Below, piece by piece: positions 1 through 64,000 of a stretch of 64,000 nucleotides of DNA. How positions within the stretch are numbered: the first letter of the stretch is position 1; each line of letters opens with the position of its first letter. This DNA is from Natronomonas salina (lineage in GTDB: Archaea; Halobacteriota; Halobacteria; Halobacteriales; Haloarculaceae), in the NCBI RefSeq assembly GCF_013391105.1, contig NZ_CP058335.1:3100001-3164000 (forward strand), read 5' to 3'. Below the pieces are notes generated by a model, which worked only from the letters and a program-made list of their open reading frames with translations, did no database searches and was not told the origin of the DNA. The translations under genes were made by a program, and so were the position numbers.

Positions 1-222
1 CTCATCCGGCAGGCCCGCGAGACGCCGGACCGCGAGCAGCGCCGCGAGATGTACATCGAGGCCATCAACACGACCCTCGAGGAGCGGCCCCACCTGCCGG
101 GCTACGCACTGGCGAACAGCTACGGCGTGCGGAACTACGTCGAGGGGTTCCAGTCGCACCCCGACTCGGCGACCATCCCCATCGCCCAGGAGTACACCAC
201 GGTCTCCATCGGCGAGCGGTAA
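1..222 (+). CDS. ABC transporter solute-binding protein, C-terminal fragment (dipeptide/oligopeptide family)
   Basis: The window opens inside this gene; 73 codons and the stop TAA remain. The readable tail (residues such as REMYIEAINTTLEERPHLPG) resembles the end of family 5 solute-binding proteins, where a helix is followed by a short strand-rich end. The main support is context: it is followed on the same strand by two permease genes and two ATPase genes of a dipeptide/oligopeptide importer. It would act outside the membrane, binding the substrate and delivering it to the permeases. The signal peptide and ligand-binding core lie upstream of the window, so the substrate cannot be judged. Confidence 0.7.
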   Translation, partial: LIRQARETPDREQRREMYIEAINTTLEERPHLPGYALANSYGVRNYVEGFQSHPDSATIPIAQEYTTVSIGER

Positions 223-309
223 CCGCCGCCGACCCCCTTCGAGTGTACGGTTCGCTCGGCGTCGAGCGAGACACCATCCGATCTGCGGTCCTCGAGCACG
301 CAACTACAG

Positions 310-1314
310 GTGACATCTGTGGGACTACTGAGATACACACTCTGGCGCGTCGGCCAGACGATCCCGGTGATCGTCGGCATCGTGACGATAACGTTCCTCC
401 TGTCGAACGCCATCCCCGGCGATCCCGTCCGGATCATGCTCGGGCCGACGCCGAGCGCCGAACTCGTCGAGCAGATACAGGCCAAGTACGGGCTCGACCA
501 GCCCCTCCACGTGCGCTACTGGAACTACATCAGCGGCGTCGCCCAGGGTGACCTCGGGTACAGCATCCACTACGACCGCCCGGTCACCGAGGTCATCGCC
601 CAGCGGCTCCCGGTGACGCTGATACTCATGGTCTCGGCGTTCGCCTTCGCCATCGCGACGGCCGTCCCGCTGGGGATGATCTCGGCGAAGCGCCGGAACA
701 AGCCGACCGACCACCTCTCGCGGGTCTTCGCGCTCGTCGGCGTCTCGACGCCGTCCTTCTGGATCGGCCTCGTTCTCATCATCCTGCTGTCCTACCAGCT
801 GAACCTGTTCCCCTCCTCGGGGATGATACTGCCGTGGGCCGACCCGACCGACGTCAGGGGCGCGACCAACCAGCTCGGGGTGGTGTTGCTCTCGGCGTAC
901 CACCTGGTGCTGCCGACGATCGCCCTCGGGACGCTGCAGATGGCCGCCATCACGCGCATCGAGCGCTCCTCGATGGTCGAGTCGCTGCACGCCGAGTACG
1001 TGAAGCTGGCCCGCGCCTACGGCGTCTCCGAGCGGACGATCCTCCGCAAGCACGCCTTCCGCGTGGCCCAGCTACCCGTCATCACCATCATCGGGCTGCA
1101 GCTGAGCTCGATCCTCGGCGGGGCCGTCCTCATCGAGACGGTCTTCAACATCAACGGCATGGGGCGGCTCATCATCCAGGCGGTACAGGCCAACGACTAC
1201 CAGCTCGTGATGGGGACGACCATCGTCTTCGGGCTGTCGTTCCTGGTGGGCGTCATCATCACGGACATCTCCTACGCGTACATCGACCCGCGCGTCAGCT
1301 ACGGTGAACGATAA
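310..1314 (+). CDS. dppB: ABC transporter permease, DppB family
   Basis: Protein of 334 residues starting at GTG, with about six hydrophobic membrane segments. It has the N-terminal signature of DppB/OppB permeases (YTLWRVGQTIPVIVGIVTI, then FLLSNAIPGDP) and the EAA-type cytoplasmic loop (EYVKLARAYGVSERTILRKH) that docks on the ATPases. It forms half of the membrane channel of a peptide-type importer. The 87-base gap after the binding-protein gene and the one-base overlap with the next gene indicate one operon. A GTG three codons downstream is an alternative start. The symbol reflects family membership; the real substrate may be peptides, nickel or sugars. Confidence 0.9.
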   Translation: MTSVGLLRYTLWRVGQTIPVIVGIVTITFLLSNAIPGDPVRIMLGPTPSAELVEQIQAKYGLDQPLHVRYWNYISGVAQGDLGYSIHYDRPVTEVIAQRLPVTLILMVSAFAFAIATAVPLGMISAKRRNKPTDHLSRVFALVGVSTPSFWIGLVLIILLSYQLNLFPSSGMILPWADPTDVRGATNQLGVVLLSAYHLVLPTIALGTLQMAAITRIERSSMVESLHAEYVKLARAYGVSERTILRKHAFRVAQLPVITIIGLQLSSILGGAVLIETVFNINGMGRLIIQAVQANDYQLVMGTTIVFGLSFLVGVIITDISYAYIDPRVSYGER

Positions 1315-2288
1315 TGGCTATCGGCGAATCCCAGACCGACGAGACCGGCACCGGCGGCCCCGCGGAGGTCGAGGCCGACGTCGGCCTCCGATATACGATC
1401 AAGCAGATCAGACGCGACACCTCCGCACGGATCGCACTCTACGTCATCGCCTTCATCTCGGCGGTGGCCGTCTACGCGACGATCGACGCGGTCCTCCTGA
1501 ACTACGCGATCGCCGAGCAGTACCTCTACCACCCCGAGCGCGACCTGTCGAACACCCAGCGACTGCTGCCGCCGCCGGGGATGGAGAACAACTTCGGGCA
1601 GGGGACCTGGGCCCACCCCCTCGGCACCGACGACCGGGGCCGCGATGTGCTGGTGCGGCTCATCTACGGGACCCGCATCGCCATCACCGTCGGCTTCCTG
1701 TCGACCGTCATCGGGCTCGTCGGCGGGACGATCATCGGCGCCGTCTCCGGCTACTACGGCGGCTGGGTCGACGACGCCCTCCAGCGCATCGTCGAGACCA
1801 TCTACGCCATCCCGTTTCTCGTCCTCGTCATCGCGTTCATGGCCGCCTTCGGACGCAGCCTCACGTACGCGATGATCGGCGTCGGCATCACCTCGATCCC
1901 CGTCTTCAACCGCCTCATCCGCTCGCGCGTCGTCTCCGTCCGCGAGGAGGACTACATCGAGGCGGCGAAGGCCGCCGGCGTCAAGGACCGCCACATCATC
2001 CTCCGGCACGTCATCCCGAACAGCTTCGCGCCGGTGCTGGTGCAGGCGACCCTGCAGATTGGGATCGCCATCCTCATCATCGCCGGGCTGTCGTTCCTCG
2101 GCTACGGCGCCCAGCCGCCAACCCCGTCGTGGGGGCAGATGCTCAACAAGGCCGCTCAGGGCGGCCGGATGGTGTCGGCGCCGACGTTCAGCATCTGGCC
2201 CGGCCTCGCCATCCTGATCACGGTGGTCGCGTTCAACCTCTTCGGCGACGGCCTGCAGGACGCCCTCGATCCACGGATTGACAACTGA
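1314..2288 (+). CDS. dppC: ABC transporter permease, DppC family
   Basis: Protein of 324 residues. The ATG shares its A with the TAA stop of the upstream permease, which suggests translational coupling. It has an N-terminal cytoplasmic stretch, membrane segments, the phrase HPLGTDDRGRDVLVRLIYG typical of DppC/OppC, and the EAA loop (DYIEAAKAAGVKDRHIILRHVIPN). It pairs with the DppB-type protein to form the translocation pore. The segment between the first two membrane spans (about residues 60-110) is somewhat long, with an acidic and proline-rich character common in haloarchaeal versions. The gene ends one base before the start of the first ATPase gene. Confidence 0.9.
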   Translation: MAIGESQTDETGTGGPAEVEADVGLRYTIKQIRRDTSARIALYVIAFISAVAVYATIDAVLLNYAIAEQYLYHPERDLSNTQRLLPPPGMENNFGQGTWAHPLGTDDRGRDVLVRLIYGTRIAITVGFLSTVIGLVGGTIIGAVSGYYGGWVDDALQRIVETIYAIPFLVLVIAFMAAFGRSLTYAMIGVGITSIPVFNRLIRSRVVSVREEDYIEAAKAAGVKDRHIILRHVIPNSFAPVLVQATLQIGIAILIIAGLSFLGYGAQPPTPSWGQMLNKAAQGGRMVSAPTFSIWPGLAILITVVAFNLFGDGLQDALDPRIDN

Positions 2289-2289
2289 C

Positions 2290-3414
2290 ATGAGTGACCC
2301 ACTACTCCGCGTCGAGAACCTCAAGACGCAGTTCTTCACGGAAGCCGGTACAGTTCGCGCCGTCGACGGCATCTCCTTCGACGTCCACGAGGGCGAGATC
2401 GTCGGCCTCGTCGGCGAGTCCGGCGCCGGCAAGAGCGTGGCGGCGATGAGCCTGCTGCGCCTCGTCGAGTCGCCCGGCCGGATCGTCGACGGCCGCGTCG
2501 AGTTCCGAGGCGAGACCCTCATCGAGTTCGAGGCGGGCCCCGACGGCGACCCGCAGCCGACCGACGCGATGCTCTCCGACGAGGATATGCGCACGCGGAT
2601 CCGCGGCCGCGAAATAGCCATCATCTTCCAGGACCCGATGGAGTCGCTGAATCCGGTGTTCACCGTCGGCGGCCAGCTCCGGGAGTTCATCGAACTTAAC
2701 CGCGACCTCTCGGGGGCCGAGGCCAGGGAGGAGGCCGTCACGATGCTCCGGGAGGTCGGCATCCCGGATCCCGAGACCCGCTACCACGAGTACCCCCACC
2801 AGTTCTCCGGCGGCCAGCGGCAGCGGGTGCTCATCGCGATGGCGCTGGCCTGCGAGCCGTCGCTCATCGTCGCCGACGAGCCGACGACGGCCCTGGACGT
2901 CACCGTCGAGAGCCAGATCCTCTCGCTGGTCGACGAGCTACAGCGCCGCTACGACACCTCCTTCATCTGGGTCACCCACGACCTCTCGGTGGTCGCCCAG
3001 CTCTGCGACCGCGTCAACGTCATGTACCTCGGCGAGATCGTCGAGCAGGCGGAGGTCGACGACCTGTTCTACGACACCAAGCACCCCTACACCGAGGCGC
3101 TGCTGAACTCGATGCCCCGGCCCGACCAGACCATCGAGGAACTGGAGCCGATCGAGGGCGTGATGCCGGAGGCGATCCAGCCGCCGCCGGGCTGTCGGTT
3201 CCACCCTCGCTGCCCGGACGCCCGGGAGGTCTGCCGGGAGGTCCGGCCGGACTGCCGCAGCGTCGTCGACGCGGCGGCCGGCGAGGACGACCACCGGGCG
3301 GCCTGCGTGAAGCACGACGCCTTCGACGTCGACTACGAGGGCAGCGAACCGCTGGACGTCGACGCCGGCAGCGGCTTCACCGCCGGCCTCCAGGAGGAGG
3401 AGAGCCATGAGTGA
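2290..3414 (+). CDS. dppD: ABC transporter ATP-binding protein, DppD family
   Basis: Protein of 374 residues from the ATG at 2290; an in-frame TTG at 2278 is less likely because it lies inside the preceding gene. Walker A (GESGAGKS) is at about residues 42-49, the signature FSGGQRQR near 171, and Walker B ([11 protein letters not shown]) near 192-202. The C-terminal part carries the oligopeptide-transporter extension with cysteines ([15 protein letters not shown]), typical of DppD/OppD. It hydrolyses ATP to drive import through the two permeases. It overlaps the next ATPase gene by 8 bases, so the two partner ATPases are translationally coupled. Confidence 0.92.
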
Positions 3415-5011
3415 CACCGAGGACCCCCTGGTCCGCGTCGAGGGCCTGTCGAAGTACTACTCGGGCGACGCCGGCTTCTTCGGCGGCTGGGGGATCGACA
3501 CCGACGAGTTCCCGCCGCTGGTGCGGAACGCCAACCCCGTCCAGGCCGTCGAGGACGTCTCCTTCGAGATCAAGCAGGGCGAGACGCTGGGGCTGGTCGG
3601 CGAGTCCGGCTGCGGGAAGTCGACGCTCGCCCGGACGATCATCCGGCTGCTGGAGCCGACCGACGGCCGCGTCTACTTCAAGGGCCGGAACCTCACCGAC
3701 CTGAGCGGCGAGGAGATGCGGCGGATGCGCGAGGACATCCAGATGATCTTCCAGGACCCGCAGTCCTCGCTGGACCCCCGGATGAAGATCGGCCCGATCG
3801 TCGAGGAGCCGATGAAGGCCCACGGCCTGCCCGAGTCCGACCCGGACGTCTCGACGCGCGCCGAGGTCGACAACCGGACGCCCCACGAGGCGACGGTCCA
3901 CGTCGACGACGACGTCGACGTCGCGGTCGCGACCGCCGGCGGCGTCGCGACCGTCCACGTCACGATCCGCGAGGTCGAACCCGAGACGGACGCAGACGAC
4001 GAGGGCGACGCGGAGCCGGAGGTCGTCGCCGAGACCGACGCGGAGCACCTGGGGACCGACGTCGACTTCGACGGCGAGACCGTCTCGGTGCGGGTGTCGG
4101 TCGACGCCTCGAAGGCGGCACTCAGGCGTGCGCGCGCGAAGGACCTCCTGGAGAAGGTCGGTCTCGACCCCCAGCACTACAACCGCCATCCCCACGCCTT
4201 CTCCGGCGGCCAGCGCCAGCGTGTCAACCTCGCGCGGGCGCTGTCGGTCAACCCCGACTTCATCGTCTGCGACGAGCCGGTGTCGGCCCTCGACGTCTCC
4301 ATCCAGGCGCAGGTGCTGAACACGATGCAGGAGCTCCAGGAGGAGTTCGGGCTCACCTACCTGTTCATCGCCCACGACCTGAGCGTCATCCGCCACATCT
4401 CAGACCGGGTGGCGGTGATGTACCTCGGCCAGCTCGTCGAGCTCGCCGACAAGGAGGAACTCTTCGAGAACCCCCAGCACCCCTACACGCGAGCGCTGCT
4501 GGAGTCCATCCCGGCGCCGGACCCGCGGACGACGGAGACGCGGGCGCCCCTGGAGGGCGACGTCCCCAGCCCGTCGAACCCGCCGTCGGGTTGCCGGTTC
4601 CGCACCCGATGTCCGAAGCTCATCGCACCCGAGGAGTACGACTTCCGCGAGGGCGAGTGGGAACAGACCCGTCGGTTCATGCGCGCGGTCGACCGGCGCT
4701 CCTTCGAGTCGGCCGACGCCGCCGCGCTCCGCCAGCGGTTCTTCGACGGCGCCGAACCGGGCGGCGCCGCCGGCGACGTGGTCGGGGAGGCCATCGACCT
4801 GGTCGCAGACGGGCAGTGGGCGGAGGCCACGGAGCTACTGAAGACCGAGTTCGCCAAGAAGAGCGTCTGCGCCCGCGAGGAACCGGCCTACGAGGTGCCG
4901 ACGGCGTACGGCGACGACGTCCACTTCGCGGCCTGCCACCTGCACCGCGGCGAGGCCGGGGTCCGCGACCTCCGGGGTACCGACGCGCCCCCAGAGGCCG
5001 CCGACGACTGA
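3407..5011 (+). CDS. dppF: ABC transporter ATP-binding protein, DppF family, with two large insertions
   Basis: Protein of 534 residues, against about 330-350 for ordinary DppF. Walker A (GESGCGKST) is at residues 65-73, the Q-loop ([11 protein letters not shown]) at 114-124, the signature SGGQRQR from 266 and Walker B ([11 protein letters not shown]) from about 285. Between Q-loop and signature lies an extra acidic, strand-like segment at about residues 143-240. A second insertion splits the C-terminal cysteine region: the CRFRTRCPK part and the later KSVCAREEP part are separated by about 75 residues. Both insertions are in frame with similar base use, so this looks like a genuine long form rather than a sequencing error. 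Last gene of the transporter operon. Confidence 0.9.
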
Positions 5012-5045
5012 CCGGCCGCGACGGTCCTTCGGTTTCGCGGCCGCC

Positions 5046-5381
5046 TCACCAGTCGACCGACAGCGTCCCGTCGCCCTCGGGGTCGGGCGCGATCTCCTCG
5101 TTCGTCCGGCGGTCGACGACGTGGATGACGCCGCGGTCCTTCTTCGCAGGGCAGACCTCGGCGGCGCGGACGTTGTGCTCGAGGTCGTCCTCGCCGAAGA
5201 AGTAGACGTCCGGCTTCGCGATGCCGGTCGCGAGGTCCATCTCCCAGTTGGCGGAGACCTCGGCGCACTTGCCGGCCGCGATGCACTTGTTCGCCTCGAA
5301 GACGATCTTGTACGGTGCCTCCTCGACCGGCGGGGCGTCGGCTTCGCCGATCTCGCTCGGGTCGACGGGTTCGTCGGGCAT
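5046..5381 (-). CDS. Ferredoxin, single-cluster 3Fe-4S type
   Basis: Small acidic protein of 111 residues. It contains the pattern CIAAGKC (Cys-x5-Cys) and, about 45 residues later, VCPAKK (Cys-Pro). Cys-x5-Cys...Cys-Pro is the ligand pattern of 3Fe-4S ferredoxins that serve cytochromes P450 and other oxidoreductases. The N-terminal 20 residues are acidic and proline-rich. The ATG chosen at 5381 is the first Met before the conserved core; longer reading upstream has no support. It lies 31 bases downstream of the TrkA-C-type gene on the same strand but has no obvious functional link to it. It is probably a soluble cytoplasmic electron carrier; its partner is unknown. Confidence 0.82.
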   Translation of the reverse strand: MPDEPVDPSEIGEADAPPVEEAPYKIVFEANKCIAAGKCAEVSANWEMDLATGIAKPDVYFFGEDDLEHNVRAAEVCPAKKDRGVIHVVDRRTNEEIAPDPEGDGTLSVDW

Positions 5382-5412
5382 ACAGGGCCGTCGGTGACGC
5401 TCCGGTTTGGCT

Positions 5413-6615
5413 CTACCGACTAGCGCCGACGTCCGGCGGCGTCGCGGCGTCGGGGCCGCCGGCGGCCGCCTCCAGCCTCCGGAGCCGGTCGGGGCGGCCG
5501 ATGGCGTAGACCGTCTCGCCGGCCACGAGCGTCCGCGTCCGCGGCGGGATGGCCTCGAGGTCCCCGGCGTCGGTCCGCAGGGCGACAACCGCGATGTCGA
5601 GGGCGCCGACGGTCGCGTTGGCGAGGACGCTGTCCGCGGCGATCGTGACGACGCTCAGCGTCTCCTCGGCGGCGCGCAACTGGGCGGCGAACTCCCGGTC
5701 GACCCGGGCCTCGACCGGCAGCGTGACGAGCCGGTAGCGGGACTCCACGTCGAGGCGGCGGGCCTCCGGTTCGTCCATCGCGAGCGTCGCGACGTCGTCG
5801 ACCGTCCCCCGGAGCTCCGCGTTCGTCACCCGCTTCGGCGCCGTCTCGCCGTCGGGGTCGCCGGCGGTCCACACCTGGACGGCGTCGCCCGGGCTCGCGT
5901 TGTTCGGCGGGTCGGCCGTGACGGCCACGGCCGCGGTGCCCGGCGGGAGCGTCGGCCCGATGCCCGCCTCGCGGCTGCCGACGGCGAGGTACTCGACGGT
6001 CCCGTCGTCGGCGAAGTCGACGTCGACCTGGCCGACGCCGTAGTCGGTCCGGAGCCGCTCGACGAACCGCTCTCGGAGCTCGGCGTGGGTCAGCCGACGC
6101 GGGAACACCAGCACCTCGCCGGCGAGTTGCGCCTTCGTCTCGGCGTCGACGGGGTCGTAGCCGTCGATGTCGGCGATCTCGTCGGGGATCTCCACCGTCG
6201 TGACCCGACCGACGCTCCTGACGATGCGGCTGACGTCGCGCTCGACCGACCGGGCGCCGGAGACGGCGAAGACGCCGGCGGCGAACCGGTCGCCGCCCCG
6301 TCCGCCGGCGGCGGCGGCGACGCCCGCAACGAAGAACGTGACCACGTTGAAGACGGCGGCGTCGACCGCCAGCAGGTCCTGGCGGCCGCCGACCACGTCC
6401 CCGAGGGCGCCGGCGGTGTTCAGGTACAGCGCGACCCCGCTGAGCCCGACGAGGACGGACAGGCCGTCCGGGACCCGCTGTCGGGCGTACCAGCGGTGGA
6501 CCAGCCCGATGGCGGCCCCGAGGACCCCCGCGAAGGCGGTGAGGACGACCGTCCGCGCGAGGTCGACGAAGACGTTCTCGCCGATCGGCAGCCCCGCGAG
6601 GCCGCCGGCGATCAC
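5413..6615 (-). CDS. Membrane protein with TrkA-C-like C-terminal domain (second of a pair)
   Basis: Protein of 400 residues starting with GTG inside the GTGA overlap with the preceding gene. The first about 110 residues hold three or four hydrophobic segments; the rest is soluble and ends in an RCK/TrkA-C-like domain (PPRTRTLVAGETVYAIGRPDRLRRLEAA). The middle part contains a PDEIADIDGYDP phrase matched by VADMEGYPPLPP in the upstream gene, so the two are diverged paralogues. TrkA-C domains bind ligands that control potassium channels or transporters. With the potassium channel gene just upstream on the other strand, a role in ion homeostasis is likely but inferred. Confidence 0.8.
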   Translation of the reverse strand: MIAGGLAGLPIGENVFVDLARTVVLTAFAGVLGAAIGLVHRWYARQRVPDGLSVLVGLSGVALYLNTAGALGDVVGGRQDLLAVDAAVFNVVTFFVAGVAAAAGGRGGDRFAAGVFAVSGARSVERDVSRIVRSVGRVTTVEIPDEIADIDGYDPVDAETKAQLAGEVLVFPRRLTHAELRERFVERLRTDYGVGQVDVDFADDGTVEYLAVGSREAGIGPTLPPGTAAVAVTADPPNNASPGDAVQVWTAGDPDGETAPKRVTNAELRGTVDDVATLAMDEPEARRLDVESRYRLVTLPVEARVDREFAAQLRAAEETLSVVTIAADSVLANATVGALDIAVVALRTDAGDLEAIPPRTRTLVAGETVYAIGRPDRLRRLEAAAGGPDAATPPDVGASR

Positions 6616-7829
6616 GCGGCCACCTCCTCGAAGGCCTCGAGGGCGTCGCTCGTCCCGACGGCGAACAGTTCGTCGCCGGCGTGGAGTTCCGTGCCCCCGC
6701 GCGGGGCGACCACCCAGCCGTCGGGCCGCTTCACCGCCAGCACCGCGACGCCGTAGGTCGTCCGCAGGTTCGCCTCGCCGAGGGTCGTCCCGTCGAGCGG
6801 GCCGTTCGGCCGGATCGTCCGCTTCCGGAACCGCTTGCCGGCCCGCCGGAGCAGCGATACCAGTTCGAACTCGCGGTGGGTGCCGCGGGCGGTCACGACG
6901 ACCTTCCCCCGGCGGACGCCGAGCAGCGTCTCGGCGTCCTTCCGGGGGACCGCGACGGTGACGCGCCCCTCGCCGCCGGTCGTCGTCGGCGCCGCCGTGA
7001 CCACCGGGGGAAGCGCCGCCTTGTCGGTCGTCCCGCCGTCGGCCGCCGGCTGCTCCGGCTTCTTCTCGCCGGACCGCGCGGCGATGACGGTCCCCTCGAC
7101 GGCGACGTCGTCGGCGAGGACGACCACCTCGTCGCCGCGGGCCATCCCGGTGGGGACGAGCGCCTCGACCGAGACCGCGCGGTGGCCGGCAGGGACGCGC
7201 TTCGAGATGCCCGACAGCGGCGGCGCGGCGACGACCGTCGCCCGGCCGCGCTCGTCGATGGCGACGGAGACGTCCGCGAGGTCCAGTTCCGTCCGCAGGC
7301 GGTCGGCGAACCGGTTCTCCAGTTCGGAGAGCGGGAGGTCGGCGGGGAGGCGCCACTCGCCCGTCTTGATGGCCGTCCGGGTGGCCGGCGGCAGCGGCGG
7401 GTACCCCTCCATGTCGGCGACCTCGCCGACCACCTCGACGGTCACCTCGCCGCGGGAGCCGACGAACTCGACGACGTCGCTGGAGAGCGTCCGGTCGCGC
7501 AGGGACTGCAACGTGAGCCGCTTGGGGAAGGTCGTGCCCATCGCGTCGCCCTTCGCGTGTGCGTACAGCGACATCATGAGGACGACGATGAGCGCGACGA
7601 CGACGCGGTAGCCGGACTGCAGGACGGTGGGGTCGGCCAGCGCCAGCAGGCCGCCGTTGATGCCCGCCAGCCCCAGGGCGAGGACGACGACACCGAACCC
7701 CGGGATGGACACCCCCGTGAAGTACTTGAAGAGGAACCCCAGCCCCCACGCCACCAGCGCGGGGAAGATGCCCGTCAGGATGCCGAGGTAGATCCCCAGC
7801 AGGACCTCGACGGGGAGCGGTTGGGTCAT
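6612..7829 (-). CDS. Membrane protein with TrkA-C-like C-terminal domain (first of a pair)
   Basis: Protein of 405 residues starting at the ATG that gives MTQPLPVEVLLG. Three hydrophobic segments occupy residues 8-90. A soluble portion follows, ending with two RCK-C-like strands (RGGTELHAGDELFAVGTSDALEAFE). A low-complexity stretch (GEKKPEQPAADGGTTDKA) separates subdomains. A TATA-like ggtttaac lies about 26 bases upstream on the minus strand, consistent with near-leaderless transcription. It overlaps the downstream paralogue by 4 bases, so the two products are probably made together and may form a hetero-oligomer. Exact function is unknown; context points to control of cation transport. Confidence 0.8.
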   Translation of the reverse strand: MTQPLPVEVLLGIYLGILTGIFPALVAWGLGFLFKYFTGVSIPGFGVVVLALGLAGINGGLLALADPTVLQSGYRVVVALIVVLMMSLYAHAKGDAMGTTFPKRLTLQSLRDRTLSSDVVEFVGSRGEVTVEVVGEVADMEGYPPLPPATRTAIKTGEWRLPADLPLSELENRFADRLRTELDLADVSVAIDERGRATVVAAPPLSGISKRVPAGHRAVSVEALVPTGMARGDEVVVLADDVAVEGTVIAARSGEKKPEQPAADGGTTDKAALPPVVTAAPTTTGGEGRVTVAVPRKDAETLLGVRRGKVVVTARGTHREFELVSLLRRAGKRFRKRTIRPNGPLDGTTLGEANLRTTYGVAVLAVKRPDGWVVAPRGGTELHAGDELFAVGTSDALEAFEEVAA

Positions 7830-7926
7830 AGGGCGGCGAACGACGCCTCGCGTTAAACCAGTACCGGACGGCTCACCGACGTCGTACGCCCGCGCTCCCG
7901 CGGTCCCGGGAGCGACGAGCGATGCT

Positions 7927-7933
7927 GTTTTAC
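7927..7933 (+). promoter_or_regulatory. TATA-like box for the potassium channel gene
   Basis: The T-rich gttttac centred 27 bases before the ATG at 7957 fits an archaeal TATA box for a leaderless transcript. A second TATA-like box for the divergent gene lies about 75 bases to the left, so 7830-7956 is a divergent promoter region. Confidence 0.6.
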
Positions 7934-7956
7934 CGAACACCGCGGAAACAGGGGGT

Positions 7957-9126
7957 ATGGGGGCCACCTCGGAGTCGGACTTCTCGTCCTCGAACCTGCT
8001 CCGGACGCGGGTGGCCATCCTGCTGACGGCGGTGGTCGCGGTCCTGTCCGTCGTCACCGGCATCGTCAACATCAGCGCGACCGGGGTCTCGGGGCCGCTC
8101 GCCGAGTACGTCCCGCCGGCGGCCGCCCGCATCGCCGGCTTCACCGGCGCGATGACCGGCTTCCTGATGCTCGTCAGCGCCTACGGGCTCCGCCGGCGCT
8201 TCCGGGTGGCCTGGTACACGACGGTCGTCCTGCTGCCGATCACGGCCTTCCAGGGGCTGGTGCAGTCGAGCGTGCTCTCCCTCCCGCTGGTCGGTCTCTC
8301 CCTGGTGTCGCTGCCGTTCGTGCTGATCAACTGGCATCACTTCCGGCGGTCGGTGAACATGACGACGACGCAACTGGCGTCGCTGGCGGCCATCGTCGGC
8401 GTCCAGACGTACGGGACCGTGGGCACCTACGCGCTCCGCGAGGAGTTCGAGGGCGTCAACACCGCCCTCGACGCCTTCTATTTCACGCTCGTCACCGCCT
8501 CGACGGTCGGCTACGGCGACATCGCCGCCACCTCGCAGTTCGGCCGCCTCTTCTCGATGTCCGTGCTCCTGACCGGCGTCGCCAGCTTCGGTGTCGCCCT
8601 CGGGACGCTGCTGGGGCCGCTCATCGAGGCCCGCCTGGCAACCGCACTCGGAAACATGAGCGAGAAAGAACTCGACGTCCTCGAAGACCACTACATCGTC
8701 GTCGGCTACGGCGATCTGACCGAACCGATAATCGAGAGTCTCGGCGACCGCTCGGCCGTCGTCATCACCCGCAACGACGACGAGGCCAGGCGCCTCCGCG
8801 ACCGGGGGTACCAGGTCATCACCGCCGACCCCAGCGACGAGGAGCCGCTGCAGCGCATCCACATCGAGCGGGCGGCGGCGTTCATCGCGGCCACCGACGA
8901 CGACGCCCAGGACGCGCTGTCCATCCTGACGGCCCGGGAGCTCAACCCCGACCTCCGCATCGTCGCCGCGGCGACCGACCGCGAGAACGTCCCGAAGCTC
9001 CGCCGGGCCGGCGCCGATACCGTGTTGAGCCCCTCCGTCCTCGGCGGCCGGCTGCTCGTCGAGTCCGCCTTCGGCAACGACGACCCCGAGCGCATCGTCG
9101 GCCAGCTGCTGGGCTTCGACGAGTAG
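7957..9126 (+). CDS. Potassium channel with cytoplasmic RCK (TrkA-N) domain
   Basis: Protein of 389 residues. The N-terminal half has about five to six hydrophobic segments and ends with the selectivity filter TVGYGD at residues 182-187, followed by the inner helix. From residue 240 a Rossmann-type RCK domain begins (HYIVVGYGDLTEPIIESL) with the acidic end of strand 2 and a conserved DEEPLQRIHIERAAAFIA stretch. Extra membrane segments before the pore resemble a voltage-channel-like layout rather than a minimal two-span channel. It probably conducts potassium with gating by a nucleotide or ion bound to the RCK domain. Potassium is the main internal osmolyte of haloarchaea. Confidence 0.9.
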   Translation: MGATSESDFSSSNLLRTRVAILLTAVVAVLSVVTGIVNISATGVSGPLAEYVPPAAARIAGFTGAMTGFLMLVSAYGLRRRFRVAWYTTVVLLPITAFQGLVQSSVLSLPLVGLSLVSLPFVLINWHHFRRSVNMTTTQLASLAAIVGVQTYGTVGTYALREEFEGVNTALDAFYFTLVTASTVGYGDIAATSQFGRLFSMSVLLTGVASFGVALGTLLGPLIEARLATALGNMSEKELDVLEDHYIVVGYGDLTEPIIESLGDRSAVVITRNDDEARRLRDRGYQVITADPSDEEPLQRIHIERAAAFIAATDDDAQDALSILTARELNPDLRIVAAATDRENVPKLRRAGADTVLSPSVLGGRLLVESAFGNDDPERIVGQLLGFDE

Positions 9127-9186
9127 CCCGACCGCGCCGGCGGTCCGCCACGGCCCTTTATGGAGCAGCCGCGAGTCGTTCCCGGT

Positions 9187-10140
9187 ATGCGCATCCTCGT
9201 CGTGGGCGGGACCGGATTCATCGGCCAGCACCTGTGTCGAGAGCTGCACGAGCGGGGCCACGAGGTGACCGCGATGTCGCGGGACCCGGGGGAGGCGACG
9301 CTCCCGGCGGGCGTTGAGACCGCGATGGGCGACGTCACCGCGTACGACTCCATCGAGGGGGCCTTCGAGGGTCAGGACGCCGCCATCAACCTCGTGGCGC
9401 TGTCGCCGCTGTTCAAGCCCTCCGGCGGCGACGACAGGCACTTCGAGGTCCACCGCGACGGCACGGCCAACGTCGTCCGGGCCGCCGAGGCCCACGACGT
9501 CCCGCGGCTCGTCCAGATGAGCGCCCTCGGGGCCGACCCGGACGGCGAGACGGCGTACATCCGGTCGAAGGGGCTGGCCGAGGCCGCCGTCAGGGACGCC
9601 GACCTGGAGTGGGTCGTCTTCCGGCCGTCGGTCGTCTTCGGCGACGGCGGCGAGTTCGTCGAGTTCACGAAGAAGCTGGCGACGCCCTACCTCACGCCGC
9701 TGCCGGGCGGCGGGAAGACGCGGTTCCAGCCGCTCTGGGTCGGCGACGTCGTGCCGATGCTCGCCGACGCCCTGGAGGGGACCGTCTCCGGCGGTGACGG
9801 AGACGAGGGCGAGACCGGCGCCGAGGGGGACCCCCACGTCGGCCAGATATACGAGATCGGCGGCCCCGAGGTGCTGACGCTCGCCGAGGTCGCGCGGCTG
9901 GCTCACGCCGCCGACGGCAAGCCGGTCGACGTCGTCCCCATCCCGATGTTCCTGGCGAAGGTCGGCCTCTCGCTGGCCGACCACCTCCCCGGCGCGCCGA
10001 TGGGGTCCGACCAGTACCGCTCGCTGCAGTTCGACAACACCACGACCGGCAACGACGTCGGCGCCTTCGGCGTCGACGAGTCGGAGCTCACGACGCTGGC
10101 CTCGTATCTGGGCGTCGACCCCGACGAGACCGCCGGGTAG
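9187..10140 (+). CDS. NAD(P)-binding epimerase/NDUFA9-like protein
   Basis: Protein of 317 residues with the Rossmann motif GGTGFIGQH at residues 6-14, typical of atypical short-chain dehydrogenases. The sequence continues with RDPGEATLP and, later, SALGADPDGETAYIRSKGLAEAAVRD, in which the usual YxxxK catalytic pair appears as Y-I-R-S-K. These features match the complex I NDUFA9-like/sugar epimerase group common in haloarchaea. An acidic Gly-rich loop (about residues 198-216) is extra. The ATG at 9187 is preferred to 9160 because the ctttat TATA-like element is about 27 bases upstream of it. It is a single-gene unit; substrate not predictable. Confidence 0.82.
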   Translation: MRILVVGGTGFIGQHLCRELHERGHEVTAMSRDPGEATLPAGVETAMGDVTAYDSIEGAFEGQDAAINLVALSPLFKPSGGDDRHFEVHRDGTANVVRAAEAHDVPRLVQMSALGADPDGETAYIRSKGLAEAAVRDADLEWVVFRPSVVFGDGGEFVEFTKKLATPYLTPLPGGGKTRFQPLWVGDVVPMLADALEGTVSGGDGDEGETGAEGDPHVGQIYEIGGPEVLTLAEVARLAHAADGKPVDVVPIPMFLAKVGLSLADHLPGAPMGSDQYRSLQFDNTTTGNDVGAFGVDESELTTLASYLGVDPDETAG

Positions 10141-10253
10141 GCTCCTGCTACCCGGACTCAGGAGTTCTGCCCCGGTCTCCAGCGCCGTCTCACTGTCTGA
10201 CGTAGGCGAAAGCTTATCCTTCCCGTGGCCCGGTTAGCAGGGTAAGCAACGTC

Positions 10254-11426
10254 ATGAAACTTGCAATGATCGGCTTCGGGCAGGCCGGCGGGAAGATCCT
10301 CGACCGGTTCCTCGAATACGACTCGACCCGAGGAACTGGTATCATCGGTCACGCCGTCGCGGTGAACTCCGCGAAGGCGGACCTGATGGGTCTCGAATAC
10401 GTCCCCGAGGAGAACCGCGTTCTCATCGGCCAGTCGGTGGTCAAGGGACACGGGGCAGGGACGGAACCGGAACTGGGCGAACGCTGCGCCCGGGAGGACA
10501 TGGAGGAGATCCAGACGGCGATCGACCGGATGACCTCCAGCGAGATCGACGGCTTCCTCGTGATGGCCGGGCTGGGCGGCGGCACGGGCAGCGGCGGCGC
10601 GCCGGTGCTGGCCGAGCACCTCCAGCGGCTGTACGTCGAACCCGTCTACGGGCTCGGCATACTGCCGGCCCGCGACGAGGGGGGCATCTACAACCGCAAC
10701 GCGGCGCGGTCGTTCCAGAAGTTCGTCGACGAGGTGGACAACCTCCTGACCTTCGACAACGACACGTTCAAGACCGGCGGCGAGAGCCTCGGTCAGGGCT
10801 ACGCGGAGATCAACCAGGAGATCATCACCCGCTTCGGCGCGCTGTTCTCCGCCGGCGAGGTCGAGGCCCTGGGTGACGACGTCGCAGAGAGCGTCGTCGA
10901 CGCCTCCGAGATCATCAACACGCTCGGCGAGCACGGCATCTCGAGTGTCGGGTACGCCAGCGAGGAGGTCGAGACCGGCGACGGCGGCGGCCTCCTCGAC
11001 CGGTTCCGCGGCGGCAACGAACAGGACGGACTCGACAGCAAGGGAGACGCGACCAACCGCATCACGTCGCTGGTCCGCCGAGCGACCCTCGGCAAACTCA
11101 CCCTGCAGTGCGAGGTCGACAGCACCGAGCGCGCGCTCCTCCTGGTCTCCGGGCCGCCGGAGGCGCTCAACCGGAAGGGCATCGACAAGGCGCGGACGTG
11201 GCTGGAGAACACCACCCAGTGTATGGAGGTCCGCGCCGGCGACTACCCGCTCCCGAACGAGGACCGCGTGGCCGCCATCGTGATGCTCTCGGGCGTGACG
11301 GACGTCCCGCGCGTCAAGGAGATGCAGCGCATGGCCGTCGAGGCCGAGGAGAACGTCGAGAAGCTCCGCGCGAAGAGCAAGGACGACCTGGACAAACTGG
11401 TCGAGTACGGCGACGATGACGAGTAA
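10254..11426 (+). CDS. cetZ1: Tubulin-like protein CetZ (CetZ1-type)
   Basis: Protein of 390 residues from the tubulin/FtsZ superfamily. The N-terminus MKLAMIGFGQAGGKILDRF and the GTP-binding signature GGGTGSGG at about residues 106-113 identify it as CetZ rather than FtsZ. CetZ1 is the archaeal tubulin that controls rod formation and motility in Haloferax. The family assignment to subgroup 1 rests on context: as I recall it, cetZ1 in Haloferax is likewise followed by cofC and cofG. The transcript appears to have a short leader, because the cgaaagcttatcc TATA-like element lies about 40 bases before the ATG. The 3' end overlaps the next gene by 11 bases. Confidence 0.92.
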   Translation: MKLAMIGFGQAGGKILDRFLEYDSTRGTGIIGHAVAVNSAKADLMGLEYVPEENRVLIGQSVVKGHGAGTEPELGERCAREDMEEIQTAIDRMTSSEIDGFLVMAGLGGGTGSGGAPVLAEHLQRLYVEPVYGLGILPARDEGGIYNRNAARSFQKFVDEVDNLLTFDNDTFKTGGESLGQGYAEINQEIITRFGALFSAGEVEALGDDVAESVVDASEIINTLGEHGISSVGYASEEVETGDGGGLLDRFRGGNEQDGLDSKGDATNRITSLVRRATLGKLTLQCEVDSTERALLLVSGPPEALNRKGIDKARTWLENTTQCMEVRAGDYPLPNEDRVAAIVMLSGVTDVPRVKEMQRMAVEAEENVEKLRAKSKDDLDKLVEYGDDDE

Positions 11427-12165
11427 GCTCCCGTCGCTGCTCGTCGTCCTCGCCCTGGTCGCGACGCTGTTCGTCGGACCGGCCGCCGCGGTCGACAGCA
11501 GCGCCCAGACCCTGCCCGAGGACGCCGAGGTCGGCAGCGACGTCGAGGCCAGCTTCGAGCTGACCCAGCTGTTCGACGAGTACGAGACGTGGACCCTCGA
11601 GGGCGAGACCGAACTGCAGGACGCCACCTGGACCGTGAAGCTGTACGACCAGGGCGGCAACCAGATCGACACGGTCGAGACCGACTCGCTGTCTCAGGAG
11701 ATCGACATCGACGACGGCGTCAACCGCGTCGAGATCCGCGTCGACGGCACGGCGCCGGCCGTGGACAACTACAGCTACGACCCGCCACAGCAGTTCGTCG
11801 CCGCGAACCTGACGCAGACGGCCGCCGGCGGCAGCCAGCAGGCCGTCGCGAGCTACAGGGTCCACCACTACACCCAGGAGAGCGCGGAGGCCCGGAGCGC
11901 CATCGACGACGCCCGCGAGGCGGTCGCGGCCTCGAGCTCCGACAGCGGCCAGGCGCTGCTGAACAGCGCCATCTCCTCCTACGAGAACGAGAACTTCCAG
12001 AACGCGATCGACAGCGCAGGGCAGGCCGAAGAGGAGGCCTCCCAGAACCGGATGCTACGCATGGGCGCGATGGGGCTCGTCGCAATCGTCGTACTGGTCG
12101 CACTGATCGGCGGCGGCTACAGACTGTACAAGTCCCGCCAGCAGAGCCCGAGCCGACTGCGGTAG
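11416..12165 (+). CDS. Exported membrane-anchored protein of unknown function, linked to cetZ
   Basis: Protein of 249 residues. It begins with a Sec-type signal peptide (hydrophobic SLLVVLALVATLFVGPAAA). A strand-rich outer domain follows (about residues 30-150). Next comes a helical region (SAEARSAIDDAREAVAASS, about 155-200), then one C-terminal membrane span (MGAMGLVAIVVLVALIGGGY) and a short basic tail. It overlaps the end of the CetZ gene by 11 bases and abuts cofC, so all three are probably co-transcribed. The topology places the main domain outside the cell with a membrane anchor, so it could link the cytoskeletal protein to the envelope. That role is inference from gene order only. 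Confidence 0.85.
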   Translation: MTSKLPSLLVVLALVATLFVGPAAAVDSSAQTLPEDAEVGSDVEASFELTQLFDEYETWTLEGETELQDATWTVKLYDQGGNQIDTVETDSLSQEIDIDDGVNRVEIRVDGTAPAVDNYSYDPPQQFVAANLTQTAAGGSQQAVASYRVHHYTQESAEARSAIDDAREAVAASSSDSGQALLNSAISSYENENFQNAIDSAGQAEEEASQNRMLRMGAMGLVAIVVLVALIGGGYRLYKSRQQSPSRLR

Positions 12166-12765
12166 ATGGACGTCCTCGTCCCGTTCGCGGCCGACGAGCC
12201 CAAGACGCGGCTCGCCGACGTCCTCGAACCGGACGAACGGACGGCCTTCGCCCGCGAACTACTCCTCGACGTCTGCGACGCGATACGGGCAGCCGACGGC
12301 GACCCGACCGTCCTCTCGACGGCGCCGATCGACTGTCCCCACCCGGTCGTCGTCGACGACCGCCCGCTGACGGCGGCGGTGAACGCACACCTCGAGGCGC
12401 CGATGGCGGTGGTGATGGCCGACCTGGCGCTGGCGACCCCCGCCGCGCTCCGGCGGCTGTTCGAGACCGACGCGGAGGTGACCCTCGCCCCCGGCCTCGG
12501 CGGCGGAACGAACGCCTTCGTCACCCGTCACCCCGAGTTCGCCGTCGACTACCACGGCGCCTCGATCCGCGATCACCGCCGCATCGCCCGCGAGGTGGGC
12601 GCCGACGTCGAGACGGTCGACTCCTTCCGGCTGGCCGTCGACGTCGACGAACCCGAGGACCTGGCCGAGGTCCTCCTCCACGGCGGCGGCCGGGCGCTGT
12701 CCTGGCTCGAGACCGCCGGGTTCGCGGTGGAATCGACCGACGGCCGCGTGATCGCCGGGCGCTGA
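12166..12765 (+). CDS. cofC: 2-phospho-L-lactate guanylyltransferase (F420 synthesis)
   Basis: Protein of 199 residues starting [20 protein letters not shown], a nucleotidyltransferase N-terminus in which the P-loop-like [11 protein letters not shown] binds the guanosine nucleotide. It also has [12 protein letters not shown] and [10 protein letters not shown], matching CofC. The enzyme activates 2-phospholactate (or phosphoenolpyruvate) with GTP to build the side chain of coenzyme F420. The ATG follows directly on the stop codon of the upstream exported-protein gene. cofG, the next F420 gene, lies 174 bases downstream, and cofH is nearby on the other strand, which strongly supports the assignment. 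Confidence 0.92.
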
Positions 12766-12768
12766 CGG

Positions 12769-12785
12769 GGACAAAGGATTTGTCC
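12769..12785. repeat. Short perfect inverted repeat after cofC
   Basis: GGACAAA, a 3-base spacer, and TTTGTCC form a perfect 7-bp dyad starting four bases after the cofC stop codon. It could be an RNA hairpin marking the 3' end or a protein-binding site. No T-run follows it, so a classic terminator is not supported. Confidence 0.5.
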
Positions 12786-12917
12786 TGTCGGAACGAACAC
12801 AATACTGCGCGAGGTCTCCTCGCGTCGCGACGGGGCGGCCCCGACCCGCCGGTCGAGGGCACCCTGAGCGTCGTCGGGCCGCCGCGTCCGGCTCGCCCGC
12901 CGACAGTGCGGCGAGCC

Positions 12918-12923
12918 TTTTAA
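12918..12923 (+). promoter_or_regulatory. TATA-like box for cofG
   Basis: TTTTAA lies about 20 bases before the GTG at 12940 and about 29 before the GTG at 12949. The usual archaeal spacing of 26-27 bases falls between the two, so it supports a leaderless or nearly leaderless GTG start in this region but does not settle which. Confidence 0.5.
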
Positions 12924-12939
12924 TGCCACCACCCCGTCA

Positions 12940-14028
12940 GTGTGGGGTGTGTTCGGCGCAGGAGCCTACGGGGTCGAACTGACCGTCGACGACGACGCCG
13001 TCGAGCGGCTGCTGGCGGTCACGCCGGCCGACGTCGACGCCGCCGACGAACTGTCCTTCGCACGCAACGTGTTCGTCCCGCTGACGACCGCCTGCCGGTA
13101 CACCTGCACCTACTGCACCTACTACGACCCGCCGGGGCAGGCGTCGCTGCTCTCCCCGGAGGAGGTCCGCGAGATCTGCGAGCGCGGCGCCGACGCCGGC
13201 TGTACGGAGGCGCTGTTCACCTTCGGCGACGACCCCGACGACCGCTACACGCAGATCCACGAGCAGCTCGAAGAGTGGGGCCACGACTCCATCCACTCGT
13301 ACCTGCGGGAGGCCTGCGAGATCGCCCTCGACTGCGGCCTGCTGCCGCACGCCAACCCCGGCGACCAGACCCGCGAGGAGATGGAACTGGTCGCCGACCT
13401 GAACGCCTCGATGGGCGTCATGCTCGAGACGACCGCCGAGATCCGGGCCCACGCCGGCTCCCGGCGCAAGGAGCCGGGCCAGCGGCTCGCCACAATCGCC
13501 ACCGCGGGCGAAGTCGGCGTCCCCTTCACGACCGGCATCCTCGTCGGCGTCGGCGAGGACTGGCGGGACCGCGCCGAGAGCCTGCTGGCCATCCGCGAAC
13601 TCCACGAGCGGTACGGCCACGTCCAGGAGGTCATCGTCCAGCCCGTCGTGGACAACGAGCGCTGGCAGCAGGGGTCGCCGGACCTCGAGGCGCTCCGCCG
13701 CGTGACCGCGATGGCCCGCGCGGCCCTCCCCGAGGCGGTGTCCGTCCAGTCTCCCCCGAACCTCGCGCCCGTCCGGGACCTGCTGGACTGCGGCATCGAC
13801 GACCTCGGCGGCGTCTCGCCGGTGACGGACGACCACGTCAACCCGGAGTACGCGTGGCCGCAGCTCCGGGAACTCGAGGACGTCGCCGAGGAGGCGGGCG
13901 TCCCACTCCGGGAGCGCCTGCCCGTATACCAGCGGTTCGTCGACGGCGGCTGGCTCTCCGAGGAGATTCAGGCCGCCATACACGCCGACGACGAGGCGGG
14001 GCGTCGGTACCGGCGACTGCTCGGTTAG
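12940..14028 (+). CDS. cofG: 7,8-didemethyl-8-hydroxy-5-deazariboflavin synthase subunit CofG
   Basis: Protein of about 362 residues and a radical-SAM enzyme: the cluster-binding motif CRYTCTYC lies near residues 51-58, followed by aromatic residues. With CofH it converts a tyrosine-derived radical and a ribityl-uracil into the F420 chromophore (FO). Other family features are FTFGDDPDDRY, the metal-site helix and YAWPQLRELE near the end. The start is a GTG (12940, or 12949 giving 359 residues); no in-frame ATG exists before the conserved region. The gene ends overlapping the convergent lipoprotein gene by 4 bases. Confidence 0.93.
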   Translation: MWGVFGAGAYGVELTVDDDAVERLLAVTPADVDAADELSFARNVFVPLTTACRYTCTYCTYYDPPGQASLLSPEEVREICERGADAGCTEALFTFGDDPDDRYTQIHEQLEEWGHDSIHSYLREACEIALDCGLLPHANPGDQTREEMELVADLNASMGVMLETTAEIRAHAGSRRKEPGQRLATIATAGEVGVPFTTGILVGVGEDWRDRAESLLAIRELHERYGHVQEVIVQPVVDNERWQQGSPDLEALRRVTAMARAALPEAVSVQSPPNLAPVRDLLDCGIDDLGGVSPVTDDHVNPEYAWPQLRELEDVAEEAGVPLRERLPVYQRFVDGGWLSEEIQAAIHADDEAGRRYRRLLG

Positions 14029-14594
14029 GCCGAGTCGGCGGTCCCTTCGGGCGTCTCAGCTCCGTCGGCCGTCTCGTTACCGTCCGAGCCGCCGGTCTGG
14101 TTCGACTGGCCGGTTCCGCCGGTCTGGTTCGACCCCCCCGACTGTCCGGCCTGCTGGTACTGCTCGAACTCCGACTCGGCGAGCAGCCCGTGGACCTCCT
14201 CGTATCCCAGGGTGCCGACGATGGCGTCGCCCGTCCCCTCGACGAGGAGGACGCCGGACTGCGCCACTTTGTCCGTCACCTCGAGGTCGTCGTTCTCGGC
14301 GGCCCGCTCCTCGAAGGACTCGACGGACGCTTGCATCAGTTCGACCTGCTTCTGTCTGGCCTGCGTCTGCGCCTCCTGCTGGCTGAGTTCGCCGGACTGG
14401 ACCTGCTCTCGGAGCTCCGACTGGTAGGACTCCAGTTCCTCCTGGTCGAGGTCGGCGAACACCGTCACCGTGGCGTCCGCCGAGTCCGAGCCCTGGGCGT
14501 CCTGGCTGCGCAGCGAGTCACAGCCCGCAAGCGAGAGCGCCGCACCGACGCCGCCGGCCGCGAGCACGCGACGGCGGGAGAGTGGGTCTTCCAT
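14025..14594 (-). CDS. Tat-exported lipoprotein of unknown function
   Basis: Protein of 189 residues with a twin-arginine signal (SRRRVLAAGGVGAALSLAGC) ending in the lipobox LAGC, so it is predicted to be exported folded and lipid-anchored. After that it is acidic and helical, with a Glu/Gln-rich coiled-coil-like stretch (about residues 45-90), a short conserved-looking core (SGVLLVEGTGDAIVGTLGYEE), and a low-complexity Gly/Asn/Thr tail containing repeated SNQTGG. It sits convergently between cofG and cofH; no evidence ties it to F420. The C-terminal tail is probably disordered and may carry N-glycosylation sites (N-Q-T, N-E-T). Confidence 0.85.
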   Translation of the reverse strand: MEDPLSRRRVLAAGGVGAALSLAGCDSLRSQDAQGSDSADATVTVFADLDQEELESYQSELREQVQSGELSQQEAQTQARQKQVELMQASVESFEERAAENDDLEVTDKVAQSGVLLVEGTGDAIVGTLGYEEVHGLLAESEFEQYQQAGQSGGSNQTGGTGQSNQTGGSDGNETADGAETPEGTADSA

Positions 14595-14674
14595 CGACTC
14601 GTGGTGCAGCGGGCCGACAGTTAAGCGTGGTGACAGCAAGTGCCGGGCGAACCGGCAGGCGTCGGCGGCGAGGA

Positions 14675-16051
14675 CTACAGCAGCGGCGTCCCGTCGGCCT
14701 TCGGGCCCAGCGTCGGCCCCGGCGTCCCGGCCTCCGGGTCGATCCGCCGGCGCTGCTCGTAGTCCGTCGAGCGCTCGACCGGCACGCGGCCGATCGCCTC
14801 GATCATCTCGGCGTACTCGTCGAACGACCGGAACTCGCCGTAGTCGCCGCCCGCGCGCTTGGTGATCTCCTCCGAGAGGATGGTGCCCATGAAGTCGTCG
14901 GCCCCGCAGTTCAGCAGCTTCAGCCCCTGGGCGTCGCCGTACTTCACCCACGACGACTGGATGTGCTCGACGTTGTCGAGGAAGAGCCGCGAGACCGCGA
15001 TCATCAGTTCGTCCTCGTGGACCGACGCGCCCTCCTCGACCATCCCCCGCTCGGCCAGCGGCGTCTCCGGGTGGACGAACGACAGGGGCACAAACTCCGT
15101 GATGGCGCCGGTCCGGTCCTGCAGTTCGCGGATCCGCTCGAGGTGCAGCGCCCGGTGGGCCTCGTTCTCGACGTGGCCGTACATGATCGTCGCCGTCGTG
15201 TCGAGGCCGACCGAGGCGGCGGCCGCCATCGCCTCGAGCCACTCCTCGGTGCCGATCTTCCCGGGGCAGATGACCTCCCGGACCTCGTCGACGAGGATCT
15301 CGGCCGCCGTCCCGGGGACCGAATCCAGGCCCGCGGCCTTCAGCCGGCGGAATACCTCCTCGTAGCTCCAGTCGGTCCCGCGGCGGGCGTGGTAGGCCTC
15401 CTCCGGCGTCATGGAGTGGACGTGGACGCCGTCGACGTTCATCGCGCGGATCTGTTCGACGTACGTCCCGGGGTCCTCCTCGTAGGCCTCGGGCGGTTTG
15501 TAGTTCAGTTCCGCCGCGTCGCTTGCGTCCACCGCTGGGTCCGCCGCACGGGCCTCCAAGGCCTCGCGGTGCTCGTCGTCCAGCGCCAGCGCGGGGTGGA
15601 GCCCCGACACCGAGCAGACCTCGTAGATGCCCCGCTCGACGGCGTCGCCGACGATCTCGCGGGACTCTGCGGGCGTCTTCGTGAACCCGTCGTTCTCGCC
15701 GTCGTGGTCGGCCTCGAACCGCTGGGCGGCGTCCTTGAAGTTGCAGAACAGGCAGCCGACGTTGCAGGCGGTCGTGACGTTGTTGTTCAGGTTCGCGACG
15801 AAGGTGACCTCCTCGCCGACGACCTCGGCGCGCCGGCGGTCGGCGGCCTCGAGGACCAGTTCCTTCCGCCCGAGGTCGATGCCGTCGCTCTCGGTGCCCG
15901 TCGTCAGCAACTCGACGGCGTCGTCGACCGTCAGCCGCTTGCCCGACCGCACCTTCGCCAGCGCGTTCTCGAACGACTGGCCGGTCTCGGGCCGGTGGTC
16001 GAACGAGAACTCCTCGCGCGGCACGTTCGCCGACGCCTCGAACGCGTCCAT
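14675..16051 (-). CDS. cofH: 5-amino-6-(D-ribitylamino)uracil--L-tyrosine 4-hydroxyphenyl transferase CofH
   Basis: Protein of 458 residues and a radical-SAM enzyme with the cluster motif CNVGCLFC (Cys96, Cys100, Cys103). Further family landmarks are GLHPALALDDEH, HVHSMTPEEAYHARR and LPGTAAEI-like PGTAAEILVDEVR. It works with CofG to form FO, the precursor of F420. The ATG at 16051 (MDAFEASAN) is preferred over a GTG at 16087 because a TTTTCA promoter-like element lies about 27 bases upstream of it. A stretch about residues 165-205 (EALEARAADPAVDASDAAEL) is a haloarchaea-style acidic insertion. It is divergently transcribed from gpmI. Confidence 0.93.
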   Translation of the reverse strand: MDAFEASANVPREEFSFDHRPETGQSFENALAKVRSGKRLTVDDAVELLTTGTESDGIDLGRKELVLEAADRRRAEVVGEEVTFVANLNNNVTTACNVGCLFCNFKDAAQRFEADHDGENDGFTKTPAESREIVGDAVERGIYEVCSVSGLHPALALDDEHREALEARAADPAVDASDAAELNYKPPEAYEEDPGTYVEQIRAMNVDGVHVHSMTPEEAYHARRGTDWSYEEVFRRLKAAGLDSVPGTAAEILVDEVREVICPGKIGTEEWLEAMAAAASVGLDTTATIMYGHVENEAHRALHLERIRELQDRTGAITEFVPLSFVHPETPLAERGMVEEGASVHEDELMIAVSRLFLDNVEHIQSSWVKYGDAQGLKLLNCGADDFMGTILSEEITKRAGGDYGEFRSFDEYAEMIEAIGRVPVERSTDYEQRRRIDPEAGTPGPTLGPKADGTPLL

Positions 16052-16178
16052 GTGGGAGTGGATGCCGCCGGAGCGTGAAAACCCCACCGGGTACCGGCAC
16101 GGTCGGGTGGATACCTCCGCGGGGACGGCGCGTTCGACACCGACACGGCCTTACCTCGCCCGCGAGTTCACTCCACCA

Positions 16179-17762
16179 ATGAGAGCAGCGCTGGTCATCC
16201 TCGATGGCTGGGGGCTGAGCGAGTCCGGCGCGGGCGACGGGTCCGACGCCGTCGCCGCCGCCGACACGCCGAACTTCGACCGCCTGCGCGAGGCGGGCGC
16301 CGACGGCACCCTCGAGACGCACGGCCGCCGGGTCGGGCTGCCGGACGGCCAGATGGGCAACAGCGAGGTCGGCCACCTCAACATCGGCGCCGGCCGCGTC
16401 GTCAAGCAGGACTCGACGCGGATCACCGACGACATCGACGCGGGCGTCTTCGCCGACAACGACGCCATCGGCGACGCCGTCGAGTACGCGAGGGACCACG
16501 GCGGTCGGCTGCACTTCATGGGGCTGGTCAGCGACGGCGGCGTCCACTCCCACCAGGCGCACCTCCACGCGCTCGTCGAACTCGCCGCCGAGCGGGGCGT
16601 CGAGGCCGTGACGCACGCCTTCACCGACGGCCGCGATACGGACCCGAAGAGCGGCGCGGGCTACCTCGCGGAACTGGAGTCCGTCGTCGAGGCGGCCGGC
16701 ACCGGCGACGTCGCGACGGTCTGCGGGCGTTACTACGCGATGGACCGCGACGAGAACTGGGACCGGACGCGGCGCGCCTACGACGCCATCGTCCACCGGG
16801 AGGCGCCCCACGAGTCAGAGTCCGCGGTGGCGGCCGCCGAAGCCTCCTACGAGCGCGGGGACACCGACGAGTACGTCGAGCCGACGCTCGTCGAGGGCGA
16901 AGCCGCACTCGAGGACGGCGACGCGGTCGTGTTCTTCAACTTCCGGGCCGACCGCGCCCGCCAGCTCGTCCGGATGCTCGCCGACATCGAGCCGTCGTGG
17001 GCCTTCGACACGTCGCCGCCCGACGTCCGGCTGGTCACGATGACCGAGTACGACGAGACGTTCGACCTGCCGGTCGCCTACCCGCCGCTGGAACCCGAGA
17101 AGACCCTCGGCGAGGTGGTCTCCGAGGCCGGCCTCACGCAGCTCCGGATGGCGGAGTCCGAGAAGTACGCCCACGTCACCTACTTCCTCAACGGCGGCCG
17201 CGAGGTCGCCTTCGAAGGCGAGCACCGCGAGATCGTGGACAGTCCGGACGTGGCGACCTACGACCGCCGGCCCGAGATGTCCGCCGCGGAGCTGACCGAC
17301 ACGGCGATCGAGTACATCGCGGGCGAGGCGCCACGCGCCTCGGAATCCGCGAGCGGGGAGCGAAGCGACCCGCGAGCGGGCGAGGACCCCGACGTCCTGG
17401 TCCTCAACTACGCCAACCCCGACATGGTCGGCCACACGGGCGACTTCGAGGCGGCGGTCGCCGCTGTCGAGGCCGTCGACGAGCAACTCGGCCGGCTCGA
17501 GGCGGCCGTCCGCGAGGCCGGCGGGCACCTGCTGGTCACCGCCGACCACGGCAACGCCGACGACATGGGCACGCCGGAGGACCCCCACACCGCCCACACG
17601 ACCAACCCCGTCCCGTTCGTCTACGTCTCCCCCGAGGGGGACCGGGGGAGCTTCTCGGTCCGCGACGGCGGCACGCTCGCCGACATCGCGCCGACGCTGC
17701 TGTGGCTGATCGACGTCGAGGCGCCCGACGCGATGACCGGCGAGCGGCTCCTCGAGGAGTAG
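16179..17762 (+). CDS. gpmI: 2,3-bisphosphoglycerate-independent phosphoglycerate mutase
   Basis: Protein of 527 residues of the alkaline-phosphatase superfamily. It starts MRAALVILDGWGLSE with the metal-binding Asp9, and has the phosphorylated serine in GQMGNSEVGHLNIGAGR (Ser62). The second metal site appears at NYANPDMVGHTGDF and VTADHGNADDM. The enzyme interconverts 3- and 2-phosphoglycerate in glycolysis and gluconeogenesis. Length is normal for the two-manganese family except for an extra stretch around residues 383-405 (APRASESASGERSDPRAGED), which looks like a repeat-derived insertion just before the conserved NYANPDMVGH. The ATG is preceded by a ccttacc element about 29 bases upstream. 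Confidence 0.94.
   Translation: MRAALVILDGWGLSESGAGDGSDAVAAADTPNFDRLREAGADGTLETHGRRVGLPDGQMGNSEVGHLNIGAGRVVKQDSTRITDDIDAGVFADNDAIGDAVEYARDHGGRLHFMGLVSDGGVHSHQAHLHALVELAAERGVEAVTHAFTDGRDTDPKSGAGYLAELESVVEAAGTGDVATVCGRYYAMDRDENWDRTRRAYDAIVHREAPHESESAVAAAEASYERGDTDEYVEPTLVEGEAALEDGDAVVFFNFRADRARQLVRMLADIEPSWAFDTSPPDVRLVTMTEYDETFDLPVAYPPLEPEKTLGEVVSEAGLTQLRMAESEKYAHVTYFLNGGREVAFEGEHREIVDSPDVATYDRRPEMSAAELTDTAIEYIAGEAPRASESASGERSDPRAGEDPDVLVLNYANPDMVGHTGDFEAAVAAVEAVDEQLGRLEAAVREAGGHLLVTADHGNADDMGTPEDPHTAHTTNPVPFVYVSPEGDRGSFSVRDGGTLADIAPTLLWLIDVEAPDAMTGERLLEE
17347..17380 (+). repeat. Short direct repeat forming an in-frame insertion in gpmI
   Basis: ccgcgagcggg occurs twice, 23 bases apart (17347-17357 and 17370-17380), with gagcgaagcgac between. 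It encodes part of a Ser/Glu/Arg-rich insertion (residues SASGERSDPRA) in an otherwise conserved enzyme. Confidence 0.6.
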
Positions 17763-17796
17763 CGCGGTCGCCCACCGGATCGGCCGCGACCGGCCG

Positions 17797-18966
17797 CTAT
17801 CCGGCCACCGCGGCCTGTTCCGGGGGGAGCGGCAGTTCCTCCGCGGACGCCGGGAGGCTGAAGTAGAACGTGGCGCCCTCGCCGGGCGTCGATTCCACCC
17901 AGATGTCGCCGCCGTGGCGCTCGACGATGCGCTCGCAGAGCGCCAGTCCGATGCCGCCGGCGCCGCGCTCGGCGGATTCGGGGGTGGTGCCGAGCCGCTC
18001 GAAGACGTTGAAGATGCGGTCGTGGTACTCGGGGTCGATGCCGATGCCGTCGTCGGCCACCGAGAACAGCCACGCCTCGCCGGTCCGCTCGGCGCCGACG
18101 TGGATCCGCGGCGGCTCGTCGCCGCTGTACTGCATGGCGTTCGACAGGAGGTTCTGGAACACCTGCGCGATCTGGTCTGGGTCGGCGACCACGGTCGGCA
18201 GCTCGCCGGTCGTGATCTCCGCGCCCGTCTCCTCGATGCGCAACTGGAGGTCGTCGAGGACCCCCTCGAATATCTCCTCGGTGTCGGTCCGCTCGAAGGA
18301 CTCCCCCTGGGTCGTCACCCGGGAGTACTCCAGGAGGCTCTCGACCATCGCCCGCATGCGGTCGGCGCCGTCGACGGCGAACTCGATGAACTCGTGGGCC
18401 TCCTCGTCCAGGTCGTCCTCGTAGCGGGTCTCGAGCAGCCGGAGGTAGCTCGAGACCATCCGCAGGGGTTCCTGGAGGTCGTGGGAGGCGGCGTACGCGA
18501 AGTGCTCGAGGCGCTCGTTGGCCGTCTGGAGCTGTTCGACGGTCTCCTCGAGTTCGCTGGCGCGCGTCTTCGCCTGCGCGCTGTGGACCCCGCCGGCGAA
18601 CCCGGCGATGCCGGCGAGCCCGGTCAGGATGAAGACGGCCGCCACGTTGCCGACGTCCTCGCCGGGCTGGAGGCTGTAGAACCCCAGCAGGCAGAGCAAC
18701 ACCCCGATGCCGCCGAGGGTCCACTTCGCGACCGTGGGGTAGAACTGCGGACGAACGTCGAACCAGGGCAGCCGGTAGCCACCGTACAGGAGGACGCACC
18801 CGGTGGCCAGAATCAGCAGGAACTCGACGAGGTCGTCGACCAGCGTGGTGTCAAGGGGAATCGGCGCCAGCAGCCAGCCTGCAGCCAGGATGAGGTAGGC
18901 CACCCCCACCGCCTCCACGATACGCCGGGCGCCGCTGGCCGAGACGAACCGGTTCCCGCGAGCCAT
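17797..18966 (-). CDS. Membrane sensor histidine kinase
   Basis: Protein of 389 residues. Four hydrophobic spans fill residues 15-125, with no PAS or HAMP domain. A short coiled coil (ASELEETVEQLQTANERLEHF) leads into a HisKA domain with the phospho-accepting His162 (AASHDLQEPLRM). The ATPase domain follows with N, G1 (DDGIGID), F (FNVFERLG) and G2 (GGIGLALC) boxes. It would autophosphorylate in response to a membrane or external signal. No response regulator is encoded nearby. The catalytic half closely resembles that of the large PAS kinase 0.8 kb away, which points to an old duplication. Transcribed divergently from the hydrolase gene. Confidence 0.92.
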   Translation of the reverse strand: MARGNRFVSASGARRIVEAVGVAYLILAAGWLLAPIPLDTTLVDDLVEFLLILATGCVLLYGGYRLPWFDVRPQFYPTVAKWTLGGIGVLLCLLGFYSLQPGEDVGNVAAVFILTGLAGIAGFAGGVHSAQAKTRASELEETVEQLQTANERLEHFAYAASHDLQEPLRMVSSYLRLLETRYEDDLDEEAHEFIEFAVDGADRMRAMVESLLEYSRVTTQGESFERTDTEEIFEGVLDDLQLRIEETGAEITTGELPTVVADPDQIAQVFQNLLSNAMQYSGDEPPRIHVGAERTGEAWLFSVADDGIGIDPEYHDRIFNVFERLGTTPESAERGAGGIGLALCERIVERHGGDIWVESTPGEGATFYFSLPASAEELPLPPEQAAVAG

Positions 18967-19095
18967 TGTTCACCCACTTGTCAAGCAGTCGTATTAAACT
19001 ACTGTTGCATGGCGCCCGATCACGGAACCCCCCGACGGCGGCGGGGCGGTACCGCCGCCTCCACGTTCAAGTCCCTCGGGAGCGAAGCCCCGGCC

Positions 19096-19689
19096 ATGAC
19101 CGACTCGGAGGAGGTCGTCGTCCCCTCGGACCGGGACGTCCGCGCGACGGTCGACGGCCCGGACGCCGACGCCTGCGTCGTCGCCTGCCCGCCGCACCCC
19201 CAGATGGGCGGCAGCCGGACCGACGCCCGGTTGCGGGCGGTCGGCGAGGCGCTGGACTGCGCCTGTCTCAGGTTCGACTATGGCGACTGGGACGGCGGCC
19301 CCGGCGAGCTCGCGGACGCCCGCGACGCCTACGCGTGGGCGCGAGAGGAGTTCGACGAGGTCGGCCTGTTCGGCTACAGCTTCGGCGGCTGCCTGGCGCT
19401 GGTCGTCGCGGCCCGCGAGTCCGCGGCCGACCGCGCCCCCTTCGCAGCCGCGGCGCTCTCCCCGGCGGACCGGATTACCGACGACATCGACGCCGTCGCG
19501 GCCGTGGGGGACATCGACTGTCCCGTCGGCGTCGTCTACGGGGAGCGCGACACGACGGTCGACGCCGAGGCCGTCGCCGAGCGGGTCCGCGAGACCGGCG
19601 GGACGGTCGAGGTCGTGAGCGCCGACCACCACTTCGTCGGACAGACCCAGAAGGTCGCCGAGAAGATCGCGGCGATGCTGTCGGTGTGA
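19096..19689 (+). CDS. Alpha/beta hydrolase family protein
   Basis: Protein of 197 residues. It shows the nucleophile elbow GYSFGG near residue 94, an acidic residue after VGVVYGERDTTVD (about 140-153) and a C-terminal His in SADHHFVGQTQ, which together form the expected Ser-Asp-His triad. Short dienelactone-hydrolase-like or KANL3/Tex30-like hydrolases have this layout. No signal peptide, so cytoplasmic. The start chosen (19096) follows a ttcaag promoter-like element by about 28 bases; an ATG at 19009 would add a basic, low-complexity leader. It lies between two histidine kinase genes. Substrate unknown. Confidence 0.85.
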   Translation: MTDSEEVVVPSDRDVRATVDGPDADACVVACPPHPQMGGSRTDARLRAVGEALDCACLRFDYGDWDGGPGELADARDAYAWAREEFDEVGLFGYSFGGCLALVVAARESAADRAPFAAAALSPADRITDDIDAVAAVGDIDCPVGVVYGERDTTVDAEAVAERVRETGGTVEVVSADHHFVGQTQKVAEKIAAMLSV

Positions 19690-19783
19690 CCGCGGAGTGA
19701 GCGTTCGAGGCGCCGACGAATCGCGGCCGCCCTAACCTGTGCACAACGCCGCCCTTAACTGTTCCAGCGTTGACCATTACGTA

Positions 19784-22423
19784 ATGACCGGTCGCGCGGA
19801 CACGAATACCGAAGAGGGGGGATTCTGGGGCGACGTCGACGCCGATACGGCGCTCCGGCGGTACGAGACGCTCCTGGAGACCGTCGGCGACGGGGTCTGC
19901 CAGCTCGACGCCGAGGGCCGCGTCGTCGCCGTCAACGACGTCGTCCTCGAGCAGACGGGCTACGACCGCGAGGCGCTGCTCGGTCGGCACGTCGAGACGC
20001 TCTACCGGGACGAGGAGCGCACAGCGGACGTTCCCCGGCGCCACCTCGAGGACGCCCTCGCGGACGGGTCCGTCGAGACCGAGGGCTGGCGCGTCAGGCG
20101 CGACGGCAGCGAGTTCCGGGCCTCGGAGACGCTCCGGGCGCTCCGGGAGGACGGCACCCACCGGGGGTACCTGCTGGTCGTCCGCGACGTGACCGCCCGC
20201 CACGAGCGCGAGGCGGGGCTCTCGACCGAGCTCGAGGCTGTCCTCGGGCGGATCTCCGACGCCTTCTACGCCGTCGACGAGGAGTTCCGGTTCACCCACG
20301 TCAACGAGCGCGCCGAGGAGCTCCTGGAGCACCACGAGGGCGAACTGCTCGGCCGGCGGCTCTGGGACGTCTTCCCCTCGGCCGCCGAGATCGACGAGGT
20401 CTGGGAGGCCTTCCACACCGCGCGGGACACCCAGGAGGCGACCAGCTACGAGCTCTACTACGACACCCTCGACTTCTGGGTGGAGGCGAACCTCTACCCC
20501 TCCGAGACGGGCATCTCCGTGTACTTCCGCGACATCACGGAGCGGAAGGAGCGCCAGCAGGCCCTCGAGGAGTCCGAGCAGCGCTACCGGACGCTCGCGG
20601 AGTACTTCCCGAACGGCCTCGTCACGCTGTTCGACCACGACCTCGTGTACTCGCTGGCCGCCGGCCAGGGGTTCGACCGGATCCCCGTCGAACCAGGGGA
20701 CCTCGAGGGTCGGCGCTTCGACGAGGTCTGGCCGGACGAGACCGCCGCGGAGCTCCGACCCGCCTTCGAGTCGGCGCTGGACGGCGAGGAGACGTCGATC
20801 GAACTGGCGTACGCCGGCCGGGAGTGGCTGTTCCACGCGGTCCCGATCACAGACGACCGCGGCGACGTCTTCGCCGGGATGACGATGGCCCAGGACGTCA
20901 CCGAGCAGAAGGAACACGAGCACTACCTCGAGGAGGCCAAGGAGCAACTGGAGGCCGCCACGGAGGCCGGCGCGGTCGGCACCTGGGAGTGGCAGGTACC
21001 CGAAGACGAGTTCGTCACCGGCCCCACCTTCGCGAGGACCTTCGGTGTCGACCCGGAGGACGCCCGCGAGGGTGTCCCCATCGAGCGGCTGCTGTCCTCG
21101 ATCCACGAGGACGACCGCGAGCGCGTCGCCGAGAAGATCGACGCCGCCGTCGAGAACTGCGCCGAGTACGAGGCCGAGTACCGCGTCCGGAACGCCAACG
21201 GCGAGCTCCGGTGGGTCGTCGCACGCGGTCACGTCGAGTGCGACGACGAGGGCGAGGCCGTCACCTTCCCCGGGGCGCTGACCGACATCACCGAGCGGAA
21301 GCGCGCCGAACTCGAACTGGAGCGGCAGCGCCGGGAGCTCGAGACCCTCTTCGACGTCCTCCCCGTCGGGGCCGTCGTCGCCGACGCCGACGGGTCGCTG
21401 CTGCGGGCGAACGACGCCGCCCGGGAGATCTGGGGCGGCGACGTCTTCGACGTCGACTCCGTCGACGAGTACGAGAAGTACACCGCGACGTGGGCCGACT
21501 CCGGCGACCCTGTCGACCCCCAGGACTGGACGATGTACCGGGTGCTCCAGGGCGAGGCGGTCGCGGAGCCGAACGTCTACGAGATCGAGGCCTTCGACGG
21601 CGAGCGGCGCATCATCATGGAACACGGGATGCCGGTCTACGACGACTACGGGAACGTGAGCCGCGCCGTCGTGACGCTCACCGACGTCACCGAACGCCGG
21701 GAGTCGAAGCGCAAACTGGAGGACACCGTCGAGAAGCTCGAGGAGTCCAACGAGCGCCTCGAGCAGTTCGCCTACGCCGCCTCCCACGACCTGCAGGAGC
21801 CGCTGCGGATGATCACGAGCTACCTCCAGCTCATCGAGCGACGGTACACCGACCAGCTGGACGAGGAAGCCGAGGAGTTCATCGACTTCGCCGTCGACGG
21901 CGCCGAGCGGATGCGCGAGATGATCGACGCGCTCCTGGAATACTCCCGCGTCGAGACCCGCGGCGACCCCTTCGAGCCCGTCGACCTAGAGACAGTGCTG
22001 GACGACGTCCTCGCGGACCTCCAGTTACAGATCCGGGAGACTGACGCCGACGTCACCTCGGAGTCCCTCCCCACCGTCCAGGGCGACGCCAGCCAGCTCC
22101 GGCAGGTCTTCCAGAACCTCCTCGACAACGGGCTCACCTACCACGGGGACGACCCGCCGTCGATCCACGTGGACGTCGACCGGCGGGACGGGGAGTGGGT
22201 GGTCTCCGTCGCCGACGAGGGCATCGGCATCGACCCAGGGGACCAGGACCGGGTGTTCACCGTCTTCGACCGGCTGCACAGCCACGAGGAGTACGAGGGG
22301 ACGGGGATCGGCCTGGCGCTCTGTGAACGCATCGTCGAGCGCCACGGCGGCGACATCTGGGTCGACTCAGAACCGGGCGAGGGCGCGACCTTCTCGTTCA
22401 CGCTGCCGGTCGCCGACGTCTGA
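19784..22423 (+). CDS. Large multi-PAS sensor histidine kinase
   Basis: Soluble protein of 879 residues from the ATG at 19784. It appears to hold five PAS-type sensor modules in series: from about residue 18 (ETVGDGVCQLDAEGRVVAVND), 140 (RISDAFYAVDEEFRFTHVN), 262 (YFPNGLVTLFDHD), 390 (GAVGTWEWQVPEDEF) and 520 (VLPVGAVVADADGSLLRAND). The joints carry PAC-like DITERK phrases. HisKA follows with His668 (AASHDLQEPLRM) and a full ATPase domain (DEGIGID, FTVFDRLH, GTGIGLALC). No membrane spans. Many PAS domains imply sensing of redox, light or small molecules inside the cell. The kinase half resembles the membrane kinase at 17797-18966. It ends without a receiver domain. Confidence 0.93.
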   Translation: MTGRADTNTEEGGFWGDVDADTALRRYETLLETVGDGVCQLDAEGRVVAVNDVVLEQTGYDREALLGRHVETLYRDEERTADVPRRHLEDALADGSVETEGWRVRRDGSEFRASETLRALREDGTHRGYLLVVRDVTARHEREAGLSTELEAVLGRISDAFYAVDEEFRFTHVNERAEELLEHHEGELLGRRLWDVFPSAAEIDEVWEAFHTARDTQEATSYELYYDTLDFWVEANLYPSETGISVYFRDITERKERQQALEESEQRYRTLAEYFPNGLVTLFDHDLVYSLAAGQGFDRIPVEPGDLEGRRFDEVWPDETAAELRPAFESALDGEETSIELAYAGREWLFHAVPITDDRGDVFAGMTMAQDVTEQKEHEHYLEEAKEQLEAATEAGAVGTWEWQVPEDEFVTGPTFARTFGVDPEDAREGVPIERLLSSIHEDDRERVAEKIDAAVENCAEYEAEYRVRNANGELRWVVARGHVECDDEGEAVTFPGALTDITERKRAELELERQRRELETLFDVLPVGAVVADADGSLLRANDAAREIWGGDVFDVDSVDEYEKYTATWADSGDPVDPQDWTMYRVLQGEAVAEPNVYEIEAFDGERRIIMEHGMPVYDDYGNVSRAVVTLTDVTERRESKRKLEDTVEKLEESNERLEQFAYAASHDLQEPLRMITSYLQLIERRYTDQLDEEAEEFIDFAVDGAERMREMIDALLEYSRVETRGDPFEPVDLETVLDDVLADLQLQIRETDADVTSESLPTVQGDASQLRQVFQNLLDNGLTYHGDDPPSIHVDVDRRDGEWVVSVADEGIGIDPGDQDRVFTVFDRLHSHEEYEGTGIGLALCERIVERHGGDIWVDSEPGEGATFSFTLPVADV

Positions 22424-22540
22424 ACACCGCTGGCGGTCCACTCTCGGGGATCGGACGACGGAGAGAACGAAGTGGATGGGGGAGACGAGCCGACGGGCTA
22501 TCGGGCCCGGTCACGAACGGTCGGTCGACGAGCCCTGTGC

Positions 22541-22657
22541 TCAGCCCGAGTAGTCGTCGTCCGGCACCAGGTCGTCGGTCGTCCGGGCGTGCGCCGGCTT
22601 CTCGAGGTACTCTCGGATCTGTGCTTCGTCCTCGTCGGTGAGTCCGACCGCATCCAT
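22541..22657 (-). CDS. Putative small acidic protein
   Basis: Reading of 38 residues from ATG, acidic and hydrophilic (MDAVGLTDEDEAQIREYLEK, later TTDDLVPDDDYSG). Codon use is like that of neighbouring genes, and a TATA-like aatatatta lies about 45 bases upstream on the minus strand, so a short leader would be needed. It fills what would otherwise be a 470-base gap; apart from it and promoters nothing else is seen there. The pattern is typical of tiny haloarchaeal proteins with a single predicted helix. No family recognised; it could be chance. Confidence 0.5.
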   Translation of the reverse strand: MDAVGLTDEDEAQIREYLEKPAHARTTDDLVPDDDYSG

Positions 22658-22864
22658 AGTCAAGTATATCATGTCAACCAGAGGTAATCACGCGTTCGCC
22701 TAATATATTCAAAACGTGTGTGGCCGGGTGGCACGAGCCGGAGTGCGGAGACGCCGGGAACGCCATCCGACGCCCGAGAAGTCCCTTCACTACTTCCCTG
22801 ATTGGCCCCGGTGACTGTGGCTGGTCTCCCCGGAATCCGCCCGCGCAGGGAGGTGGGTCGAAAC

Positions 22865-22872
22865 CGTTTTGT
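22865..22872 (+). promoter_or_regulatory. TATA-like box for pyrG
   Basis: cgttttgt preceded by the purine-rich gaaac (a BRE-like element) is centred about 26 bases before the pyrG ATG, the standard distance for a leaderless archaeal transcript. Confidence 0.65.
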
Positions 22873-22894
22873 CTGACGCTCGCGCACCGTCGGT

Positions 22895-24541
22895 ATGCCG
22901 ACGGAGCTCACTGACTACGACCCCACACTGGGGAACAAATTCATCTTCGTCACCGGCGGCGTGATGTCTGGACTAGGGAAGGGCATCACCGCCGCGAGCA
23001 CCGGGCGCCTGCTCGCCAACGCCGGGTTCGACGTGACGGCGGTCAAGATCGACCCGTACCTCAACGTCGACGCCGGGACGATGAACCCCTACCAGCACGG
23101 GGAGGTCTACGTCCTGAAGGACGGCGGCGAGGTCGACCTGGACCTGGGGAACTACGAGCGGTTCCTCGACGTCGACATGACGTTCGACCACAACGTCACG
23201 ACGGGGAAGACCTACCGCCACGTCATCGAGAAGGAGCGGGCCGGCGACTACCTGGGCAAGACCGTCCAGATCATCCCGCACGTCACCGACGACATCAAGC
23301 GGCGCATCCGCGAGGCCGCCGAGGGCCACGACGTCTGCATCATCGAGGTCGGCGGCACGGTCGGCGACATCGAGGGGATGCCGTACCTCGAGGCGCTCCG
23401 GCAGTTCGCCCACGAGGAAGAGGACGGCGACATCCTCTTCACCCACGTCACGCTCGTCCCCTACTCGAAGAACGGCGAACAGAAGACGAAGCCAACCCAG
23501 CACTCCGTCAAGGAGCTCCGTTCGATCGGCCTCCAGCCCGACGTCCTCGTCGGCCGCTGTGAGGACAAGCTCGACCCGGAGACCAAGGAGAAGATCGCGC
23601 TGTTCTGCGACGTCCCGACGGAGGCCGTCTTCTCGAACCCCGACGTCGAGGACATCTACCACGTCCCGCTGATGGTCGAGGAGGAGGGCCTCGACGAGTA
23701 CGTCATGCAGGAACTCGGCCTCCAGGAGCGGGCCATCCCGGCGGCCGACCGGGCCAACGAGTGGCGCGAGATCGTCACCCAGGAGGCGACCGACGAGGTC
23801 GACGTCGCCCTCGTCGGCAAGTACGGGCTAGAGGACGCCTACATGTCCATCCACGAGTCGCTGAAGCACGCCGGCTTCGAGACCAACACCGAGGTCAACG
23901 TGCTGTGGGTCGACGCCGACGAGATGGACGCCGCCCACGCCGAACGGATGGAGCGGGCCGACGGCATCATCGTCCCCGGCGGCTTCGGCGCCCGCGGCAC
24001 CCAGGGGAAGATCGACGCCGTCCAGTACGCCCGCGAGAACGACGTCCCGTTCCTCGGGCTCTGTCTCGGCTTCCAGATGGCCGTCGTCGAGTTCGCCCGC
24101 AACGTCTGCGGCTTCGAGGGCGCCCACTCCGCCGAGATGGAGGCGGACACCCCGCACCCGGTCATCGACATCCTGCCCGAGCAGTACGAGGTCGAGGACA
24201 TGGGCGGGACGATGCGGCTCGGCGCCCACGAGACCGACATCGAACCCGGGACGCTCGCCCACGAGGTCTACGGCGACGACTCCTGCACCGAGCGGCACCG
24301 CCACCGCTACGAGGTCAACCCCGAGTACATCGACGACCTCGAGTCCGCGGGCCTGAAGTTCTCCGGCCGCGCCGGCAACCGCATGGAGATACTGGAGTTA
24401 CCGGACCACCCGTACTTCTTCGGGACGCAGTTCCACCCCGAGTTCCGCTCCCGGCCGGGGCGCGCGTCGCCGCCGTTCGTCGAGCTGATCGAGACCATCC
24501 TCGAGTCGACCGGCGAGGATCCCGAGGAGGTGGCCGCCTGA
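22895..24541 (+). CDS. pyrG: CTP synthase
   Basis: Protein of 548 residues, the usual length. The N-terminal synthetase domain carries [21 protein letters not shown] and the conserved [17 protein letters not shown]. The C-terminal glutamine amidotransferase domain carries the nucleophile in GLCLGFQM (Cys near residue 390) and the His-Glu pair in FGTQFHPEF. It aminates UTP to CTP using glutamine and ATP. Its TGA stop overlaps the ATG of the GMP synthase subunit by one base, so two glutamine-dependent or amidation steps of nucleotide synthesis are co-expressed. No intein or insertion is seen. Confidence 0.97.
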
Positions 24542-25458
24542 TGGTCGACGCCGAGGCGTTCATCGACGAGAAGATCGACGAGATCGGCGAGGCGATCGGC
24601 GACGCCAACGCCGTCATCGCGCTGTCGGGCGGCGTCGACTCCTCGACGGCCGCCGCCCTGGCCTACGAGGCGGTCGGCGACCAGCTGACGCCCGTCTACG
24701 TCGACACCGGCCTGATGCGGAAGGGCGAGACCGACGGGGTACGGGAGACGTTCGACTACATGGAGAGCCTCCGCATCGTCGACGCACGCGACCGGTTCCT
24801 CGAGGCGTTAGCCGGCGTCACGGACCCCGAGGAGAAGCGCCACGCCATCGGCGAGCAGTTCATCCGGGAGTTCGAGACCGTCGCCCGCGAGGTCGACGCC
24901 GACTACCTCGTCCAGGGGACCATCTACCCGGACCGCATCGAGTCCGAGGGGACGATCAAGTCCCACCACAACGTCGGCGGGCTGCCGGAGGTCGTCGACT
25001 TCGACGGCATCGTCGAGCCGATGCGGGACCTCTACAAGGACGAGGTCCGCGAGGTCGCCCGCGCGCTGGACCTCGAGGAGGTCGTCTCCGAGCGGATGCC
25101 GTTCCCCGGCCCGGGGCTGGCCATCCGCGTCCTCGGCGAGGTGACCGAGGAGAAGCTCCACGTCGCTCGCGAGGCCAACCACGTCGTCGAGGAGGAACTC
25201 GAGGAGTACGAGCCCTGGCAGGCCCTGGCCGCGGTGCTGGGGAAGGCCACCGGCGTGAAGGGCGACAACCGCGTCCACGGCTACGTGGTCTCGGTCCGGT
25301 CGGTGGAGTCCCGCGACGGGATGACCGCCCGCGCCCAGGAACTCGACTGGGACACCCTCCAGCGGATCCAGTCGCGCATCACGGGCTCCCTGGAGAACGT
25401 CTCGCGCGTCGTCTACGACGTGACACACAAACCGCCGGCGACCATCGAGTATGAGTGA
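24541..25458 (+). CDS. guaAB: GMP synthase, ATP-pyrophosphatase subunit B
   Basis: Protein of 305 residues. The PP-loop [12 protein letters not shown] (from about residue 29) activates XMP with ATP. The C-terminal dimerisation domain has the conserved RFPGPGLA-like [13 protein letters not shown] and ends [11 protein letters not shown], the standard GMP synthase terminus that binds XMP. The glutaminase subunit is a separate protein in archaea and is not next to it here. The start ATG overlaps the pyrG stop. The 3' end overlaps the next small gene by 8 bases, forming a three-gene unit. Confidence 0.95.
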
Positions 25459-25771
25459 GGTCGTCGTCGCGGGGGCGGACCCCGACGGGCTGGGCGACGC
25501 CCTCGAAGCGGGCGGCGCCGAGGTCGCCCGCGCCGAGGGGACGGCCAACCGGCCGGCCCTCGAGGAGGCGGGCATCGTCGACGCGGACGTCCTCGTCCTC
25601 ACGGACGCGGGGCTCGCCACGTCGGTCACCATCGCGAAGGACCTCAACCCCGACCTCCGGGTCGTCATCTACACCCGCGACTCCGTCCCGGAGTTCGTGA
25701 AGGGACAGGCCGGCCACATCCTCGACCCGGAGCTCCTGTCGGTCGAGGCGGTCGCCGAGGAACTGGTCTGA
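25451..25771 (+). CDS. Small TrkA-N/receiver-like protein downstream of GMP synthase
   Basis: Protein of 106 residues. It opens [22 protein letters not shown], a Rossmann-like first strand and loop, and continues with [33 protein letters not shown], which resembles TrkA-N/RCK fragments. The glycine loop is degenerate, so nucleotide binding is uncertain. It overlaps the GMP synthase gene by 8 bases and is therefore co-translated with it. It may be a regulatory partner of purine synthesis; this is inference only. The length fits a single domain with no membrane segment. Confidence 0.85.
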
Positions 25772-25861
25772 TCGGCTGTTACCACTTTCTGTTGTCTCTT
25801 AAACGACCCATCAGTACCGGAGGTACATTCAAGTGAACTATCTGTGTGTTTGCCACCGTTG

Positions 25862-26851
25862 ATGGAGACCAACCGACGGCAGTTTATCGTCGCCAGTAGC
25901 GTCGCAATCGCCGGCACCGGAGCGCTCTCCGGAGTCGGCGGCGCAGACACCTCGGACGCCCCCACGCCCGAGGACACGTCGCAGCACGAGTACCCGACGA
26001 TGGGCGAGAACTCGGATGCGCCCGTCGCGACAGTGTACGGCAGCTTCGACTGCCCGTACACCTCCGACATGGTGGACAGCTCCTTCGACGAGATCGTCTC
26101 GGAGTTCGTCGACACCGGCCGACTGCAGTTGACCTTCAGCCCCCTGGAGTACGACGAGAACGGCAACCCGTACATCAGCCAGGACGGCGTCATGGGCGGG
26201 CAGGCCGCCTGCGGCGTCTGGGAGGAGGACCCCGAGAGCGTCTGGGACTTCTTCGCCGAAATCTGGAGCCGCCAGCCCGGGGACCTGAGCCGGGACGAAC
26301 TCGAGGAGATCATGAACTCGGCTGGCGTCGACAACGCCGGGTACATCGCCGACAACCTCGAGAACTGGGACCCCGACCTCGAAGAGGCCGCCGACGAGGC
26401 CTGGTCGCAGGGCGTCGAGTTCACGCCCACCATCGAGCTGAAGGGCGACCTCGGCAACCGCGAGGACGTCGTCGAGTGGATCGAGGCGCGCCTCGACGAC
26501 GACGGCGGCCAGCAGACCGAGGACAGCGAGGAGAGCCCGTCCGAGGACACCCAGGAGACCGAGCAGGAATCCGACGCGGACTCCACCGACGGATCGGAGC
26601 AGACGGAGACCAGCACGGAGCAGGACGACACCGAGGAGACCGAGGACGGCGGACAGTCCACCTCCGGCGACTCCGGCACCGACGACACCGAATCCGGATC
26701 CGACGGCGGTAGCTCAGATACCGACGACAGCCAGTCCGACGACTCCGGCGGCAGCAACCAGTGCGGTTCGAGCAGTTCGGACGGCGGCGACGCGCAGGCG
26801 TCCCAGTCGTTCGTGTTCCCGCAGGCCTCAGGGAGCCGGCGGACCCTCTGA
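25862..26851 (+). CDS. Tat-exported DsbA/thioredoxin-fold protein with long acidic tail
   Basis: Protein of 329 residues. A Tat signal (NRRQFIVASSVAIAGTGAL) is followed by a thioredoxin-like DsbA-type domain (about residues 50-210): VATVYGSFDCPYTSDMVDS marks the active-site region, and EFTPTIELKGDL holds the cis-proline. The active site reads C-P-Y-T, so the second cysteine of the usual CxxC is absent. The last 110 residues are a Ser/Thr/Asp/Glu-rich, low-complexity tail with a late NQCGSSSS. The start at 25862 is preferred because it puts the Arg pair close to the N-terminus. It probably works outside the membrane as a thiol protein. Confidence 0.85.
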   Translation: METNRRQFIVASSVAIAGTGALSGVGGADTSDAPTPEDTSQHEYPTMGENSDAPVATVYGSFDCPYTSDMVDSSFDEIVSEFVDTGRLQLTFSPLEYDENGNPYISQDGVMGGQAACGVWEEDPESVWDFFAEIWSRQPGDLSRDELEEIMNSAGVDNAGYIADNLENWDPDLEEAADEAWSQGVEFTPTIELKGDLGNREDVVEWIEARLDDDGGQQTEDSEESPSEDTQETEQESDADSTDGSEQTETSTEQDDTEETEDGGQSTSGDSGTDDTESGSDGGSSDTDDSQSDDSGGSNQCGSSSSDGGDAQASQSFVFPQASGSRRTL

Positions 26852-26964
26852 CGGTCGGCGCCACCGCTCCCGACCCGGAGACCGCTTCGGAACGTTCCAC
26901 TTCTTCCCCCCTTCTGCGGCCCGCGAGAGCCGTCGGCGATCGCTCGACGGCCGGGCGCTGGCGG

Positions 26965-27306
26965 TTACCGGAGCCGGGACTTCCAGTCGACGTCGGTCGT
27001 CGACGCCGGAACCCCCTCCCGCTGGATCTGCTCCATCATCTCCTTGGCCTGTTCGATGGCGCTGGCGCGGTCGGAGATACCGACGTTGACCGCGTCGGCG
27101 TCGGCGAGGTTCTCCCGGCTCCCCTCGCCGACCTCGACCTGCCAGTTCGACGAGTCGCCGGGGGCGTCGGGACGGACGAACACGGAGACGTCGCCGGACT
27201 CGTGCTCGAAGACGGCCGGCTGCTTGGCCTGCCGGACGTCAGGTCGGTCGGAGTCGTAGTCTGCCTCGGTCCAGCCACTCGGCGTCGAGATGCGCTCGTC
27301 CGTCAT
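26965..27306 (-). CDS. Small acidic hypothetical protein
   Basis: Protein of 113 residues, hydrophilic, without signal or membrane segments. Visible phrases include STPSGWTEADYDSDRPDVRQAK, VFEHESGDVSVFVRPD and SAIEQAKEMMEQIQREG. The alternation of strands and a C-terminal helix suggests a compact alpha/beta fold. The ATG is the first after a promoter-like region and codon use is typical. Similar small proteins are common in haloarchaea, but I cannot name a function. It converges on the DsbA-like gene and is upstream of the metallo-beta-lactamase fold gene on the same strand. Confidence 0.8.
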   Translation of the reverse strand: MTDERISTPSGWTEADYDSDRPDVRQAKQPAVFEHESGDVSVFVRPDAPGDSSNWQVEVGEGSRENLADADAVNVGISDRASAIEQAKEMMEQIQREGVPASTTDVDWKSRLR

Positions 27307-27395
27307 GCCTCGATGTTGGCCCCGAAGGGACAAAAACCTGTGTCGGGACGGGTTCACAGGGCCGGACGGAGCGGGGGAACCGCCGGACGGAGTCC

Positions 27396-28070
27396 CTACA
27401 GAGAGTCTACGGCCTCGCGGAGCCGCTCGCTGCCGCGTCTGCCGAACGGGAGGCCGTGGCCCATCGCGGCGACCTCGAAGTCGCCGGCTCGCGTCTCGAG
27501 GTCCCGCAGGCTCCGGTGGACCTCGTCGGTGTCGTAGGAGACGACCCAGGGCGACGGTCGCAGCGAGCCGCCCTGCTCCATGACCGCGTCGCCGAGGAAC
27601 GCGGCCTCGCGGTCCTCGTGGAGGTAGACGGTGTGGCCCGGCGTGTGACCCGGGGTGTGGACGGCGGTGAACCCCCCGATTTCGTCGCCGTCGTCGACCG
27701 GGCGGACGCGGTCCTCGGGGAGGTCGCCGACGAACGGGCCGCTGAGGAGCTGGAGCAACGTCTTCGGTCCCTGGAGCGGCGGCCGCTCCCGGCCGGTCGC
27801 GTACGCCACGTCGCCGCGGCCGACGTAGATGGGCGCGTCGACGGCGAGCTTCGCGGCCGCGCCGACGTGGTCGAAGTCGTAGTGGGTCACCAGGAGCCGA
27901 TCGACGTCCTCGCGGGCGAACCCGGCCTGGTCGATCCCCGCCTCGATCCTCGCGGCGTCGAACGGCGTCCCGACGTCGACGAGCGTCAGCCCGTCCCCGT
28001 CCTCGACGAGGTAGGCGTTGACCCCCGTGCAGTCGAGCCACCAGACGCCGTCGCGTAGCTCCGTGACCAT
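27396..28070 (-). CDS. Metallo-beta-lactamase fold hydrolase
   Basis: Protein of 224 residues. The metal-binding core reads THYDFDHVG, then HTPGHTPGH, GDAVM and a late GHGLPFG, covering the main metal-ligand positions of the fold. The first motif is H-x-D-x-D-H instead of the commonest H-x-H-x-D-H, a variant also met in glyoxalase II-like relatives. The N-terminus ELRDGVWWLDCTGVNAYLVEDGDGL is typical of small MBL hydrolases. It is cytoplasmic; substrate unknown (a thioester or lactone is a guess). It is divergently oriented to the polyprenyl synthase gene with a 180-base shared upstream region. Confidence 0.88.
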   Translation of the reverse strand: MVTELRDGVWWLDCTGVNAYLVEDGDGLTLVDVGTPFDAARIEAGIDQAGFAREDVDRLLVTHYDFDHVGAAAKLAVDAPIYVGRGDVAYATGRERPPLQGPKTLLQLLSGPFVGDLPEDRVRPVDDGDEIGGFTAVHTPGHTPGHTVYLHEDREAAFLGDAVMEQGGSLRPSPWVVSYDTDEVHRSLRDLETRAGDFEVAAMGHGLPFGRRGSERLREAVDSL

Positions 28071-28251
28071 ACCGGGGGCTTGGGCGGCCTCCGTGAAAAA
28101 CGTGGGACGCGGCCGACGGTCAGCAGCGAGGTCGGAGCTGTCGGCCGGCAGCAACCTCCGGACAGTCGACGAGCCGCGCTCTCGGCCCCGAGAAACCGAC
28201 CCGACGTTGTGGTTCGTAATGTACTTCCGAGGGGTCTCCCTACCGATTTCC

Positions 28252-29127
28252 ATGGAGTACCTTGAGCGCCGACGGGAGCTGGTGGAGGCCCGCCTGGAGT
28301 CGGTGCTCGACGCCACGGAGCCCGAGGCGTTGACCTCCCGCCTCGAGCACGTCTCGCTGTCCGGCGGCAAGCGCGTCCGGCCGATGGTGACGCTGCTGGC
28401 CTTCGAGGCCGCCGGCGGCGAACTGGCCGGGGAGGCCGGCCGGGACTCGCCGGGCTCGCGGAACGCCGTCGACTTCGCCGTCGGCGTCGAACTCGTCCAC
28501 AACGCCTCCCTCGTCGTCGACGACATCATCGACGAGTCGGCGCTGCGTCGCGGCGTCGACAGCGCCTGGGCCGCCTTCGGCCACGGCTCGGCCATCGTCG
28601 CCAGCGACGGCCTGCTCGGCGAGGCGTTCGCGCTGTTCTCCGCCGACGAGCGCGCCATGCGGGTCGTCGCGGAGTCGATGGTGGAACTCGGCGAGGGCGA
28701 GGCCACCGAGCTCGTCGCCCGGCCGACCACCGAGCGGGAGTACATGGAGTTAGCCCGGCGGAAGACCGGCGCGCTGTTCCGGGCGGCCGCCGAACTCGGC
28801 GCCATCGCGGCCGACGCCGACGCCTACACCGTCGAGGCGTTCGGCCAGTACGCCGAGCGGGTCGGCATCGCCTTCCAGATCCGCGACGACGTCCTCGACG
28901 CGACGGCCGACCCCGACGCCCTCGGGAAGCCGACCGGCCAGGACGAGGCGATGGAGCGGCCGTCGCTCGTCCAGATCACCGAGATGACGCCGGAGGAGGC
29001 CAACGCCCGCGCCCGCGAGGAGTCCGACGCCGCCCTCCAGGCGCTGGACTCCGCCGACGCCGTCGACTCGGACGCGGTCGGCTACCTCGAGGACCTCGCG
29101 GAGTTCGTCGTCGTCAGGGAGCGCTAG
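28252..29127 (+). CDS. Polyprenyl (geranylgeranyl-type) diphosphate synthase
   Basis: Protein of 291 residues of the trans-isoprenyl synthase family. The first Asp-rich motif is DDIIDESALRR, the second RDDVLDATAD, both needed for magnesium-diphosphate binding; GGKRVRP near residue 40 binds the isopentenyl diphosphate. It would elongate isoprenoids for membrane lipids or quinone tails. Product length cannot be set without modelling. It is slightly shorter than typical enzymes (about 320-350). The ATG at 28252 is chosen because a tggttcgtaa element is about 35 bases upstream; an ATG at 28219 is possible. Followed after 82 bases by the DUF502 gene. Confidence 0.9.
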   Translation: MEYLERRRELVEARLESVLDATEPEALTSRLEHVSLSGGKRVRPMVTLLAFEAAGGELAGEAGRDSPGSRNAVDFAVGVELVHNASLVVDDIIDESALRRGVDSAWAAFGHGSAIVASDGLLGEAFALFSADERAMRVVAESMVELGEGEATELVARPTTEREYMELARRKTGALFRAAAELGAIAADADAYTVEAFGQYAERVGIAFQIRDDVLDATADPDALGKPTGQDEAMERPSLVQITEMTPEEANARAREESDAALQALDSADAVDSDAVGYLEDLAEFVVVRER

Positions 29128-29209
29128 GGAGTGTCGGCGGCCCGGCCCGCACTGCGTCCGTCCGCCCCCGCAACTGATTTCCTTCGCTCCGTCCAACGGT
29201 CTGACACTG

Positions 29210-30103
29210 ATGCCGTCCGAGTCGCCCGACGACCCCGACGAGTCCCGATCCACGGCCCGTCAGACCGGTGAGTCGCTCTACAAGACTCTCCTGGATACGC
29301 TGCTGACCGGCATCGCGATCACCATCCCGCTCATCATCACGCTGTACGTCCTCCGGATCGGTCTCGACTTCGTCTACGGCGCGCTCCAGCCGGTGATCGG
29401 GGTCCTCGAGTGGGCCGGGATCATCGACATGTTCCGGCGGGTCGAGCTCATCAGTCTCCTCATCGACCTCGGACTGTACTCCTTCGTCATCGGGTTCCTC
29501 ACGGAGATCATCACCATCGTCCTGCTGCTCGCGGTCGTGCTCGTCCTCGGCACCATCGGACGCAACCGGTACGGGGAGCGGGTCATCAGCTACGTCGACC
29601 TCGCCATCGCCTCCATCCCGGGGATCGGGACCGTCTACAAGAGCTTCCGGCGGATGGGCGACGTGATGCTCAACGACAACGCGGAGAACTTCCAGGAGGT
29701 GAAGCTCGTCCAGGCCCTCGAGGAGAACGTCTACGTCCTCGGGTTCAAGACGAGCGCGGCGCCGAAGGGGATCGAGACCGCGACGGACCACGACGACATG
29801 GTGGCGATGTTCCTGCCGCTGGCGCCGAACCCCGTCACCGGCGGCTTCCTCACGTACGTCCCCGAGGAGGACGTCTACGACATCGACATGACCATCGAGG
29901 AGGGCGTCCGGAGCATCCTCACCAGCGGCATCGCCACCGGGGAGGACGCCTCCCAGATGAGCGAGGTCACGATGGGCGACCTCGGCAAGATCGCCGACGT
30001 CGAGAACCTCCAGGACGCGCTCGCGCCGGACGAAGGGCGACGCACCGGCCGGGACGGCGCGGACGGCGACGGCGGCGCGGACGGTGACGATCGCGGGCGT
30101 TGA
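29210..30103 (+). CDS. DUF502 family membrane protein
   Basis: Protein of 297 residues. Two membrane segments (about residues 28-55 and 88-115) frame a short outer loop; a soluble portion follows with the signature SIPGIGTVYKSFRRMGD and GFLTYVPEEDVYDIDMTIEEG, characteristic of DUF502. The C-terminal tail is a disordered acidic Gly/Asp stretch. The family is widespread in bacteria and archaea but its function is unknown. It follows the isoprenoid synthase gene on the same strand. Confidence 0.9.
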   Translation: MPSESPDDPDESRSTARQTGESLYKTLLDTLLTGIAITIPLIITLYVLRIGLDFVYGALQPVIGVLEWAGIIDMFRRVELISLLIDLGLYSFVIGFLTEIITIVLLLAVVLVLGTIGRNRYGERVISYVDLAIASIPGIGTVYKSFRRMGDVMLNDNAENFQEVKLVQALEENVYVLGFKTSAAPKGIETATDHDDMVAMFLPLAPNPVTGGFLTYVPEEDVYDIDMTIEEGVRSILTSGIATGEDASQMSEVTMGDLGKIADVENLQDALAPDEGRRTGRDGADGDGGADGDDRGR

Positions 30104-30196
30104 GCACGGGGAGAGAGGCCCGGGGCGGTCGACCCGGCCACCCAACGGACACGCCGAAGGGCAACGCGTTTACACCCGGCCCCCGCAGTCCCGCCC

Positions 30197-31030
30197 ATGA
30201 TAGTCCCGGGTTCCGCGTCACAGGAGGTGGCGGCGGCGCTGGCGGCCGAACTCGACGAACCGCTGGCGCCCGTCGAGTACGAGCGGTTCGCCGACGGCGA
30301 ACAGCTGGTCCGCGTCCCCGAGACCGACGACCGGGCCGTCGTCGTCGCCTCGACGGTCTCCGACCGCGCGCACGTCGAGTTGCTCCAGTTGCAGGACGCC
30401 GCCCGCCAGCAGGCCGACGAGGTGGTCACCGTCGTCCCGTACATGGGGTACGGCCGCCAGGACCAGGCCTTCGAGGCCGGCGAGCCGGTCTCCGCCCGCG
30501 CGGTCGCGCGGGCCATCTCCACCGGCACCGACCGCGTGCTGACCGTCAACCCCCACGAGCCGGCCGTCCGCGACTTCTTCGACGTCCCCTGCGAGCCGGT
30601 CGACGCGGCCGGCCGCCTCGCCGACCCGCTGCCGGCGCTCTCCGAGCCGCTCTTCCTCTCGCCGGACGCCGGCGCCGTCGGCATCGCGGAGACCGTCCGG
30701 GACGCCCACGGCGCCGGCGAGGTCGACTACTTCGAGAAGCACCGCCTCTCCGACACCGAGGTCGAGATCCAGCCCAGCGACGCCGCCACCGCCGACCGCG
30801 ACGTCGTCCTCGTCGACGACATCGTCGCCACGGGCTCGACGATGAGCACCGCCATCTCGCAGCTCGAGGCGCCCGCGCGCGTGTTCGTCACCTGCGTCCA
30901 CCCGCTGCTCGCGGCGGACGCGCGGACGAAGCTGGCCAACGCCGGCGTCGACGCCGTCTACGGGACCGACACCGTCGAACGAGCCGTCTCGGCGGTCAGC
31001 GCCGCCCCCGCAATCGCCGAGCGGCTGTAG
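30197..31030 (+). CDS. prs: Ribose-phosphate pyrophosphokinase (PRPP synthetase)
   Basis: Protein of 277 residues, shorter than the about 315 of bacterial enzymes but typical of archaeal class I/III forms. It has the pyrophosphate-binding MGYGRQDQAFEAGEPVSARAVA region and the PRPP loop VVLVDDIVATGSTMSTAI near residues 200-217. It makes PRPP from ribose 5-phosphate and ATP, the entry to purine, pyrimidine and histidine synthesis. It has its own upstream TATA-like ttacac element. The Cys-rich small protein gene converges on its end. Confidence 0.93.
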   Translation: MIVPGSASQEVAAALAAELDEPLAPVEYERFADGEQLVRVPETDDRAVVVASTVSDRAHVELLQLQDAARQQADEVVTVVPYMGYGRQDQAFEAGEPVSARAVARAISTGTDRVLTVNPHEPAVRDFFDVPCEPVDAAGRLADPLPALSEPLFLSPDAGAVGIAETVRDAHGAGEVDYFEKHRLSDTEVEIQPSDAATADRDVVLVDDIVATGSTMSTAISQLEAPARVFVTCVHPLLAADARTKLANAGVDAVYGTDTVERAVSAVSAAPAIAERL

Positions 31031-31075
31031 CGGCGCCGCCCCGGTCGTGCGTCCGCTCGCGTCATCCCACTCTTC

Positions 31076-31252
31076 CTACTCCTCGGCCGCGTCCTCGGCG
31101 TCCAGTTTGACGTACGCCTCCGTCGTCGCGTCGGGCAGCGTCCCCTCCGGGTCGAGGTACGTCCGGTCGCTGCCGCAGGCCGGACAGGCCTCGCGCTCCG
31201 CGGCGGGTTCGACGCGCTCGCAGGTCGGACAGACGAGGTACCGCTCGCTCAT
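31076..31252 (-). CDS. Small zinc-ribbon protein
   Basis: Protein of 58 residues with two CxxC pairs, LVCPTCERVEP and REACPACGSDRTY, that would hold one zinc ion. The rest is acidic (LDAEDAAEE). The ATG overlaps the stop codon of the upstream metallopeptidase gene by 4 bases, so it is probably translated with it. Tiny zinc-finger proteins are abundant in haloarchaea and several influence biofilm or swarming, but no specific function can be given here. Confidence 0.85.
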   Translation of the reverse strand: MSERYLVCPTCERVEPAAEREACPACGSDRTYLDPEGTLPDATTEAYVKLDAEDAAEE

Positions 31253-33243
31253 CGTCTGCGCCGGAGGAACAGCGAGGTGGCGACGAGGGCGACGACGGCC
31301 GGGACTGCGCCGAGACCGGGGCCGTCGTTCGTCGACGGCGGCGTCCCGTCGTCGGTCCCGCTCGTCGTCCCGTCGTCGGTCCCGCTCGTCGTCCCGTCGT
31401 CGGTCCCGCTCGTCGTCCCCGTCCCCGTCGGTCCGGGCGTCGCCGTCTCCTCGGTCACGGTCACCGTCGCGGAACGGCCGCCGGCGGTCACCTCGTGCTC
31501 GCCGGGCGAGTCGAACGTCGTGGTCGTCTCGACGGTCGCCGCGCCGTCGGCCATCCGCACCGTCTCGGAGCCGACCGACTCGCCGTCGACCGCGAACTCG
31601 ACCTCGCCGGCGGCCGGGCGGTCGGCGCTGGACTCGACGGTCGCGCGCAGCGTCACCCGCTCGCCCATCGCGGCCTCGGTCGGCTCGGCTTCGAGACCCG
31701 TCACCTCGAGGTCGGCCGGCTCCTCGACGACCGCGGTCGTCGACGCCGACCCGGCAGCCAGGTCGTACTCGCCGGCGTCCTCGAAGGTTCGCTCGAAGGT
31801 CACCGTCGTCGACTCGCCCGGGCCGAGCGTCCCGGATCTCGTCTCGACCGTCTCGCCGTCGACGCGGAAGGGGACCTCGAAGTCGCCCTCCTGGTTGCCC
31901 TCGTTGCGGACCGTCACGGTCGCCGTCAGCGTCTCGCCGGCGACGATCCGGGGTTCCTGGAGGTTCGCCTCGCGGTAGGGACCCGAGACCGCGAAGGAGT
32001 CGAACTCGGCGGCGAGGTCCGGGCCGCCGTAGGCCTCGACGTGCTCCTGGCGGCTCCAGACCGGCGGGACGTCCGTCGTCTCGGTGTACCGCTCGGCCTC
32101 GGCTCGCAGGTCGGCGTCGCCGGCGGCCTCGATCGCGTCGAGGAAGCGCTCGTGGGTCAGCTCCTCGCCGGGCTCGTTGAACTCCCGGACGGCGGCGTCG
32201 ATGGAGGTGTCGTGCTCGGCGCGGAGACGGCGATCGAGGTAACCGAAGACGAGCGCGCCCTTGTCGTAGTTGCCCTGAGTGTTCTCCCACGTCGAGGGGT
32301 CGACGAGTTCGACGTCGGAGTGCTCGTCGTCGCGGCCGTCGGCCATCCGGTCGCGGAACTCCTCGTAGTCGATGTGGCCGCGCTCGTAGGCGATCAGTGC
32401 CGCGTAGTAGTCGGCCATCCCCTCGATCGTCCAGCGGGTCTCGGTCGTCCGGCCGTAGTCCTGGAGGGTGTGGACGTACTCGTGAATCCAGGTGTTCTTC
32501 GGGTTATCCAGGCCCTCGGCGTCACGGACCCACATGTTCGAGTCGCCGCGCTGGACGCCCGTCGCGGCCCACTCGATGTTCGCCGAGGGGACGACGAACA
32601 CGAGCACCTCCTCGTCCTTCTGGCCGAGCTGGATGCGCTCGGAGGCGGCGGCCAGGTCGTCGAGGACGGCCTCCCGGCCCGGCCGGAGGTCCGAGGCGCC
32701 GGCCTCGACGAGGCGGAACCGCTGGCCGGACGCCTCGCGGGTGGTCTCCTCGTAGGGGCCGAGGTAGGCGATGTGTCGGCCGCCGACGCCCTCGCCGTCG
32801 ACGCTCGAGGAGACGTCCACGTCGGCCCGGACGCCGCTCCAGCTCAGGCTGATGCTCGGCGTCCGGACGACGGCCCACTCGTCGGTGACGGCGTAGAGGT
32901 GCTCCTCGCCGTTCCCGCGGTCCATCGTCACGTTGCCCTCCATCGAGTACTGCAGGTACGGCTGGTCGGTCGTGCGGGTCCACTCCCAGGTCCGGTCGCC
33001 GGTTCGTGAGAACCCCGACGATTCGTGGACCTCGGTCCCCTCGGGGATGGTTATCTCCAGGCTCGTCGTCCCGCTCGGGACCCTGACGTCGGTCCGGACG
33101 TCGACCTCGCCGGGGGCGTCGTTCTGGGCCAGCGTGTGGTCGACCTCGATGGTCGCCGCTGCCGCCGTCCCGGTGAGGGCGACGGTCCCGGCGAACAGCC
33201 AGCAGACGAGCAATGCGGCGACGACGACCGGCCGTCCTCTCAT
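31249..33243 (-). CDS. Surface zinc metallopeptidase-like protein with CARDB repeats and PGF-CTERM-like anchor
   Basis: Protein of 664 residues. A Sec signal peptide (VVVAALLVCWLFAGTVALTG) is followed by a strand-rich region. A peptidase domain follows with TWIHEYVHTLQDY (HExxH near residue 265) and, about 20 residues later, TIEGMADYYAA supplying the third ligand Glu. Two CARDB-like beta-sandwich repeats follow (about residues 440-520 and 525-600), then a Thr-rich linker made of three SGTDDGTT repeats. The end is GPGLGAVPAVVALVATSLFLRRRR: a Gly-Pro motif, hydrophobic span and Arg cluster like the archaeosortase A signal. It would be cleaved and lipid-anchored on the cell surface. The motif reads PGL rather than PGF. 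Confidence 0.87.
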   Translation of the reverse strand: MRGRPVVVAALLVCWLFAGTVALTGTAAAATIEVDHTLAQNDAPGEVDVRTDVRVPSGTTSLEITIPEGTEVHESSGFSRTGDRTWEWTRTTDQPYLQYSMEGNVTMDRGNGEEHLYAVTDEWAVVRTPSISLSWSGVRADVDVSSSVDGEGVGGRHIAYLGPYEETTREASGQRFRLVEAGASDLRPGREAVLDDLAAASERIQLGQKDEEVLVFVVPSANIEWAATGVQRGDSNMWVRDAEGLDNPKNTWIHEYVHTLQDYGRTTETRWTIEGMADYYAALIAYERGHIDYEEFRDRMADGRDDEHSDVELVDPSTWENTQGNYDKGALVFGYLDRRLRAEHDTSIDAAVREFNEPGEELTHERFLDAIEAAGDADLRAEAERYTETTDVPPVWSRQEHVEAYGGPDLAAEFDSFAVSGPYREANLQEPRIVAGETLTATVTVRNEGNQEGDFEVPFRVDGETVETRSGTLGPGESTTVTFERTFEDAGEYDLAAGSASTTAVVEEPADLEVTGLEAEPTEAAMGERVTLRATVESSADRPAAGEVEFAVDGESVGSETVRMADGAATVETTTTFDSPGEHEVTAGGRSATVTVTEETATPGPTGTGTTSGTDDGTTSGTDDGTTSGTDDGTPPSTNDGPGLGAVPAVVALVATSLFLRRRR
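31345..31416 (-). repeat. Three perfect 24-bp tandem repeats
   Basis: Three exact copies of a 24-base unit encode the Thr/Ser/Asp linker of the surface peptidase (repeat SGTDDGTT). The copy number may vary between strains and lengthens or shortens the stalk before the C-terminal anchor. Confidence 0.85.
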
Positions 33244-36200
33244 CTAGTTGTCGGATACGGGCTCGACCGTTATCTCCATGTCGGTCGTTTCGACGGACCA
33301 CACTCGCTCGTAGCCGTCGTCGACCGGGCCGAACTCGGCGGCCCGGACCTCCCCGGCGATGAGGTCCTCGTGCTCGGCGACGAGGGCGGCGATCCGGTCG
33401 TCGGCGACTTCGAGGTCGACGCGGATCTCCGCCTCGATGTCGAGGTCCAGCTCCTTGCGCATCTCCTGGACGCGGCGGACGACCTCGCGGGCGTACCCCT
33501 CGCTCTCGATGTCCTCGGTCAGCGTGGTGTCGACGTAGACGACCCCGCGGTCCTCGCCGCCGACGGTGAAGGCCGTCCCCTCGACGGTCTCCGGCGTCTC
33601 GGTGTTGAACTCGACCATCTCGTCGGTCAGCTCGACCTCGCGGCCGAGTTCGTCGGCGACCGCCGCCTCCAGGGCCTCGACGGTCGTCTCGGTGACCGAC
33701 ACGGCGTTGAGCGCGTCCATCACCTCGCCGGCCTCGTCGCCGAACGCGGGGCCGAGCACCGACATGTCCGCGCGGGCGCCGTAGCTGAGTTCCTCCCACT
33801 CGGCGCCGGGTTCGACCAGTTCGATCTCGCGGGCGTTGAGTCGGTCGCGGAGCAGGTCGCGGTGGCGGTCGACCGCGGCGGCGGCCGCCTCGTCGTCCGC
33901 GGCGACCACGACGCGCGTGACGGGCCACCGGAGCTTGCGTTCGGCCTGTTGGCGGGCGTTCGACCCCGCCTCCTCGACGGCGGCGGCGATCTCGACGTCG
34001 GTCTCCAGCTGCGGGTCGCGGTACGCCTCGTCGACCGCGGGCCAGTCGCACATGTGGACGGTGTCGTGGCCGGCGTCGCCGGTGAGCGTCCCGTAGATCT
34101 CCTCGGCGACGAACGGGGCGTAGGGCGCCAGCAGCTTCGTCGTCTCCAGGAGGACGTGGTACAGCGTCGCGTAGGCGGCCTCCTTGCTCGCCGAGTCGGC
34201 CTCGTCCCACATCCGCTCGCGGACGACCTGGATGTAGAACCGCGAGACGTCCTCGACGACGAACTCCAACAGCGCGTCGAGGGCCCTGTCCTGGCGGTAG
34301 TCGTCCCACTGCTCGGTCATCTCGGCGGTGACGGTCTGCAGCCGCGAGAGTACCCACTCGTCGACGGTCTCCAGTTCGGCGTCGTCGATGGAGACCGAGA
34401 ACGGATCGTAGTCGTCCAGCCGCATGTACGGCAGCGGGAACCGGAAGACGTTCCAGAGGATGTTGAGGTCGCGCTGTCGGTTCTCCATCTCGTCCCAGGA
34501 GAACCGCATGTCGTCGCCCTGCGGGTTCTGCGAGAGCAGGAACAGCCGCATCGGGTCGGCGCCGTGGCGGTCGATGGCCTCCTGCGGCGCGACGATGTTG
34601 CCGATGGACTTCGACATCTTCCGGCCGTCCTCGGCGAGCGCCCAGCCGTGCATCAGGACGTTCCTGTAGGGGACCTCGCCGAGGGCGGCGCTGCCCATGC
34701 CGAGTTGCGACCAGAACCACCCGCGGGTCTGGTCGTGGGCCTCCATGATGAGGTCGGCGGGCCACAGCTCCTCGAAGGCGTCCTCGTTCTCGGGGTAGTC
34801 GAGCGTGCCCCACGAGGCGACCGAGGAATCCAGCCAGACGTCGAAGACGTCCGGGACGCGGGTGTACGTGGTGCCGTCCTCGGTGATGGTCAGCTCGTCG
34901 ACGGTGCCCTTGTGGAGGTCCACCGAGTCGGGGTCGACGTCCTGGTCGACCCGCTCGGCGAGCTCCTCGCGGGTGCCGATCACGATGGCCTCGTCGACGT
35001 CGCCGTCCCAGCCTTCGGCGGCTTCGCCGCCTCCGTTCGAGGCAGCGGCCTCGCCATCCGGCACCCAGATGGGGATCGGGATGCCCCAGTAGCGCTGCCG
35101 GGAGACGTTCCAGTCCGGCGAGTCCTCGACGAAGTCGCGGAACCGGTTGTCGCGGGCGGACTGGGGGTGCCACTCGCTGTCCTCGATGTTCGCGAGCAGT
35201 TCCTCCTTGATGTCGGTGACCGTGATGAACCACTGGTCGGTCACCATCTGGATGATGCCGGTGTCGCAGCGCCAGCAGTGGCCGTAGTCGTGGTGGACGG
35301 TGCCGCGGGAGAGCAGCAGGCCCTTGGCCTCGAGGTCGTCCATGATTGCCTCGTCGGCGTCCTTGACGAACTGGCCGGCGTAGGCGCCGCCGGCGTCCTC
35401 GTAGACGCCGTCGGGGCCGACCGGACAGAAGATCTCCAGGCCCAGCTCGCGGCCGCGCTCGAAGTCGACCTCACCGTGGCCGGGCGCGGAGTGGACCAGG
35501 CCCGTGCGGTCCGCCTCGACGTAGTCGGCGGTGTACACCTGCAGCGCTCCCTCGAAGTCCGGCGCCTCGGGGACCTCCTCGCGCAGCGGGTGGTCGTACG
35601 TCCAGCCGACCATCTCCTCGCCGGTGACCTCCTCGATGACCTCGTAGTCCTCGTCGTAGCCGCCCTCGGCGAGGGCGTCCTCGACGCAGGACTCCTCGAG
35701 GTAGAGCACCTCGCGCTCGCCGCCCCTCCGGGCCTCGACGGCCTGGTAGGTCATCTCGGGGTCGACGGCGACGAAGGTGTTCGCCGGGACGGTCCAGGGG
35801 GTGGTCGTCCAGACGACGAGGTGGCCGTCCCTGTCCTGCAGAGGGAACTTCACGTAGATGGAGGGGTCCTCGACGTGCTCGTACTCGACCTCGTTGTTCG
35901 CGATGGCGGTCTCGCAGCGCGGACACTGGCTGATCGAGCGCTGGCCCTGCTCGACGAGGTCGCGGTCGTGGGCCCGCTGGAACCCCCACCACGCGGCCTC
36001 CATGTACTCCGGCTCGACGGTCTTGTAGGGGTCCTCCCAGTCCATCCAGACGCCGAAGGACTTGAAGTCCTCCTGGAGGCCCTGCAGTTGCTCCTCGGCG
36101 AAGGCCTTGCACTCGTCGATGAAGTTCTGCTCGCCGAACTCCTCGATGTCCTTCTTGTTGTCGAAGCCGAGCTGCTCTTCGACCTTCGTCTCGATCGGCA

Positions 36201-36474
36201 GCCCGTGCATGTCGTAGCCCGGGCGGTCCGTGACGTCGTAGCCCCGCATCCGGAGGTGGCGGATGTAGGCGTCCTTCAGCGTCTTGTTCCAGGTCGTCCC
36301 CATGTGGGCCGCCCCGGAGGTGTACGGCGGGCCGTCGACGAAGAAGAAGTCCTCGCCGTCCTCGCGGTGCTCCTTGGCTTTCTCGTAGGCGTCGACCTCG
36401 TCCCAGTAGTCGAACACCCGCGATTCGACGTCCTGGGGCTCGTACTGGTCGTCCACCTCGGCGAACCGGCTCAT
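33244..36474 (-). CDS. ileS: Isoleucyl-tRNA synthetase
   Basis: Protein of 1076 residues of class I. The HIGH-type motif is PPYTSGAAHMGT near residue 55 and the second catalytic motif KMSKSIGN near 619. The editing domain (WTTTPWTVPANTF, about residue 220) and the long C-terminal anticodon-binding region are present. It charges tRNA-Ile. The extra phrase GEAAASNGGGEAAEGWDGD (about residues 474-492, after WVPD) interrupts a conserved region and is underlain by a small DNA dyad. The start at 36474 has a leaderless-type promoter (tttaac about 25 bases upstream). Confidence 0.97.
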   Translation of the reverse strand: MSRFAEVDDQYEPQDVESRVFDYWDEVDAYEKAKEHREDGEDFFFVDGPPYTSGAAHMGTTWNKTLKDAYIRHLRMRGYDVTDRPGYDMHGLPIETKVEEQLGFDNKKDIEEFGEQNFIDECKAFAEEQLQGLQEDFKSFGVWMDWEDPYKTVEPEYMEAAWWGFQRAHDRDLVEQGQRSISQCPRCETAIANNEVEYEHVEDPSIYVKFPLQDRDGHLVVWTTTPWTVPANTFVAVDPEMTYQAVEARRGGEREVLYLEESCVEDALAEGGYDEDYEVIEEVTGEEMVGWTYDHPLREEVPEAPDFEGALQVYTADYVEADRTGLVHSAPGHGEVDFERGRELGLEIFCPVGPDGVYEDAGGAYAGQFVKDADEAIMDDLEAKGLLLSRGTVHHDYGHCWRCDTGIIQMVTDQWFITVTDIKEELLANIEDSEWHPQSARDNRFRDFVEDSPDWNVSRQRYWGIPIPIWVPDGEAAASNGGGEAAEGWDGDVDEAIVIGTREELAERVDQDVDPDSVDLHKGTVDELTITEDGTTYTRVPDVFDVWLDSSVASWGTLDYPENEDAFEELWPADLIMEAHDQTRGWFWSQLGMGSAALGEVPYRNVLMHGWALAEDGRKMSKSIGNIVAPQEAIDRHGADPMRLFLLSQNPQGDDMRFSWDEMENRQRDLNILWNVFRFPLPYMRLDDYDPFSVSIDDAELETVDEWVLSRLQTVTAEMTEQWDDYRQDRALDALLEFVVEDVSRFYIQVVRERMWDEADSASKEAAYATLYHVLLETTKLLAPYAPFVAEEIYGTLTGDAGHDTVHMCDWPAVDEAYRDPQLETDVEIAAAVEEAGSNARQQAERKLRWPVTRVVVAADDEAAAAAVDRHRDLLRDRLNAREIELVEPGAEWEELSYGARADMSVLGPAFGDEAGEVMDALNAVSVTETTVEALEAAVADELGREVELTDEMVEFNTETPETVEGTAFTVGGEDRGVVYVDTTLTEDIESEGYAREVVRRVQEMRKELDLDIEAEIRVDLEVADDRIAALVAEHEDLIAGEVRAAEFGPVDDGYERVWSVETTDMEITVEPVSDN
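35017..35031. repeat. Small dyad inside the ileS insertion
   Basis: GGCGGC, spacer TTC, GCCGCC: a perfect 6-bp inverted repeat in the part of ileS that encodes a non-conserved Gly/Ala/Glu insertion. It resembles the insertion in gpmI in being a short GC-rich repeat within an essential gene. Confidence 0.45.
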
Positions 36475-36567
36475 ATCCCCTACAATTGCCCCCGCTGTTA
36501 AAGGACAATCGGTACCGTGCGGGCGGTTCTACGACGGCTGCCCGCAGGGCCGTCACGACGGGATCCG

Positions 36568-36774
36568 TCACAGCGGCGGCGGGACGAGGAAGGCCGCGAA
36601 GGCGACCCCGTACGCCGCCAGGATGATCACGACGATGGCGCCGAAGATGCCGAAGATAGCACAGATAAGCAGCGTCGCCACCGAGATCTGGACGCCGAGG
36701 CCGACGGCGTTCGCGATGACGAGGACGATCAGGCCGAAGACCGTGTTGGCGAGGATGGATCGGAGACGTACCAT
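36568..36774 (-). CDS. Small membrane protein, BofA-like
   Basis: Protein of 68 residues and almost entirely hydrophobic: two membrane segments separated by a Gly-containing turn (ANAVGLGVQISVATLLICAIFG). The pattern ANxVGLGV...ICAxFGxxGAIVVIILAAYGVAF matches the BofA family of pro-sigma-K processing inhibitor relatives, widespread in archaea where its role is unknown. A second family member is at 53457-53744. It lies upstream of ileS on the same strand with a 93-base gap. The site-2 protease at 60327 is a possible functional partner, by analogy with the bacterial BofA/SpoIVFB pair. Confidence 0.78.
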   Translation of the reverse strand: MVRLRSILANTVFGLIVLVIANAVGLGVQISVATLLICAIFGIFGAIVVIILAAYGVAFAAFLVPPPL

Positions 36775-36815
36775 ATGTCCCCCGAGAGGCCCGACGACCT
36801 TCGTTAGGAGAGTCG

Positions 36816-37043
36816 TTACGCCAGCTGGTCGCGGAGCCGCGGCAGGAGCTTGTCGGTGCCGACGGAGTAGGCGGCGTAGAGGGCGACCGTCCCCATGACG
36901 GCCAGCCAGACGCCGAACTTGGTGTTGCCGGCCGTGAGGTAGGAGACGCTGGTGAGTTCCGCGAAGACGCCGGCGGCGGCGAGCGCGCCGGTCCCGGCGA
37001 GGTACGCCAGGAGTTCGATCGAAGCGAGGAGCAGTTCGCGCAT
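36816..37043 (-). CDS. Small two-span membrane protein
   Basis: Protein of 75 residues with two hydrophobic segments (LLASIELLAYLAGTGALAAAG and VWLAVMGTVALYAAYS) and a short basic C-terminus. The start is the ATG giving MRELLLASIE; longer reading upstream would cross a promoter-like region. No family recognised. It precedes the BofA-like gene on the same strand with a 41-base gap, so the two may be co-transcribed. Confidence 0.78.
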   Translation of the reverse strand: MRELLLASIELLAYLAGTGALAAAGVFAELTSVSYLTAGNTKFGVWLAVMGTVALYAAYSVGTDKLLPRLRDQLA

Positions 37044-37375
37044 GGCCGTAGCTCGGAGGGGGGTCGAGATAGGCCTTTCGACGTCGGTAGGTCGACCGTG
37101 TCCCACGGTATCAATGCGTGAATGCGGATTTCGCCGAAACTCTGCCGGACCGCTGCTTCGCTGAACCGTCCAGAGAATCAATCGCCAGGGGACATCTGAT
37201 GGCCCAGCTTCGGGGGTTGCGGGCAGTACCCTCCCGGCTCGTCTCGAGAGCAGTCCGGGATCGACGGCCATAAATTTCAACGACGACCCCCTGGCCAGAA
37301 GCCTCCCAGTAGGTTACCAGGTGCTCTAGTTAGCGTCCATGTTACAACGAATGGTCTCGATGTTAGTCGGGCTGT
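37044..37375. other. Intergenic region without a gene (332 bases)
   Basis: Divergent intergenic stretch between a minus-strand small membrane gene and the plus-strand acetyltransferase. It is lower in GC than its surroundings and contains AT-rich promoter-like patches (for example taaatttcaac near 37271 and gttacaac near 37340). No reading frame with plausible codon use and no RNA gene structure was recognised. Confidence 0.6.
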
Positions 37376-38488
37376 ATGGCGCTGGAGTCACCCGGTCCGA
37401 CGCAGGACGACTACCACGTCCGCACGTACGAGCCGTCCGACCGGGAGGGGTACCTGGACCTCTACGAGGCGGTCTTCGGGCGGCGGCGGAGCGACTACTG
37501 GGTCCACTGGCGCTACGGCGGCCCCTACACCGACCGGGTCCGGATGGTCGTCGCCGAGCGGGACGGCGAGGTCGTCGGCGCCGAGCCGTTCATCTCGCTG
37601 CCGGTGCGCGCCGGCGACGCCGAGGTCCTCGGGCTCCAGCCGGCCGACGTGATGGTCCACCCGGACCACCGCCGGAACGGCCTGATGACGCGGATGACCC
37701 AGTTCGCCGTCGAGCAGTACGCCGACCTGGAGGGGCTCTTCTTCAACTTCCCCAACGAGGTCGCCCGCGCAGTCCACCTCCGGCTGGGGTGGCGGGAGAT
37801 CGGGCGGACGGCGACCGCCTACCGCATCACGTCGCCGTCCGCGTTCGTCGACGAACTCGACCTCCCGCCGAGCACGGACCGCGTCACCCGCGTCTGCTAC
37901 GACGCCTACGACTCCCTCGTCGGTGGCGCGACGAGCACGCTCCGTCGGTCCTCCCCGGAGGTCCGTCGGTTCGAGGAGGTCCCGGCGTCGGTACTCGAGA
38001 CCCTGTACGACCGCCGGCGACCGGACCTGGTGCACGTCCCCCGGACCGCGGTGTTCTACCGCTGGCGGCTCGCCAACCCGGAGTGGGACGTCACGACCTA
38101 CGTCGCGGAGTCGGAGGGCCACCCGGTGGCCGCGCTGATCACCTGCACGGAGTCGAAGGACGGCCTCACGTACACGAAGCTGCTCGACTCGGTACCGATG
38201 GTCGACGCCGACCCGTTCGCCCTCGAGCGGCTGGTGTTCACGGCCCTCTCGGAGCACCGGTCGGCCGACGTGATCGCCGTCGCCGAGGACACGCTTCCGC
38301 GGTCGGTACGCGCCACGACGGGGTTCCTCCGGAACGACGGGCTCCCGCTGTCGCTGGTCACGTCGTCGAACTCCGTCCTCGCCCGCCCCTTCTCGCTGGG
38401 CCGGGGCAGTTGGTCGGTCGGCGAGCGCCGGTTCGAGGAGCGGCGGAACTGGGAGCTCTCGCTGCTCGACCAGGACACGAGCGTCTGA
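37376..38488 (+). CDS. GNAT family N-acetyltransferase
   Basis: Protein of 370 residues. The N-terminal GNAT domain contains the acetyl-CoA-binding segment ADVMVHPDHRRNGLMTRM (about residues 92-108), followed by FFNFPNEVARAVHLRLGW. The length and C-terminal half (about residues 190-350, with a second set of strands) resemble tandem GNAT proteins of the Eis-like group. It is soluble and cytoplasmic. The substrate (amine or protein) cannot be deduced. Two GTG-type starts further downstream are weaker. Followed by a small membrane protein gene. Confidence 0.88.
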   Translation: MALESPGPTQDDYHVRTYEPSDREGYLDLYEAVFGRRRSDYWVHWRYGGPYTDRVRMVVAERDGEVVGAEPFISLPVRAGDAEVLGLQPADVMVHPDHRRNGLMTRMTQFAVEQYADLEGLFFNFPNEVARAVHLRLGWREIGRTATAYRITSPSAFVDELDLPPSTDRVTRVCYDAYDSLVGGATSTLRRSSPEVRRFEEVPASVLETLYDRRRPDLVHVPRTAVFYRWRLANPEWDVTTYVAESEGHPVAALITCTESKDGLTYTKLLDSVPMVDADPFALERLVFTALSEHRSADVIAVAEDTLPRSVRATTGFLRNDGLPLSLVTSSNSVLARPFSLGRGSWSVGERRFEERRNWELSLLDQDTSV

Positions 38489-38531
38489 AGTGACCGAAAG
38501 GTTTTCGACCGGCGACGACCCGCCTTCGACC

Positions 38532-38762
38532 GTGAGCTATCAGAGTCGCGGGAGCCTCGACTACGCCGCCGTCGCGAAGAAGGGGTTCCTCCTCGGCGTC
38601 GCCCTGTTCGCCGTCGGCGCACTGGGCGAGGTGGTCGGCCACGCCTACTTCGCGGTCCCGGCGCTGGCCGAACAGCTGTTCTTCGGGATGGAAGTGACGG
38701 GCGTCGCGCTGGGCCTCCTCGTCCCCATCATCTTCGGGGCGGTCCTGCCGCTGACCGAGTGA
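38532..38762 (+). CDS. Small two-span membrane protein
   Basis: Protein of 76 residues beginning at GTG (MSYQSRGSLDYAAVAKKG), with two hydrophobic spans (GFLLGVALFAVGALGEVVG and VTGVALGLLVPIIFGAVLPL). The GTG at 38532 is preferred over 38490 because a gaaaggtttt TATA-like element is about 30 bases upstream. No family recognised; the soluble start and short loop are typical of haloarchaeal orphan membrane proteins. Confidence 0.78.
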   Translation: MSYQSRGSLDYAAVAKKGFLLGVALFAVGALGEVVGHAYFAVPALAEQLFFGMEVTGVALGLLVPIIFGAVLPLTE

Positions 38763-38784
38763 GTACCGGGAGGAGAAGTGGCCG

Positions 38785-38973
38785 TCAGACCCCGACGTCG
38801 ACGTGGTAGTCCGACTGGACCCAGGTGTCGGGTTCCTCGCGGTCGTAGATGACGACGTCCCCGCCGTCGAGCGAAAGGTGTCCGTACCGGTCGGAATCGA
38901 GGGCGCTCTCGGGAGGTTCTGGGGTCGCTTCGGACGGTTCGTCCAGGTGGGAGGGTGTGTCGGTCATTCGCAT
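38785..38973 (-). CDS. Small acidic protein (DUF7331-like)
   Basis: Protein of 62 residues: an acidic, proline-rich N-terminus followed by YGHLSLDGGDVVIYDREEPDTWVQSDYHVDVGV. The last half matches a widespread small haloarchaeal family (the GDVVIYDREEPDxWVQSD core), function unknown. The start at 38973 is set by a TATA-like cttaaat centred about 26 bases upstream on the minus strand. That TATA box lies inside the left arm of an 8-bp dyad, so transcription may be controlled there. Confidence 0.78.
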   Translation of the reverse strand: MRMTDTPSHLDEPSEATPEPPESALDSDRYGHLSLDGGDVVIYDREEPDTWVQSDYHVDVGV

Positions 38974-38991
38974 CCGGAAGGACGCGGCTGT

Positions 38992-39017
38992 CGCATTTAA
39001 GGGTTTGGCTAAATGCG
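38992..39017. promoter_or_regulatory. Dyad covering the TATA box of the small acidic gene
   Basis: CGCATTTA and TAAATGCG form a perfect 8-bp inverted repeat separated by 10 bases. The left arm overlaps the minus-strand TATA box of the gene starting at 38973, the expected position for a repressor site. Confidence 0.55.
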
Positions 39018-39031
39018 CACAAACATGTATA

Positions 39032-39055
39032 TGGTATTTAGTGGCATTAATACCA
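39032..39055. promoter_or_regulatory. Second dyad in the divergent promoter region
   Basis: TGGTATT and AATACCA form a 7-bp inverted repeat separated by 10 bases, the same spacing as the neighbouring dyad 39 bases away. It lies upstream of the UDG-family gene and could act on that promoter. Confidence 0.45.
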
Positions 39056-39100
39056 CATCGACCGAAGCCCTGACCCGCCGTCGGCGCCGAGAAGCCGGTG

Positions 39101-39742
39101 ATGGCGACGTTCCCCGACCCCGACGACCGCAACGTCCTCGCGGAGGACTGCCGGCGCTGTCCGGCGCTGGCCGCCGACCGGACCTGCATCTCGTGGGGCG
39201 TCGGCTCCCTCGAGGCGACCCTGGTGGTCGTCGGCGAGGCCCCGGGCGCCGGCACCCCCGAGGCGGACCGCTGGAAGGGGGGCAACCACACAGGAATGGC
39301 CTACACCGCCCGCCACAGCGGTCGGCGGGTCCGGGACCTCTTCGAGGGGCTCGGCTACGGCCAGGACGACCTCTACTTCACCAACGCCGTGAAGTGCTTC
39401 CCGTCGGACGGGGAGGGATCGAACCGCGAACCGACGCCCGCCGAACGGGCCAACTGCCGTCCCTACCTCCTCGAGGAACTCGAGGAGGTCGACCCCGCCT
39501 GCGTCGTCCCGACCGGCCGACACGCCACCGAGTCGCTGCTGGCCGCCACCGACCGCGAGCTGGACGGCTTCGTCGACAGCGTCCTCGACCCCATCGAGAC
39601 AGACGCCCTGCCGCCGCTGCTCCCCGTCCTCCACCCCTCCTACCAGGACGTCTGGATCAAGCGGCTCGGCTACGAACCCGAGGGGTACGAGCGGGCCATC
39701 GGCGAGACCCTGGCCGACCTCGGCGCCGGTCCGGCCGAGTAG
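39101..39742 (+). CDS. Uracil-DNA glycosylase family protein
   Basis: Protein of 213 residues. Cysteines at the N-terminus (DCRRCPAL) and in VKCFP and NCRPYL would hold a 4Fe-4S cluster as in family 4/5 UDGs. Motif 1 reads GEAPGAGTPEADRW and is followed by GGNHTGMAYT, nearer to family 5 enzymes than to the classic GEAPGxxEDxxG. The C-terminal motif is VLHPSYQ, where family 4 has HPAA and family 5 HPSxxN. It removes uracil or other damaged bases from DNA. The ATG at 39101 is preferred over the overlapping GTG at 39098. Confidence 0.87.
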   Translation: MATFPDPDDRNVLAEDCRRCPALAADRTCISWGVGSLEATLVVVGEAPGAGTPEADRWKGGNHTGMAYTARHSGRRVRDLFEGLGYGQDDLYFTNAVKCFPSDGEGSNREPTPAERANCRPYLLEELEEVDPACVVPTGRHATESLLAATDRELDGFVDSVLDPIETDALPPLLPVLHPSYQDVWIKRLGYEPEGYERAIGETLADLGAGPAE

Positions 39743-39794
39743 CGCGAAGTGAGTCCCGAGCGACGGCGGTACGCTCCGGTGACGCTAGTCGGCC

Positions 39795-40637
39795 CTACCG
39801 CTCGCCGAGGAACCGCTCGGCTGCCCGCGAGAATAGCTCCTCGCGGGCCGACTCGGAGAGCTCCCGTGCCAGCAGCCCCTCGTACTCCGCCCGGTAGGGG
39901 TGGGGGATGTTCGGGTAGTCCGAGCCGTACATGATCCGTCCCGAGAACTCCTCGAACACCGAGTCGTCCACCTCGCCCGGGTCGAAGTCCATGTAGTCGC
40001 CGACCGCGGTGCTCATCGCGAAGCAGGTGTCGAGGAAGGCGTTGTCGTGCTCGCGGAGGGTGTCGACGAACGCCTCGACCTCGAAGGCGCCCATGTGGGC
40101 GCTGGCGGCTCGCACCTCGGGGTAGGATTCGAGGAACGACCGGAACGCGTCGACGCCGACGTGCGGGGAGTCCCGGAACATCGGCGCGGTGCCGGCGTGG
40201 AAGAGGATCGGCCGGTCGTACTCCGCGGCGAGTTCGAAGGCGGGATCGAGCCGCGGGTCGTCCGGGCCGACCTCCTGGACCGGACACTGGAACTTCAGGC
40301 CGCGGGCGCCGGCCTCGAACGCTTCGCGGACGACCGGTCCGACCTCGTCGTCGCCGTGGACCGTCGCGAACGGCACGCACATCTCGGAGTCGTCGGCGCG
40401 GTCGAGCACCCACTCGTTGAGATCGCGGGCGATGCCGGGCTTGTGGGCGTACGGGAGCGCGCAGTACCGCTCGACGCCGTGCTCGCGGAGCGTCGCCTCC
40501 ATCGGCTCCCGGTCGGTCGGGTGCGGGAACTCCCAGCCTGCCTCGTCGTTGAGCGCGCCACGGATGGCGCGCATCAGGCGGTCTGGCATCAGGTGGACGT
40601 GGACGTCGGTCGCGCCGGGGAGGCCTTCGTCGACCAT
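39795..40637 (-). CDS. Amidohydrolase, TIM-barrel (amidohydro_2 family)
   Basis: Protein of 280 residues. It opens ATDVHVHLMPD with the metal-binding HxH, has LFHAGTAPMF with a third His, SAHMGAFE with a fourth His, and the catalytic/metal Asp in IMYGSDYPNIPHPY. This layout belongs to the amidohydrolase-2 family, whose members include aminocarboxymuconate-semialdehyde decarboxylase and related decarboxylases. The substrate cannot be named. The start at 40637 (MVDEGLPGATDV) is preferred over upstream codons that would read through the divergent HIT gene promoter. Convergent with the UDG gene. Confidence 0.88.
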   Translation of the reverse strand: MVDEGLPGATDVHVHLMPDRLMRAIRGALNDEAGWEFPHPTDREPMEATLREHGVERYCALPYAHKPGIARDLNEWVLDRADDSEMCVPFATVHGDDEVGPVVREAFEAGARGLKFQCPVQEVGPDDPRLDPAFELAAEYDRPILFHAGTAPMFRDSPHVGVDAFRSFLESYPEVRAASAHMGAFEVEAFVDTLREHDNAFLDTCFAMSTAVGDYMDFDPGEVDDSVFEEFSGRIMYGSDYPNIPHPYRAEYEGLLARELSESAREELFSRAAERFLGER

Positions 40638-40728
40638 CGTCCCCACTTGGGGGCCGAGGGGCTTCAGCGCTCGGGACGGTCCCGCCGGCGGGCCAAGATT
40701 GATACGGCTGCTCGGGGACCAAACGGAC

Positions 40729-41148
40729 ATGAGCGACGACTGCATCTTCTGCCGCATCGTCGACGGGGAGATCCCGTCGCGAACCGTCTACGAGGACGAC
40801 GAGGTGCTCGCGTTCCTCGACGCCAACCCGCTGTCGCCGGGGCACACGCTCGTCGTCCCGAAGGCCCACCACCAGTTCCTGAGCGACCTCCCCGCTGACC
40901 TCTCGGCGTCGGTCTTCGCGGCCGTCCGCGAGCTGACGCCGCGGGTCCAGCGCGCGGTGGACGCCGAGGCCCACACCATCGCCGTCAACGACGGTCCCGC
41001 GGCCGGCCAGGAGGTCCCCCACCTGCACGTCCACGTCGTCCCGCGGTTCGAGGGCGACGGCGGCGGCCCCATCCACGCCATCACTGGCGACCGGCCGGAC
41101 CTCGACGACGACGAGCTGGACGACATCGCCGACGACATCCGCGGGTAG
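40729..41148 (+). CDS. HIT family nucleotide-binding protein
   Basis: Protein of 139 residues. The N-terminal DCIFCRIVDGEIPSRTVYED is the classic HIT start with two cysteines, and HLHVHVVPRFEGD carries the His triad. Such proteins hydrolyse nucleotide phosphoramidates or dinucleotides. It is cytoplasmic and is transcribed divergently from the amidohydrolase. Confidence 0.95.
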   Translation: MSDDCIFCRIVDGEIPSRTVYEDDEVLAFLDANPLSPGHTLVVPKAHHQFLSDLPADLSASVFAAVRELTPRVQRAVDAEAHTIAVNDGPAAGQEVPHLHVHVVPRFEGDGGGPIHAITGDRPDLDDDELDDIADDIRG

Positions 41149-41190
41149 GCCCTTCGAGGCCCGACTTGGGCCGAGACCGGTGACTCGGCG

Positions 41191-41337
41191 CTACTCGGAG
41201 TAGCCTTCCCGCATGAAGGCGCCCTCGGTCTCGTAGATGCTGACGAGCTCCTCGATGAGCTCCTCGATCGACTCGTCCTCCTCGGTGTGACTCTCCAGGC
41301 GGTCCCTGAGCTCGTCGCTGATCTGTAGCTCGGCCAT
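41191..41337 (-). CDS. Very small acidic protein with antitoxin-like start
   Basis: Protein of 48 residues: MAELQISDELRDRLESHTEEDESIEELIEELVSIYETEGAFM. The short strand plus helix-rich layout looks like a ribbon-helix-helix or antitoxin-like start, and similar proteins are numerous in haloarchaea. The frame is free of stops, with GC-rich third positions. No toxin gene is adjacent, so a toxin-antitoxin role is unsupported. Confidence 0.75.
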   Translation of the reverse strand: MAELQISDELRDRLESHTEEDESIEELIEELVSIYETEGAFMREGYSE

Positions 41338-41473
41338 GCGTTGACGATATTGACCACCGACGGGCAAGTACCTGCCGACGGGACGGTCTCGAACCCGCCG
41401 TGACCGTCGGCTACCACCGGCGACCCTGACCGCGCACCCCAGCTATAACCCGCTGGGCGCCGTCGGTCCTAGC

Positions 41474-41929
41474 ATGTCGTCAGACCGCGTCATCGAGCTC
41501 CTGAAGAAGGCGTACAGCGACGAGATCGAGACCGTGATGAACTACCAGACGAACGCCATCGTCCTGGACGGCGTCCGCGCCGAGGAGATCAAGGAGAGCC
41601 TCCAGGTGGACATCCAGGAGGAGCTGGGCCACTCCGAGGAGCTGGGCCAGCGGCTCAAGCAGCTCGACGCCCGCCCGCCGGGGTCGGCCGAGTTCAAGGC
41701 ACGCCAGGACACCCTCCAGCCGCCAGAGGACTCCACGAACGTCCTGTCGGTCATCGAGGGCGTCCTCGACGCCGAGGAGGACGCCATCGCGACCTACCGC
41801 GACCTCATCGACGCCGCCGAGGAGGCCGACGACCCGGTCACCGAGGACATCGCCGTCACCATCCTCGCCGACGAGGAGGCCCACCGCACCGAGTTCCGCG
41901 GCTTCAAGAAGGAGTACCAGAAGGACTAA
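41474..41929 (+). CDS. Ferritin-like / Dps-type protein
   Basis: Protein of 151 residues and all-helical. Two iron-binding helices carry DEIETVMNYQTN plus EELGHSEE, and DEEAHRTEF near residue 138, which gives the two E...ExxH half-sites of a four-helix di-iron protein. It fits the ferritin-like domain of bacterioferritin/rubrerythrin relatives common in haloarchaea. It may store iron or detoxify peroxide. The end overlaps the convergent membrane gene by 4 bases. Confidence 0.88.
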   Translation: MSSDRVIELLKKAYSDEIETVMNYQTNAIVLDGVRAEEIKESLQVDIQEELGHSEELGQRLKQLDARPPGSAEFKARQDTLQPPEDSTNVLSVIEGVLDAEEDAIATYRDLIDAAEEADDPVTEDIAVTILADEEAHRTEFRGFKKEYQKD

Positions 41930-42414
41930 TCCCGACGGGGCTGGCCGGCCGTCGGGTCGGCGTCACGCCCCCGATCCCGTTCCGTTATCGCGCCGATGAC
42001 CGAGGCCAGCAGCGACGCCACCGCCGCGGCCACGAGCGCGTAGAAGCCGACCTCCACGCTCGCGTCCACCCGGCCGAGCCCCATGAAGAACGTCTGGGCA
42101 CCCTCCATCTGGAGCCCGAACCAGAACAGCGCGGCTGCGGCGCCCTGCACGAAGGCGCCGGCGCCGGCGAGGTGGTGGAACGCGAGGGCGGCGACCAGCG
42201 CTACCGTGGACCCGAAGACGACCACGCCGGCGAGCGCGTAGATCATCGTCGGGTCGTTGCCGGTCTCCTCGAGCAGCGACGCCAGTTCGAGGAGGGTGTA
42301 GGAGCCCTCCTGCATCTCGACGTCGCCGATGCTCGTCGAGACGTACGCGTACGGGAGCAGCAGCGATCCGAGTCCGCCCAGCCCGCCGACGGCAGCCGCG
42401 ATTCGCCAGAGCAT
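41926..42414 (-). CDS. Four-span membrane protein of unknown function
   Basis: Protein of 162 residues from the ATG giving MLWRIAAAVGGLGGLGSLL. Four hydrophobic segments are spaced about 30-40 residues apart, with an outer loop after the first span that is polar and acidic. The tail is charged (ERDRGRDADPTAGQPRRD). A TATA-like aactaac is about 30 bases upstream; further upstream frames lack it. Family not recognised; convergent with the ferritin-like gene. Confidence 0.8.
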   Translation of the reverse strand: MLWRIAAAVGGLGGLGSLLLPYAYVSTSIGDVEMQEGSYTLLELASLLEETGNDPTMIYALAGVVVFGSTVALVAALAFHHLAGAGAFVQGAAAALFWFGLQMEGAQTFFMGLGRVDASVEVGFYALVAAAVASLLASVIGAITERDRGRDADPTAGQPRRD

Positions 42415-42525
42415 CGTGACGACAGAGACGTCACCCGCGGGGTTAGTTACGAACCTGCTACGTACCGGGACCGTACGCAAGAGGTCCCTAGACAGTGAAA
42501 AGAACTGGAACTGACTCGCCGCTCG

Positions 42526-42783
42526 CTACGCGCCGTGTTCCACGTGCGGCAGGTGGTGGATCGCGCCGACGTCGTGGCCGCGGCGGACGAGCTCCGACCG
42601 GACGGCGTCCCAGTCGGTCACGTCGGCGAAGCCGTGCAGTCGGCGGTCGGTGGCGACCGGCTCGTCGACGTGGTCGCGGTCCTCGCGGCGGACGAGGTAG
42701 ACGAGCGTCCCGCCGTCGACGGGGTCGTATTCGAATCGTGGTACATCCTGGTGTCTTCCGGGGTGGATGTCTGAGGCGATCAT
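42526..42783 (-). CDS. Small hypothetical protein
   Basis: Protein of 85 residues from the ATG giving MIASDIHPGRHQDVPRFEYD. It is hydrophilic, with strands (DGGTLVYLVRREDRD) and a helix (DWDAVRSELVRRGHDVGAI) like a compact alpha/beta domain. An alternative ATG at 42885 would add 34 residues and has its own TATA-like cattatatc about 29 bases upstream; I cannot decide between them. Divergent from the MinD-like gene. No family recognised. Confidence 0.7.
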   Translation of the reverse strand: MIASDIHPGRHQDVPRFEYDPVDGGTLVYLVRREDRDHVDEPVATDRRLHGFADVTDWDAVRSELVRRGHDVGAIHHLPHVEHGA

Positions 42784-42973
42784 GCGGTTCAGGTACGGGC
42801 TGTTCTCTCCGGTCCGTACCCGCGCGCACGTCGGGGATGCACGGGTAAAAGAACGTCGCCCGGAGAAGCGGTATACCGGATGCATTCGGGTATATTCGGC
42901 ATTCTAATCTCCGATATAATGCCTCCAGAGATCGGGTCAGGACGCGAATACGCAAACCAGTCGGTTGCGACAA

Positions 42974-42981
42974 ATTTTTAA
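42974..42981 (+). promoter_or_regulatory. TATA-like box for the MinD-like gene
   Basis: atttttaa lies about 27-28 bases before the ATG at 43005, as expected of a leaderless archaeal promoter. Confidence 0.65.
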
Positions 42982-43004
42982 TCCGAAGACGAACGAAACG
43001 TAGT

Positions 43005-43712
43005 ATGGCTACGGAGACGTGTGCGTTCGTCGGTGCCGCGGGTGGCGCCGGCACGACGCGCGTGACGCTGGAGTGTGCAGCCCTACTGGCCCGGGAGGGG
43101 AGCGACGTCGCCGTGCTCGACGCCGCCTACGGGACGCAGGGGCTCGCCGATCGGATCCCTGGTCGCGTCGACCCCGACGTGACCGCCCTCTGTCTCGACG
43201 ACCGACCGCTCGAGGAGGGGTTCGTCGACCCGGACGTGTCGGGCGCGGGACGGCTCGCCGTCTGTCCCGCCAGGGCGCCGTTTGAGCGCCTCGCCCGGGC
43301 GAAGGCACCCGAGGCGGCGGCCGCGTTCGGCGACCGGATCGACGAGGCCGCCAGGGCCTTCGATCACGTCCTCGTCGATACGCCGCCCGTGGCGGCCAAC
43401 CAGGCGGTCGCCGCAGTGACCGGCGTCGAGCAGGTCGCGGTGGTCTGCGACGCCAACCGCGCCGCCGCCGCGGTCCCCCGCGCCGAGGACCGACTGGCCG
43501 ACGTCGGCATACCGGATCCGGTGACGGTCGTCACGAGGGCCGAGGACCACCCCGACGCCGACGTCGCGGTCCCGACCTTCGAGGGCGAGTGGCCGGCCGT
43601 CTCCGGGGACGAATCGGTCCACGACGCGTTCGCAGCCGTTCTCGGTATCGCCGTCGACGTGGCGGTGGAACCGGAGACCGGCGAGGGGCTCCGCTCGAAG
43701 TTCCCCGTATAG
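43005..43712 (+). CDS. MinD/ParA-like protein lacking the ATPase lysines
   Basis: Protein of 235 residues with the layout of the MinD/ParA deviant-Walker family: N-terminal strand and P-loop-like FVGAAGGAGTTRVTLECAALLA, GSDVAVLDAAYG after it, FDHVLVDTPP as Walker B, and QVAVVCDANRAAAAVPRAEDRL. The signature K-G-G-x-G-K-T has become A-G-G-A-G-T-T, so both lysines are absent and ATP hydrolysis is unlikely. A homologue is, as I recall, next to the TFB gene in other haloarchaea, so the arrangement looks conserved. The C-terminal about 25 residues are short compared with MinD. It shares DNA with the antisense tail of the gene at 43364-44206. Confidence 0.85.
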   Translation: MATETCAFVGAAGGAGTTRVTLECAALLAREGSDVAVLDAAYGTQGLADRIPGRVDPDVTALCLDDRPLEEGFVDPDVSGAGRLAVCPARAPFERLARAKAPEAAAAFGDRIDEAARAFDHVLVDTPPVAANQAVAAVTGVEQVAVVCDANRAAAAVPRAEDRLADVGIPDPVTVVTRAEDHPDADVAVPTFEGEWPAVSGDESVHDAFAAVLGIAVDVAVEPETGEGLRSKFPV

Positions 43713-44206
43713 AGCCAGTCGTCCGCGTCGCCGACGGCGTCGGACAGGGGGTCCGAATCTCGACCGGTCGACAGCGCGTCTGCGACGACCGCTTCAGCGT
43801 CGGCGATCGGTTCGTGGGTCGCGACGTAGGCGCCGAGCGCGAACTCGTCGTCGCCGACGCCGATCAACCGTTTGGCCTCGGTCCGCGATATCTCGCCGGC
43901 CAGCCAGTCGTCGATGATCCGACCGCCGGTGGGCGTCAGGGGATCGACGGGCTCGCCGAGCAGGTGGAGCGCTTTCGCCGCCATCGTCTTCGGTAGTTCG
44001 GCCACGGCCGCCGCGCGACCGACGCTCGCCCCACCGACGTAGGCCTCCACCAGCGTCGCGGCGGCGTCGGCCGAACAGGGGAGCTCGTCGTCGAACCTCG
44101 ACAGTCGGTCGGCCAGCGTCGCGTCCGTCTCGTCGCTCGTCGCGACGCTGCGCTCCCGCTGTTCGGTCGTCACCTCCAGTCCGGCGGCGATGTCCGACAG
44201 GGCCAT
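43364..44206 (-). CDS. Uncharacterised haloarchaeal protein with antisense run-through tail
   Basis: Protein of 280 residues if read to the stop. The first about 165 residues look like a real domain: MALSDIAAGLEVTTEQRERSVA, ADAAATLVEAYVGGASVGRAAAVA, PKTMAAKALHLLG and FALGAYVATHEPIADAEAVVADAL, a helical regulator-like layout. From about residue 170 the reading becomes a Ser/Thr/Ala-rich string because it is antisense to the MinD-like gene for 349 bases. Loss of the original stop after DDWL (the codon there is TAT, one change from a stop) is a plausible cause. Transcribed divergently from the TFB gene, with a gttaaac promoter-like element about 29 bases upstream. Confidence 0.72.
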   Translation of the reverse strand: MALSDIAAGLEVTTEQRERSVATSDETDATLADRLSRFDDELPCSADAAATLVEAYVGGASVGRAAAVAELPKTMAAKALHLLGEPVDPLTPTGGRIIDDWLAGEISRTEAKRLIGVGDDEFALGAYVATHEPIADAEAVVADALSTGRDSDPLSDAVGDADDWLYTGNFERSPSPVSGSTATSTAIPRTAANASWTDSSPETAGHSPSKVGTATSASGWSSALVTTVTGSGMPTSASRSSARGTAAAARLASQTTATCSTPVTAATAWLAATGGVSTRT

Positions 44207-44231
44207 ACTCGCCCGTGGTCCCCCGTCCCTT

Positions 44232-44238
44232 GTTAAAC
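44232..44238 (-). promoter_or_regulatory. TATA-like box of the gene divergent from TFB
   Basis: gttaaac (gtttaac on the minus strand) is about 29 bases before the ATG of the minus-strand gene and 40 bases to the left of the large palindrome, so both flanking promoters are close to it. Confidence 0.5.
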
Positions 44239-44278
44239 CTAGTGGATGGTTAGAAATAATCTGGTAGCGATCGAGATA

Positions 44279-44303
44279 GAGCGTACCGGTTACCGGTACG
44301 CTC
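44279..44303. promoter_or_regulatory. Perfect 25-bp palindrome upstream of the TFB gene (candidate operator)
   Basis: GAGCGTACCGGT, one central T, ACCGGTACGCTC: a perfect 12-bp inverted repeat with one-base spacing. It lies between two divergent promoters, 40 bases upstream of the TFB TATA box, and does not overlap any gene. A perfect dyad of this length is not expected by chance in so short a region, so a dimeric DNA-binding protein is likely to bind here. The ligand or regulator is unknown. Confidence 0.75.
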
Positions 44304-44342
44304 CTCGCCGATGGACCGGTTCGTTTCCGCCGCCGCTGCTCG

Positions 44343-44350
44343 TTTTTAAA
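44343..44350 (+). promoter_or_regulatory. TATA-like box for the TFB gene
   Basis: tttttaaa lies about 32 bases before the ATG at 44379, consistent with a near-leaderless transcript, and starts 40 bases after the end of the 25-bp palindrome. Confidence 0.65.
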
Positions 44351-44378
44351 GTATCATCCGGCCCCATCTCCACACGTG

Positions 44379-45248
44379 ATGAGCACGAGCACGCGACGGG
44401 CCTGCCCCGAGTGCGAGGGGCGGCTGCGGAGCACCGGCACGGAGACGGTCTGCAGCGAGTGCGGTCTGGTGGTCGGCGAGGACGCCCTCGACCGAGGGCC
44501 GGAGTGGCGGTCGTTCGCGGACGACGACGGCAACCCGGAGCGCTGCGGGGCGCCGCTCACCCGATCGCGACACGACCGCGGACTGTCGACCGAGATCGGC
44601 CACTCCACGCGCCTGAAGGGACGGAAGCGGCGACGCGTGGCCCGCATGCGGCGGGAGCACAAGCGGGCGCGGATCGGGTCGAAGCGCGACCGCAACCAGG
44701 TCTACGGGTTCACGGAGATCCGGCGCGTGACGGGCCAGCTCGAACTCCCCGACGCGCTCCAGGAACGGGCCTGCGTCCTCTTCGAGTCCGCCCAGGACGA
44801 GAACCTCCTGCAGGGCCGTTCCATCGAGGGGTTCGCCGCGGCGGCGGTGTACGCGGTCTGCCGGACCGCCTCCGTCTCGCGGACGCTGGGGGAGATCGTC
44901 GGCGTCGCCGCCGCCGACGAGGCCGAACTGAAGGTCGCCTACGACGCGCTGAACCGCGACCTCGGATTGCCGACCGGCCCCATCGACCCCGCGGAGTACC
45001 TCGCCCGCTTCGCCTCGAAGCTCGACGTCCCGAGCGCGCTGGAGCGGCGGGCCCGCGAGCTCGCGACGGATGCCAGTGACGCCGGCATCACGACCGGCCG
45101 GAATCCCAGCGGTGTCGCCGCCGCCTGCCTCTACACGGTCGCCCGCGAGTCGAGCTACGACCTCACGCAGGAGGAGGCCGCCGACGTGGCCGGCGTCTCG
45201 ACGGTCACGATCAGGAACACCTACCAGGACCTGCGGGACTCGGCCTGA
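44379..45248 (+). CDS. tfb: Transcription initiation factor B (TFB)
   Basis: Protein of 289 residues. An N-terminal zinc ribbon (CPECEGRLR, then CSECGLVVG) is followed by a B-reader/linker region and two cyclin-like repeats (about residues 100-190 and 195-285). Typical phrases are SIEGFAAAAVYAVCR and NPSGVAAACLYTVARE, with the C-terminal DNA-contacting helix ending STVTIRNTYQDLR. It recruits RNA polymerase to TBP-bound promoters. Haloarchaea carry many TFB genes with different targets; which one this is cannot be fixed. The ATG at 44379 is chosen over a GTG three bases upstream. It ends overlapping the convergent gene by 28 bases. Confidence 0.95.
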   Translation: MSTSTRRACPECEGRLRSTGTETVCSECGLVVGEDALDRGPEWRSFADDDGNPERCGAPLTRSRHDRGLSTEIGHSTRLKGRKRRRVARMRREHKRARIGSKRDRNQVYGFTEIRRVTGQLELPDALQERACVLFESAQDENLLQGRSIEGFAAAAVYAVCRTASVSRTLGEIVGVAAADEAELKVAYDALNRDLGLPTGPIDPAEYLARFASKLDVPSALERRARELATDASDAGITTGRNPSGVAAACLYTVARESSYDLTQEEAADVAGVSTVTIRNTYQDLRDSA

Positions 45249-45784
45249 GCCAGTCGGGCGAACGACTCGGTCGGGAGCTCCACCGACTCGATCCGCGCCG
45301 CGAGCCCGTCGGGAGCGACGTCCAGCCGCGACAGTACCCGACGGTCACGGGCGAGGTCCGCCGCCAGTTCTTCCACGGCCGCCAGTCCACCGACGGATGC
45401 GACCGCCCGGGTCGCCGACGGGAGGTCTTCGACCGCCTCCAGCCGTTCGGCGGTCTCGACCCGCTCTCGGACCCGGTCGAGCCAAGTTGCCATCCCCACC
45501 GGCAGTTCGGACTCCCGCACCGGCTCGGCGCGGACCAGCTCCGCGACCGGTTCCGCGGGCTCGACGGGCGTCGCGAAGCCGAAGGCGGTCGTCCCCGTCT
45601 CGACGGTCGCCGTCACGCCACTGTTGTCCCAGCCCTCAGCCGGACGGCCCTCCGCTCTCGGCGGCCACACCGGGCCGTCGAGCCGGCTCTCGACGCGAAG
45701 GCGGTGCGGCCGTTCGGCGGTCACCAGCAGTTCGACGAACGTCACGCCGTCGCCGCGGACGGTCTCGACGGTGAGCGTCGGCAC
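45221..45784 (-). CDS. Uncharacterised protein, last of the mcm-linked gene run
   Basis: Protein of 187 residues, soluble, acidic. The N-terminal half is strand-rich (MPTLTVETVRGDGVTFVELLVTAE) and Arg/Pro-rich; the C-terminal half is helical (RERVETAERLEAVEDLPSATRAVASVGGLAAVEELAADLARD). No enzyme motif is seen. It is 29 bases downstream of the coiled-coil gene on the same strand and overlaps the 3' end of the convergent TFB gene by 28 bases. The reading frame is maintained across the overlap, so the ending is probably real. Confidence 0.82.
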   Translation of the reverse strand: MPTLTVETVRGDGVTFVELLVTAERPHRLRVESRLDGPVWPPRAEGRPAEGWDNSGVTATVETGTTAFGFATPVEPAEPVAELVRAEPVRESELPVGMATWLDRVRERVETAERLEAVEDLPSATRAVASVGGLAAVEELAADLARDRRVLSRLDVAPDGLAARIESVELPTESFARLAQAESRRSW

Positions 45785-45813
45785 GGCGGGTCTGGCGCCC
45801 CTTCCGTGAAAAG

Positions 45814-46479
45814 TTACAGCCTGTAGACGGGCGCCGACAGCCAGGCTTCGGCGTCCTTCCCGCTCTCGAACCGCCTGCAGGCCAGCACGACCGGCGTCCG
45901 GACGCGTCCCACCCGGATCAGCGCCAGCGCGGCCGTCACCGGAGCTGCGGCCTCGTAGCTCGATGCCCCCGAGCCGGGCGCCGCGCCGACGGCCTCGTCG
46001 ACTGCCGGACGGACGGCCTCGATCAGTTCCTCCCGGGCCTGCCGCTCGAGGTTCGCCACCCGGTCCTCCAGCCGGAGACGCTCCTCGCGTTCGTCGCGGG
46101 CCTCGCGAGCCCGCCTCCGGGCGTCCGCCAGCGCCTCCGCTGCGGCGGCGCGCTCGGTCTCGGCCTCGGTGAGTTCCCGCACCGCGGCCCGGTAGGCCTC
46201 CTCGACCTCTCCGTCGTCGGTCGCCCGGAGCCGACCGCGGAGCGTCGCGACTCGCTCGCGCGTCTCGTCGATGTCGGCCTCGGCCTCGGCGACCCGACGT
46301 CGCGCCGCAGCCAGCGAGGGTACCGGCTCGCCGAGGTCGGCCAGCCGTTCCCGGGCGTCGCGTAGCTCCTCGTCGACCGACGTGGCGAATCCGCGGGAAC
46401 GGGCGGCCGCGACCAGCGCCTCGCGGCGGTCGAGGGACGTGCCGGGTGCGACGACGCCGACGTGGTCGTGGAGGGTCAC
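45814..46479 (-). CDS. Coiled-coil protein in the mcm-linked gene run
   Basis: Protein of 221 residues. The centre (about residues 60-150) is a long, highly charged coiled coil (DIDETRERVATLRGRLRAT, EAYRAAVRELTEAETERAA, DERREERLRLEDRVANLER-like repeats of Glu/Arg/Ala). The N-terminus MTLHDHVGVVAPGTSLDRREAL and the C-terminal VRTPVVLACRRFESGKDAEAWLS resemble a small folded end. It overlaps the next upstream gene by 4 bases. The coiled coil suggests a structural or scaffolding role in a complex; the family is unknown to me. Confidence 0.85.
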   Translation of the reverse strand: MTLHDHVGVVAPGTSLDRREALVAAARSRGFATSVDEELRDARERLADLGEPVPSLAAARRRVAEAEADIDETRERVATLRGRLRATDDGEVEEAYRAAVRELTEAETERAAAAEALADARRRAREARDEREERLRLEDRVANLERQAREELIEAVRPAVDEAVGAAPGSGASSYEAAAPVTAALALIRVGRVRTPVVLACRRFESGKDAEAWLSAPVYRL

Positions 46480-46814
46480 AGCTCCCGCGACTTGAGCTCC
46501 GCCGGCGACGGGTGCGGGGAGTCGACCGCGAACTTCGCGTACGCCGTGTTCGGGTCCGACCGGCCCTCGTAGGCCGTCGCCGCCTCGCGGACGGCGTCGG
46601 GGACCGTTCGGAACTCGTTGAACGGTTCGGTCCGCTCGACCTGCACGTCGTCGGGGTGCTTCTCGCGGAGCCGCAGCGCCAGGAACGCGCCGTGGTGGCT
46701 CTCCGCCAGCAGCGCCGCCCGCCCGAACCGGCGGACGACGCTCTCCTCGTGGGTCCGGCAGACGTTCCGCAGCGAGGTCCGGGCGGCCTGCGAGTACGTG
46801 ACGACCAGCAGCAC
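46476..46814 (-). CDS. Uncharacterised protein in the mcm-linked gene run
   Basis: Protein of 112 residues: MLLVVTYSQAARTSLRNVCRTHEESVVRRFGRAALLAESHHGAFLALRLREKH, then a hydrophilic acidic stretch with FNEFRTVPDAVREAATAYEG and TAYAKFAVDSPHPSPAELKS. The single cysteine and paired histidines are not arranged as a metal site. It overlaps the coiled-coil gene by 4 bases and follows the small helical gene by 39 bases, so it is part of one transcription unit with mcm. Function unknown. Confidence 0.83.
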   Translation of the reverse strand: MLLVVTYSQAARTSLRNVCRTHEESVVRRFGRAALLAESHHGAFLALRLREKHPDDVQVERTEPFNEFRTVPDAVREAATAYEGRSDPNTAYAKFAVDSPHPSPAELKSREL

Positions 46815-46853
46815 GCGCTATTCGTCGACGTATTCAGGAGTAAAATTAACGGT

Positions 46854-47108
46854 TCAGTCCAGCTTTTCGACCGTCGGCGCCTCGGCGTCGGTCAGTTCCC
46901 GGACGCGCTCTCTGGCCTCCCGCTCGGAGGCGGCGACCACGACTGCGCCGTCGTCGGCCCTGTAGGCCGCGAGGTCGCCGTCGAACTCTGTCGCGAAGGT
47001 CCGGACCGTCGCCCGCACCTGCCGTTCGCAGTCTGCCAGGTCGGTCTCGCCGGCCTCGAGGTCGGCCAGCGCGTCCTCGATCTGCCGGAGCGCGGCGATG
47101 CGGTCCAT
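46854..47108 (-). CDS. Small helical protein directly downstream of mcm
   Basis: Protein of 84 residues, acidic and predicted mostly helical (MDRIAALRQIEDALADLEAGE, then RATVRTFATEFDGDLAAYRADDG, ASEREARERVRELTDAEA). It starts four bases after the stop codon of mcm, so it should be co-transcribed with the replicative helicase. It might bind MCM or another replisome component, but this rests on position only. Confidence 0.82.
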   Translation of the reverse strand: MDRIAALRQIEDALADLEAGETDLADCERQVRATVRTFATEFDGDLAAYRADDGAVVVAASEREARERVRELTDAEAPTVEKLD

Positions 47109-47112
47109 CGCG

Positions 47113-49215
47113 CTAGATCATCCGGACGAACCCGTTCTGGGGCTCGTAGATGTCGCCGCGCTTCTTGAACTCGGAGATGCGGTGCTCGGCCTTCGACTCG
47201 TCGACGCCGGCCTCCTGGGCCCGCTCGACGACGGCGTCGACCGGGGCGCCGGGCTCGTCCTCGTACTCCTCCTGCAGCTCCTCGATGATGTTGAGCAGGG
47301 TCTTCGCGCGGTCGCGCTGGCTCTTCGACTGGCCGGTCTCGACGACGTCGGCGTCGAACTCGCCGGTCTCGGGGTCGACGCCGATGTCCTGCAGGCAGGA
47401 CCTGACGATCTCGATGACGCGCTCGGAGTCCTCCTGCTCGACGGTGTCGGAGAGGCGCATCCGCGCGGAGGCCTCCGAGAGCCGCACGAGGGCCTCGAGC
47501 TTCCGGGCGGTGACCGGGACCGGCGCGTCGTCGTCCTGGCCCTTCGCACGCAGGTCGACGTAGAAGTCCCGGATGGCCTCCTTGGCCTCCTCGGTCATCG
47601 TCGGGAAGCAGTTCCGCTTGGCGTAGGCGATGTACTTCCGGAGGAACTCGGCGTCGATGTCGGGCTCGACGTTGCCGGTGACGTTGTCGACCTCCTCCTG
47701 GGTGACGTTGGAGGTGGCGTTGTTCTGCCGGTGGGTGTGCAGCTCGCCGGCGTAGTTCGTGTTGATGATGTGCTCGGCGAGGTTGGCGTCCTTCTCCTGG
47801 TCGGGCTGGTCGGTGACCGTGAAGATGAGGTCGAACCGGGAGATGAGCGCCGGCTCGAGGTCGATCTGCTCGCCGATGGGCTCGTACTGGTCGAAGCGGC
47901 CGTACTTCGGGTTGGCTGCGCCGAGCAGCGAGCACCTCGATTTGAGGGTCGCGTTGATGCCGGCCTTCGAGACGGAGATGGACTGCTGCTCGAGGGCCTC
48001 GTGCATCGCCGAGCGGTCCTCCGGCCGCATCTTGTCCAGCTCGTCGACCGCCGCGATGCCCTGGTCGGCCAGGACGAGCGCCCCCGCCTCCAGCGTCCAC
48101 TGCTGGCCGTCGCCGAAGTCGTCGCGGACGGCCGCCGCCGTGAGACCGGCCGAGGACGACCCCTTGCCGGAGGTGTAGACGGAGCGCGGCGCGATGTTCC
48201 GGATGTACTGCAGCATCGCGGACTTCCCGGTACCCGGGTCGCCGATGAGGAGCATGTGGAGGTCCCCGCGGATGCGGGAGCCGTCCGGCAGATGTTTGGT
48301 CACGCCGGAGAACAGCTGGAGCATCATCGCGAGCTTCTCCTGCTCGTAGCCGTAGATGGAGGGCGCGATGGAGTTGACCATCTGCTCGTAGATGTCGTCG
48401 GCCCCGGAGAGCTCGATGATCTCCTTCTTGTCCTGGTCGGTGATGTCCATGTCCTCGAACTGCTCGTCCTCGATCTCCACCGAGAGGCCGTCCATGTAGA
48501 CGTCGAAGATGGGGGACTTCTCCTGGTTGCTCTCCTGCTGGTCGAGGTGGAGGATGCCGGTCACCCGGACGTGGTCGCCGGCGGTCACCTCGCCGGTGAT
48601 GTCGTCCTCGATGTGGACGTCGATGCTCTGGGGCGTCTCGCCGCCGCGCAGTCCCTCCGGGGACTCCTGGACGCGAAGCTTCTGGGCGTCGACGAACTCC
48701 GACTGGTCGAAGTTGATGTTGAACGGTCCCTGCCGCTCGCAGCCCTGGCACTCGTGGGGCTCGTGGAACTCTCCGGAGGTCTGGGGGATGCGGCTGAGCG
48801 TCCCGCATCGCTGGCACTCGAAGGCCGCCTCGGTGATCTTCGGCCGGACGTCGGTGGCCTTCCGGACGATGCCGCTGACGGCGACCAGCTGGCCGCGGTG
48901 GCGCGCGCGGATGTCACGGATGCCGGTCGACTCCTGGAGGTTCTGGACGCGGACGTGGGCCTGCCCGAGCTTGACGTCGACCGGGAGGTCGTACAGCCGG
49001 AGGGCCTCCTCGGCGTAGTCGCGCATCTGCTCGGGCTGGGCGACGAAGTCGTCGGCGAGGTCGGGGTCGAAGCGGTAGAGTTCGTCCCAGTCGACGTACA
49101 GCGAGCGCTGCTCGTTGGGGTACCGCTGGGCGAGTTCACCGATCTCGTTCCGGTAGTAGTCGCGGTAGAACTGCTCGAACTTGTCGATGACCTCGGTGTT
49201 CTCCGCGCGCGCCAT
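47113..49215 (-). CDS. mcm: Minichromosome maintenance helicase
   Basis: Protein of 700 residues. The N-terminal domain has a zinc-binding CQRCGTLSRIPQ...CQGC pair. The AAA+ core has Walker A GDPGTGKSAML near residue 323, Walker B VLADQGIAAVDELDKM near 380-395, and the arginine finger in ISRFDLIF. A winged-helix domain is at the C-terminus (RAKTLLNIIEELQEEYE onwards, ending EPQNGFVRMI). It unwinds DNA at replication forks as a hexamer. No intein, unlike some haloarchaeal copies. The ATG at 49215 is preferred to 49260 because a cttaacc promoter-like element is about 30 bases upstream. Confidence 0.97.
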   Translation of the reverse strand: MARAENTEVIDKFEQFYRDYYRNEIGELAQRYPNEQRSLYVDWDELYRFDPDLADDFVAQPEQMRDYAEEALRLYDLPVDVKLGQAHVRVQNLQESTGIRDIRARHRGQLVAVSGIVRKATDVRPKITEAAFECQRCGTLSRIPQTSGEFHEPHECQGCERQGPFNINFDQSEFVDAQKLRVQESPEGLRGGETPQSIDVHIEDDITGEVTAGDHVRVTGILHLDQQESNQEKSPIFDVYMDGLSVEIEDEQFEDMDITDQDKKEIIELSGADDIYEQMVNSIAPSIYGYEQEKLAMMLQLFSGVTKHLPDGSRIRGDLHMLLIGDPGTGKSAMLQYIRNIAPRSVYTSGKGSSSAGLTAAAVRDDFGDGQQWTLEAGALVLADQGIAAVDELDKMRPEDRSAMHEALEQQSISVSKAGINATLKSRCSLLGAANPKYGRFDQYEPIGEQIDLEPALISRFDLIFTVTDQPDQEKDANLAEHIINTNYAGELHTHRQNNATSNVTQEEVDNVTGNVEPDIDAEFLRKYIAYAKRNCFPTMTEEAKEAIRDFYVDLRAKGQDDDAPVPVTARKLEALVRLSEASARMRLSDTVEQEDSERVIEIVRSCLQDIGVDPETGEFDADVVETGQSKSQRDRAKTLLNIIEELQEEYEDEPGAPVDAVVERAQEAGVDESKAEHRISEFKKRGDIYEPQNGFVRMI

Positions 49216-49346
49216 TTGATTACCAGACCTTGGCGCGCCGCCGGTTAAGAAGTTTGCCACCCGGAGCGGAAGTGAAGTCGGCGTCCCGACGCCTGCTGGC
49301 GATTATCCGGGAGGTCTCGACTCAATCGCCCGCCGCCGTCCGGGAG

Positions 49347-50498
49347 CTACAGCTTCCCGAGGGCGGCCTCGAGGTCGGCCACGAGATCGTCGGGGTCCTC
49401 GAGGCCGATCGGCGCTCTGACGAGCGACTCGGAGATGCCCGCGGCCCGCCGCTCCTCGTCCGTGAGGTTGCCGGCCGACATCGACGCGGTGTGCTCGATC
49501 AGCGACTCGACGCCGCCGAGACTGACCGCGACGTCGAACACCTCCAGCTCCTCGAGGAACGCCCGCGTCTCCGCGGCGTCGGCGTCGACCTCGAAGGACA
49601 CCACCCCGCCGTAGCCGTCCATCTGCTCGGCGGCGAGGTCGTGCTGGGGGTGGCCCTCCAGGCCGGGGTAGTGGACGGTCCTGACCTCCGGGTGGTCGGC
49701 GAGGAACGCCGCGACCGCGGTGGCGTTCGACTGGTGGCGGCGCATCCGCAGCGGCAGCGTCTTGAGCCCCCGCTGCAGGAGGAAGCAGTCGAACGGCGCC
49801 AGCACCGCGCCGAAGCCCCGCTCCTGGACGAACCGGAACTGCTCGACGAGCGCGTCGTCGTCGGTGCAGATGGCGCCACCCATCGAGTCGCTGTGGCCGT
49901 TCAGGAACTTCGTCGTGCTGTAGACGGCGACGTCGGCGCCGAGTTCCAGCGGCCGCTGGACGGCCGGCGTGCTGAAGGTGTTGTCCACCGCCAGCGTCGC
50001 GTCGCCCTCGTCGGCCACCTTCGCGACGGCCTCGACGTCACAGAGTCGCAACAGCGGGTTCGTCGGCGACTCGACCCACACCAGCCGCGTCTCCGGGCGC
50101 ATCGCGCTCGCGACGTTCCCGGCGTCGGTGGCGTCGACGTAGGTGACCTCGACGCCCTGTCCGGCGAGGAGGTCGTCGAACATCGCCTTCGTCCCGCCGA
50201 ACAGCGACTCGAAGGCGACGACGTGGTCGCCCGGCGACAGCAGGCCGAAGCAGACCGTCGAGATGGCCGCCATCCCCGAGGACAGCGCCAGCCCGTGGTC
50301 GGCGCCCTCCAGCCGCGCCAGCTTCGACTCGACGGCCGCCCGCGTCGGGTTCCCGAACCGGGTGTACTTGTACTCGCCCTCACTCGACGGCCCCATCTCG
50401 AACGTCGTCGAGAGGTGCAGTGGCCTCACGACGTCGCCGGTGGCCGAGGGCTCGGCCGCCGGGTCGTTGCACGCCCGCGTCTCGAAACCGTAGTCCAT
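49347..50498 (-). CDS. Trans-sulfuration enzyme (cystathionine gamma-synthase/lyase type)
   Basis: Protein of 383 residues of the Cys/Met metabolism PLP family. The PLP lysine is in YSTTKFLNGHSD; substrate- and cofactor-binding phrases include STTFEMGPSSEGEYKYTRFGNPTR, LSSGMAAIS, FESLFGGT and WVESPTNPLLR. It makes or breaks cystathionine; synthase and lyase activities cannot be separated by eye. The upstream (50499-50640) region holds AT-rich promoter patches. It borders the lower-GC stretch that begins just beyond. Confidence 0.93.
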   Translation of the reverse strand: MDYGFETRACNDPAAEPSATGDVVRPLHLSTTFEMGPSSEGEYKYTRFGNPTRAAVESKLARLEGADHGLALSSGMAAISTVCFGLLSPGDHVVAFESLFGGTKAMFDDLLAGQGVEVTYVDATDAGNVASAMRPETRLVWVESPTNPLLRLCDVEAVAKVADEGDATLAVDNTFSTPAVQRPLELGADVAVYSTTKFLNGHSDSMGGAICTDDDALVEQFRFVQERGFGAVLAPFDCFLLQRGLKTLPLRMRRHQSNATAVAAFLADHPEVRTVHYPGLEGHPQHDLAAEQMDGYGGVVSFEVDADAAETRAFLEELEVFDVAVSLGGVESLIEHTASMSAGNLTDEERRAAGISESLVRAPIGLEDPDDLVADLEAALGKL

Positions 50499-50621
50499 GT
50501 GGACTCACTCGCGGGGCGCCGTCCTGAAAGTCCGGGTCGAAGCACAGACGATCAGGGAGATTCGCGCGGGACTCCACGTGCGCTCACCAGTATAGATAAT
50601 GTACGTTTCTGCATCCGGATA

Positions 50622-50679
50622 TTGACGTTCGTCGCTCACTTACCGGTTTGATAAAATAGAGAGTCAGAATGAACGTCAA
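50622..50679. repeat. 9-bp inverted repeat at the edge of the lower-GC stretch
   Basis: TTGACGTTC (50622-50630) and its reverse complement GAACGTCAA (50671-50679), 40 bases apart. The right arm overlaps the stop codon of the Tat-exported protein gene. It might be a terminator-like structure or a mark of past insertion; neither is supported further. Confidence 0.4.
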
Positions 50680-51443
50680 ACGTTCTCAGCACATCGGTGG
50701 TCGTTCTCGTAGGAATCGCCGACGATTCTGAAGCCGACGAGTTTTTGGCCGGCATCGACGCTGTGCTTGTAGACTGGCGTGTCGTGGCCGTACTGTCCGG
50801 GGATCTTCGTTAGCTCGTCCTTCTCTATCGTGATCTCTTCCCAGGTCCCGTCAACGTTGACTTCTGCATCCGTTTCGTCAACGGGGAACTCCTCGAAGGC
50901 GGACCAAACTTCGCTACACCCCTTGAATTCCACGTCGTCGACCTCAACTGGCGGTAGCACCTCGATCGCACAGTCATCGTACTTCACGAAGCTCCGTCCG
51001 TGACTCGTATCCGTCTCACCTGGATGCGGGCAGAAAGGCCCCGGAGAAACGGGCCTCTCCGTCGCACTCAACCTGAGGGTGTACATTCCTCCACTACTGT
51101 TCTCCGGAACAGTCGACTCCATCTGGAAGTGTCGATGCTCGCCCAACGAGAGATTCGATTGTCTCTCCTCTCCGACCTTCGTCCACTCGTTCCCGTCGGG
51201 CGAGATAGCTGTGACAAAACAGGCTTCTGTCCCATGTCCCGACTGGAAGTGGACTTTTATCTCGAAGGACTCACCAGCTATGACTTCGTCGGGACACCCC
51301 TCTCCTTCATCGTCTATCGCTAAGTCTGCGACATGATGCGCGCTCGCGAGACCGGACGACGCACCGACTGTGACGGCACTCGCGCCGACCCCTTTCAGAA
51401 TCGTACGTCTATCTATCCGTTTTCTCCCGTATTCCTTCCCCAT
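50676..51443 (-). CDS. Tat-exported protein of unknown function in the lower-GC stretch
   Basis: Protein of 255 residues with a Tat signal (RIDRRTILKGVGASAVTVGASSG) and no lipobox or C-terminal span, so probably secreted. The mature part is strand-rich and contains several cysteines (GEGCPDE, EACFVT, PGPFCPHPGE, DDCAIEVL, FKGCSEV, HRCAENV), which could form disulphides. It lacks the strong acidity of neighbouring cytoplasmic proteins. Codon use and GC are lower than in the flanking operons, which fits recent acquisition. No family recognised. Confidence 0.8.
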   Translation of the reverse strand: MGKEYGRKRIDRRTILKGVGASAVTVGASSGLASAHHVADLAIDDEGEGCPDEVIAGESFEIKVHFQSGHGTEACFVTAISPDGNEWTKVGEERQSNLSLGEHRHFQMESTVPENSSGGMYTLRLSATERPVSPGPFCPHPGETDTSHGRSFVKYDDCAIEVLPPVEVDDVEFKGCSEVWSAFEEFPVDETDAEVNVDGTWEEITIEKDELTKIPGQYGHDTPVYKHSVDAGQKLVGFRIVGDSYENDHRCAENV

Positions 51444-51670
51444 ATTTCATCTGTGGCACGAGGCCACACTCGTACTTGTGCGCGGTTTTGTTTTGCGCCA
51501 CCGGATGGGATTCTGCTCGCGCGTCAGCCTCCCCTATTAAGCTTATCTACTGAAAATTCGCCCAAGTTCCTAACTGACCATCGACTACTGGTGCATGCGT
51601 TGAGAAACAACCCTCTTCCGATGATTCAGTCTCCACAAGCGGCAGGCTGTGCTCAGACAACTCTTGATAG

Positions 51671-51832
51671 TTACACTAAATCAAGTAAATCCACTTCACT
51701 CACTCCCAAAATCGCGTCACACTTCGGGCAAATCCACGTCGCGGCCGCTATCCCTCGTCCCGCACCCTCTGGAGTGGTGTCGGGGTCAATCACTGGGCAT
51801 ACCTGCTCTCTACAGGCCGGACACATAGCCAT
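51671..51832 (-). CDS. Tiny zinc-ribbon protein
   Basis: Frame of 53 residues: MAMCPACREQVCPVIDPD near the start and WICPKCDAILGVSEVDLL near the end, giving two CxxC pairs that would bind zinc. Such CPxC...CPKC micro-proteins ending in GVSE are frequent in haloarchaea. The ATG at 51832 is followed by a second at 51826. The gene lies in the lower-GC stretch and has no partner on the same strand. It lies antisense inside a longer, implausible reading frame. Confidence 0.72.
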   Translation of the reverse strand: MAMCPACREQVCPVIDPDTTPEGAGRGIAAATWICPKCDAILGVSEVDLLDLV

Positions 51833-52091
51833 GATGAGAACCCTGTTGGCTGTTTGAACGTCCCTCGGTCACTATGTGGACGATCGAACTCCTCCATCGT
51901 TACGTCACTGACTGGGAGTTTCGTCTCGGGATGAGCGAGAGATAAATACGTTTTCCTGTCTATCTATCGTGCCCCTCAGTTGGGGCTTCCTACAAGTTAG
52001 CACATATCTCTGTTGTTCCCTCAGTCATACAGAAATCACCTGTGGAATACCTATATTCGGGTAGTTACGGTATCTGTCCCTCCAGGTGGGG

Positions 52092-52913
52092 ATGTCCATG
52101 GAGGTAACAGACGCCGCACTAGAGATCGTGGATCTCCTGGGTCGCCGCTGGGAGATTCTGATGTGTTTGGTTGAGGAACCGTGTGACAAGCGCACACTCA
52201 TCGACGAGCTAGATATTCCCCGGTCGACGCTCGATAGAGCGGTTCGGGAACTCGAGGCGGTCGAACTCCTCACGTACACAGAAGGGGAATATGCAGTTAC
52301 CTCAAAAGGAGAATACCTGGTGTACAGTTTCTCTACCTTCCTTGAACGGACAGAGCAGACACTAGAACTGGAATCGTTCCTCCAGTGGATGTCGATCGAC
52401 GAATTCAGTCTCGATCTCCGTCACCTAGAGGATTCGAAATTGTTCTTGCCGGAGTCGCACGACCCCTATGCTATGGTCAACCAGCACGTCAAGGCGCTCG
52501 AGAAGGCGAACACGTTTCGGGGGCTGCTTCCCGTGGTCGGGCTTCACGCCTTCGAAATGGGCTACGAACAGGTGGTAGAGCGAGGGGCTCGACACGAGGT
52601 AATCACCGAACCAGGAGTCATCGAGACGCTGCAATCGGACGAGTCCTACACATCGATGTACCAAGAACTCCACAAGATCGACCGGTTTGACGTCTTTGTA
52701 TACGAGGGCTCGATCCCGTACTTCGTTGGCGTGTTCGACGACGAGACGGTGCAGATCGGTGTCGACGAGGGGGGAGAACCGCGAGCACTCCTCGAGACCG
52801 ACTGCCCGGAAATCCGGACGTGGGCACACGAAACGATCGATGAGTACGAGCAGCAAGCCACCCGAGTTTTCCCGAACGCCCTACAATCTGTTCAGCCCAC
52901 GAACGGTGTCTGA
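52092..52913 (+). CDS. Winged-helix transcriptional regulator, FilR1 type
   Basis: Protein of about 273 residues. A winged helix-turn-helix (about residues 10-85) includes LLGRRWEILMCLVEEPCDKRTLIDELDIPRSTLDRAVRELEAVELL and TYTEGEYAVTSKGEYL. The C-terminal part (about 125-255) resembles the methanogenesis regulator FilR1 domain: LLPVVGLHAFEMGYEQVVERGARHEVI, ESYTSMYQELHKIDRFDVFVYEGSIPYFVGVFDDETVQIGV. Such proteins are haloarchaeal transcription factors that sense small ligands. Starts at 52086, 52092 and 52098 are close together; ATG 52092 is used. Lower GC than its neighbours. Confidence 0.87.
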   Translation: MSMEVTDAALEIVDLLGRRWEILMCLVEEPCDKRTLIDELDIPRSTLDRAVRELEAVELLTYTEGEYAVTSKGEYLVYSFSTFLERTEQTLELESFLQWMSIDEFSLDLRHLEDSKLFLPESHDPYAMVNQHVKALEKANTFRGLLPVVGLHAFEMGYEQVVERGARHEVITEPGVIETLQSDESYTSMYQELHKIDRFDVFVYEGSIPYFVGVFDDETVQIGVDEGGEPRALLETDCPEIRTWAHETIDEYEQQATRVFPNALQSVQPTNGV

Positions 52914-53297
52914 AACACCGCGGCCCACTCCCCGCATTCATGGTGGTGGGCATTCCAGCGGTGTGACTAGCACACTATCTCATGATTTCCGTTCTTGTCG
53001 GGAAGGGGATAGATGAAATCCGATTGTCCTATTTAGACTGGAGCATCGGCCGCGGCCTTCACGTTGTTGGATTTCCTACCTGAAGGCCGGACTCGTCAAC
53101 GATGTCCGGAGCAGTCTCCTGTATGGGAAATTAATGGAGGAGATCATTATCCTCCTCGCTATCTATCTCCTCCCTGTAACCGCCGTCATGAGTAGGGCAT
53201 CCTCCACCACCTTATCGACACCGCCGACTACCCCGCCAACGTGGTTGTCGAGGAATGCGGTCACTCGTCTATGCACAGTGGAACCGCAACAAATGAG
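52914..53297. other. Intergenic stretch with possible degraded coding remnant (384 bases)
   Basis: No intact gene. A short open stretch at about 53190-53290 reads GILHHLIDTADYPANVVVEE with ordinary haloarchaeal codons but begins after a stop and runs into the tRNA, so it could be the remnant of a broken gene. Several frames have stops. Lower GC, like the regulator gene to the left. Confidence 0.45.
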
Positions 53298-53370
53298 TGG
53301 GACCGCCCGAATTTGAATCGGGGTTACAGCGTCCCAAACGCTGAAGGATACCAAGCTACCCCACGGTCCC
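53298..53370 (-). tRNA. tRNA-Pro (anticodon TGG)
   Basis: A 73-base cloverleaf on the minus strand. The acceptor GGGACCG pairs with CGGTCCC plus discriminator A. The anticodon arm is CAGCG-TTTGGGA-CGCTG with the anticodon TGG, and the T-arm is CCCGA-TTCAAAT-TCGGG. CCA is not encoded. It reads CCA and related proline codons. It borders the 3' side of the lower-GC stretch. Confidence 0.95.
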
Positions 53371-53456
53371 TCGTCTCGACGTATCGCGCCCCCGCGTGAA
53401 AACGTTTCGCTCCGAGTCCCAAGGGCTATACCGCCGCTCCGACTACCGGTTCGCAG

Positions 53457-53744
53457 ATGGTCACGACCACGGAACTGGCGTTGCTCGTCCTCGTGCTGGC
53501 GCTGTTGCTCGGCGCCTACCGCATCATCAAGGTCGTGAAGCCGTTCATCGTCAACGCGGTCGTCGGCCTCCTCGTGCTGCTGGGCGCCACGTACCTCGGG
53601 TTGGGCGTCGCGATCACCCCGATGGCCGTGCTGGTCTGTGCCCTCGGCGGCGTCCCGGGGGCGATACTGGTGATAATCCTCGCGTACCTCGACATCGCCT
53701 TCGCGGCGTCGGTCGCGCCGCTGGCCGGCCTCGCGGTCGCCTGA
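53457..53744 (+). CDS. BofA-like small membrane protein
   Basis: Protein of 95 residues with three hydrophobic segments: LALLVLVLALLLGAYRI, FIVNAVVGLLVLLGATYLGLGV and AVLVCALGGVPGAILVIILAYLDIAF. The core VNAVVGLLVLLGA...LVCALGGVPGAILVIIL matches the BofA family (pro-sigma-K processing inhibitor relatives). It has an extra N-terminal span compared with its paralogue at 36568-36774. The ATG is 86 bases downstream of the divergent tRNA-Pro gene. Function in archaea unknown; BofA proteins in bacteria restrain a site-2 protease. Confidence 0.8.
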   Translation: MVTTTELALLVLVLALLLGAYRIIKVVKPFIVNAVVGLLVLLGATYLGLGVAITPMAVLVCALGGVPGAILVIILAYLDIAFAASVAPLAGLAVA

Positions 53745-53812
53745 CCCGGCGCCGACGCACCGGTCGGAGGCCGGTCCCGTCGCCGAGAACATATCGAAAA
53801 CCCAACTGGTCA

Positions 53813-54976
53813 GTGGCCGTTTTCCGCCCCGCGGCCGAATTACGTCGTGTGCTATCCAACACGATTCGGACCGCCAAGCAGGTCGGCACCGAGTTCTCCG
53901 AGAAGAACGTGACGTTCATGGCGGCCGGGATCGCCTACAACGCGTTCATCTCGCTGGCGCCGCTGCTGCTCGTCCTGCTGGTGGCGCTGTCGTTGCTCGG
54001 CGGCGGGCTCGAACAGCGGATCATCGAGATGGCCAACTCCGGGTTACCGGGGCCGATCGCCGACGTCGTCGCCGACGTCTTCGAGGACGGCGACGGCGCG
54101 TCCGGCGCCTCCGCGATCGGGCTGGTCGTCCTCGTCTGGGGGACGCTGAAGATCTTCCGCGGCCTCGATACCGCGTTCTCGGAGATCTACGAGACGACCG
54201 GGGAGAACTCCTTCGTCGACCAGATCGTCGACGGGTTGGTCGTCGGCGCGGCGATCCTCGTCGCCGTCTTCGCGACGGTGGGGGTCACCGCCGTCTTCGC
54301 GCGCCTCGAGGGCATCATCCCGTACATCGGAGCGGTGACGCCGCTGGTCCTGGTCGCGGGACTCGTCGTCGCGTTCTTCCCGATGTACTACCGGTTCCCC
54401 GACGTCGACCTCACGTGGCGCAGCGTCCTGCCCGGCGTCGTCTTCGCGGCCGTCGGCTGGGCCGTCTTCCAGTCGCTGTTCCAGGTGTACCTCCAGTTCT
54501 CGGGCGGCGACTCGGGGAGCTTCTTCGGCGGCGTCGTCGTCGTCATCACCTGGCTGTACTTCTCGGGGCTCGTCCTGCTGCTCGGCGCGGTCATCAACGC
54601 CGTCGTCGGCGACCACTCCTCCGGTCGGGCGGGCGGCGTCGGCCAGAGCGCCACCAGCTACCAGACGGAACGGGAGACGGAACTGAGCCGCCGGGAGGTC
54701 TCGGAGTACCTCGAGACGCTCCGGGAGGACCTCGTCGGCGGCCCTCGAGGCGCGCGGCGGCGCGAAGAGGACGGCGGTCACCGGCCCTACCCGCTGCCGG
54801 CGGACCGTGTCACGGTCGTCGAGCAGTCCAGACGGGACGGCGACGACGACGCCTACTCCGTCTCCCTGCGCTGGGACGGCGCCGAAGAGCGGACGGGCGA
54901 CCGCGGACGTTCCAGCCCCGAAGACGCCGACGAGCCCTGGTGGGCCGCGGGTCGTTCGAGCCCCGGTGACGACTGA
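53813..54976 (+). CDS. YihY/BrkB-family membrane protein
   Basis: Protein of 387 residues starting at GTG (MAVFRPAAELRRVL). Six hydrophobic spans in the first about 270 residues, with the family's N-terminal FMAAGIAYNAFISLAPLLLVLL and GTLKIFRGLDTAFSEIYE. The family was once named ribonuclease BN but is now considered an inner-membrane protein of unclear role. A TATA-like atatcgaaaa lies about 18 bases upstream. A long acidic, Arg-rich tail (about 110 residues) is probably disordered and unusual in length. The end converges on the helicase gene. Confidence 0.87.
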   Translation: MAVFRPAAELRRVLSNTIRTAKQVGTEFSEKNVTFMAAGIAYNAFISLAPLLLVLLVALSLLGGGLEQRIIEMANSGLPGPIADVVADVFEDGDGASGASAIGLVVLVWGTLKIFRGLDTAFSEIYETTGENSFVDQIVDGLVVGAAILVAVFATVGVTAVFARLEGIIPYIGAVTPLVLVAGLVVAFFPMYYRFPDVDLTWRSVLPGVVFAAVGWAVFQSLFQVYLQFSGGDSGSFFGGVVVVITWLYFSGLVLLLGAVINAVVGDHSSGRAGGVGQSATSYQTERETELSRREVSEYLETLREDLVGGPRGARRREEDGGHRPYPLPADRVTVVEQSRRDGDDDAYSVSLRWDGAEERTGDRGRSSPEDADEPWWAAGRSSPGDD

Positions 54977-55004
54977 CCGGGCGGCCGACGACTGACCGCC
55001 GCCG

Positions 55005-57032
55005 TCAGTACTCGTCGCGGAGTTCGATCTCCGCGACGATCTCGTAGGGGTCGGCGCCCTTGCGGATGGCGTCGAGCATCGCGAACGCCTCGTCGGGTTC
55101 GAGGAAGTACTCGGTGACCGCTCGACCGAGCGGCGTCGGCTCGAAGCCGTCGATGAACCCGTACTCCAAGAGCTTGCCGACGGCGTGCTTCGTCGGCACC
55201 TCCCCGACCATGCGGTCGTTGAGCACCTTCGCGCGCTTGCCCGCGACGGTGACGTTCGCCAGCGTCTCCTCGACGGCGGCGTCCTCGTCGTAGGGCGTGA
55301 TGACCGGCTCCATCTCGCCCTTCAGGAGCTTGAACGCCACCTCGTCCTCGCTCATCTCCATGGAGTTGTGGTAGGTGCAGTCGGGCTCCACGAGCAGGTA
55401 GACGGTCCCCTCGTCGTGGTAGTCCGGGCGGCCCGCGCGGCCGAGCATCTGCTCGAACTCCTGGACGGAGAGCCACTCGATGCCCATCGCCAGCGAGTCG
55501 AAGACGACCTGCGAGGCCGGGAAGTCGACGCCGGCCGCGAGGGCGGCGGTGGTGACGACGGCCGCGAGGTCCTGGTCGCCGAACTGCCGCTCGACGCGCT
55601 TGCGCTGGCCGTAGTCGAGGCCGGCGTGGTACGGCGCGGAGTCGTAGTCCAGGCGCCGCGAGATCTCGTGGCAGCGCCGTCGGGAGTTCGTGAAGACGAT
55701 GGTCTGGCCGCGGTACCCCTTCGAGGACTTCGCGTCGAAGGCCCGCCTGACGAGCTTGTTCTCGACGTCGATCTTCTCGGAGCCGCCGGCGAAGGTGACG
55801 TGGCGCTCGATGGGGACCGGCCGCTCCTCGAACTCGATGAGCTGGGCGTCGAGCTGGCCGGCCAGTTCGCTGGCGTTGCCGACGGTCGCCGAGAGGTACA
55901 CCCACTGGGTGTCGTCGTCGTTCGTCTCGCAGTAGTGCTTCAGCCGCGAGATGAGGCCGTCGAGGCGGTGGCCCCGCTCCTCCTCGCCGAGGTTGTGCAC
56001 CTCGTCGATGACGACCGTCCCGATGTCGCCGAGGTCCTTGCCGGTCCGCAGGGCGTGGTCGATGCCCTCGTAGGTGCCGACGATGACGTCGGCGCCGGGG
56101 TCGAAGTGGTTGCCGTTGTCGCGGATGCGCGAGGCGCCGACCCGGAGGGTGACGTCGAGCAGGTCGCCGTAGTCCTCCTGGAAGTCCTCGTGCTTCTGGT
56201 TGGCGAGGGCGACCAGCGGGACGAGGAAGAGCAGCTTCCCCTCGCCCTTCAGCGCGCGGTCGACGCCCGCCAGCTCGCCGACGAGCGTCTTCCCGGTCGC
56301 CGTCGCCGAGACGACCAGCTGGTCGCGGCCCTCCAGCAGCCCGTTGTCGACGGCGAGGCTCTGGACCGGCAGGAGGGTGTCGAACTTCTGGACGGACTCC
56401 TTGAGGTCGCGGTGGACGTCGAGCTCGCTCGTCGAGACCAGCTCGATGTCGTCGGTGGTGGCGCTGATCTCGTCGAACTTCGTGAGGTCGGGGTCGAGCT
56501 GGCCCGACAGGAGGTTCGCGACCCGCTCGAGGTCGCCGACCTCCAGCAGCAGCTCCTCGAGGCGGTCTCGGGCGCCCGACTGCAAGCCGCGGTAGTTCGC
56601 CTCCCGCTCGAGTTCGCGCTTCGCGCAGTCCGGGCAGATGTGCTCGTCGTCGTTCTTGATCGCCGTCTCGGCGGTCAGCGGCGAGTACCGGCCCTTGTTC
56701 GCGCAGATCCGGCAGGTCCGGACCTGCTTGGCGTCGAGCTGGTAGCCGTCCAGCATCGCCTCCAGTTCCTCCCGGCCCCGCCGGGAGGTCTGCTCGGAGA
56801 TGCGGATGCGCTTCGAGCGGCGCAGCATCTCGACGAACTGCTCGGGGCGGCGCGGCACCTCGTCGTCGCCGTCCTTCACGCGGAACCGGCCGGGCCGGGG
56901 GCCGGCGCTCGTCTGCTTCGTCGTCAGTCGACCGCGGAGCAGTCGCTCGCCGTCGCGGCGGACGACGACCGTGTAGTCGTCGCCGGCCTCGTGGAGGAAC
57001 AGCGTGTCGACGTCGGCGACCTGCTTTGACAC
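55005..57032 (-). CDS. Ski2-type DEAD/DEAH helicase with zinc finger
   Basis: Protein of 675 residues. The N-terminus (1-100) is unusual; Cys107, Cys110, Cys133 and Cys136 (TCRICANKG, HICPDCAKR) form a zinc site. Walker A is SATATGKT at 242-249, with DEVH in VVIDEVHNLGEEERGH and the motif III SAT in WVYLSATVGNA. Motif VI reads QEFEQMLGRAGRPDYH, close to the Ski2/Hel308 family. The C-terminal domain resembles the Hel308-like winged-helix and ratchet region. It probably remodels DNA or RNA in repair or RNA decay. Starts at 57032 where codon use is typical. Confidence 0.92.
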   Translation of the reverse strand: MSKQVADVDTLFLHEAGDDYTVVVRRDGERLLRGRLTTKQTSAGPRPGRFRVKDGDDEVPRRPEQFVEMLRRSKRIRISEQTSRRGREELEAMLDGYQLDAKQVRTCRICANKGRYSPLTAETAIKNDDEHICPDCAKRELEREANYRGLQSGARDRLEELLLEVGDLERVANLLSGQLDPDLTKFDEISATTDDIELVSTSELDVHRDLKESVQKFDTLLPVQSLAVDNGLLEGRDQLVVSATATGKTLVGELAGVDRALKGEGKLLFLVPLVALANQKHEDFQEDYGDLLDVTLRVGASRIRDNGNHFDPGADVIVGTYEGIDHALRTGKDLGDIGTVVIDEVHNLGEEERGHRLDGLISRLKHYCETNDDDTQWVYLSATVGNASELAGQLDAQLIEFEERPVPIERHVTFAGGSEKIDVENKLVRRAFDAKSSKGYRGQTIVFTNSRRRCHEISRRLDYDSAPYHAGLDYGQRKRVERQFGDQDLAAVVTTAALAAGVDFPASQVVFDSLAMGIEWLSVQEFEQMLGRAGRPDYHDEGTVYLLVEPDCTYHNSMEMSEDEVAFKLLKGEMEPVITPYDEDAAVEETLANVTVAGKRAKVLNDRMVGEVPTKHAVGKLLEYGFIDGFEPTPLGRAVTEYFLEPDEAFAMLDAIRKGADPYEIVAEIELRDEY

Positions 57033-57121
57033 GGGCGTCCGTAGCCGCTCGCGGCTAATCAGTCATCCGGGAGCCTCGTGGACGGATGACACGGTCGCGT
57101 CCGGGTGCTCGTTTCGGGGAC

Positions 57122-58453
57122 TCAGTCGTCGTCGGTCGGCGCTGAACCAGCCGCCTCGTCGTCGACGACCGTCCGGTCCGGCAGTTCTGGGTCCGGCTTT
57201 CGTCCGAGGGTGAGAAGCCGCTCCGTGAGGGTGAGCTCCTCGGGGCTCGGGGACGGCTTCTCGATCTCCTCGTACTCGACGGCGACGCCGTCCTCCACGG
57301 GGGCGATGCGGATGGCGCAGAGCTGGTAGGAGGGGTAGAAAACCGGCGGCAGGACGCCGATGACGCCGTCGCGGCGGTGCAGCCGCTTCAGCCACGTCCC
57401 GCTGTTGGCGAGGACGCCGCCGTCGACCTCCCGGACCGTCGGGCGGTGGGTGTGGCCGTAACAGAAGATCGTCGTCGCCGGCTCCGCGGCGAACACCTCC
57501 CGGGCGGCGTCCTCGTACGGCGCCTCGGCGTCGACGGTCAGCGCCGTCTCGAAGAGGCCGAAGCGGTCGATCGTCTTCCGGATGTCCCGCTTCAGGAAGT
57601 ACAGCGGGATCGAGACGAGCACGAGCAGCCCCGTCGCGGCGACGTTGACGACCAGCAGGAACCAGACGGCCGTCCCGACGGTGCCGAACTGCCCGAGGAA
57701 CGTCACGGTCCGGCCGACCGGCAGCGAGACGACGCCAGCGAGGTGGAGCCCCGCAAGGATGGCCAGGACGGCGGTGACGTTGAACAGCAGCAGGAAGGGC
57801 ACGAGCGCGTACCGCAGCAGCGGGTTCATCTCGAGGTAGAAGTACTTCGAGAGCAGCCACACCGGCATCCGCTCGGTCGGGGTGACCGCCTGGACGTCCT
57901 TCAGCCAGTTGTACCGCCCGCGCCCCGAGAGCTGGCCCGCCCGGCTGGTCACGTGCGTGTTGTAGTAGTAGCCCAGCGGGGTCGCGTGGGGGTTCCCCCA
58001 GTCCTCGATGCGGTTGTTCGGGTCCCGCTGGTGGCCGTGCTCGAAGTGGACGACCTGGTCGCCGACGGCCCGGTCGATCGACTCCGCCTGGACGAGGTCG
58101 ACGTTGTACTCGGCGAGCCGCTCGACGTAGCCGTCGTAGGCCGCCAGTTCGTGGTCGTGGTTGCCGGGGAGCATCGTCACCTGGACGTTCTCGCCGGTCG
58201 CGCGGAGCTGCTCGAACAGCTCCGGGTAGGTCGTCTCCAGGTGGTCGAACTTCTCGAGGCCCTCGAGGCCGGTCAGCTCCCAGAGGCCGAAGGCGTCGCC
58301 GTTGATCACCAGTTCGGCGTCCTCGTCGGTCTCCTCGAGCCGCCGGAGGAAGCCCAGCAGCTCCTCGCGGAACTCGACGGCCTCGAGCTGCTCGTCGCCG
58401 CCGACGTGGAGGTCGCTGACGACGTAGTAGACCCGGTCGTCGGCGGCCGTCAT
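57122..58453 (-). CDS. Metallophosphoesterase with internal membrane segments
   Basis: Protein of 443 residues. Calcineurin-like motifs are in order: YVVSDLHVGG, VINGDAFGLW, MLPGNHDHEL, HFEHGH and FCYGHTHRPT. Between the fourth and fifth motifs (about residues 210-300) lie two or three hydrophobic segments (LVPFLLLFNVTAVLAILAGLHL; VWFLLVVNVAATGLLVLVSIPL), so the phosphatase domain is membrane-tethered by an insertion. Active-site metals would sit on the cytoplasmic side. Substrate unknown. Upstream of the helicase on the same strand with a 90-base gap. Confidence 0.88.
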   Translation of the reverse strand: MTAADDRVYYVVSDLHVGGDEQLEAVEFREELLGFLRRLEETDEDAELVINGDAFGLWELTGLEGLEKFDHLETTYPELFEQLRATGENVQVTMLPGNHDHELAAYDGYVERLAEYNVDLVQAESIDRAVGDQVVHFEHGHQRDPNNRIEDWGNPHATPLGYYYNTHVTSRAGQLSGRGRYNWLKDVQAVTPTERMPVWLLSKYFYLEMNPLLRYALVPFLLLFNVTAVLAILAGLHLAGVVSLPVGRTVTFLGQFGTVGTAVWFLLVVNVAATGLLVLVSIPLYFLKRDIRKTIDRFGLFETALTVDAEAPYEDAAREVFAAEPATTIFCYGHTHRPTVREVDGGVLANSGTWLKRLHRRDGVIGVLPPVFYPSYQLCAIRIAPVEDGVAVEYEEIEKPSPSPEELTLTERLLTLGRKPDPELPDRTVVDDEAAGSAPTDDD

Positions 58454-58589
58454 GCCAGTGCCGTCTCCCCCTCGCCGGAAAGTCGTTGGGAACGCCGGGT
58501 CCGGAACCGCACCAATGTATTAGTGAGATCCCGCAAAACTTGCGAACGGCCCGACCGGCGCCCGGTCGAGGGCCGGCGGGCTGAGACCC

Positions 58590-58889
58590 ATGGCCACGTA
58601 CATCCACCTGATGGAGCTCGGACGGGAGAACCTCGAGACGATGGAGCACAGCCCGGACCGGCGGGCGGCGGCGCGGGAGCTGGTCGAGTCCTACGGCGGC
58701 GAGATCGTGAGCATCTACTACACGCTGGGTCGGTACGACGTCGTCAGCGTCGTCGAGTACCCGGACCAGGGCGCGGCCGCGCGAGCGGCGATCCGGTTCC
58801 GGGGCGCCGGCAACACGCGCGTCGAGACGCTCCCGGCGTTCACCGAGGGCGAGTGGGACGAGGCGGTCGTCGCGGAACTGGCGGAGTGA
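58590..58889 (+). CDS. GYD domain protein
   Basis: Protein of 99 residues with MATYIHLMELGRENLETM and VESYGGEIVSIYYTLGRYDVVSVVEYPD: the YYTLGRYD core and GxxNTRVETLPAFTEGE tail are typical of GYD-domain (ferredoxin-like fold) proteins. These are small, soluble, and of unknown function; they often associate with oxygen or redox metabolism. Convergent with the cupin gene downstream. Confidence 0.92.
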   Translation: MATYIHLMELGRENLETMEHSPDRRAAARELVESYGGEIVSIYYTLGRYDVVSVVEYPDQGAAARAAIRFRGAGNTRVETLPAFTEGEWDEAVVAELAE

Positions 58890-58907
58890 GCGCGGACGGG
58901 CCGGCGC

Positions 58908-59288
58908 TCACCCCTCGACCAGTTGGATGTCGTCGTCGCCGGTCGGCACCGCGCAGATGAACGCCCCCTGCTCGTCGCCCTCGTTGCGGTACCAGTGGAC
59001 GGTCCCGGCGGGGATGAGCAGCGAGTCGCCCGCCACCACGGTGTACTCCTGCTCGTCGATGCCGACGACGTACTCGCCCTCGAGGACGTACTGCTCGTGT
59101 TCGATCTCGTTCGTGTGCTCCGGCACCTCGGCGCCGGGCTCCAGGACGAACCGGCGGATCGCGAGGTTCGGCGCGCCGTCGTCCTCGTCCACGAGGACGC
59201 CCTTCGACAGCCCCTCGGCGGCCGAGACGGACTCGTAGTCGACCTCCTCGGCGCGGCGGATCAGCGGACGCGGCTGCTGGTCGGTCAT
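58908..59288 (-). CDS. Cupin domain protein
   Basis: Protein of 126 residues. One cupin barrel: EVPEHTNEIEHEQYVLEGEYVVGIDE (motif 1, His/Glu metal ligands) and PAGTVHWYRNEGDE (motif 2 His). The N-terminus is acidic. Metal-binding and dioxygenase- or isomerase-like activity are possible. The start is the ATG that gives MTDQQPRPLIRRAEE. Confidence 0.92.
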   Translation of the reverse strand: MTDQQPRPLIRRAEEVDYESVSAAEGLSKGVLVDEDDGAPNLAIRRFVLEPGAEVPEHTNEIEHEQYVLEGEYVVGIDEQEYTVVAGDSLLIPAGTVHWYRNEGDEQGAFICAVPTGDDDIQLVEG

Positions 59289-59453
59289 GCCGCCCCCTAC
59301 GCGCGGGGGTGACTCGAATCCCCCGGTCGCCGACGCCGAGCGGAATCTGGAGGCAGCGGCCTCGAGCGGGAAGTCGTGACGAAATTGGGTGAGAGTTCGG
59401 CGAACGCCTTTCCGTCGTTTCGCCGACGTTGGAGTGTGGAGAGATCACCCACC

Positions 59454-60203
59454 ATGACCGACCAAGACACACCCCAGACGAGAGGCCTCGACCGGCTCAA
59501 GCAGACCGTGGACGACCAGCTCACCTCGCGGCGACGGTTCATGGCCACGACCGCGGCCGTCGGCGGCGGCGGCCTCGCGACGGCATCCAGCGTCGGCGCC
59601 CAGAACCAGAACGCCAGCAACGAATCGAACGGCGGCGACCAGTCCGGCGGCGAGGGCGATTCGGCGGAGGACGGCCCCAGCGACGTCGACATCCTGAACT
59701 TCGCGCTGAAGCTCGAGTACCTCGAGGCGCGGTTCTACGAGGAGGGTCTCGACACCATCGGCGAGTGCGAACTGCGGAACTCGATGCACCTGGAGCAGGT
59801 CGGCGGCTCGCTGCAGGAGCGCGCCTACGACGACCTCCGGGTCATCCAGGAGCACGAGGAGACCCACGTCGACGTGCTCGCCGAGGTCGTCGAGGACCTC
59901 GGCGGCGACCCCATCGAGGAACCCGAGTTCGACTTCGGGTCCACCACCGAGAACACCGACGAGTTCCTCGCCACCGCCGCGACCCTCGAGACTACCGGCG
60001 TCGGCGCCTACGCGGGCGCCGCGCCCATGATCGACAACGCGGACCTCATCCCGCCGGCGCTGAGCATCCACAGCGTCGAGGCGCGACACAGCTCGTTCCT
60101 CAACTCGCTGAACGGCGAGGTCGGGTTCCCGAACGCGTTCGACGAGGCGCTGACCATCGAGGAGGTCAACGAGCGGGCCGGCCCGTTCATCGTCGAGGAG
60201 TAG
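59454..60203 (+). CDS. Tat-exported ferritin-like domain protein
   Basis: Protein of 249 residues. A Tat signal (TSRRRFMATTAAVGGGGLATA) is followed by a low-complexity Asn/Gly/Asp stretch and a helical ferritin-like domain (about residues 78-240) with YLEARFYEEGLDTIGE, EHEETHVDVLAEV, LETTGVGAYAGAAP and SVEARHSSFL, giving E/H pairs for a di-iron centre. Exported, possibly an extracellular iron or oxidase function. The start at 59454 is preferred because upstream residues would break the Tat pattern. Confidence 0.87.
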   Translation: MTDQDTPQTRGLDRLKQTVDDQLTSRRRFMATTAAVGGGGLATASSVGAQNQNASNESNGGDQSGGEGDSAEDGPSDVDILNFALKLEYLEARFYEEGLDTIGECELRNSMHLEQVGGSLQERAYDDLRVIQEHEETHVDVLAEVVEDLGGDPIEEPEFDFGSTTENTDEFLATAATLETTGVGAYAGAAPMIDNADLIPPALSIHSVEARHSSFLNSLNGEVGFPNAFDEALTIEEVNERAGPFIVEE

Positions 60204-60326
60204 TCTACCTCGCCGGTATCCCTTTCCGCGGCCGCTCTTTCTCCGACCGCGACGAGCGGAACCGATACGCCACGGTTCGCGCACCGCCGACCGGGGCTTA
60301 AGAGCCTCCCGCCTGTAGCGTCGACC

Positions 60327-61556
60327 ATGCAGAGCTTCCGGGTCGGGAGCGCGTTCGGCATCCCCATCAAGCTGGACCTGACGTTCCTGCTCGTCCTGCC
60401 GGTGTTCGCCTACGTCATCGGCCTCCAGCTCGGCGACCTCGTGGAGCTGTTCGACGGGACGCTGGGAGTGACCTTCGACGTCGCGGTCCTGACCGCCACG
60501 GAGACCGCGCGCTACGGCATCGGGACCGCGGCCGCACTCGGGCTGTTCGCCTGCGTTGTCGCCCACGAGTTCGGCCACTCGCTGGTGGCGCGGCGCTACG
60601 ACGTGCCCATCGAGTCCATCACGCTGTGGCTGCTCGGCGGCGTCGCCCAGATGACGGAGATCCCGGAGGACTGGCGCAAGGAGTTCAACATCGCCATCGC
60701 CGGTCCCATCGTCTCGGCCACCCTCGGCGCGCTCGCCTACCTCGCCCTCCTGGTGGTCCCGAGCGGCGGCTTCACCCTCGAGGTCGTCCGGTTCGTCCTC
60801 GCGTACCTCGCGGTGATGAACGTCGTCCTGGCGGGGTTCAACCTCCTGCCGGGCTTCCCGATGGACGGCGGGCGCATCCTGCGTGCGCTGCTCGCCCGGT
60901 CCCGCCCCCACGCGCAGGCGACCCAGCAGGCTGCCCGCGTCGGCCAGCTGTTCGCCATCGTCCTCGGCATCGTCGGCGTGCTCGCCGGCTTCCGGATCCT
61001 CCTCATCCTCCTCGCGTTCTTCATCTACATCGCCGCCGCCTCCGAGGCGTCCCGGACCGTCATGAAGGCGGCCCTGGAGGGCGTCGCGGTCGGCGACGTG
61101 ATGACGCCCAGCGAGCGGCTGGACACCGTCACGCCGGAGACGAGCGTCGCCGACCTCGTCGACCGGATGTTCCGCGAGCGCCACACCGGCTACCCGGTCG
61201 TTCAGGGCGGCCGGATCGCTGGCGTCGTCACGCTGTCGGACGCCCGCGAGGTCGACGCCGTCGAGCGCGACGCCTACCGCGTCGAGGACGTGATGACGCG
61301 GGACGTCGTCACCGTCACGACCGACACGCCGGTCATGGACGCCTTCGAGCGGATGCAGAAACACGACATCGGACGGCTGCTGGTCGTCGACGAGGGGGCC
61401 GGGGGCGACGACGGGGACGGCGCCCTGGTCGGACTTCTCTCCCGGACGGACGTGATGACCGCCCTCGAGATCGCCAAGACCGGCGGCGCCCCCGGCGAGC
61501 GGACGCTCACCCGCGACGCGACCACTGCCGGGACGCTCGGCGAGGACCGGATCTGA
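60327..61556 (+). CDS. Site-2 protease (M50) with C-terminal CBS pair
   Basis: Protein of 409 residues. HEFGH at residues 80-84 and NLLPGFPMDGGRI near 170 are the two metal-ligand motifs of the site-2 protease family. Six or so hydrophobic spans are in the first 250 residues. Two CBS domains follow (about residues 255-375: VGDVMTPSERLDTVT, VEDVMTRDVVTVTT), which bind adenine nucleotides. It cuts inside the membrane to release regulators. It is an interesting partner for the BofA-like proteins in the window. The end converges on the CinA-like gene. Confidence 0.94.
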   Translation: MQSFRVGSAFGIPIKLDLTFLLVLPVFAYVIGLQLGDLVELFDGTLGVTFDVAVLTATETARYGIGTAAALGLFACVVAHEFGHSLVARRYDVPIESITLWLLGGVAQMTEIPEDWRKEFNIAIAGPIVSATLGALAYLALLVVPSGGFTLEVVRFVLAYLAVMNVVLAGFNLLPGFPMDGGRILRALLARSRPHAQATQQAARVGQLFAIVLGIVGVLAGFRILLILLAFFIYIAAASEASRTVMKAALEGVAVGDVMTPSERLDTVTPETSVADLVDRMFRERHTGYPVVQGGRIAGVVTLSDAREVDAVERDAYRVEDVMTRDVVTVTTDTPVMDAFERMQKHDIGRLLVVDEGAGGDDGDGALVGLLSRTDVMTALEIAKTGGAPGERTLTRDATTAGTLGEDRI

Positions 61557-61559
61557 CCC

Positions 61560-62273
61560 TCACTCGGCGTGCGAGACGTGCTCGGAGAGCCACGCCTCGG
61601 CGTCCGCCAGCGCCGCCGCGTCCGATGCCGTGAGCTTCAGGCGGTTGTGGCCCGCCTCGCTGTCGGGGTAACACCCCACCTTCACGTCGAAGCGCTCGCG
61701 GACCTCGTCGAGGCGGTCGATGAGGTTCGCCTCGGGCTCGTCGGTGTAGACGAACCGCGAGTCGGCCTCGCCGGCGAACTCCTCGGCGACGTCCTCGAAC
61801 ATCCGCTTCATCTCCGAGGGGATGCCGGGCAGCACGTAGACGTCCTCGAGGACGCAGCCCGGCGACAGCCCCGCGCGGTTCAAGAGTGGGCGGGCGCCCT
61901 CGGGCAGCAGCGACTCCTCGGCGGCGTCGACGTCGAGGTCCGGGTAGTCGCCGGCGATCTCCTCCAGGGTCCGCTCGATGTCGGCCCGCGCGAGGTCGTT
62001 CTCGACGAGGTCGCGGTCGAAGGCCGCCGCGACGCCCTCCATCGTCAGGTCGTCCGGCGTCCGGCCGAGCCCGCCGGTGACGACGACGGCGTCGAAGGCG
62101 TCGCTGTACTCGCGGACGGCGTCGGCGATGACGTCCTCGCTGTCCGGGACGGTCAGCACCCGCGTGACGGTCACCCCCCGGTCGGTGAGCTGTCTGGAGA
62201 GCCACGTCGCGTTCGTGTTCTCGGTGTCGCCGTCCAGCAACTCGTCGCCGACGGTGACCAGAGCGACCTGCAT
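61560..62273 (-). CDS. CinA/MoaB-like molybdopterin-binding domain protein
   Basis: Protein of 237 residues. MQVALVTVGDELLDGDTENTNATWLS and VVVTGGLGRTPDDLTMEGVA mark the MoaB/MogA-like fold of CinA N-terminal domains. It lacks the C-terminal amidohydrolase part of bacterial CinA. CinA-type proteins are pyrophosphatases or NMN-related enzymes. The ATG at 62273 is preferred because longer starts would run into the stem-loop between the genes. Convergent with the site-2 protease. Confidence 0.9.
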   Translation of the reverse strand: MQVALVTVGDELLDGDTENTNATWLSRQLTDRGVTVTRVLTVPDSEDVIADAVREYSDAFDAVVVTGGLGRTPDDLTMEGVAAAFDRDLVENDLARADIERTLEEIAGDYPDLDVDAAEESLLPEGARPLLNRAGLSPGCVLEDVYVLPGIPSEMKRMFEDVAEEFAGEADSRFVYTDEPEANLIDRLDEVRERFDVKVGCYPDSEAGHNRLKLTASDAAALADAEAWLSEHVSHAE

Positions 62274-62290
62274 GGTGGGAGCGACGGCGC

Positions 62291-62340
62291 GGTGGCTCAA
62301 TAGCCCTTCGGCGGAGCGGGCATTCGAACCGGGAGCCACC
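62291..62340. repeat. 50-base stem-loop between CinA-like and HNH genes
   Basis: GGTGGCTC (62291-62298) and GAGCCACC (62333-62340) pair perfectly and enclose a 34-base loop. On the minus strand the loop holds GGTTCGAATGCC, reminiscent of a tRNA T-arm. It starts just after the HNH stop codon and could be an RNA structure, terminator or worn attachment site. Confidence 0.5.
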
Positions 62341-62345
62341 CGACG

Positions 62346-63137
62346 CTATACCGCGTCTTCCAGGCGCTCTCGAGAGACGTAGCCGAACTCCGCCTTCCGG
62401 TGACAGTCGATGCACAGCGAGACGAGGTTCTCGAGGTAGTGTGCGTCGCGCTCGGTCGTCACCGGGTGTTCGACGAAGGCCCGGACCGGGACGATGTGGT
62501 GGACGTCAGGGTTCCGGCCGAGTTCCTCCCTAGACGAGCCACAGATGGCACACTGGTAATCGTCCCGTTCGAGCGCTCGCTCGCGGACGCGGCGCCACCC
62601 CCGACCGTAGTTGGCGTCCGTGCCCCCGTCCCAGTTCGGGTGCCCGTCGCCGGTGAAGGCCTCGGAGAGCCACTCGTACTGGCAGGTATCGCTACAGAAG
62701 ACGCGTTCGCCCTCGACGCGGTACCGACTGAACGACGCTCCGCACCAGTCGCATTCGAGTTCCGCCGGACCGCCGGACCACCGAGGATTCTTCGACCCGT
62801 CGATGTCCCGGACGTGTCGCCACTGTTCGGACTCGACGCAGGAACTGCAGTAACGACCCGGTTTAGCAGACGGGTAGTACTCGAACCCGGAGCCGCAGAT
62901 CTCGCAGGTGGTGGAGTGCTTCCCGCCGCGGTAGTTCGGGTTGTCCGCTCCGGTCAACGAAACCGCAGACTCTCGACACTCATCCGAACAGTACTTCTTC
63001 TCGTGTTCGCAATGGAACGACTCGCCGCAGTGAGCGCACTCGCGGTTGGGAAGGCGTTCCCCGTGAGCAGCACTGTGGTGGACGCCGAGCCCTCTGCGTG
63101 TATCGAACCTCGCGCCGCAGGTCGGACACTCCGGCAT
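62346..63137 (-). CDS. HNH endonuclease with repeated zinc fingers
   Basis: Protein of 263 residues. The N-terminal two-thirds contain repeated CxxC-type zinc fingers (MPECPTCGARF; RECAHCGESF with KKYCSDEC; TTCEICGSGF with YCSSC; LECDWCGASF with FCSDTC), several of the C-D-E-C style seen in mobile-element nucleases. The C-terminal HNH domain reads YQCAICGSSREE, DVHHIVPVRAF and LVSLCIDCHRKAEFG. It probably cuts DNA as a homing or host-defence nuclease. The gene lies 85 bases from tRNA-His, a common target of mobile elements. Slightly AT-richer than its neighbours. Confidence 0.87.
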   Translation of the reverse strand: MPECPTCGARFDTRRGLGVHHSAAHGERLPNRECAHCGESFHCEHEKKYCSDECRESAVSLTGADNPNYRGGKHSTTCEICGSGFEYYPSAKPGRYCSSCVESEQWRHVRDIDGSKNPRWSGGPAELECDWCGASFSRYRVEGERVFCSDTCQYEWLSEAFTGDGHPNWDGGTDANYGRGWRRVRERALERDDYQCAICGSSREELGRNPDVHHIVPVRAFVEHPVTTERDAHYLENLVSLCIDCHRKAEFGYVSRERLEDAV

Positions 63138-63222
63138 GGAACCCGTTCCATCGGCTTCGTACAAGAATCCTGGCTGGCCGACCAAAGTCGGGGACTGCTG
63201 GACAGTGGTAGAAATCGAGGAG

Positions 63223-63294
63223 GTCCGGGTGCGGAAATCGAATCCGCCTCACAGCCACCACAAGGCTGTAGGATGCCACTACCCCAACCCGGAC
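63223..63294 (-). tRNA. tRNA-His (anticodon GTG)
   Basis: A 72-base cloverleaf on the minus strand. The extra G(-1) pairs with C73, as in His tRNAs; the acceptor is TCCGGGT/ACCCGGA, the anticodon arm CAGCC-TTGTGGT-GGCTG, and the T-arm GCGGA-TTCGATT-TCCGC. CCA is not encoded. Confidence 0.94.
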
Positions 63295-63413
63295 ACGCAC
63301 TTGGTGGTAGCCCAGTCAGATTCAAATACGTTTCGGCTTTCCCGGTCGTGTGCAAGCCCGCCGCACGGCGGTCAGCAGCCTTTTGAGCGCCGACCGCCTA
63401 CCGACTGCCAACA

Positions 63414-63869
63414 GTGGCGATCACGGACAAGATCTACGTCAAGAACCACCGCCAGCTGGCCTCGCAGCTGGAGACGTCGTTCCCGAAGAGCGCCTTCTCG
63501 GGGGCGACGCTGGACATCCTCTTCACCGGCGACGGCCTCGCGAAGCTCGACGACGCCTCCCGCGACCGCGCCCTGGAGTTCGCCGAGGACTTCCTGGACT
63601 GCGACTGCCAGTCGAACCCCCACTGCGGCTGCGCCGAGCGGAAGTTCGTCGCCTACCTGCTGGACCTGCGGGCCCAGGGGCTGGGCCCCGACGCCATCGT
63701 CGACGTGATGGGCGACGACTACATGCTGTACGCCTACCCGGGCGACGTCCTGTCGTTCCTCGACAGCGGCGTCCGGACGCTGGAGGCGGCCGAGCGGCTG
63801 GCCGACGTCGACGGGCGCGACGAGATGGAGAAGGAGATCAGTAGGAAGCGACGGGAGCTGTCGGGATAA
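63414..63869 (+). CDS. DUF5814 family protein
   Basis: Protein of 151 residues starting at GTG (MAITDKIYVKNHRQLASQLET). A cysteine cluster CDCQSNPHCGC (residues about 63-73) may bind a metal. The rest is helical: RKFVAYLLDLRAQGLGPDAIVDVMGDDYMLYAYPGDVLSFLD. The sequence matches the haloarchaeal DUF5814 family. Function unknown. A cttttg promoter-like element is about 30 bases upstream. It follows the divergent tRNA-His gene. Confidence 0.85.
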   Translation: MAITDKIYVKNHRQLASQLETSFPKSAFSGATLDILFTGDGLAKLDDASRDRALEFAEDFLDCDCQSNPHCGCAERKFVAYLLDLRAQGLGPDAIVDVMGDDYMLYAYPGDVLSFLDSGVRTLEAAERLADVDGRDEMEKEISRKRRELSG

Positions 63870-63902
63870 CGACGAGAGCGGTGAGAACGACAGAACGGGC
63901 CT

Positions 63903-64000
63903 TCAGCCCAGGCGGAACGGCTCCTCTTCGGACTCCTCGCCGTCGAGGTCCTCGAGCTGGATGACGTCCTCGTCGTCCTGCTCCTCGACCTTCTGGCTGA
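63903..64000 (-). CDS. Acidic C-terminal end of an unidentified gene
   Basis: The last 31 codons and stop of a minus-strand gene that continues beyond the window. The residues SQKVEEQDDEDVIQLEDLDG then EESEEEPFRLG are highly acidic, typical of haloarchaeal protein tails. The family cannot be recognised from so little. It converges on the DUF5814 gene with a 33-base gap. Confidence 0.55.
   Translation of the reverse strand, partial: SQKVEEQDDEDVIQLEDLDGEESEEEPFRLG

Follow-up and report, generated by a model that had tools for sequence, protein, structure and literature searches.

A MinD-fold protein family of haloarchaea that lacks both P-loop lysines and is inherited together with DUF7858

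The accepted working mode of MinD and ParA proteins is a cycle driven by ATP, and among their relatives the TadZ/CpaE proteins carry a receiver-like domain at the N-terminus. Relatives that are short of the P-loop lysines are already known, namely McdA type 1, BcsQ, and TadZ. McdA type 1, which positions carboxysomes and has a small dedicated partner, McdB, is described as lacking the signature lysine (PMC8262871; PMC9178275), while keeping the catalytic lysine (SGGQGKT) and showing strong ATPase activity (PMC9178275). The P-loop of BcsQ, a protein of cellulose secretion in enterobacteria, is listed as RGGVGTT (PMC9178275, Table 1), and PDB entry titles name ADP as well as ATP complexes of BcsQ (6yb5, 6ybb). 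TadZ of E. rectale is reported to have lost both lysines and yet to have ATPase activity (PMC10482377). No description of a haloarchaeal MinD relative with a GGxGTTR loop and a neighborhood such as the one presented below was found in the open-licence literature.

The window, meaning the whole 64,000-nucleotide stretch of DNA analyzed, belongs to a haloarchaeal genome of 3.75 Mb on a single contig. It holds an ORF that had been singled out for the P-loop A-G-G-A-G-T-T, with both Walker lysines gone. The ORF was confirmed, as was the loop, which reads VGAAGGAGTTR with the preceding residue, so that residues 12-18 are A-G-G-A-G-T-T and are followed by R19. The name MinD* is used here for this lysine-less MinD-fold protein of haloarchaea (Table 1). 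The two canonical MinDs of the same genome read SGKGGVGKTT and SGKGGTGKTT. The spacing of the TATA-like sequence from the start codon would fit a leaderless haloarchaeal transcript of MinD*.

Table 1. Features of the MinD* locus in the window, with the canonical MinD1 genes of three Haloferax loci.
Feature	Position	Strand	Remarks
TATA-like TTTTTAA	42975..42981	+	about 24-30 bases 5′ of the MinD* ATG; read by eye
MinD* ORF, lysine-less MinD-fold protein	43005..43712	+	ATG to TAG, 235 aa
Degenerate P-loop, residues 10-19, GAAGGAGTTR	43032..43061	+	both lysines replaced; Arg19 nearly invariant
Switch I, residues 39-47, DAAYGTQGL	43119..43145	+	first Asp kept; second Asp replaced by Ala41
Walker B and start of next helix, residues 123-132, LVDTPPVAAN	43371..43400	+	invariant Asp125 and Asn132
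DUF7858 gene	43364..44206	-	domain match ~43748-44206; PF25257, E 2.4e-56; convergent with MinD*
TFB (TFIIB) paralogue of the conserved cluster	44376..45248	+
DUF7857	45221..45784	-	ORF overlaps TFB ORF; no MinD1 between them in the window
DUF7856, DUF7855, and DUF7854 genes of the cluster	45814..47108	-
MCM replicative helicase gene, cluster end	47113..49260	-	named from translation, not family scan
Canonical MinD1	L087:8513-9172; L080:8964-9623; L083:8500-9159	-

MinD* is homologous to MinD/ParA. Its AlphaFold model is confident (mean pLDDT 95.3), and the best PDB match of the model is P. furiosus MinD (1g3q; Z 25.3, 2.6 A, 212 residues aligned, 18% identity), in agreement with the MinD-like fold named in the original prediction. 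P. horikoshii 1ion gives Z 24.3 at 2.8 A over 213 aligned residues; the archaeal MinD structures thus cover the model nearly end to end, with the MinD domain beginning at residue 2. With the family profile, MinD chains of known structure are matched at E values from 1.6e-8 to 1.9e-7, and these alignments superpose the GKGGxGK loop of the P. furiosus, A. fulgidus, and A. aeolicus MinDs on the P-loop of MinD*. When taken alone, the window protein falls under every curated family cut-off scanned: 23.5 bits for PF13614 (cut-off 27), 19.4 bits for minD_arch (TIGR01969; cut-off 201.75), and 16.5 and 13.5 bits for the BcsQ models TIGR03371 (cut-off 157.85) and PF06564 (cut-off 21.3). It is unlisted at E <= 1 by the actinobacterial Ssd/CpaE homologue model TIGR03815 (cut-off 154.45 bits). 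Among 58 orthologues, matches at E <= 0.01 were obtained with minD_arch and ParA_partition for all 58, with PF13614 for 57, with TIGR03371 for 54, and with TIGR03815 for 23. A C-terminal membrane anchor was also sought: with L072 and L086 excluded, 67 of 108 MinD* tails agreed with a permissive pattern of our own making, which is no evidence of an anchor.

Compared with archaeal MinD (1g3q, 1ion), MinD* shares the whole fold, Walker B, and the P-loop glycines, but differs in having no lysine at either site, an Arg after the loop, and an Ala in place of the switch-I Asp. Its resemblance to BcsQ lies in the fold (Z 20.4 over 204 residues of 6yb5) and in a Thr at the catalytic lysine site; however, MinD* scores far under the BcsQ cut-off, and no cellulose family occurs among the scanned neighbors of the window gene. 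TadZ resembles MinD* in the reported loss of both lysines, a likeness taken from its description. Unlike TadZ, MinD* consists of the MinD fold alone, its model having no N-terminal receiver-like domain of the TadZ/CpaE kind, and no Tad family was found among the scanned neighbors in the window. McdA type 1 likewise has no signature lysine, but in contrast to MinD* the catalytic lysine is kept.

Residues were counted over 138 distinct MinD* orthologues from 193 loci, all with a match and with identities to the window protein down to 28%. Protein and profile searches not built on the P-loop motif supplied 76 of them, and a pattern scan that partly used the motif supplied the other 62; the lysine loss runs through both subsets. 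Neither Lys nor Arg occurs at residue 12 or residue 17 in any of the 138. At residue 12, the site of the signature lysine, the residues are T (70), A (44), and V (24), and at residue 17, the site of the catalytic P-loop lysine, T (121), V (8), A (8), and S (1). The lysines are also absent from all 30 MinD* loci of the nearest genomes. As a control, MinD1 of the same cluster has both lysines in 38 of 40 loci, with no P-loop read in the other two. Purifying selection is evident as well: dN/dS of MinD* is 0.13-0.33 in ten pairs of related species, against 0.108 and 0.163 in two pairs for MinD1, and so MinD* evolves somewhat faster yet is clearly constrained. The lysine loss is family-wide, and since it is common to relatives across the haloarchaea, MinD* is a protein that has been maintained although its pocket is altered. 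The orthologue alignment, named in the original prediction as a check, excludes both chance and a mutation of a single strain.

Two further changes go beyond those previously noted. Residue 19, which follows GTT and is S/T in the canonical loop, is Arg in 136/138 orthologues (W and T in the others), and residue 41, the site of the second switch-I aspartate, is Ala in 131/138 (N 2, D 2, S 1, G 1, gap 1). Replacing this aspartate with Ala is an established way of blocking hydrolysis, and the PDB entry titles "McdA(D38A)-ATP complex" and "Soj protein mutant, D41A" fit such a use. The residue-41 column holds Asp in P. furiosus MinD, A. fulgidus MinD, and A. aeolicus 4v03, and Ala in 4v02, the A. 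aeolicus MinC:MinD complex. Elsewhere the pocket is kept. Gly13, Gly14, Gly16, Thr18, Asp39, and Asp125 are found in 137-138 of the 138 orthologues, and Asn132 is invariant; Walker B, correctly foreseen as an intact VDTPP, reads LVDTPP at residues 123-128 and has its Asp125 in 138/138. Positions conserved in at least 97% of the 138 include 10, 13, 14, 16, 18, 19, 39, 44, 46, 125, and 132, spanning the P-loop, switch I, and Walker B. With specific residues replaced and the others held in 137-138 of 138 sequences, the pocket was changed at defined positions and has since stayed constant, a near-invariance that plain decay does not predict.

This pattern, in which the lysines and the switch-I Asp are replaced, the glycine loop, the Mg-type Thr, and two aspartates are kept, and Arg19 and Asn132 are fixed, suggests that static binding of a nucleotide or another anion, or else arrest in a single conformation, is the most likely state of the pocket. 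MinD* would then be a maintained, probably ATPase-deficient MinD/ParA fold that no longer switches between nucleotide states, and it may offer DUF7858 a fixed platform, in a module to which DUF7855 and its neighbors also belong. On balance, we lean slightly towards this reading, in which MinD* does not cycle ATP. The earlier label of pseudo-ATPase is a plausible proposal, and a role as scaffold or regulator is a reasonable one to infer. Loss of ATP binding or hydrolysis is nevertheless not certain, since the lysine-less relatives BcsQ and TadZ are reported to bind or hydrolyze ATP. It could be that MinD* is an unusual but active ATPase, in which Arg19, together with the often conserved Lys100, replaces the lysines and ATP is still hydrolyzed as described for TadZ (PMC10482377). 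The near-invariance of Arg19, the presence of Lys100 in 125/138 orthologues, and the fixed P-loop glycines, Thr18, Asp39, and Asp125 speak for such an enzyme, and because of the TadZ precedent and the well-kept pocket the idea is retained, as an unlikely one: the switch-I Asp is Ala in nearly all members, Lys100 gives way to M (8), S (3), or Q (2) in 13 sequences, and Pro128 is Leu in 8/138. At the other extreme, the pocket could be empty and its conserved residues could just hold the loop in a purely structural pseudo-enzyme that acts by surface contacts. That almost every family member has lost the two lysines along with the switch-I Asp agrees with this, but the conservation of P-loop, switch I, and Walker B positions seems more than a bare scaffold needs, making it a rather improbable account.

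The gene order of Haloferax helps to place MinD* among the known haloarchaeal MinDs. Four MinDs are named in H. volcanii, MinD1 being HVO_0225 (PMC11621097; PMC11588486), and the TFB and MCM genes are given as HVO_0226 (PMC7714728) and HVO_0220 (PMC6063281), respectively. Three Haloferax loci (L080, L083, and L087) carry a canonical MinD gene, its P-loop reading SGKGGVGKST, between DUF7857 and TFB, with the lysine-less gene on the opposite side of TFB, beyond DUF7858. The identification of MinD* with MinD1 (HVO_0225) was rejected on this gene order, which shows MinD1 to be another, canonical gene; counting genes, HVO_0225 would be the canonical MinD1 and MinD* would correspond approximately to HVO_0228. 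Papers found in the open-licence literature for the neighboring gene tags contain no mention of HVO_0224, HVO_0227, or HVO_0228. A tree of 32 sequences separates a MinD* clade (14/14, support 0.98) from a MinD1 clade (14/14, support 0.91), with MinD* on a long branch whose nearest relative is not resolved in this tree. Thus, although MinD1 to MinD4 of H. volcanii share the MinD fold with MinD*, and MinD1 by gene order shares its cluster, MinD* is a further paralogue: it has neither the clade, nor the place between DUF7857 and TFB, nor the two lysines of the MinD1-type genes. The published H. volcanii quadruple deletion covers MinD1-4, and if the gene order holds, this removal of all four named minD genes left the MinD* gene intact.

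Proximity to MinD1 raises the possibility that MinD* is the inactive subunit in a heterodimer with a canonical MinD, most obviously MinD1 of the cluster, or else another MinD. Of the named loci, 51 contain both TFB and DUF7856, and 36 of these carry MinD1 between TFB and DUF7857, which speaks for such a partnership. MinD1 is absent from that place in 15, mainly of the Natronomonas type, and in the window, all of which have MinD*, and a strong MinD1 match (E < 1e-39) is present in 7 of 26 genomes without MinD*. A heterodimer is very improbable, although these counts bear on MinD1 alone and another MinD may be the partner; an obligate pairing of MinD* and MinD1 was rejected on the same counts. 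DUF7857 is retained in the window with no adjoining MinD1.

An alignment-based search of loci gave 181 relatives, an earlier scan with the single protein having produced 233 pattern matches with none confirmed; the best 80 of the 181 were kept, and the closest named relatives at the MinD* locus among them are Natronomonas. Across 80 named loci, several of which were ended by a contig end or by the fetched length, the neighbors of MinD* are HIT (65), DUF7858 (61), TFB (61), DUF7856 (51), DUF7855 (51), DUF7857 (49), DUF7854 (48), and MCM (42). A profile search of 391 genomes of the class yielded 252 matches at E <= 1e-10; once nine weak hits on other MinDs are set aside, 243 genomes have MinD*. 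The phylum was sampled through 392 genomes, and since the 50 that match at E <= 1e-12 all belong to the same order or nearer, MinD* looks confined to the haloarchaea as far as sampled. DUF7858 is present in 240 of the 391 genomes. In counts uncorrected for ancestry, 238 have both MinD* and DUF7858, five MinD* alone, two DUF7858 alone, and 146 neither, and one genome has both even though they are ~110 kb apart (G024). The seven exceptions to the pairing are DUF7858 at a contig end (G221), a weak, split DUF7858 (G097), a mere piece of DUF7858 beside MinD* (G099), a sub-threshold match only (G163), and three genomes with no DUF7858 within the 4.2 kb fetched (G224, G297, and G380).

Losses of MinD* are scattered over genera, occurring for example in two (G002 and G010) of the 19 other genomes from the genus of the window, and MinD* and DUF7858 are both lost in one genome (G065) of a genus (g44) that otherwise has both. 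Absence from so many genomes is what a decaying gene might leave behind. Decay or a sequencing artefact is nonetheless extremely improbable, being contradicted by the dN/dS values in all ten pairs, by the same residues in 138 sequences, and by the conserved gene order. The two genomes of the window's genus without MinD*, both near-complete, also show no DUF7858, DUF7855, or DUF7857. A control set of 26 genomes without MinD*, or with a weak match only, was hand-picked. None of the 26 has DUF7858 and 25 have no DUF7855, so that a larger module goes together and co-loss does not single out DUF7858. DUF7857 occurs in seven, the same seven that have the strong MinD1 match, so that a second sub-module seems to consist of DUF7857 and MinD1. 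An exclusive pair of MinD* and DUF7858 is not favored over other pairs by mirror-tree analysis of 40 loci, with HIT left out and length limits set on each protein set (partial r 0.285 for DUF7858, 0.320 for DUF7856, and 0.301 for TFB, each with MinD*). DUF7856 (45814-46479, minus strand, in the window) has weak matches to MutS2, SMC, and Rad50 models, and may therefore be a coiled-coil protein of the module.

Several MinD/ParA partners engage through a conserved disordered peptide. The DUF7858 protein, mostly 160-180 residues long and unmentioned in the open-licence papers searched, has a well-conserved N-terminus (residues 1-30) of low pLDDT, and this peptide is apparently disordered in the model of one orthologue (L031, mean pLDDT 82), which otherwise shows two groups of three helices. 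Because a peptide of this kind is the mode of several MinD/ParA partners, a contact between MinD* and DUF7858 is proposed. A fold search with DUF7858 gave no Foldseek match at E <= 0.001 and a best Z of 4.7, with no solved structure reliable, and a likeness to helix-turn-helix proteins is an impression only. More broadly, and as a doubtful though possible extension of the static-platform reading, the P-loop may have been remade around arginine (GGxGTTR) for a permanent nucleotide, with MinD*, DUF7858, DUF7855, and their neighbors beside TFB and MCM forming a novel static module that organizes the cell or regulates genes, a MinD without the cycle. The family tests what a MinD fold can do without cycling, its lysines and switch-I Asp having been dropped long ago and its pocket otherwise fixed. 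DUF7858 was found in H. volcanii and MinD* is carried by Haloferax relatives, so knock-out and tagging are possible in a standard laboratory archaeon.

In H. denitrificans (L098:6800-9200), other ORFs replace DUF7858, TFB, MinD1, and the remaining DUF genes between MinD* and MCM. In two near relatives (L031 and L033), the stop codons of DUF7858 and MinD* lie only a few bases apart, and in the window no DUF7858 stop occurs at 43709-43712, the frame continuing for ~115 residues antisense into MinD*.

Follow-up and report, generated by a model that had tools for sequence, protein, structure and literature searches.

A conserved palindrome between a haloarchaeal TFB gene and its divergent neighbour is a candidate operator of the DUF7858 protein

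Haloarchaea carry many TFB paralogs, and to our knowledge the way in which the level of each TFB is itself set is largely an open question. The locus described here may bear on it. In Natronomonas salina a long perfect palindrome lies between a TFB gene on the forward strand and a divergent DUF7858 gene on the reverse strand. What does the palindrome do there, and which protein may read it? The window, by which we mean the whole 64-kb stretch of DNA that was analysed, contains the following features around it.

43005..43712, forward strand: MinD/ParA-like gene (AAA_31/ParA/MinD-like), convergent with DUF7858, in the position of minD1 (HVO_0225) of Haloferax volcanii
43712..44206, reverse strand: DUF7858 protein (PF25257), proposed HTH regulator, predicted all-helical fold with an HTH
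44232..44238, reverse strand: putative TATA box of DUF7858, GTTTAAC, centred about 56 bp from the middle of the palindrome (clustering near 46, 56, 66 and 77 bp in relatives)
44279..44303, no strand: 25-bp palindrome, proposed operator, with arms 44279-44290 and 44292-44303 and centre 44291; perfect dyad, conserved in orthologs, with symmetric covariation
44304..44342, forward strand: spacer between palindrome and TFB TATA box; in the ortholog set A/T-rich columns alternate here with G/C-only ones in a phase-locked 10-bp period
44343..44350, forward strand: putative TATA box of TFB, TTTTTAAA, about 56 bp from the palindrome, centre to centre
44379..45248, forward strand: general transcription factor TFB (PF00382, E 2e-39; PF08271, E 4e-11)

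The TFB has TFIIB repeats and a Zn ribbon. Its start was placed, by comparison with orthologs, at the conserved ATG 44379, GTG 44376 being an alternative start of the reading frame. The Haloferax volcanii ortholog, judging from the gene neighbourhood, is presumably HVO_0226, the TFB gene beside minD1 (HVO_0225). At least three further TFB genes of the Natronomonas salina genome (L048, L228, L229) are 75-79% identical to one another and form a lineage-specific expansion, with no relatives at that level in 58 other genomes of the class. Relatives have a stop that the DUF7858 gene lacks here, and its reading frame therefore extends to 43364; the overrun of about 115 codons (43364-43711, reverse strand) is antisense to the MinD-like gene. 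The latter adjoins DUF7858 in 93 of 121 loci that have DUF7858 and in no locus that lacks it. Its P-loop, GAAGGAGTTR in the window and GATGGAGTTR in relatives, is without the usual lysines, a feature that is conserved.

The palindrome reads GAGCGTACCGGT-T-ACCGGTACGCTC, with 12 of 12 arm positions complementary around a 1-nt centre, just as the first-pass annotation had described it. That annotation also called it the longest perfect palindrome noticed outside genes, and a search for inverted repeats with arms of at least 12 and a loop of at most 10 indeed returned it as the sole case in the window. Twenty dinucleotide-preserving shuffles of the window gave a mean of 0.15 such repeats and none with a loop of at most 1. 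A check for further copies found none at up to 3 mismatches in the complete genome (3.75 Mb, one contig), and the next-closest matches to the 19-bp core have 3 mismatches. The 40 bases counted from the palindrome to the TATA box on either side were right as well, because each TATA box is centred 56 bp from the middle of the palindrome, leaving a gap of about 40 nt. This placement relative to the two putative promoters supports the suggestion, made in the same annotation, that TFB and its neighbour may be controlled together.

If the palindrome has a function, it should be found at orthologous loci, and its absence there had been named as the result that would speak against one. We collected orthologous TFB loci from named genomes, from the genus of the window (to which Natronomonas sp. 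CBA1123, genome G016, locus L013, also belongs) and from 120 further stretches of genomes of the class, and scored each for both letters and symmetry, taking a score of at least 20 as presence. The palindrome is far from absent: it was present in 127 of 145 loci (118 of 136 distinct ones), while 435 other stretches of 300 bp from these loci scored 19 at best. The inner columns hold 1-2 bits of information and those just beyond 23-25 bp hold about 0, so that the conserved footprint at the locus is limited to the 23-25 bp of the palindrome itself. The C at position 4 and the T at position 1 hardly vary. Roughly half of the sequences have C.G at position 8 and most others G.C, nearly always with a match across the dyad. 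Rare changes in the core are likewise matched in both arms, as in Halomarina (GTGTCGGT/ACCGACAC) and in locus L092 (ACCTAT/ATAGGT). Altogether there are 95 two-sided changes versus 36 in shuffles, and 0 of 500 shuffles reach 95. The covariation between arms is 0.278 versus 0.115 when shuffled (again 0 of 500), and shifting the partner position abolishes it. Matched, compensatory changes of this kind are characteristic of sites read by symmetric dimers.

Which protein might read it is suggested by the distribution of the site. At the level of loci, the palindrome was found in 127 of 127 loci (118 distinct) from genomes with DUF7858 versus 0 of 18 TFB loci from genomes without it. PF25257 was detected in 179 of 292 genomes, and a profile of the 25-bp site matched 167 of the 292 at an E-value of 0.05 per genome: 160 of the 179 genomes with DUF7858 versus 7 of the 113 without. 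These 7 are close to the chance expectation of about 5.6-6 at this E-value, and no TFB was recognised beside the match in the two strongest of them (G135 and G190). Fisher's test gives p of about 1e-50 for the association, on genome counts that ignore kinship. The TFBs of genomes lacking DUF7858 are orthologs within the same TFB tree, on which the DUF7858-negative state requires at least three changes. Genera g5 and g7, which belong to the window's own family, have neither DUF7858 nor the site.

Co-loss taken alone is weak evidence, because some losses are simple deletions. In genus g34 and in QH_8_64_26 (L007), both without DUF7858 and without the site, a HIT-family gene now abuts TFB, and the adjacent gene and the site may have been removed there in a single deletion. 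Three other kinds of locus carry more weight. In Halosimplex (L009, L011, L079, L080) and in L084, insertions have displaced DUF7858 by 1-1.8 kb (1.8 kb in Halosimplex), and in L107 it is also separated from TFB; gene and site are both kept, with the site at the TFB promoter. In Halorubrum-like genomes (genus g17) the site lies 72-76 bp from the DUF7858 start and TFB has shifted to 200-250 bp. Finally, L106 and L114 (genomes G152 and G261), which lack DUF7858, retain a remnant of the site at the expected -86, with 18 of 24 consensus letters and broken symmetry. No convincing second palindrome was seen beside the displaced DUF7858 genes, L084 having a different dyad 80 bp upstream, and a search for DUF7858 genes on plasmids found none. 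As a separate observation, locus L227 (G252, 3319-3702) comes from a genome in which DUF7858 and the palindrome are intact but the TFB match is confined to residues 8-100; conversely, G072, G115 and G254 match DUF7858 weakly and have no TFB ortholog that reaches the cut-off; from these patterns, the DUF7858/TFB pair tends to decay together.

The presence of the palindrome thus tracks DUF7858, a neighbour with HTH-like features, which makes the palindrome a candidate docking site for that protein. Going beyond the first-pass annotation, we therefore regard the neighbour itself as the best candidate for the regulator, a proposal drawn from sequence comparison and a structural model. DUF7858 is a haloarchaeal protein of 165-175 residues; among a control set of 14 well-known genomes it occurs only in Haloferax volcanii. 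The window protein matches PF25257 with an E-value of 2e-56 (190.8 bits against a curated cut-off of 27). An AlphaFold2 model built from a 68-sequence alignment has a pLDDT of 85, rising to about 97 in residues 31-140; the N-terminal 30 residues are conserved but modelled with low confidence. The predicted fold contains a tri-helical HTH unit (helices 46-57, 62-68 and 73-82, pLDDT about 97) followed by a second helical unit at 92-149. The invariant residues are K78, L80 and G84, all in the HTH, and H131. HTH_28 weakly matches 20 of the 68 family members (best 2.8e-4), the window protein not being among them.

Comparisons with known structures gave weak matches. Foldseek returned nothing significant with the model (best E 0.49), and the top of its weak list is rich in operator and parS binders, KorB, Spo0J and TrpR, with E 0.5-0.6 and TM 0.2 for KorB and Spo0J. 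VIA-align gave Z of at most 5.5, mostly with HTH regulators, a resemblance that may reflect only a common helix arrangement. A sequence search of the PDB with the DUF7858 profile gave no significant match, NCBIfam contains no DUF7858 family, and covariation between DUF7858 residues and half-site letters did not rise above that of the TFB control.

The spacing around the palindrome follows rules on both sides. Towards TFB, 96 of 118 loci have the TATA box 54-58 bp from the palindrome. Towards DUF7858, the distances to the start codon cluster at 73-75, 83-86, 94-96 and 105-108 bp, with a phase coherence of 0.79 at 10.5 bp versus at most 0.31 in jittered sets, the species in this comparison not being independent. 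The spacer leading to the TFB TATA box barely conserves its letters, and its composition alternates by column: positions +14, +23/24, +33/34 and +43/44 are 59-75% A/T, and positions +19, +29 and +39 are 3-15% A/T. The Fourier power at 10 bp is 0.133 versus 0.011 (sd 0.003) in shuffles and is seen in three identity bands. The alternation is weak on the DUF7858 side. It was absent from the TFB promoters of genomes without DUF7858 and from 25 MCM promoters of the same class; the latter were taken as a control because the paralogous TFBs of the Natronomonas salina genome, being a local expansion, were unusable for the purpose. The mcm promoters have a feature of their own. Upstream of the mcm gene in the window (49261-49276, reverse strand) lies TTCACTTCCGCTCCGG. 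Most of 25 haloarchaeal mcm promoters have a matching TTCASTTYCRSYCYG-like motif, similarly placed, which may be a conserved element in the control of replication genes.

Taken together, sequence and model make it probable, in our judgement, that the palindrome is the operator of DUF7858, bound by a dimer that would control both its own promoter and that of TFB, and would do so rather as an activator or homeostat than as an occluder. The DUF7858 dimer would contact two half-sites of about CGTACCGGT, some 45-65 bp upstream of each TATA box, and would act on TFB through contact with, or bending of the DNA towards, the preinitiation complex, not by covering the promoter. Archaeal activators usually bind upstream of BRE/TATA, and repressors within or downstream of it (PMC5937170). 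We infer the sign of the effect from position: an activator or a homeostatic set-point for TFB is favoured over occlusion because the site is upstream of BRE/TATA, is helically phased and faces TFB across a 10-bp phased spacer.

Divergent regulator/target pairs with a single shared operator are often autorepressed, and DUF7858 could bind the same site and repress both genes, as negative autoregulation by looping or contact inhibition without occlusion. In Haloferax volcanii the HVO_0226 mRNA has served as a qPCR reference (PMC7714728), which fits steady expression, whether under such autorepression or under the homeostat that we prefer. On the other hand, on either side the operator stands some 40 bp upstream of BRE/TATA, beyond the usual occluding range of archaeal repressors (PMC5937170), and both the phased spacer and the helical phasing point to active contact; repression is therefore the less likely sign, though the most serious competitor. 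We find it rather improbable that the site belongs to some other, unlinked dimeric regulator of TFB and DUF7858, with DUF7858 a co-regulated passenger. Regulator genes are often located elsewhere, DUF7858 is the binder by inference, and its residues do not covary with the site, but genomes lacking DUF7858 keep their TFB orthologs without keeping the site, the remnant appears to have decayed after DUF7858 was lost, and the HTH-like protein and the site persist jointly even when 1-1.8 kb apart.

The phased spacer might owe nothing to the palindrome, either positioning a histone-like protein (HpyA/HstA) or being generic promoter composition. A 10.4-bp periodicity is seen in HpyA-bound regions of Halobacterium, but a 10-bp periodicity is not seen across haloarchaeal genomes as a whole (PMC10128011), the HstA motif TCGNSSNCGA is unlike the palindrome, and the MCM promoters and the TFB promoters of genomes without DUF7858 show no alternation, whereas here its phase is locked to the palindrome; we give this explanation a small chance. 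A smaller one still goes to a centromere-like, parS-type site served by DUF7858, as a ParB/KorB-like HTH protein, and the adjacent MinD/ParA-like protein. The frequent adjacency of the two genes (93 of 121 loci), the place of KorB and Spo0J at the top of the weak Foldseek list and the single site per genome in most species all fit. Against this, those matches have E of about 0.5, the site is locked to promoters and not to an origin, the MinD-like protein, devoid of P-loop lysines, does not have the intact deviant Walker A motif of a ParA-type partner, and deletion of all four minD genes leaves division and growth of Haloferax volcanii unaffected (PMC11588486). Least credible is a structural or RNA feature with no protein partner, such as a cruciform, terminator hairpin or attenuator. 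Perfect dyad symmetry by itself would permit a cruciform, but the loop is 1 nt, letters and not merely pairing are conserved (C at position 4, T at position 1), and the TATA distance is fixed. Nor does the site form a transcribed hairpin: being upstream of both predicted leaderless promoters, it falls outside either mRNA.

One observation runs against a homeostat with a single target. Most genomes, and most lineages, have one site, which, like the 10-bp phased spacer, had not been part of the first-pass annotation. Two genomes of one genus (G052 and G156), however, have at least five strong sites (L207-L217) near unrelated genes, several of the positions being common to both. The nearby genes include one whose start resembles chorismate synthase and those of a heavy-metal P-type ATPase, ribosomal protein S19e and a metallo-beta-lactamase-fold hydrolase. 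Such sites are not expected of a homeostat with a single target; they suggest a regulator acting in trans, with a regulon that has expanded in that genus.

A broader reading, which we hold tentatively and with somewhat less than even confidence, is that DUF7858 represents a new family of archaeal regulators that set the level of a general transcription factor. One operator equidistant from two divergent promoters would be coupled to the TFB preinitiation complex through the phased A/T-G/C spacer, by DNA bending or by protein wrapped or stacked on one face of the helix, and the arrangement would go back to the ancestor of the class Halobacteria, several lineages having lost it along with the regulator. 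For a general transcription factor, the locus offers a class-wide cis-element and a named candidate regulator that also occurs in the genetic model Haloferax volcanii. A phased spacer that keeps its composition but not its letters would, if true, be an unusual design for an archaeal promoter, in which DNA shape links an upstream regulator to the preinitiation complex.

A palindromic operator of a dimeric regulator is a known kind of element. We found no paper on this palindrome or on DUF7858 in a literature search that had most subscription journals outside its reach, nor did the searched literature describe a class-wide operator that serves the gene of a general transcription factor and combines a phased spacer with a candidate regulator from an uncharacterised family. 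The window protein is a clear member of Pfam DUF7858, whose entry describes no function; one is proposed here. The KorB/IncC and ParB/ParA pairs (1r71, 1vz0) also combine an HTH protein on a palindromic site with a neighbouring ParA/MinD-type gene, and their HTH regions weakly resemble that of DUF7858. The similarity is not significant (Foldseek E of about 0.5), however, and in our case the site is tied to promoters and the MinD-like partner has no P-loop lysines. A further parallel is CsmR of Haloferax volcanii, likewise haloarchaeal and inferred to be a positive regulator, which has a (semi-)palindromic site, TATCA(N4)TGATA, upstream of TATA; the same paper mentions a further layer, the TFB variant HVO_0226 (PMC13286277). 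CsmR differs in being structurally Lrp/AsnC-like, in the dozens of sites of its regulon and in its motif (PMC13286277). Another parallel is TFB-RF1 of Pyrococcus furiosus, also an archaeal regulator with a palindromic site (13 nt, TCTGAANTTCAGA) upstream of BRE/TATA, which activates by recruiting TFB, has a target adjoining its own gene and is conserved in its clade (PMC5937170). Protein family and motif are different (PMC5937170), and a phased spacer of about 40 bp separates the DUF7858 site from the TATA box downstream of it. While TFB is the factor recruited by TFB-RF1 (PMC5937170), in the DUF7858 system the TFB gene would be the regulated target.
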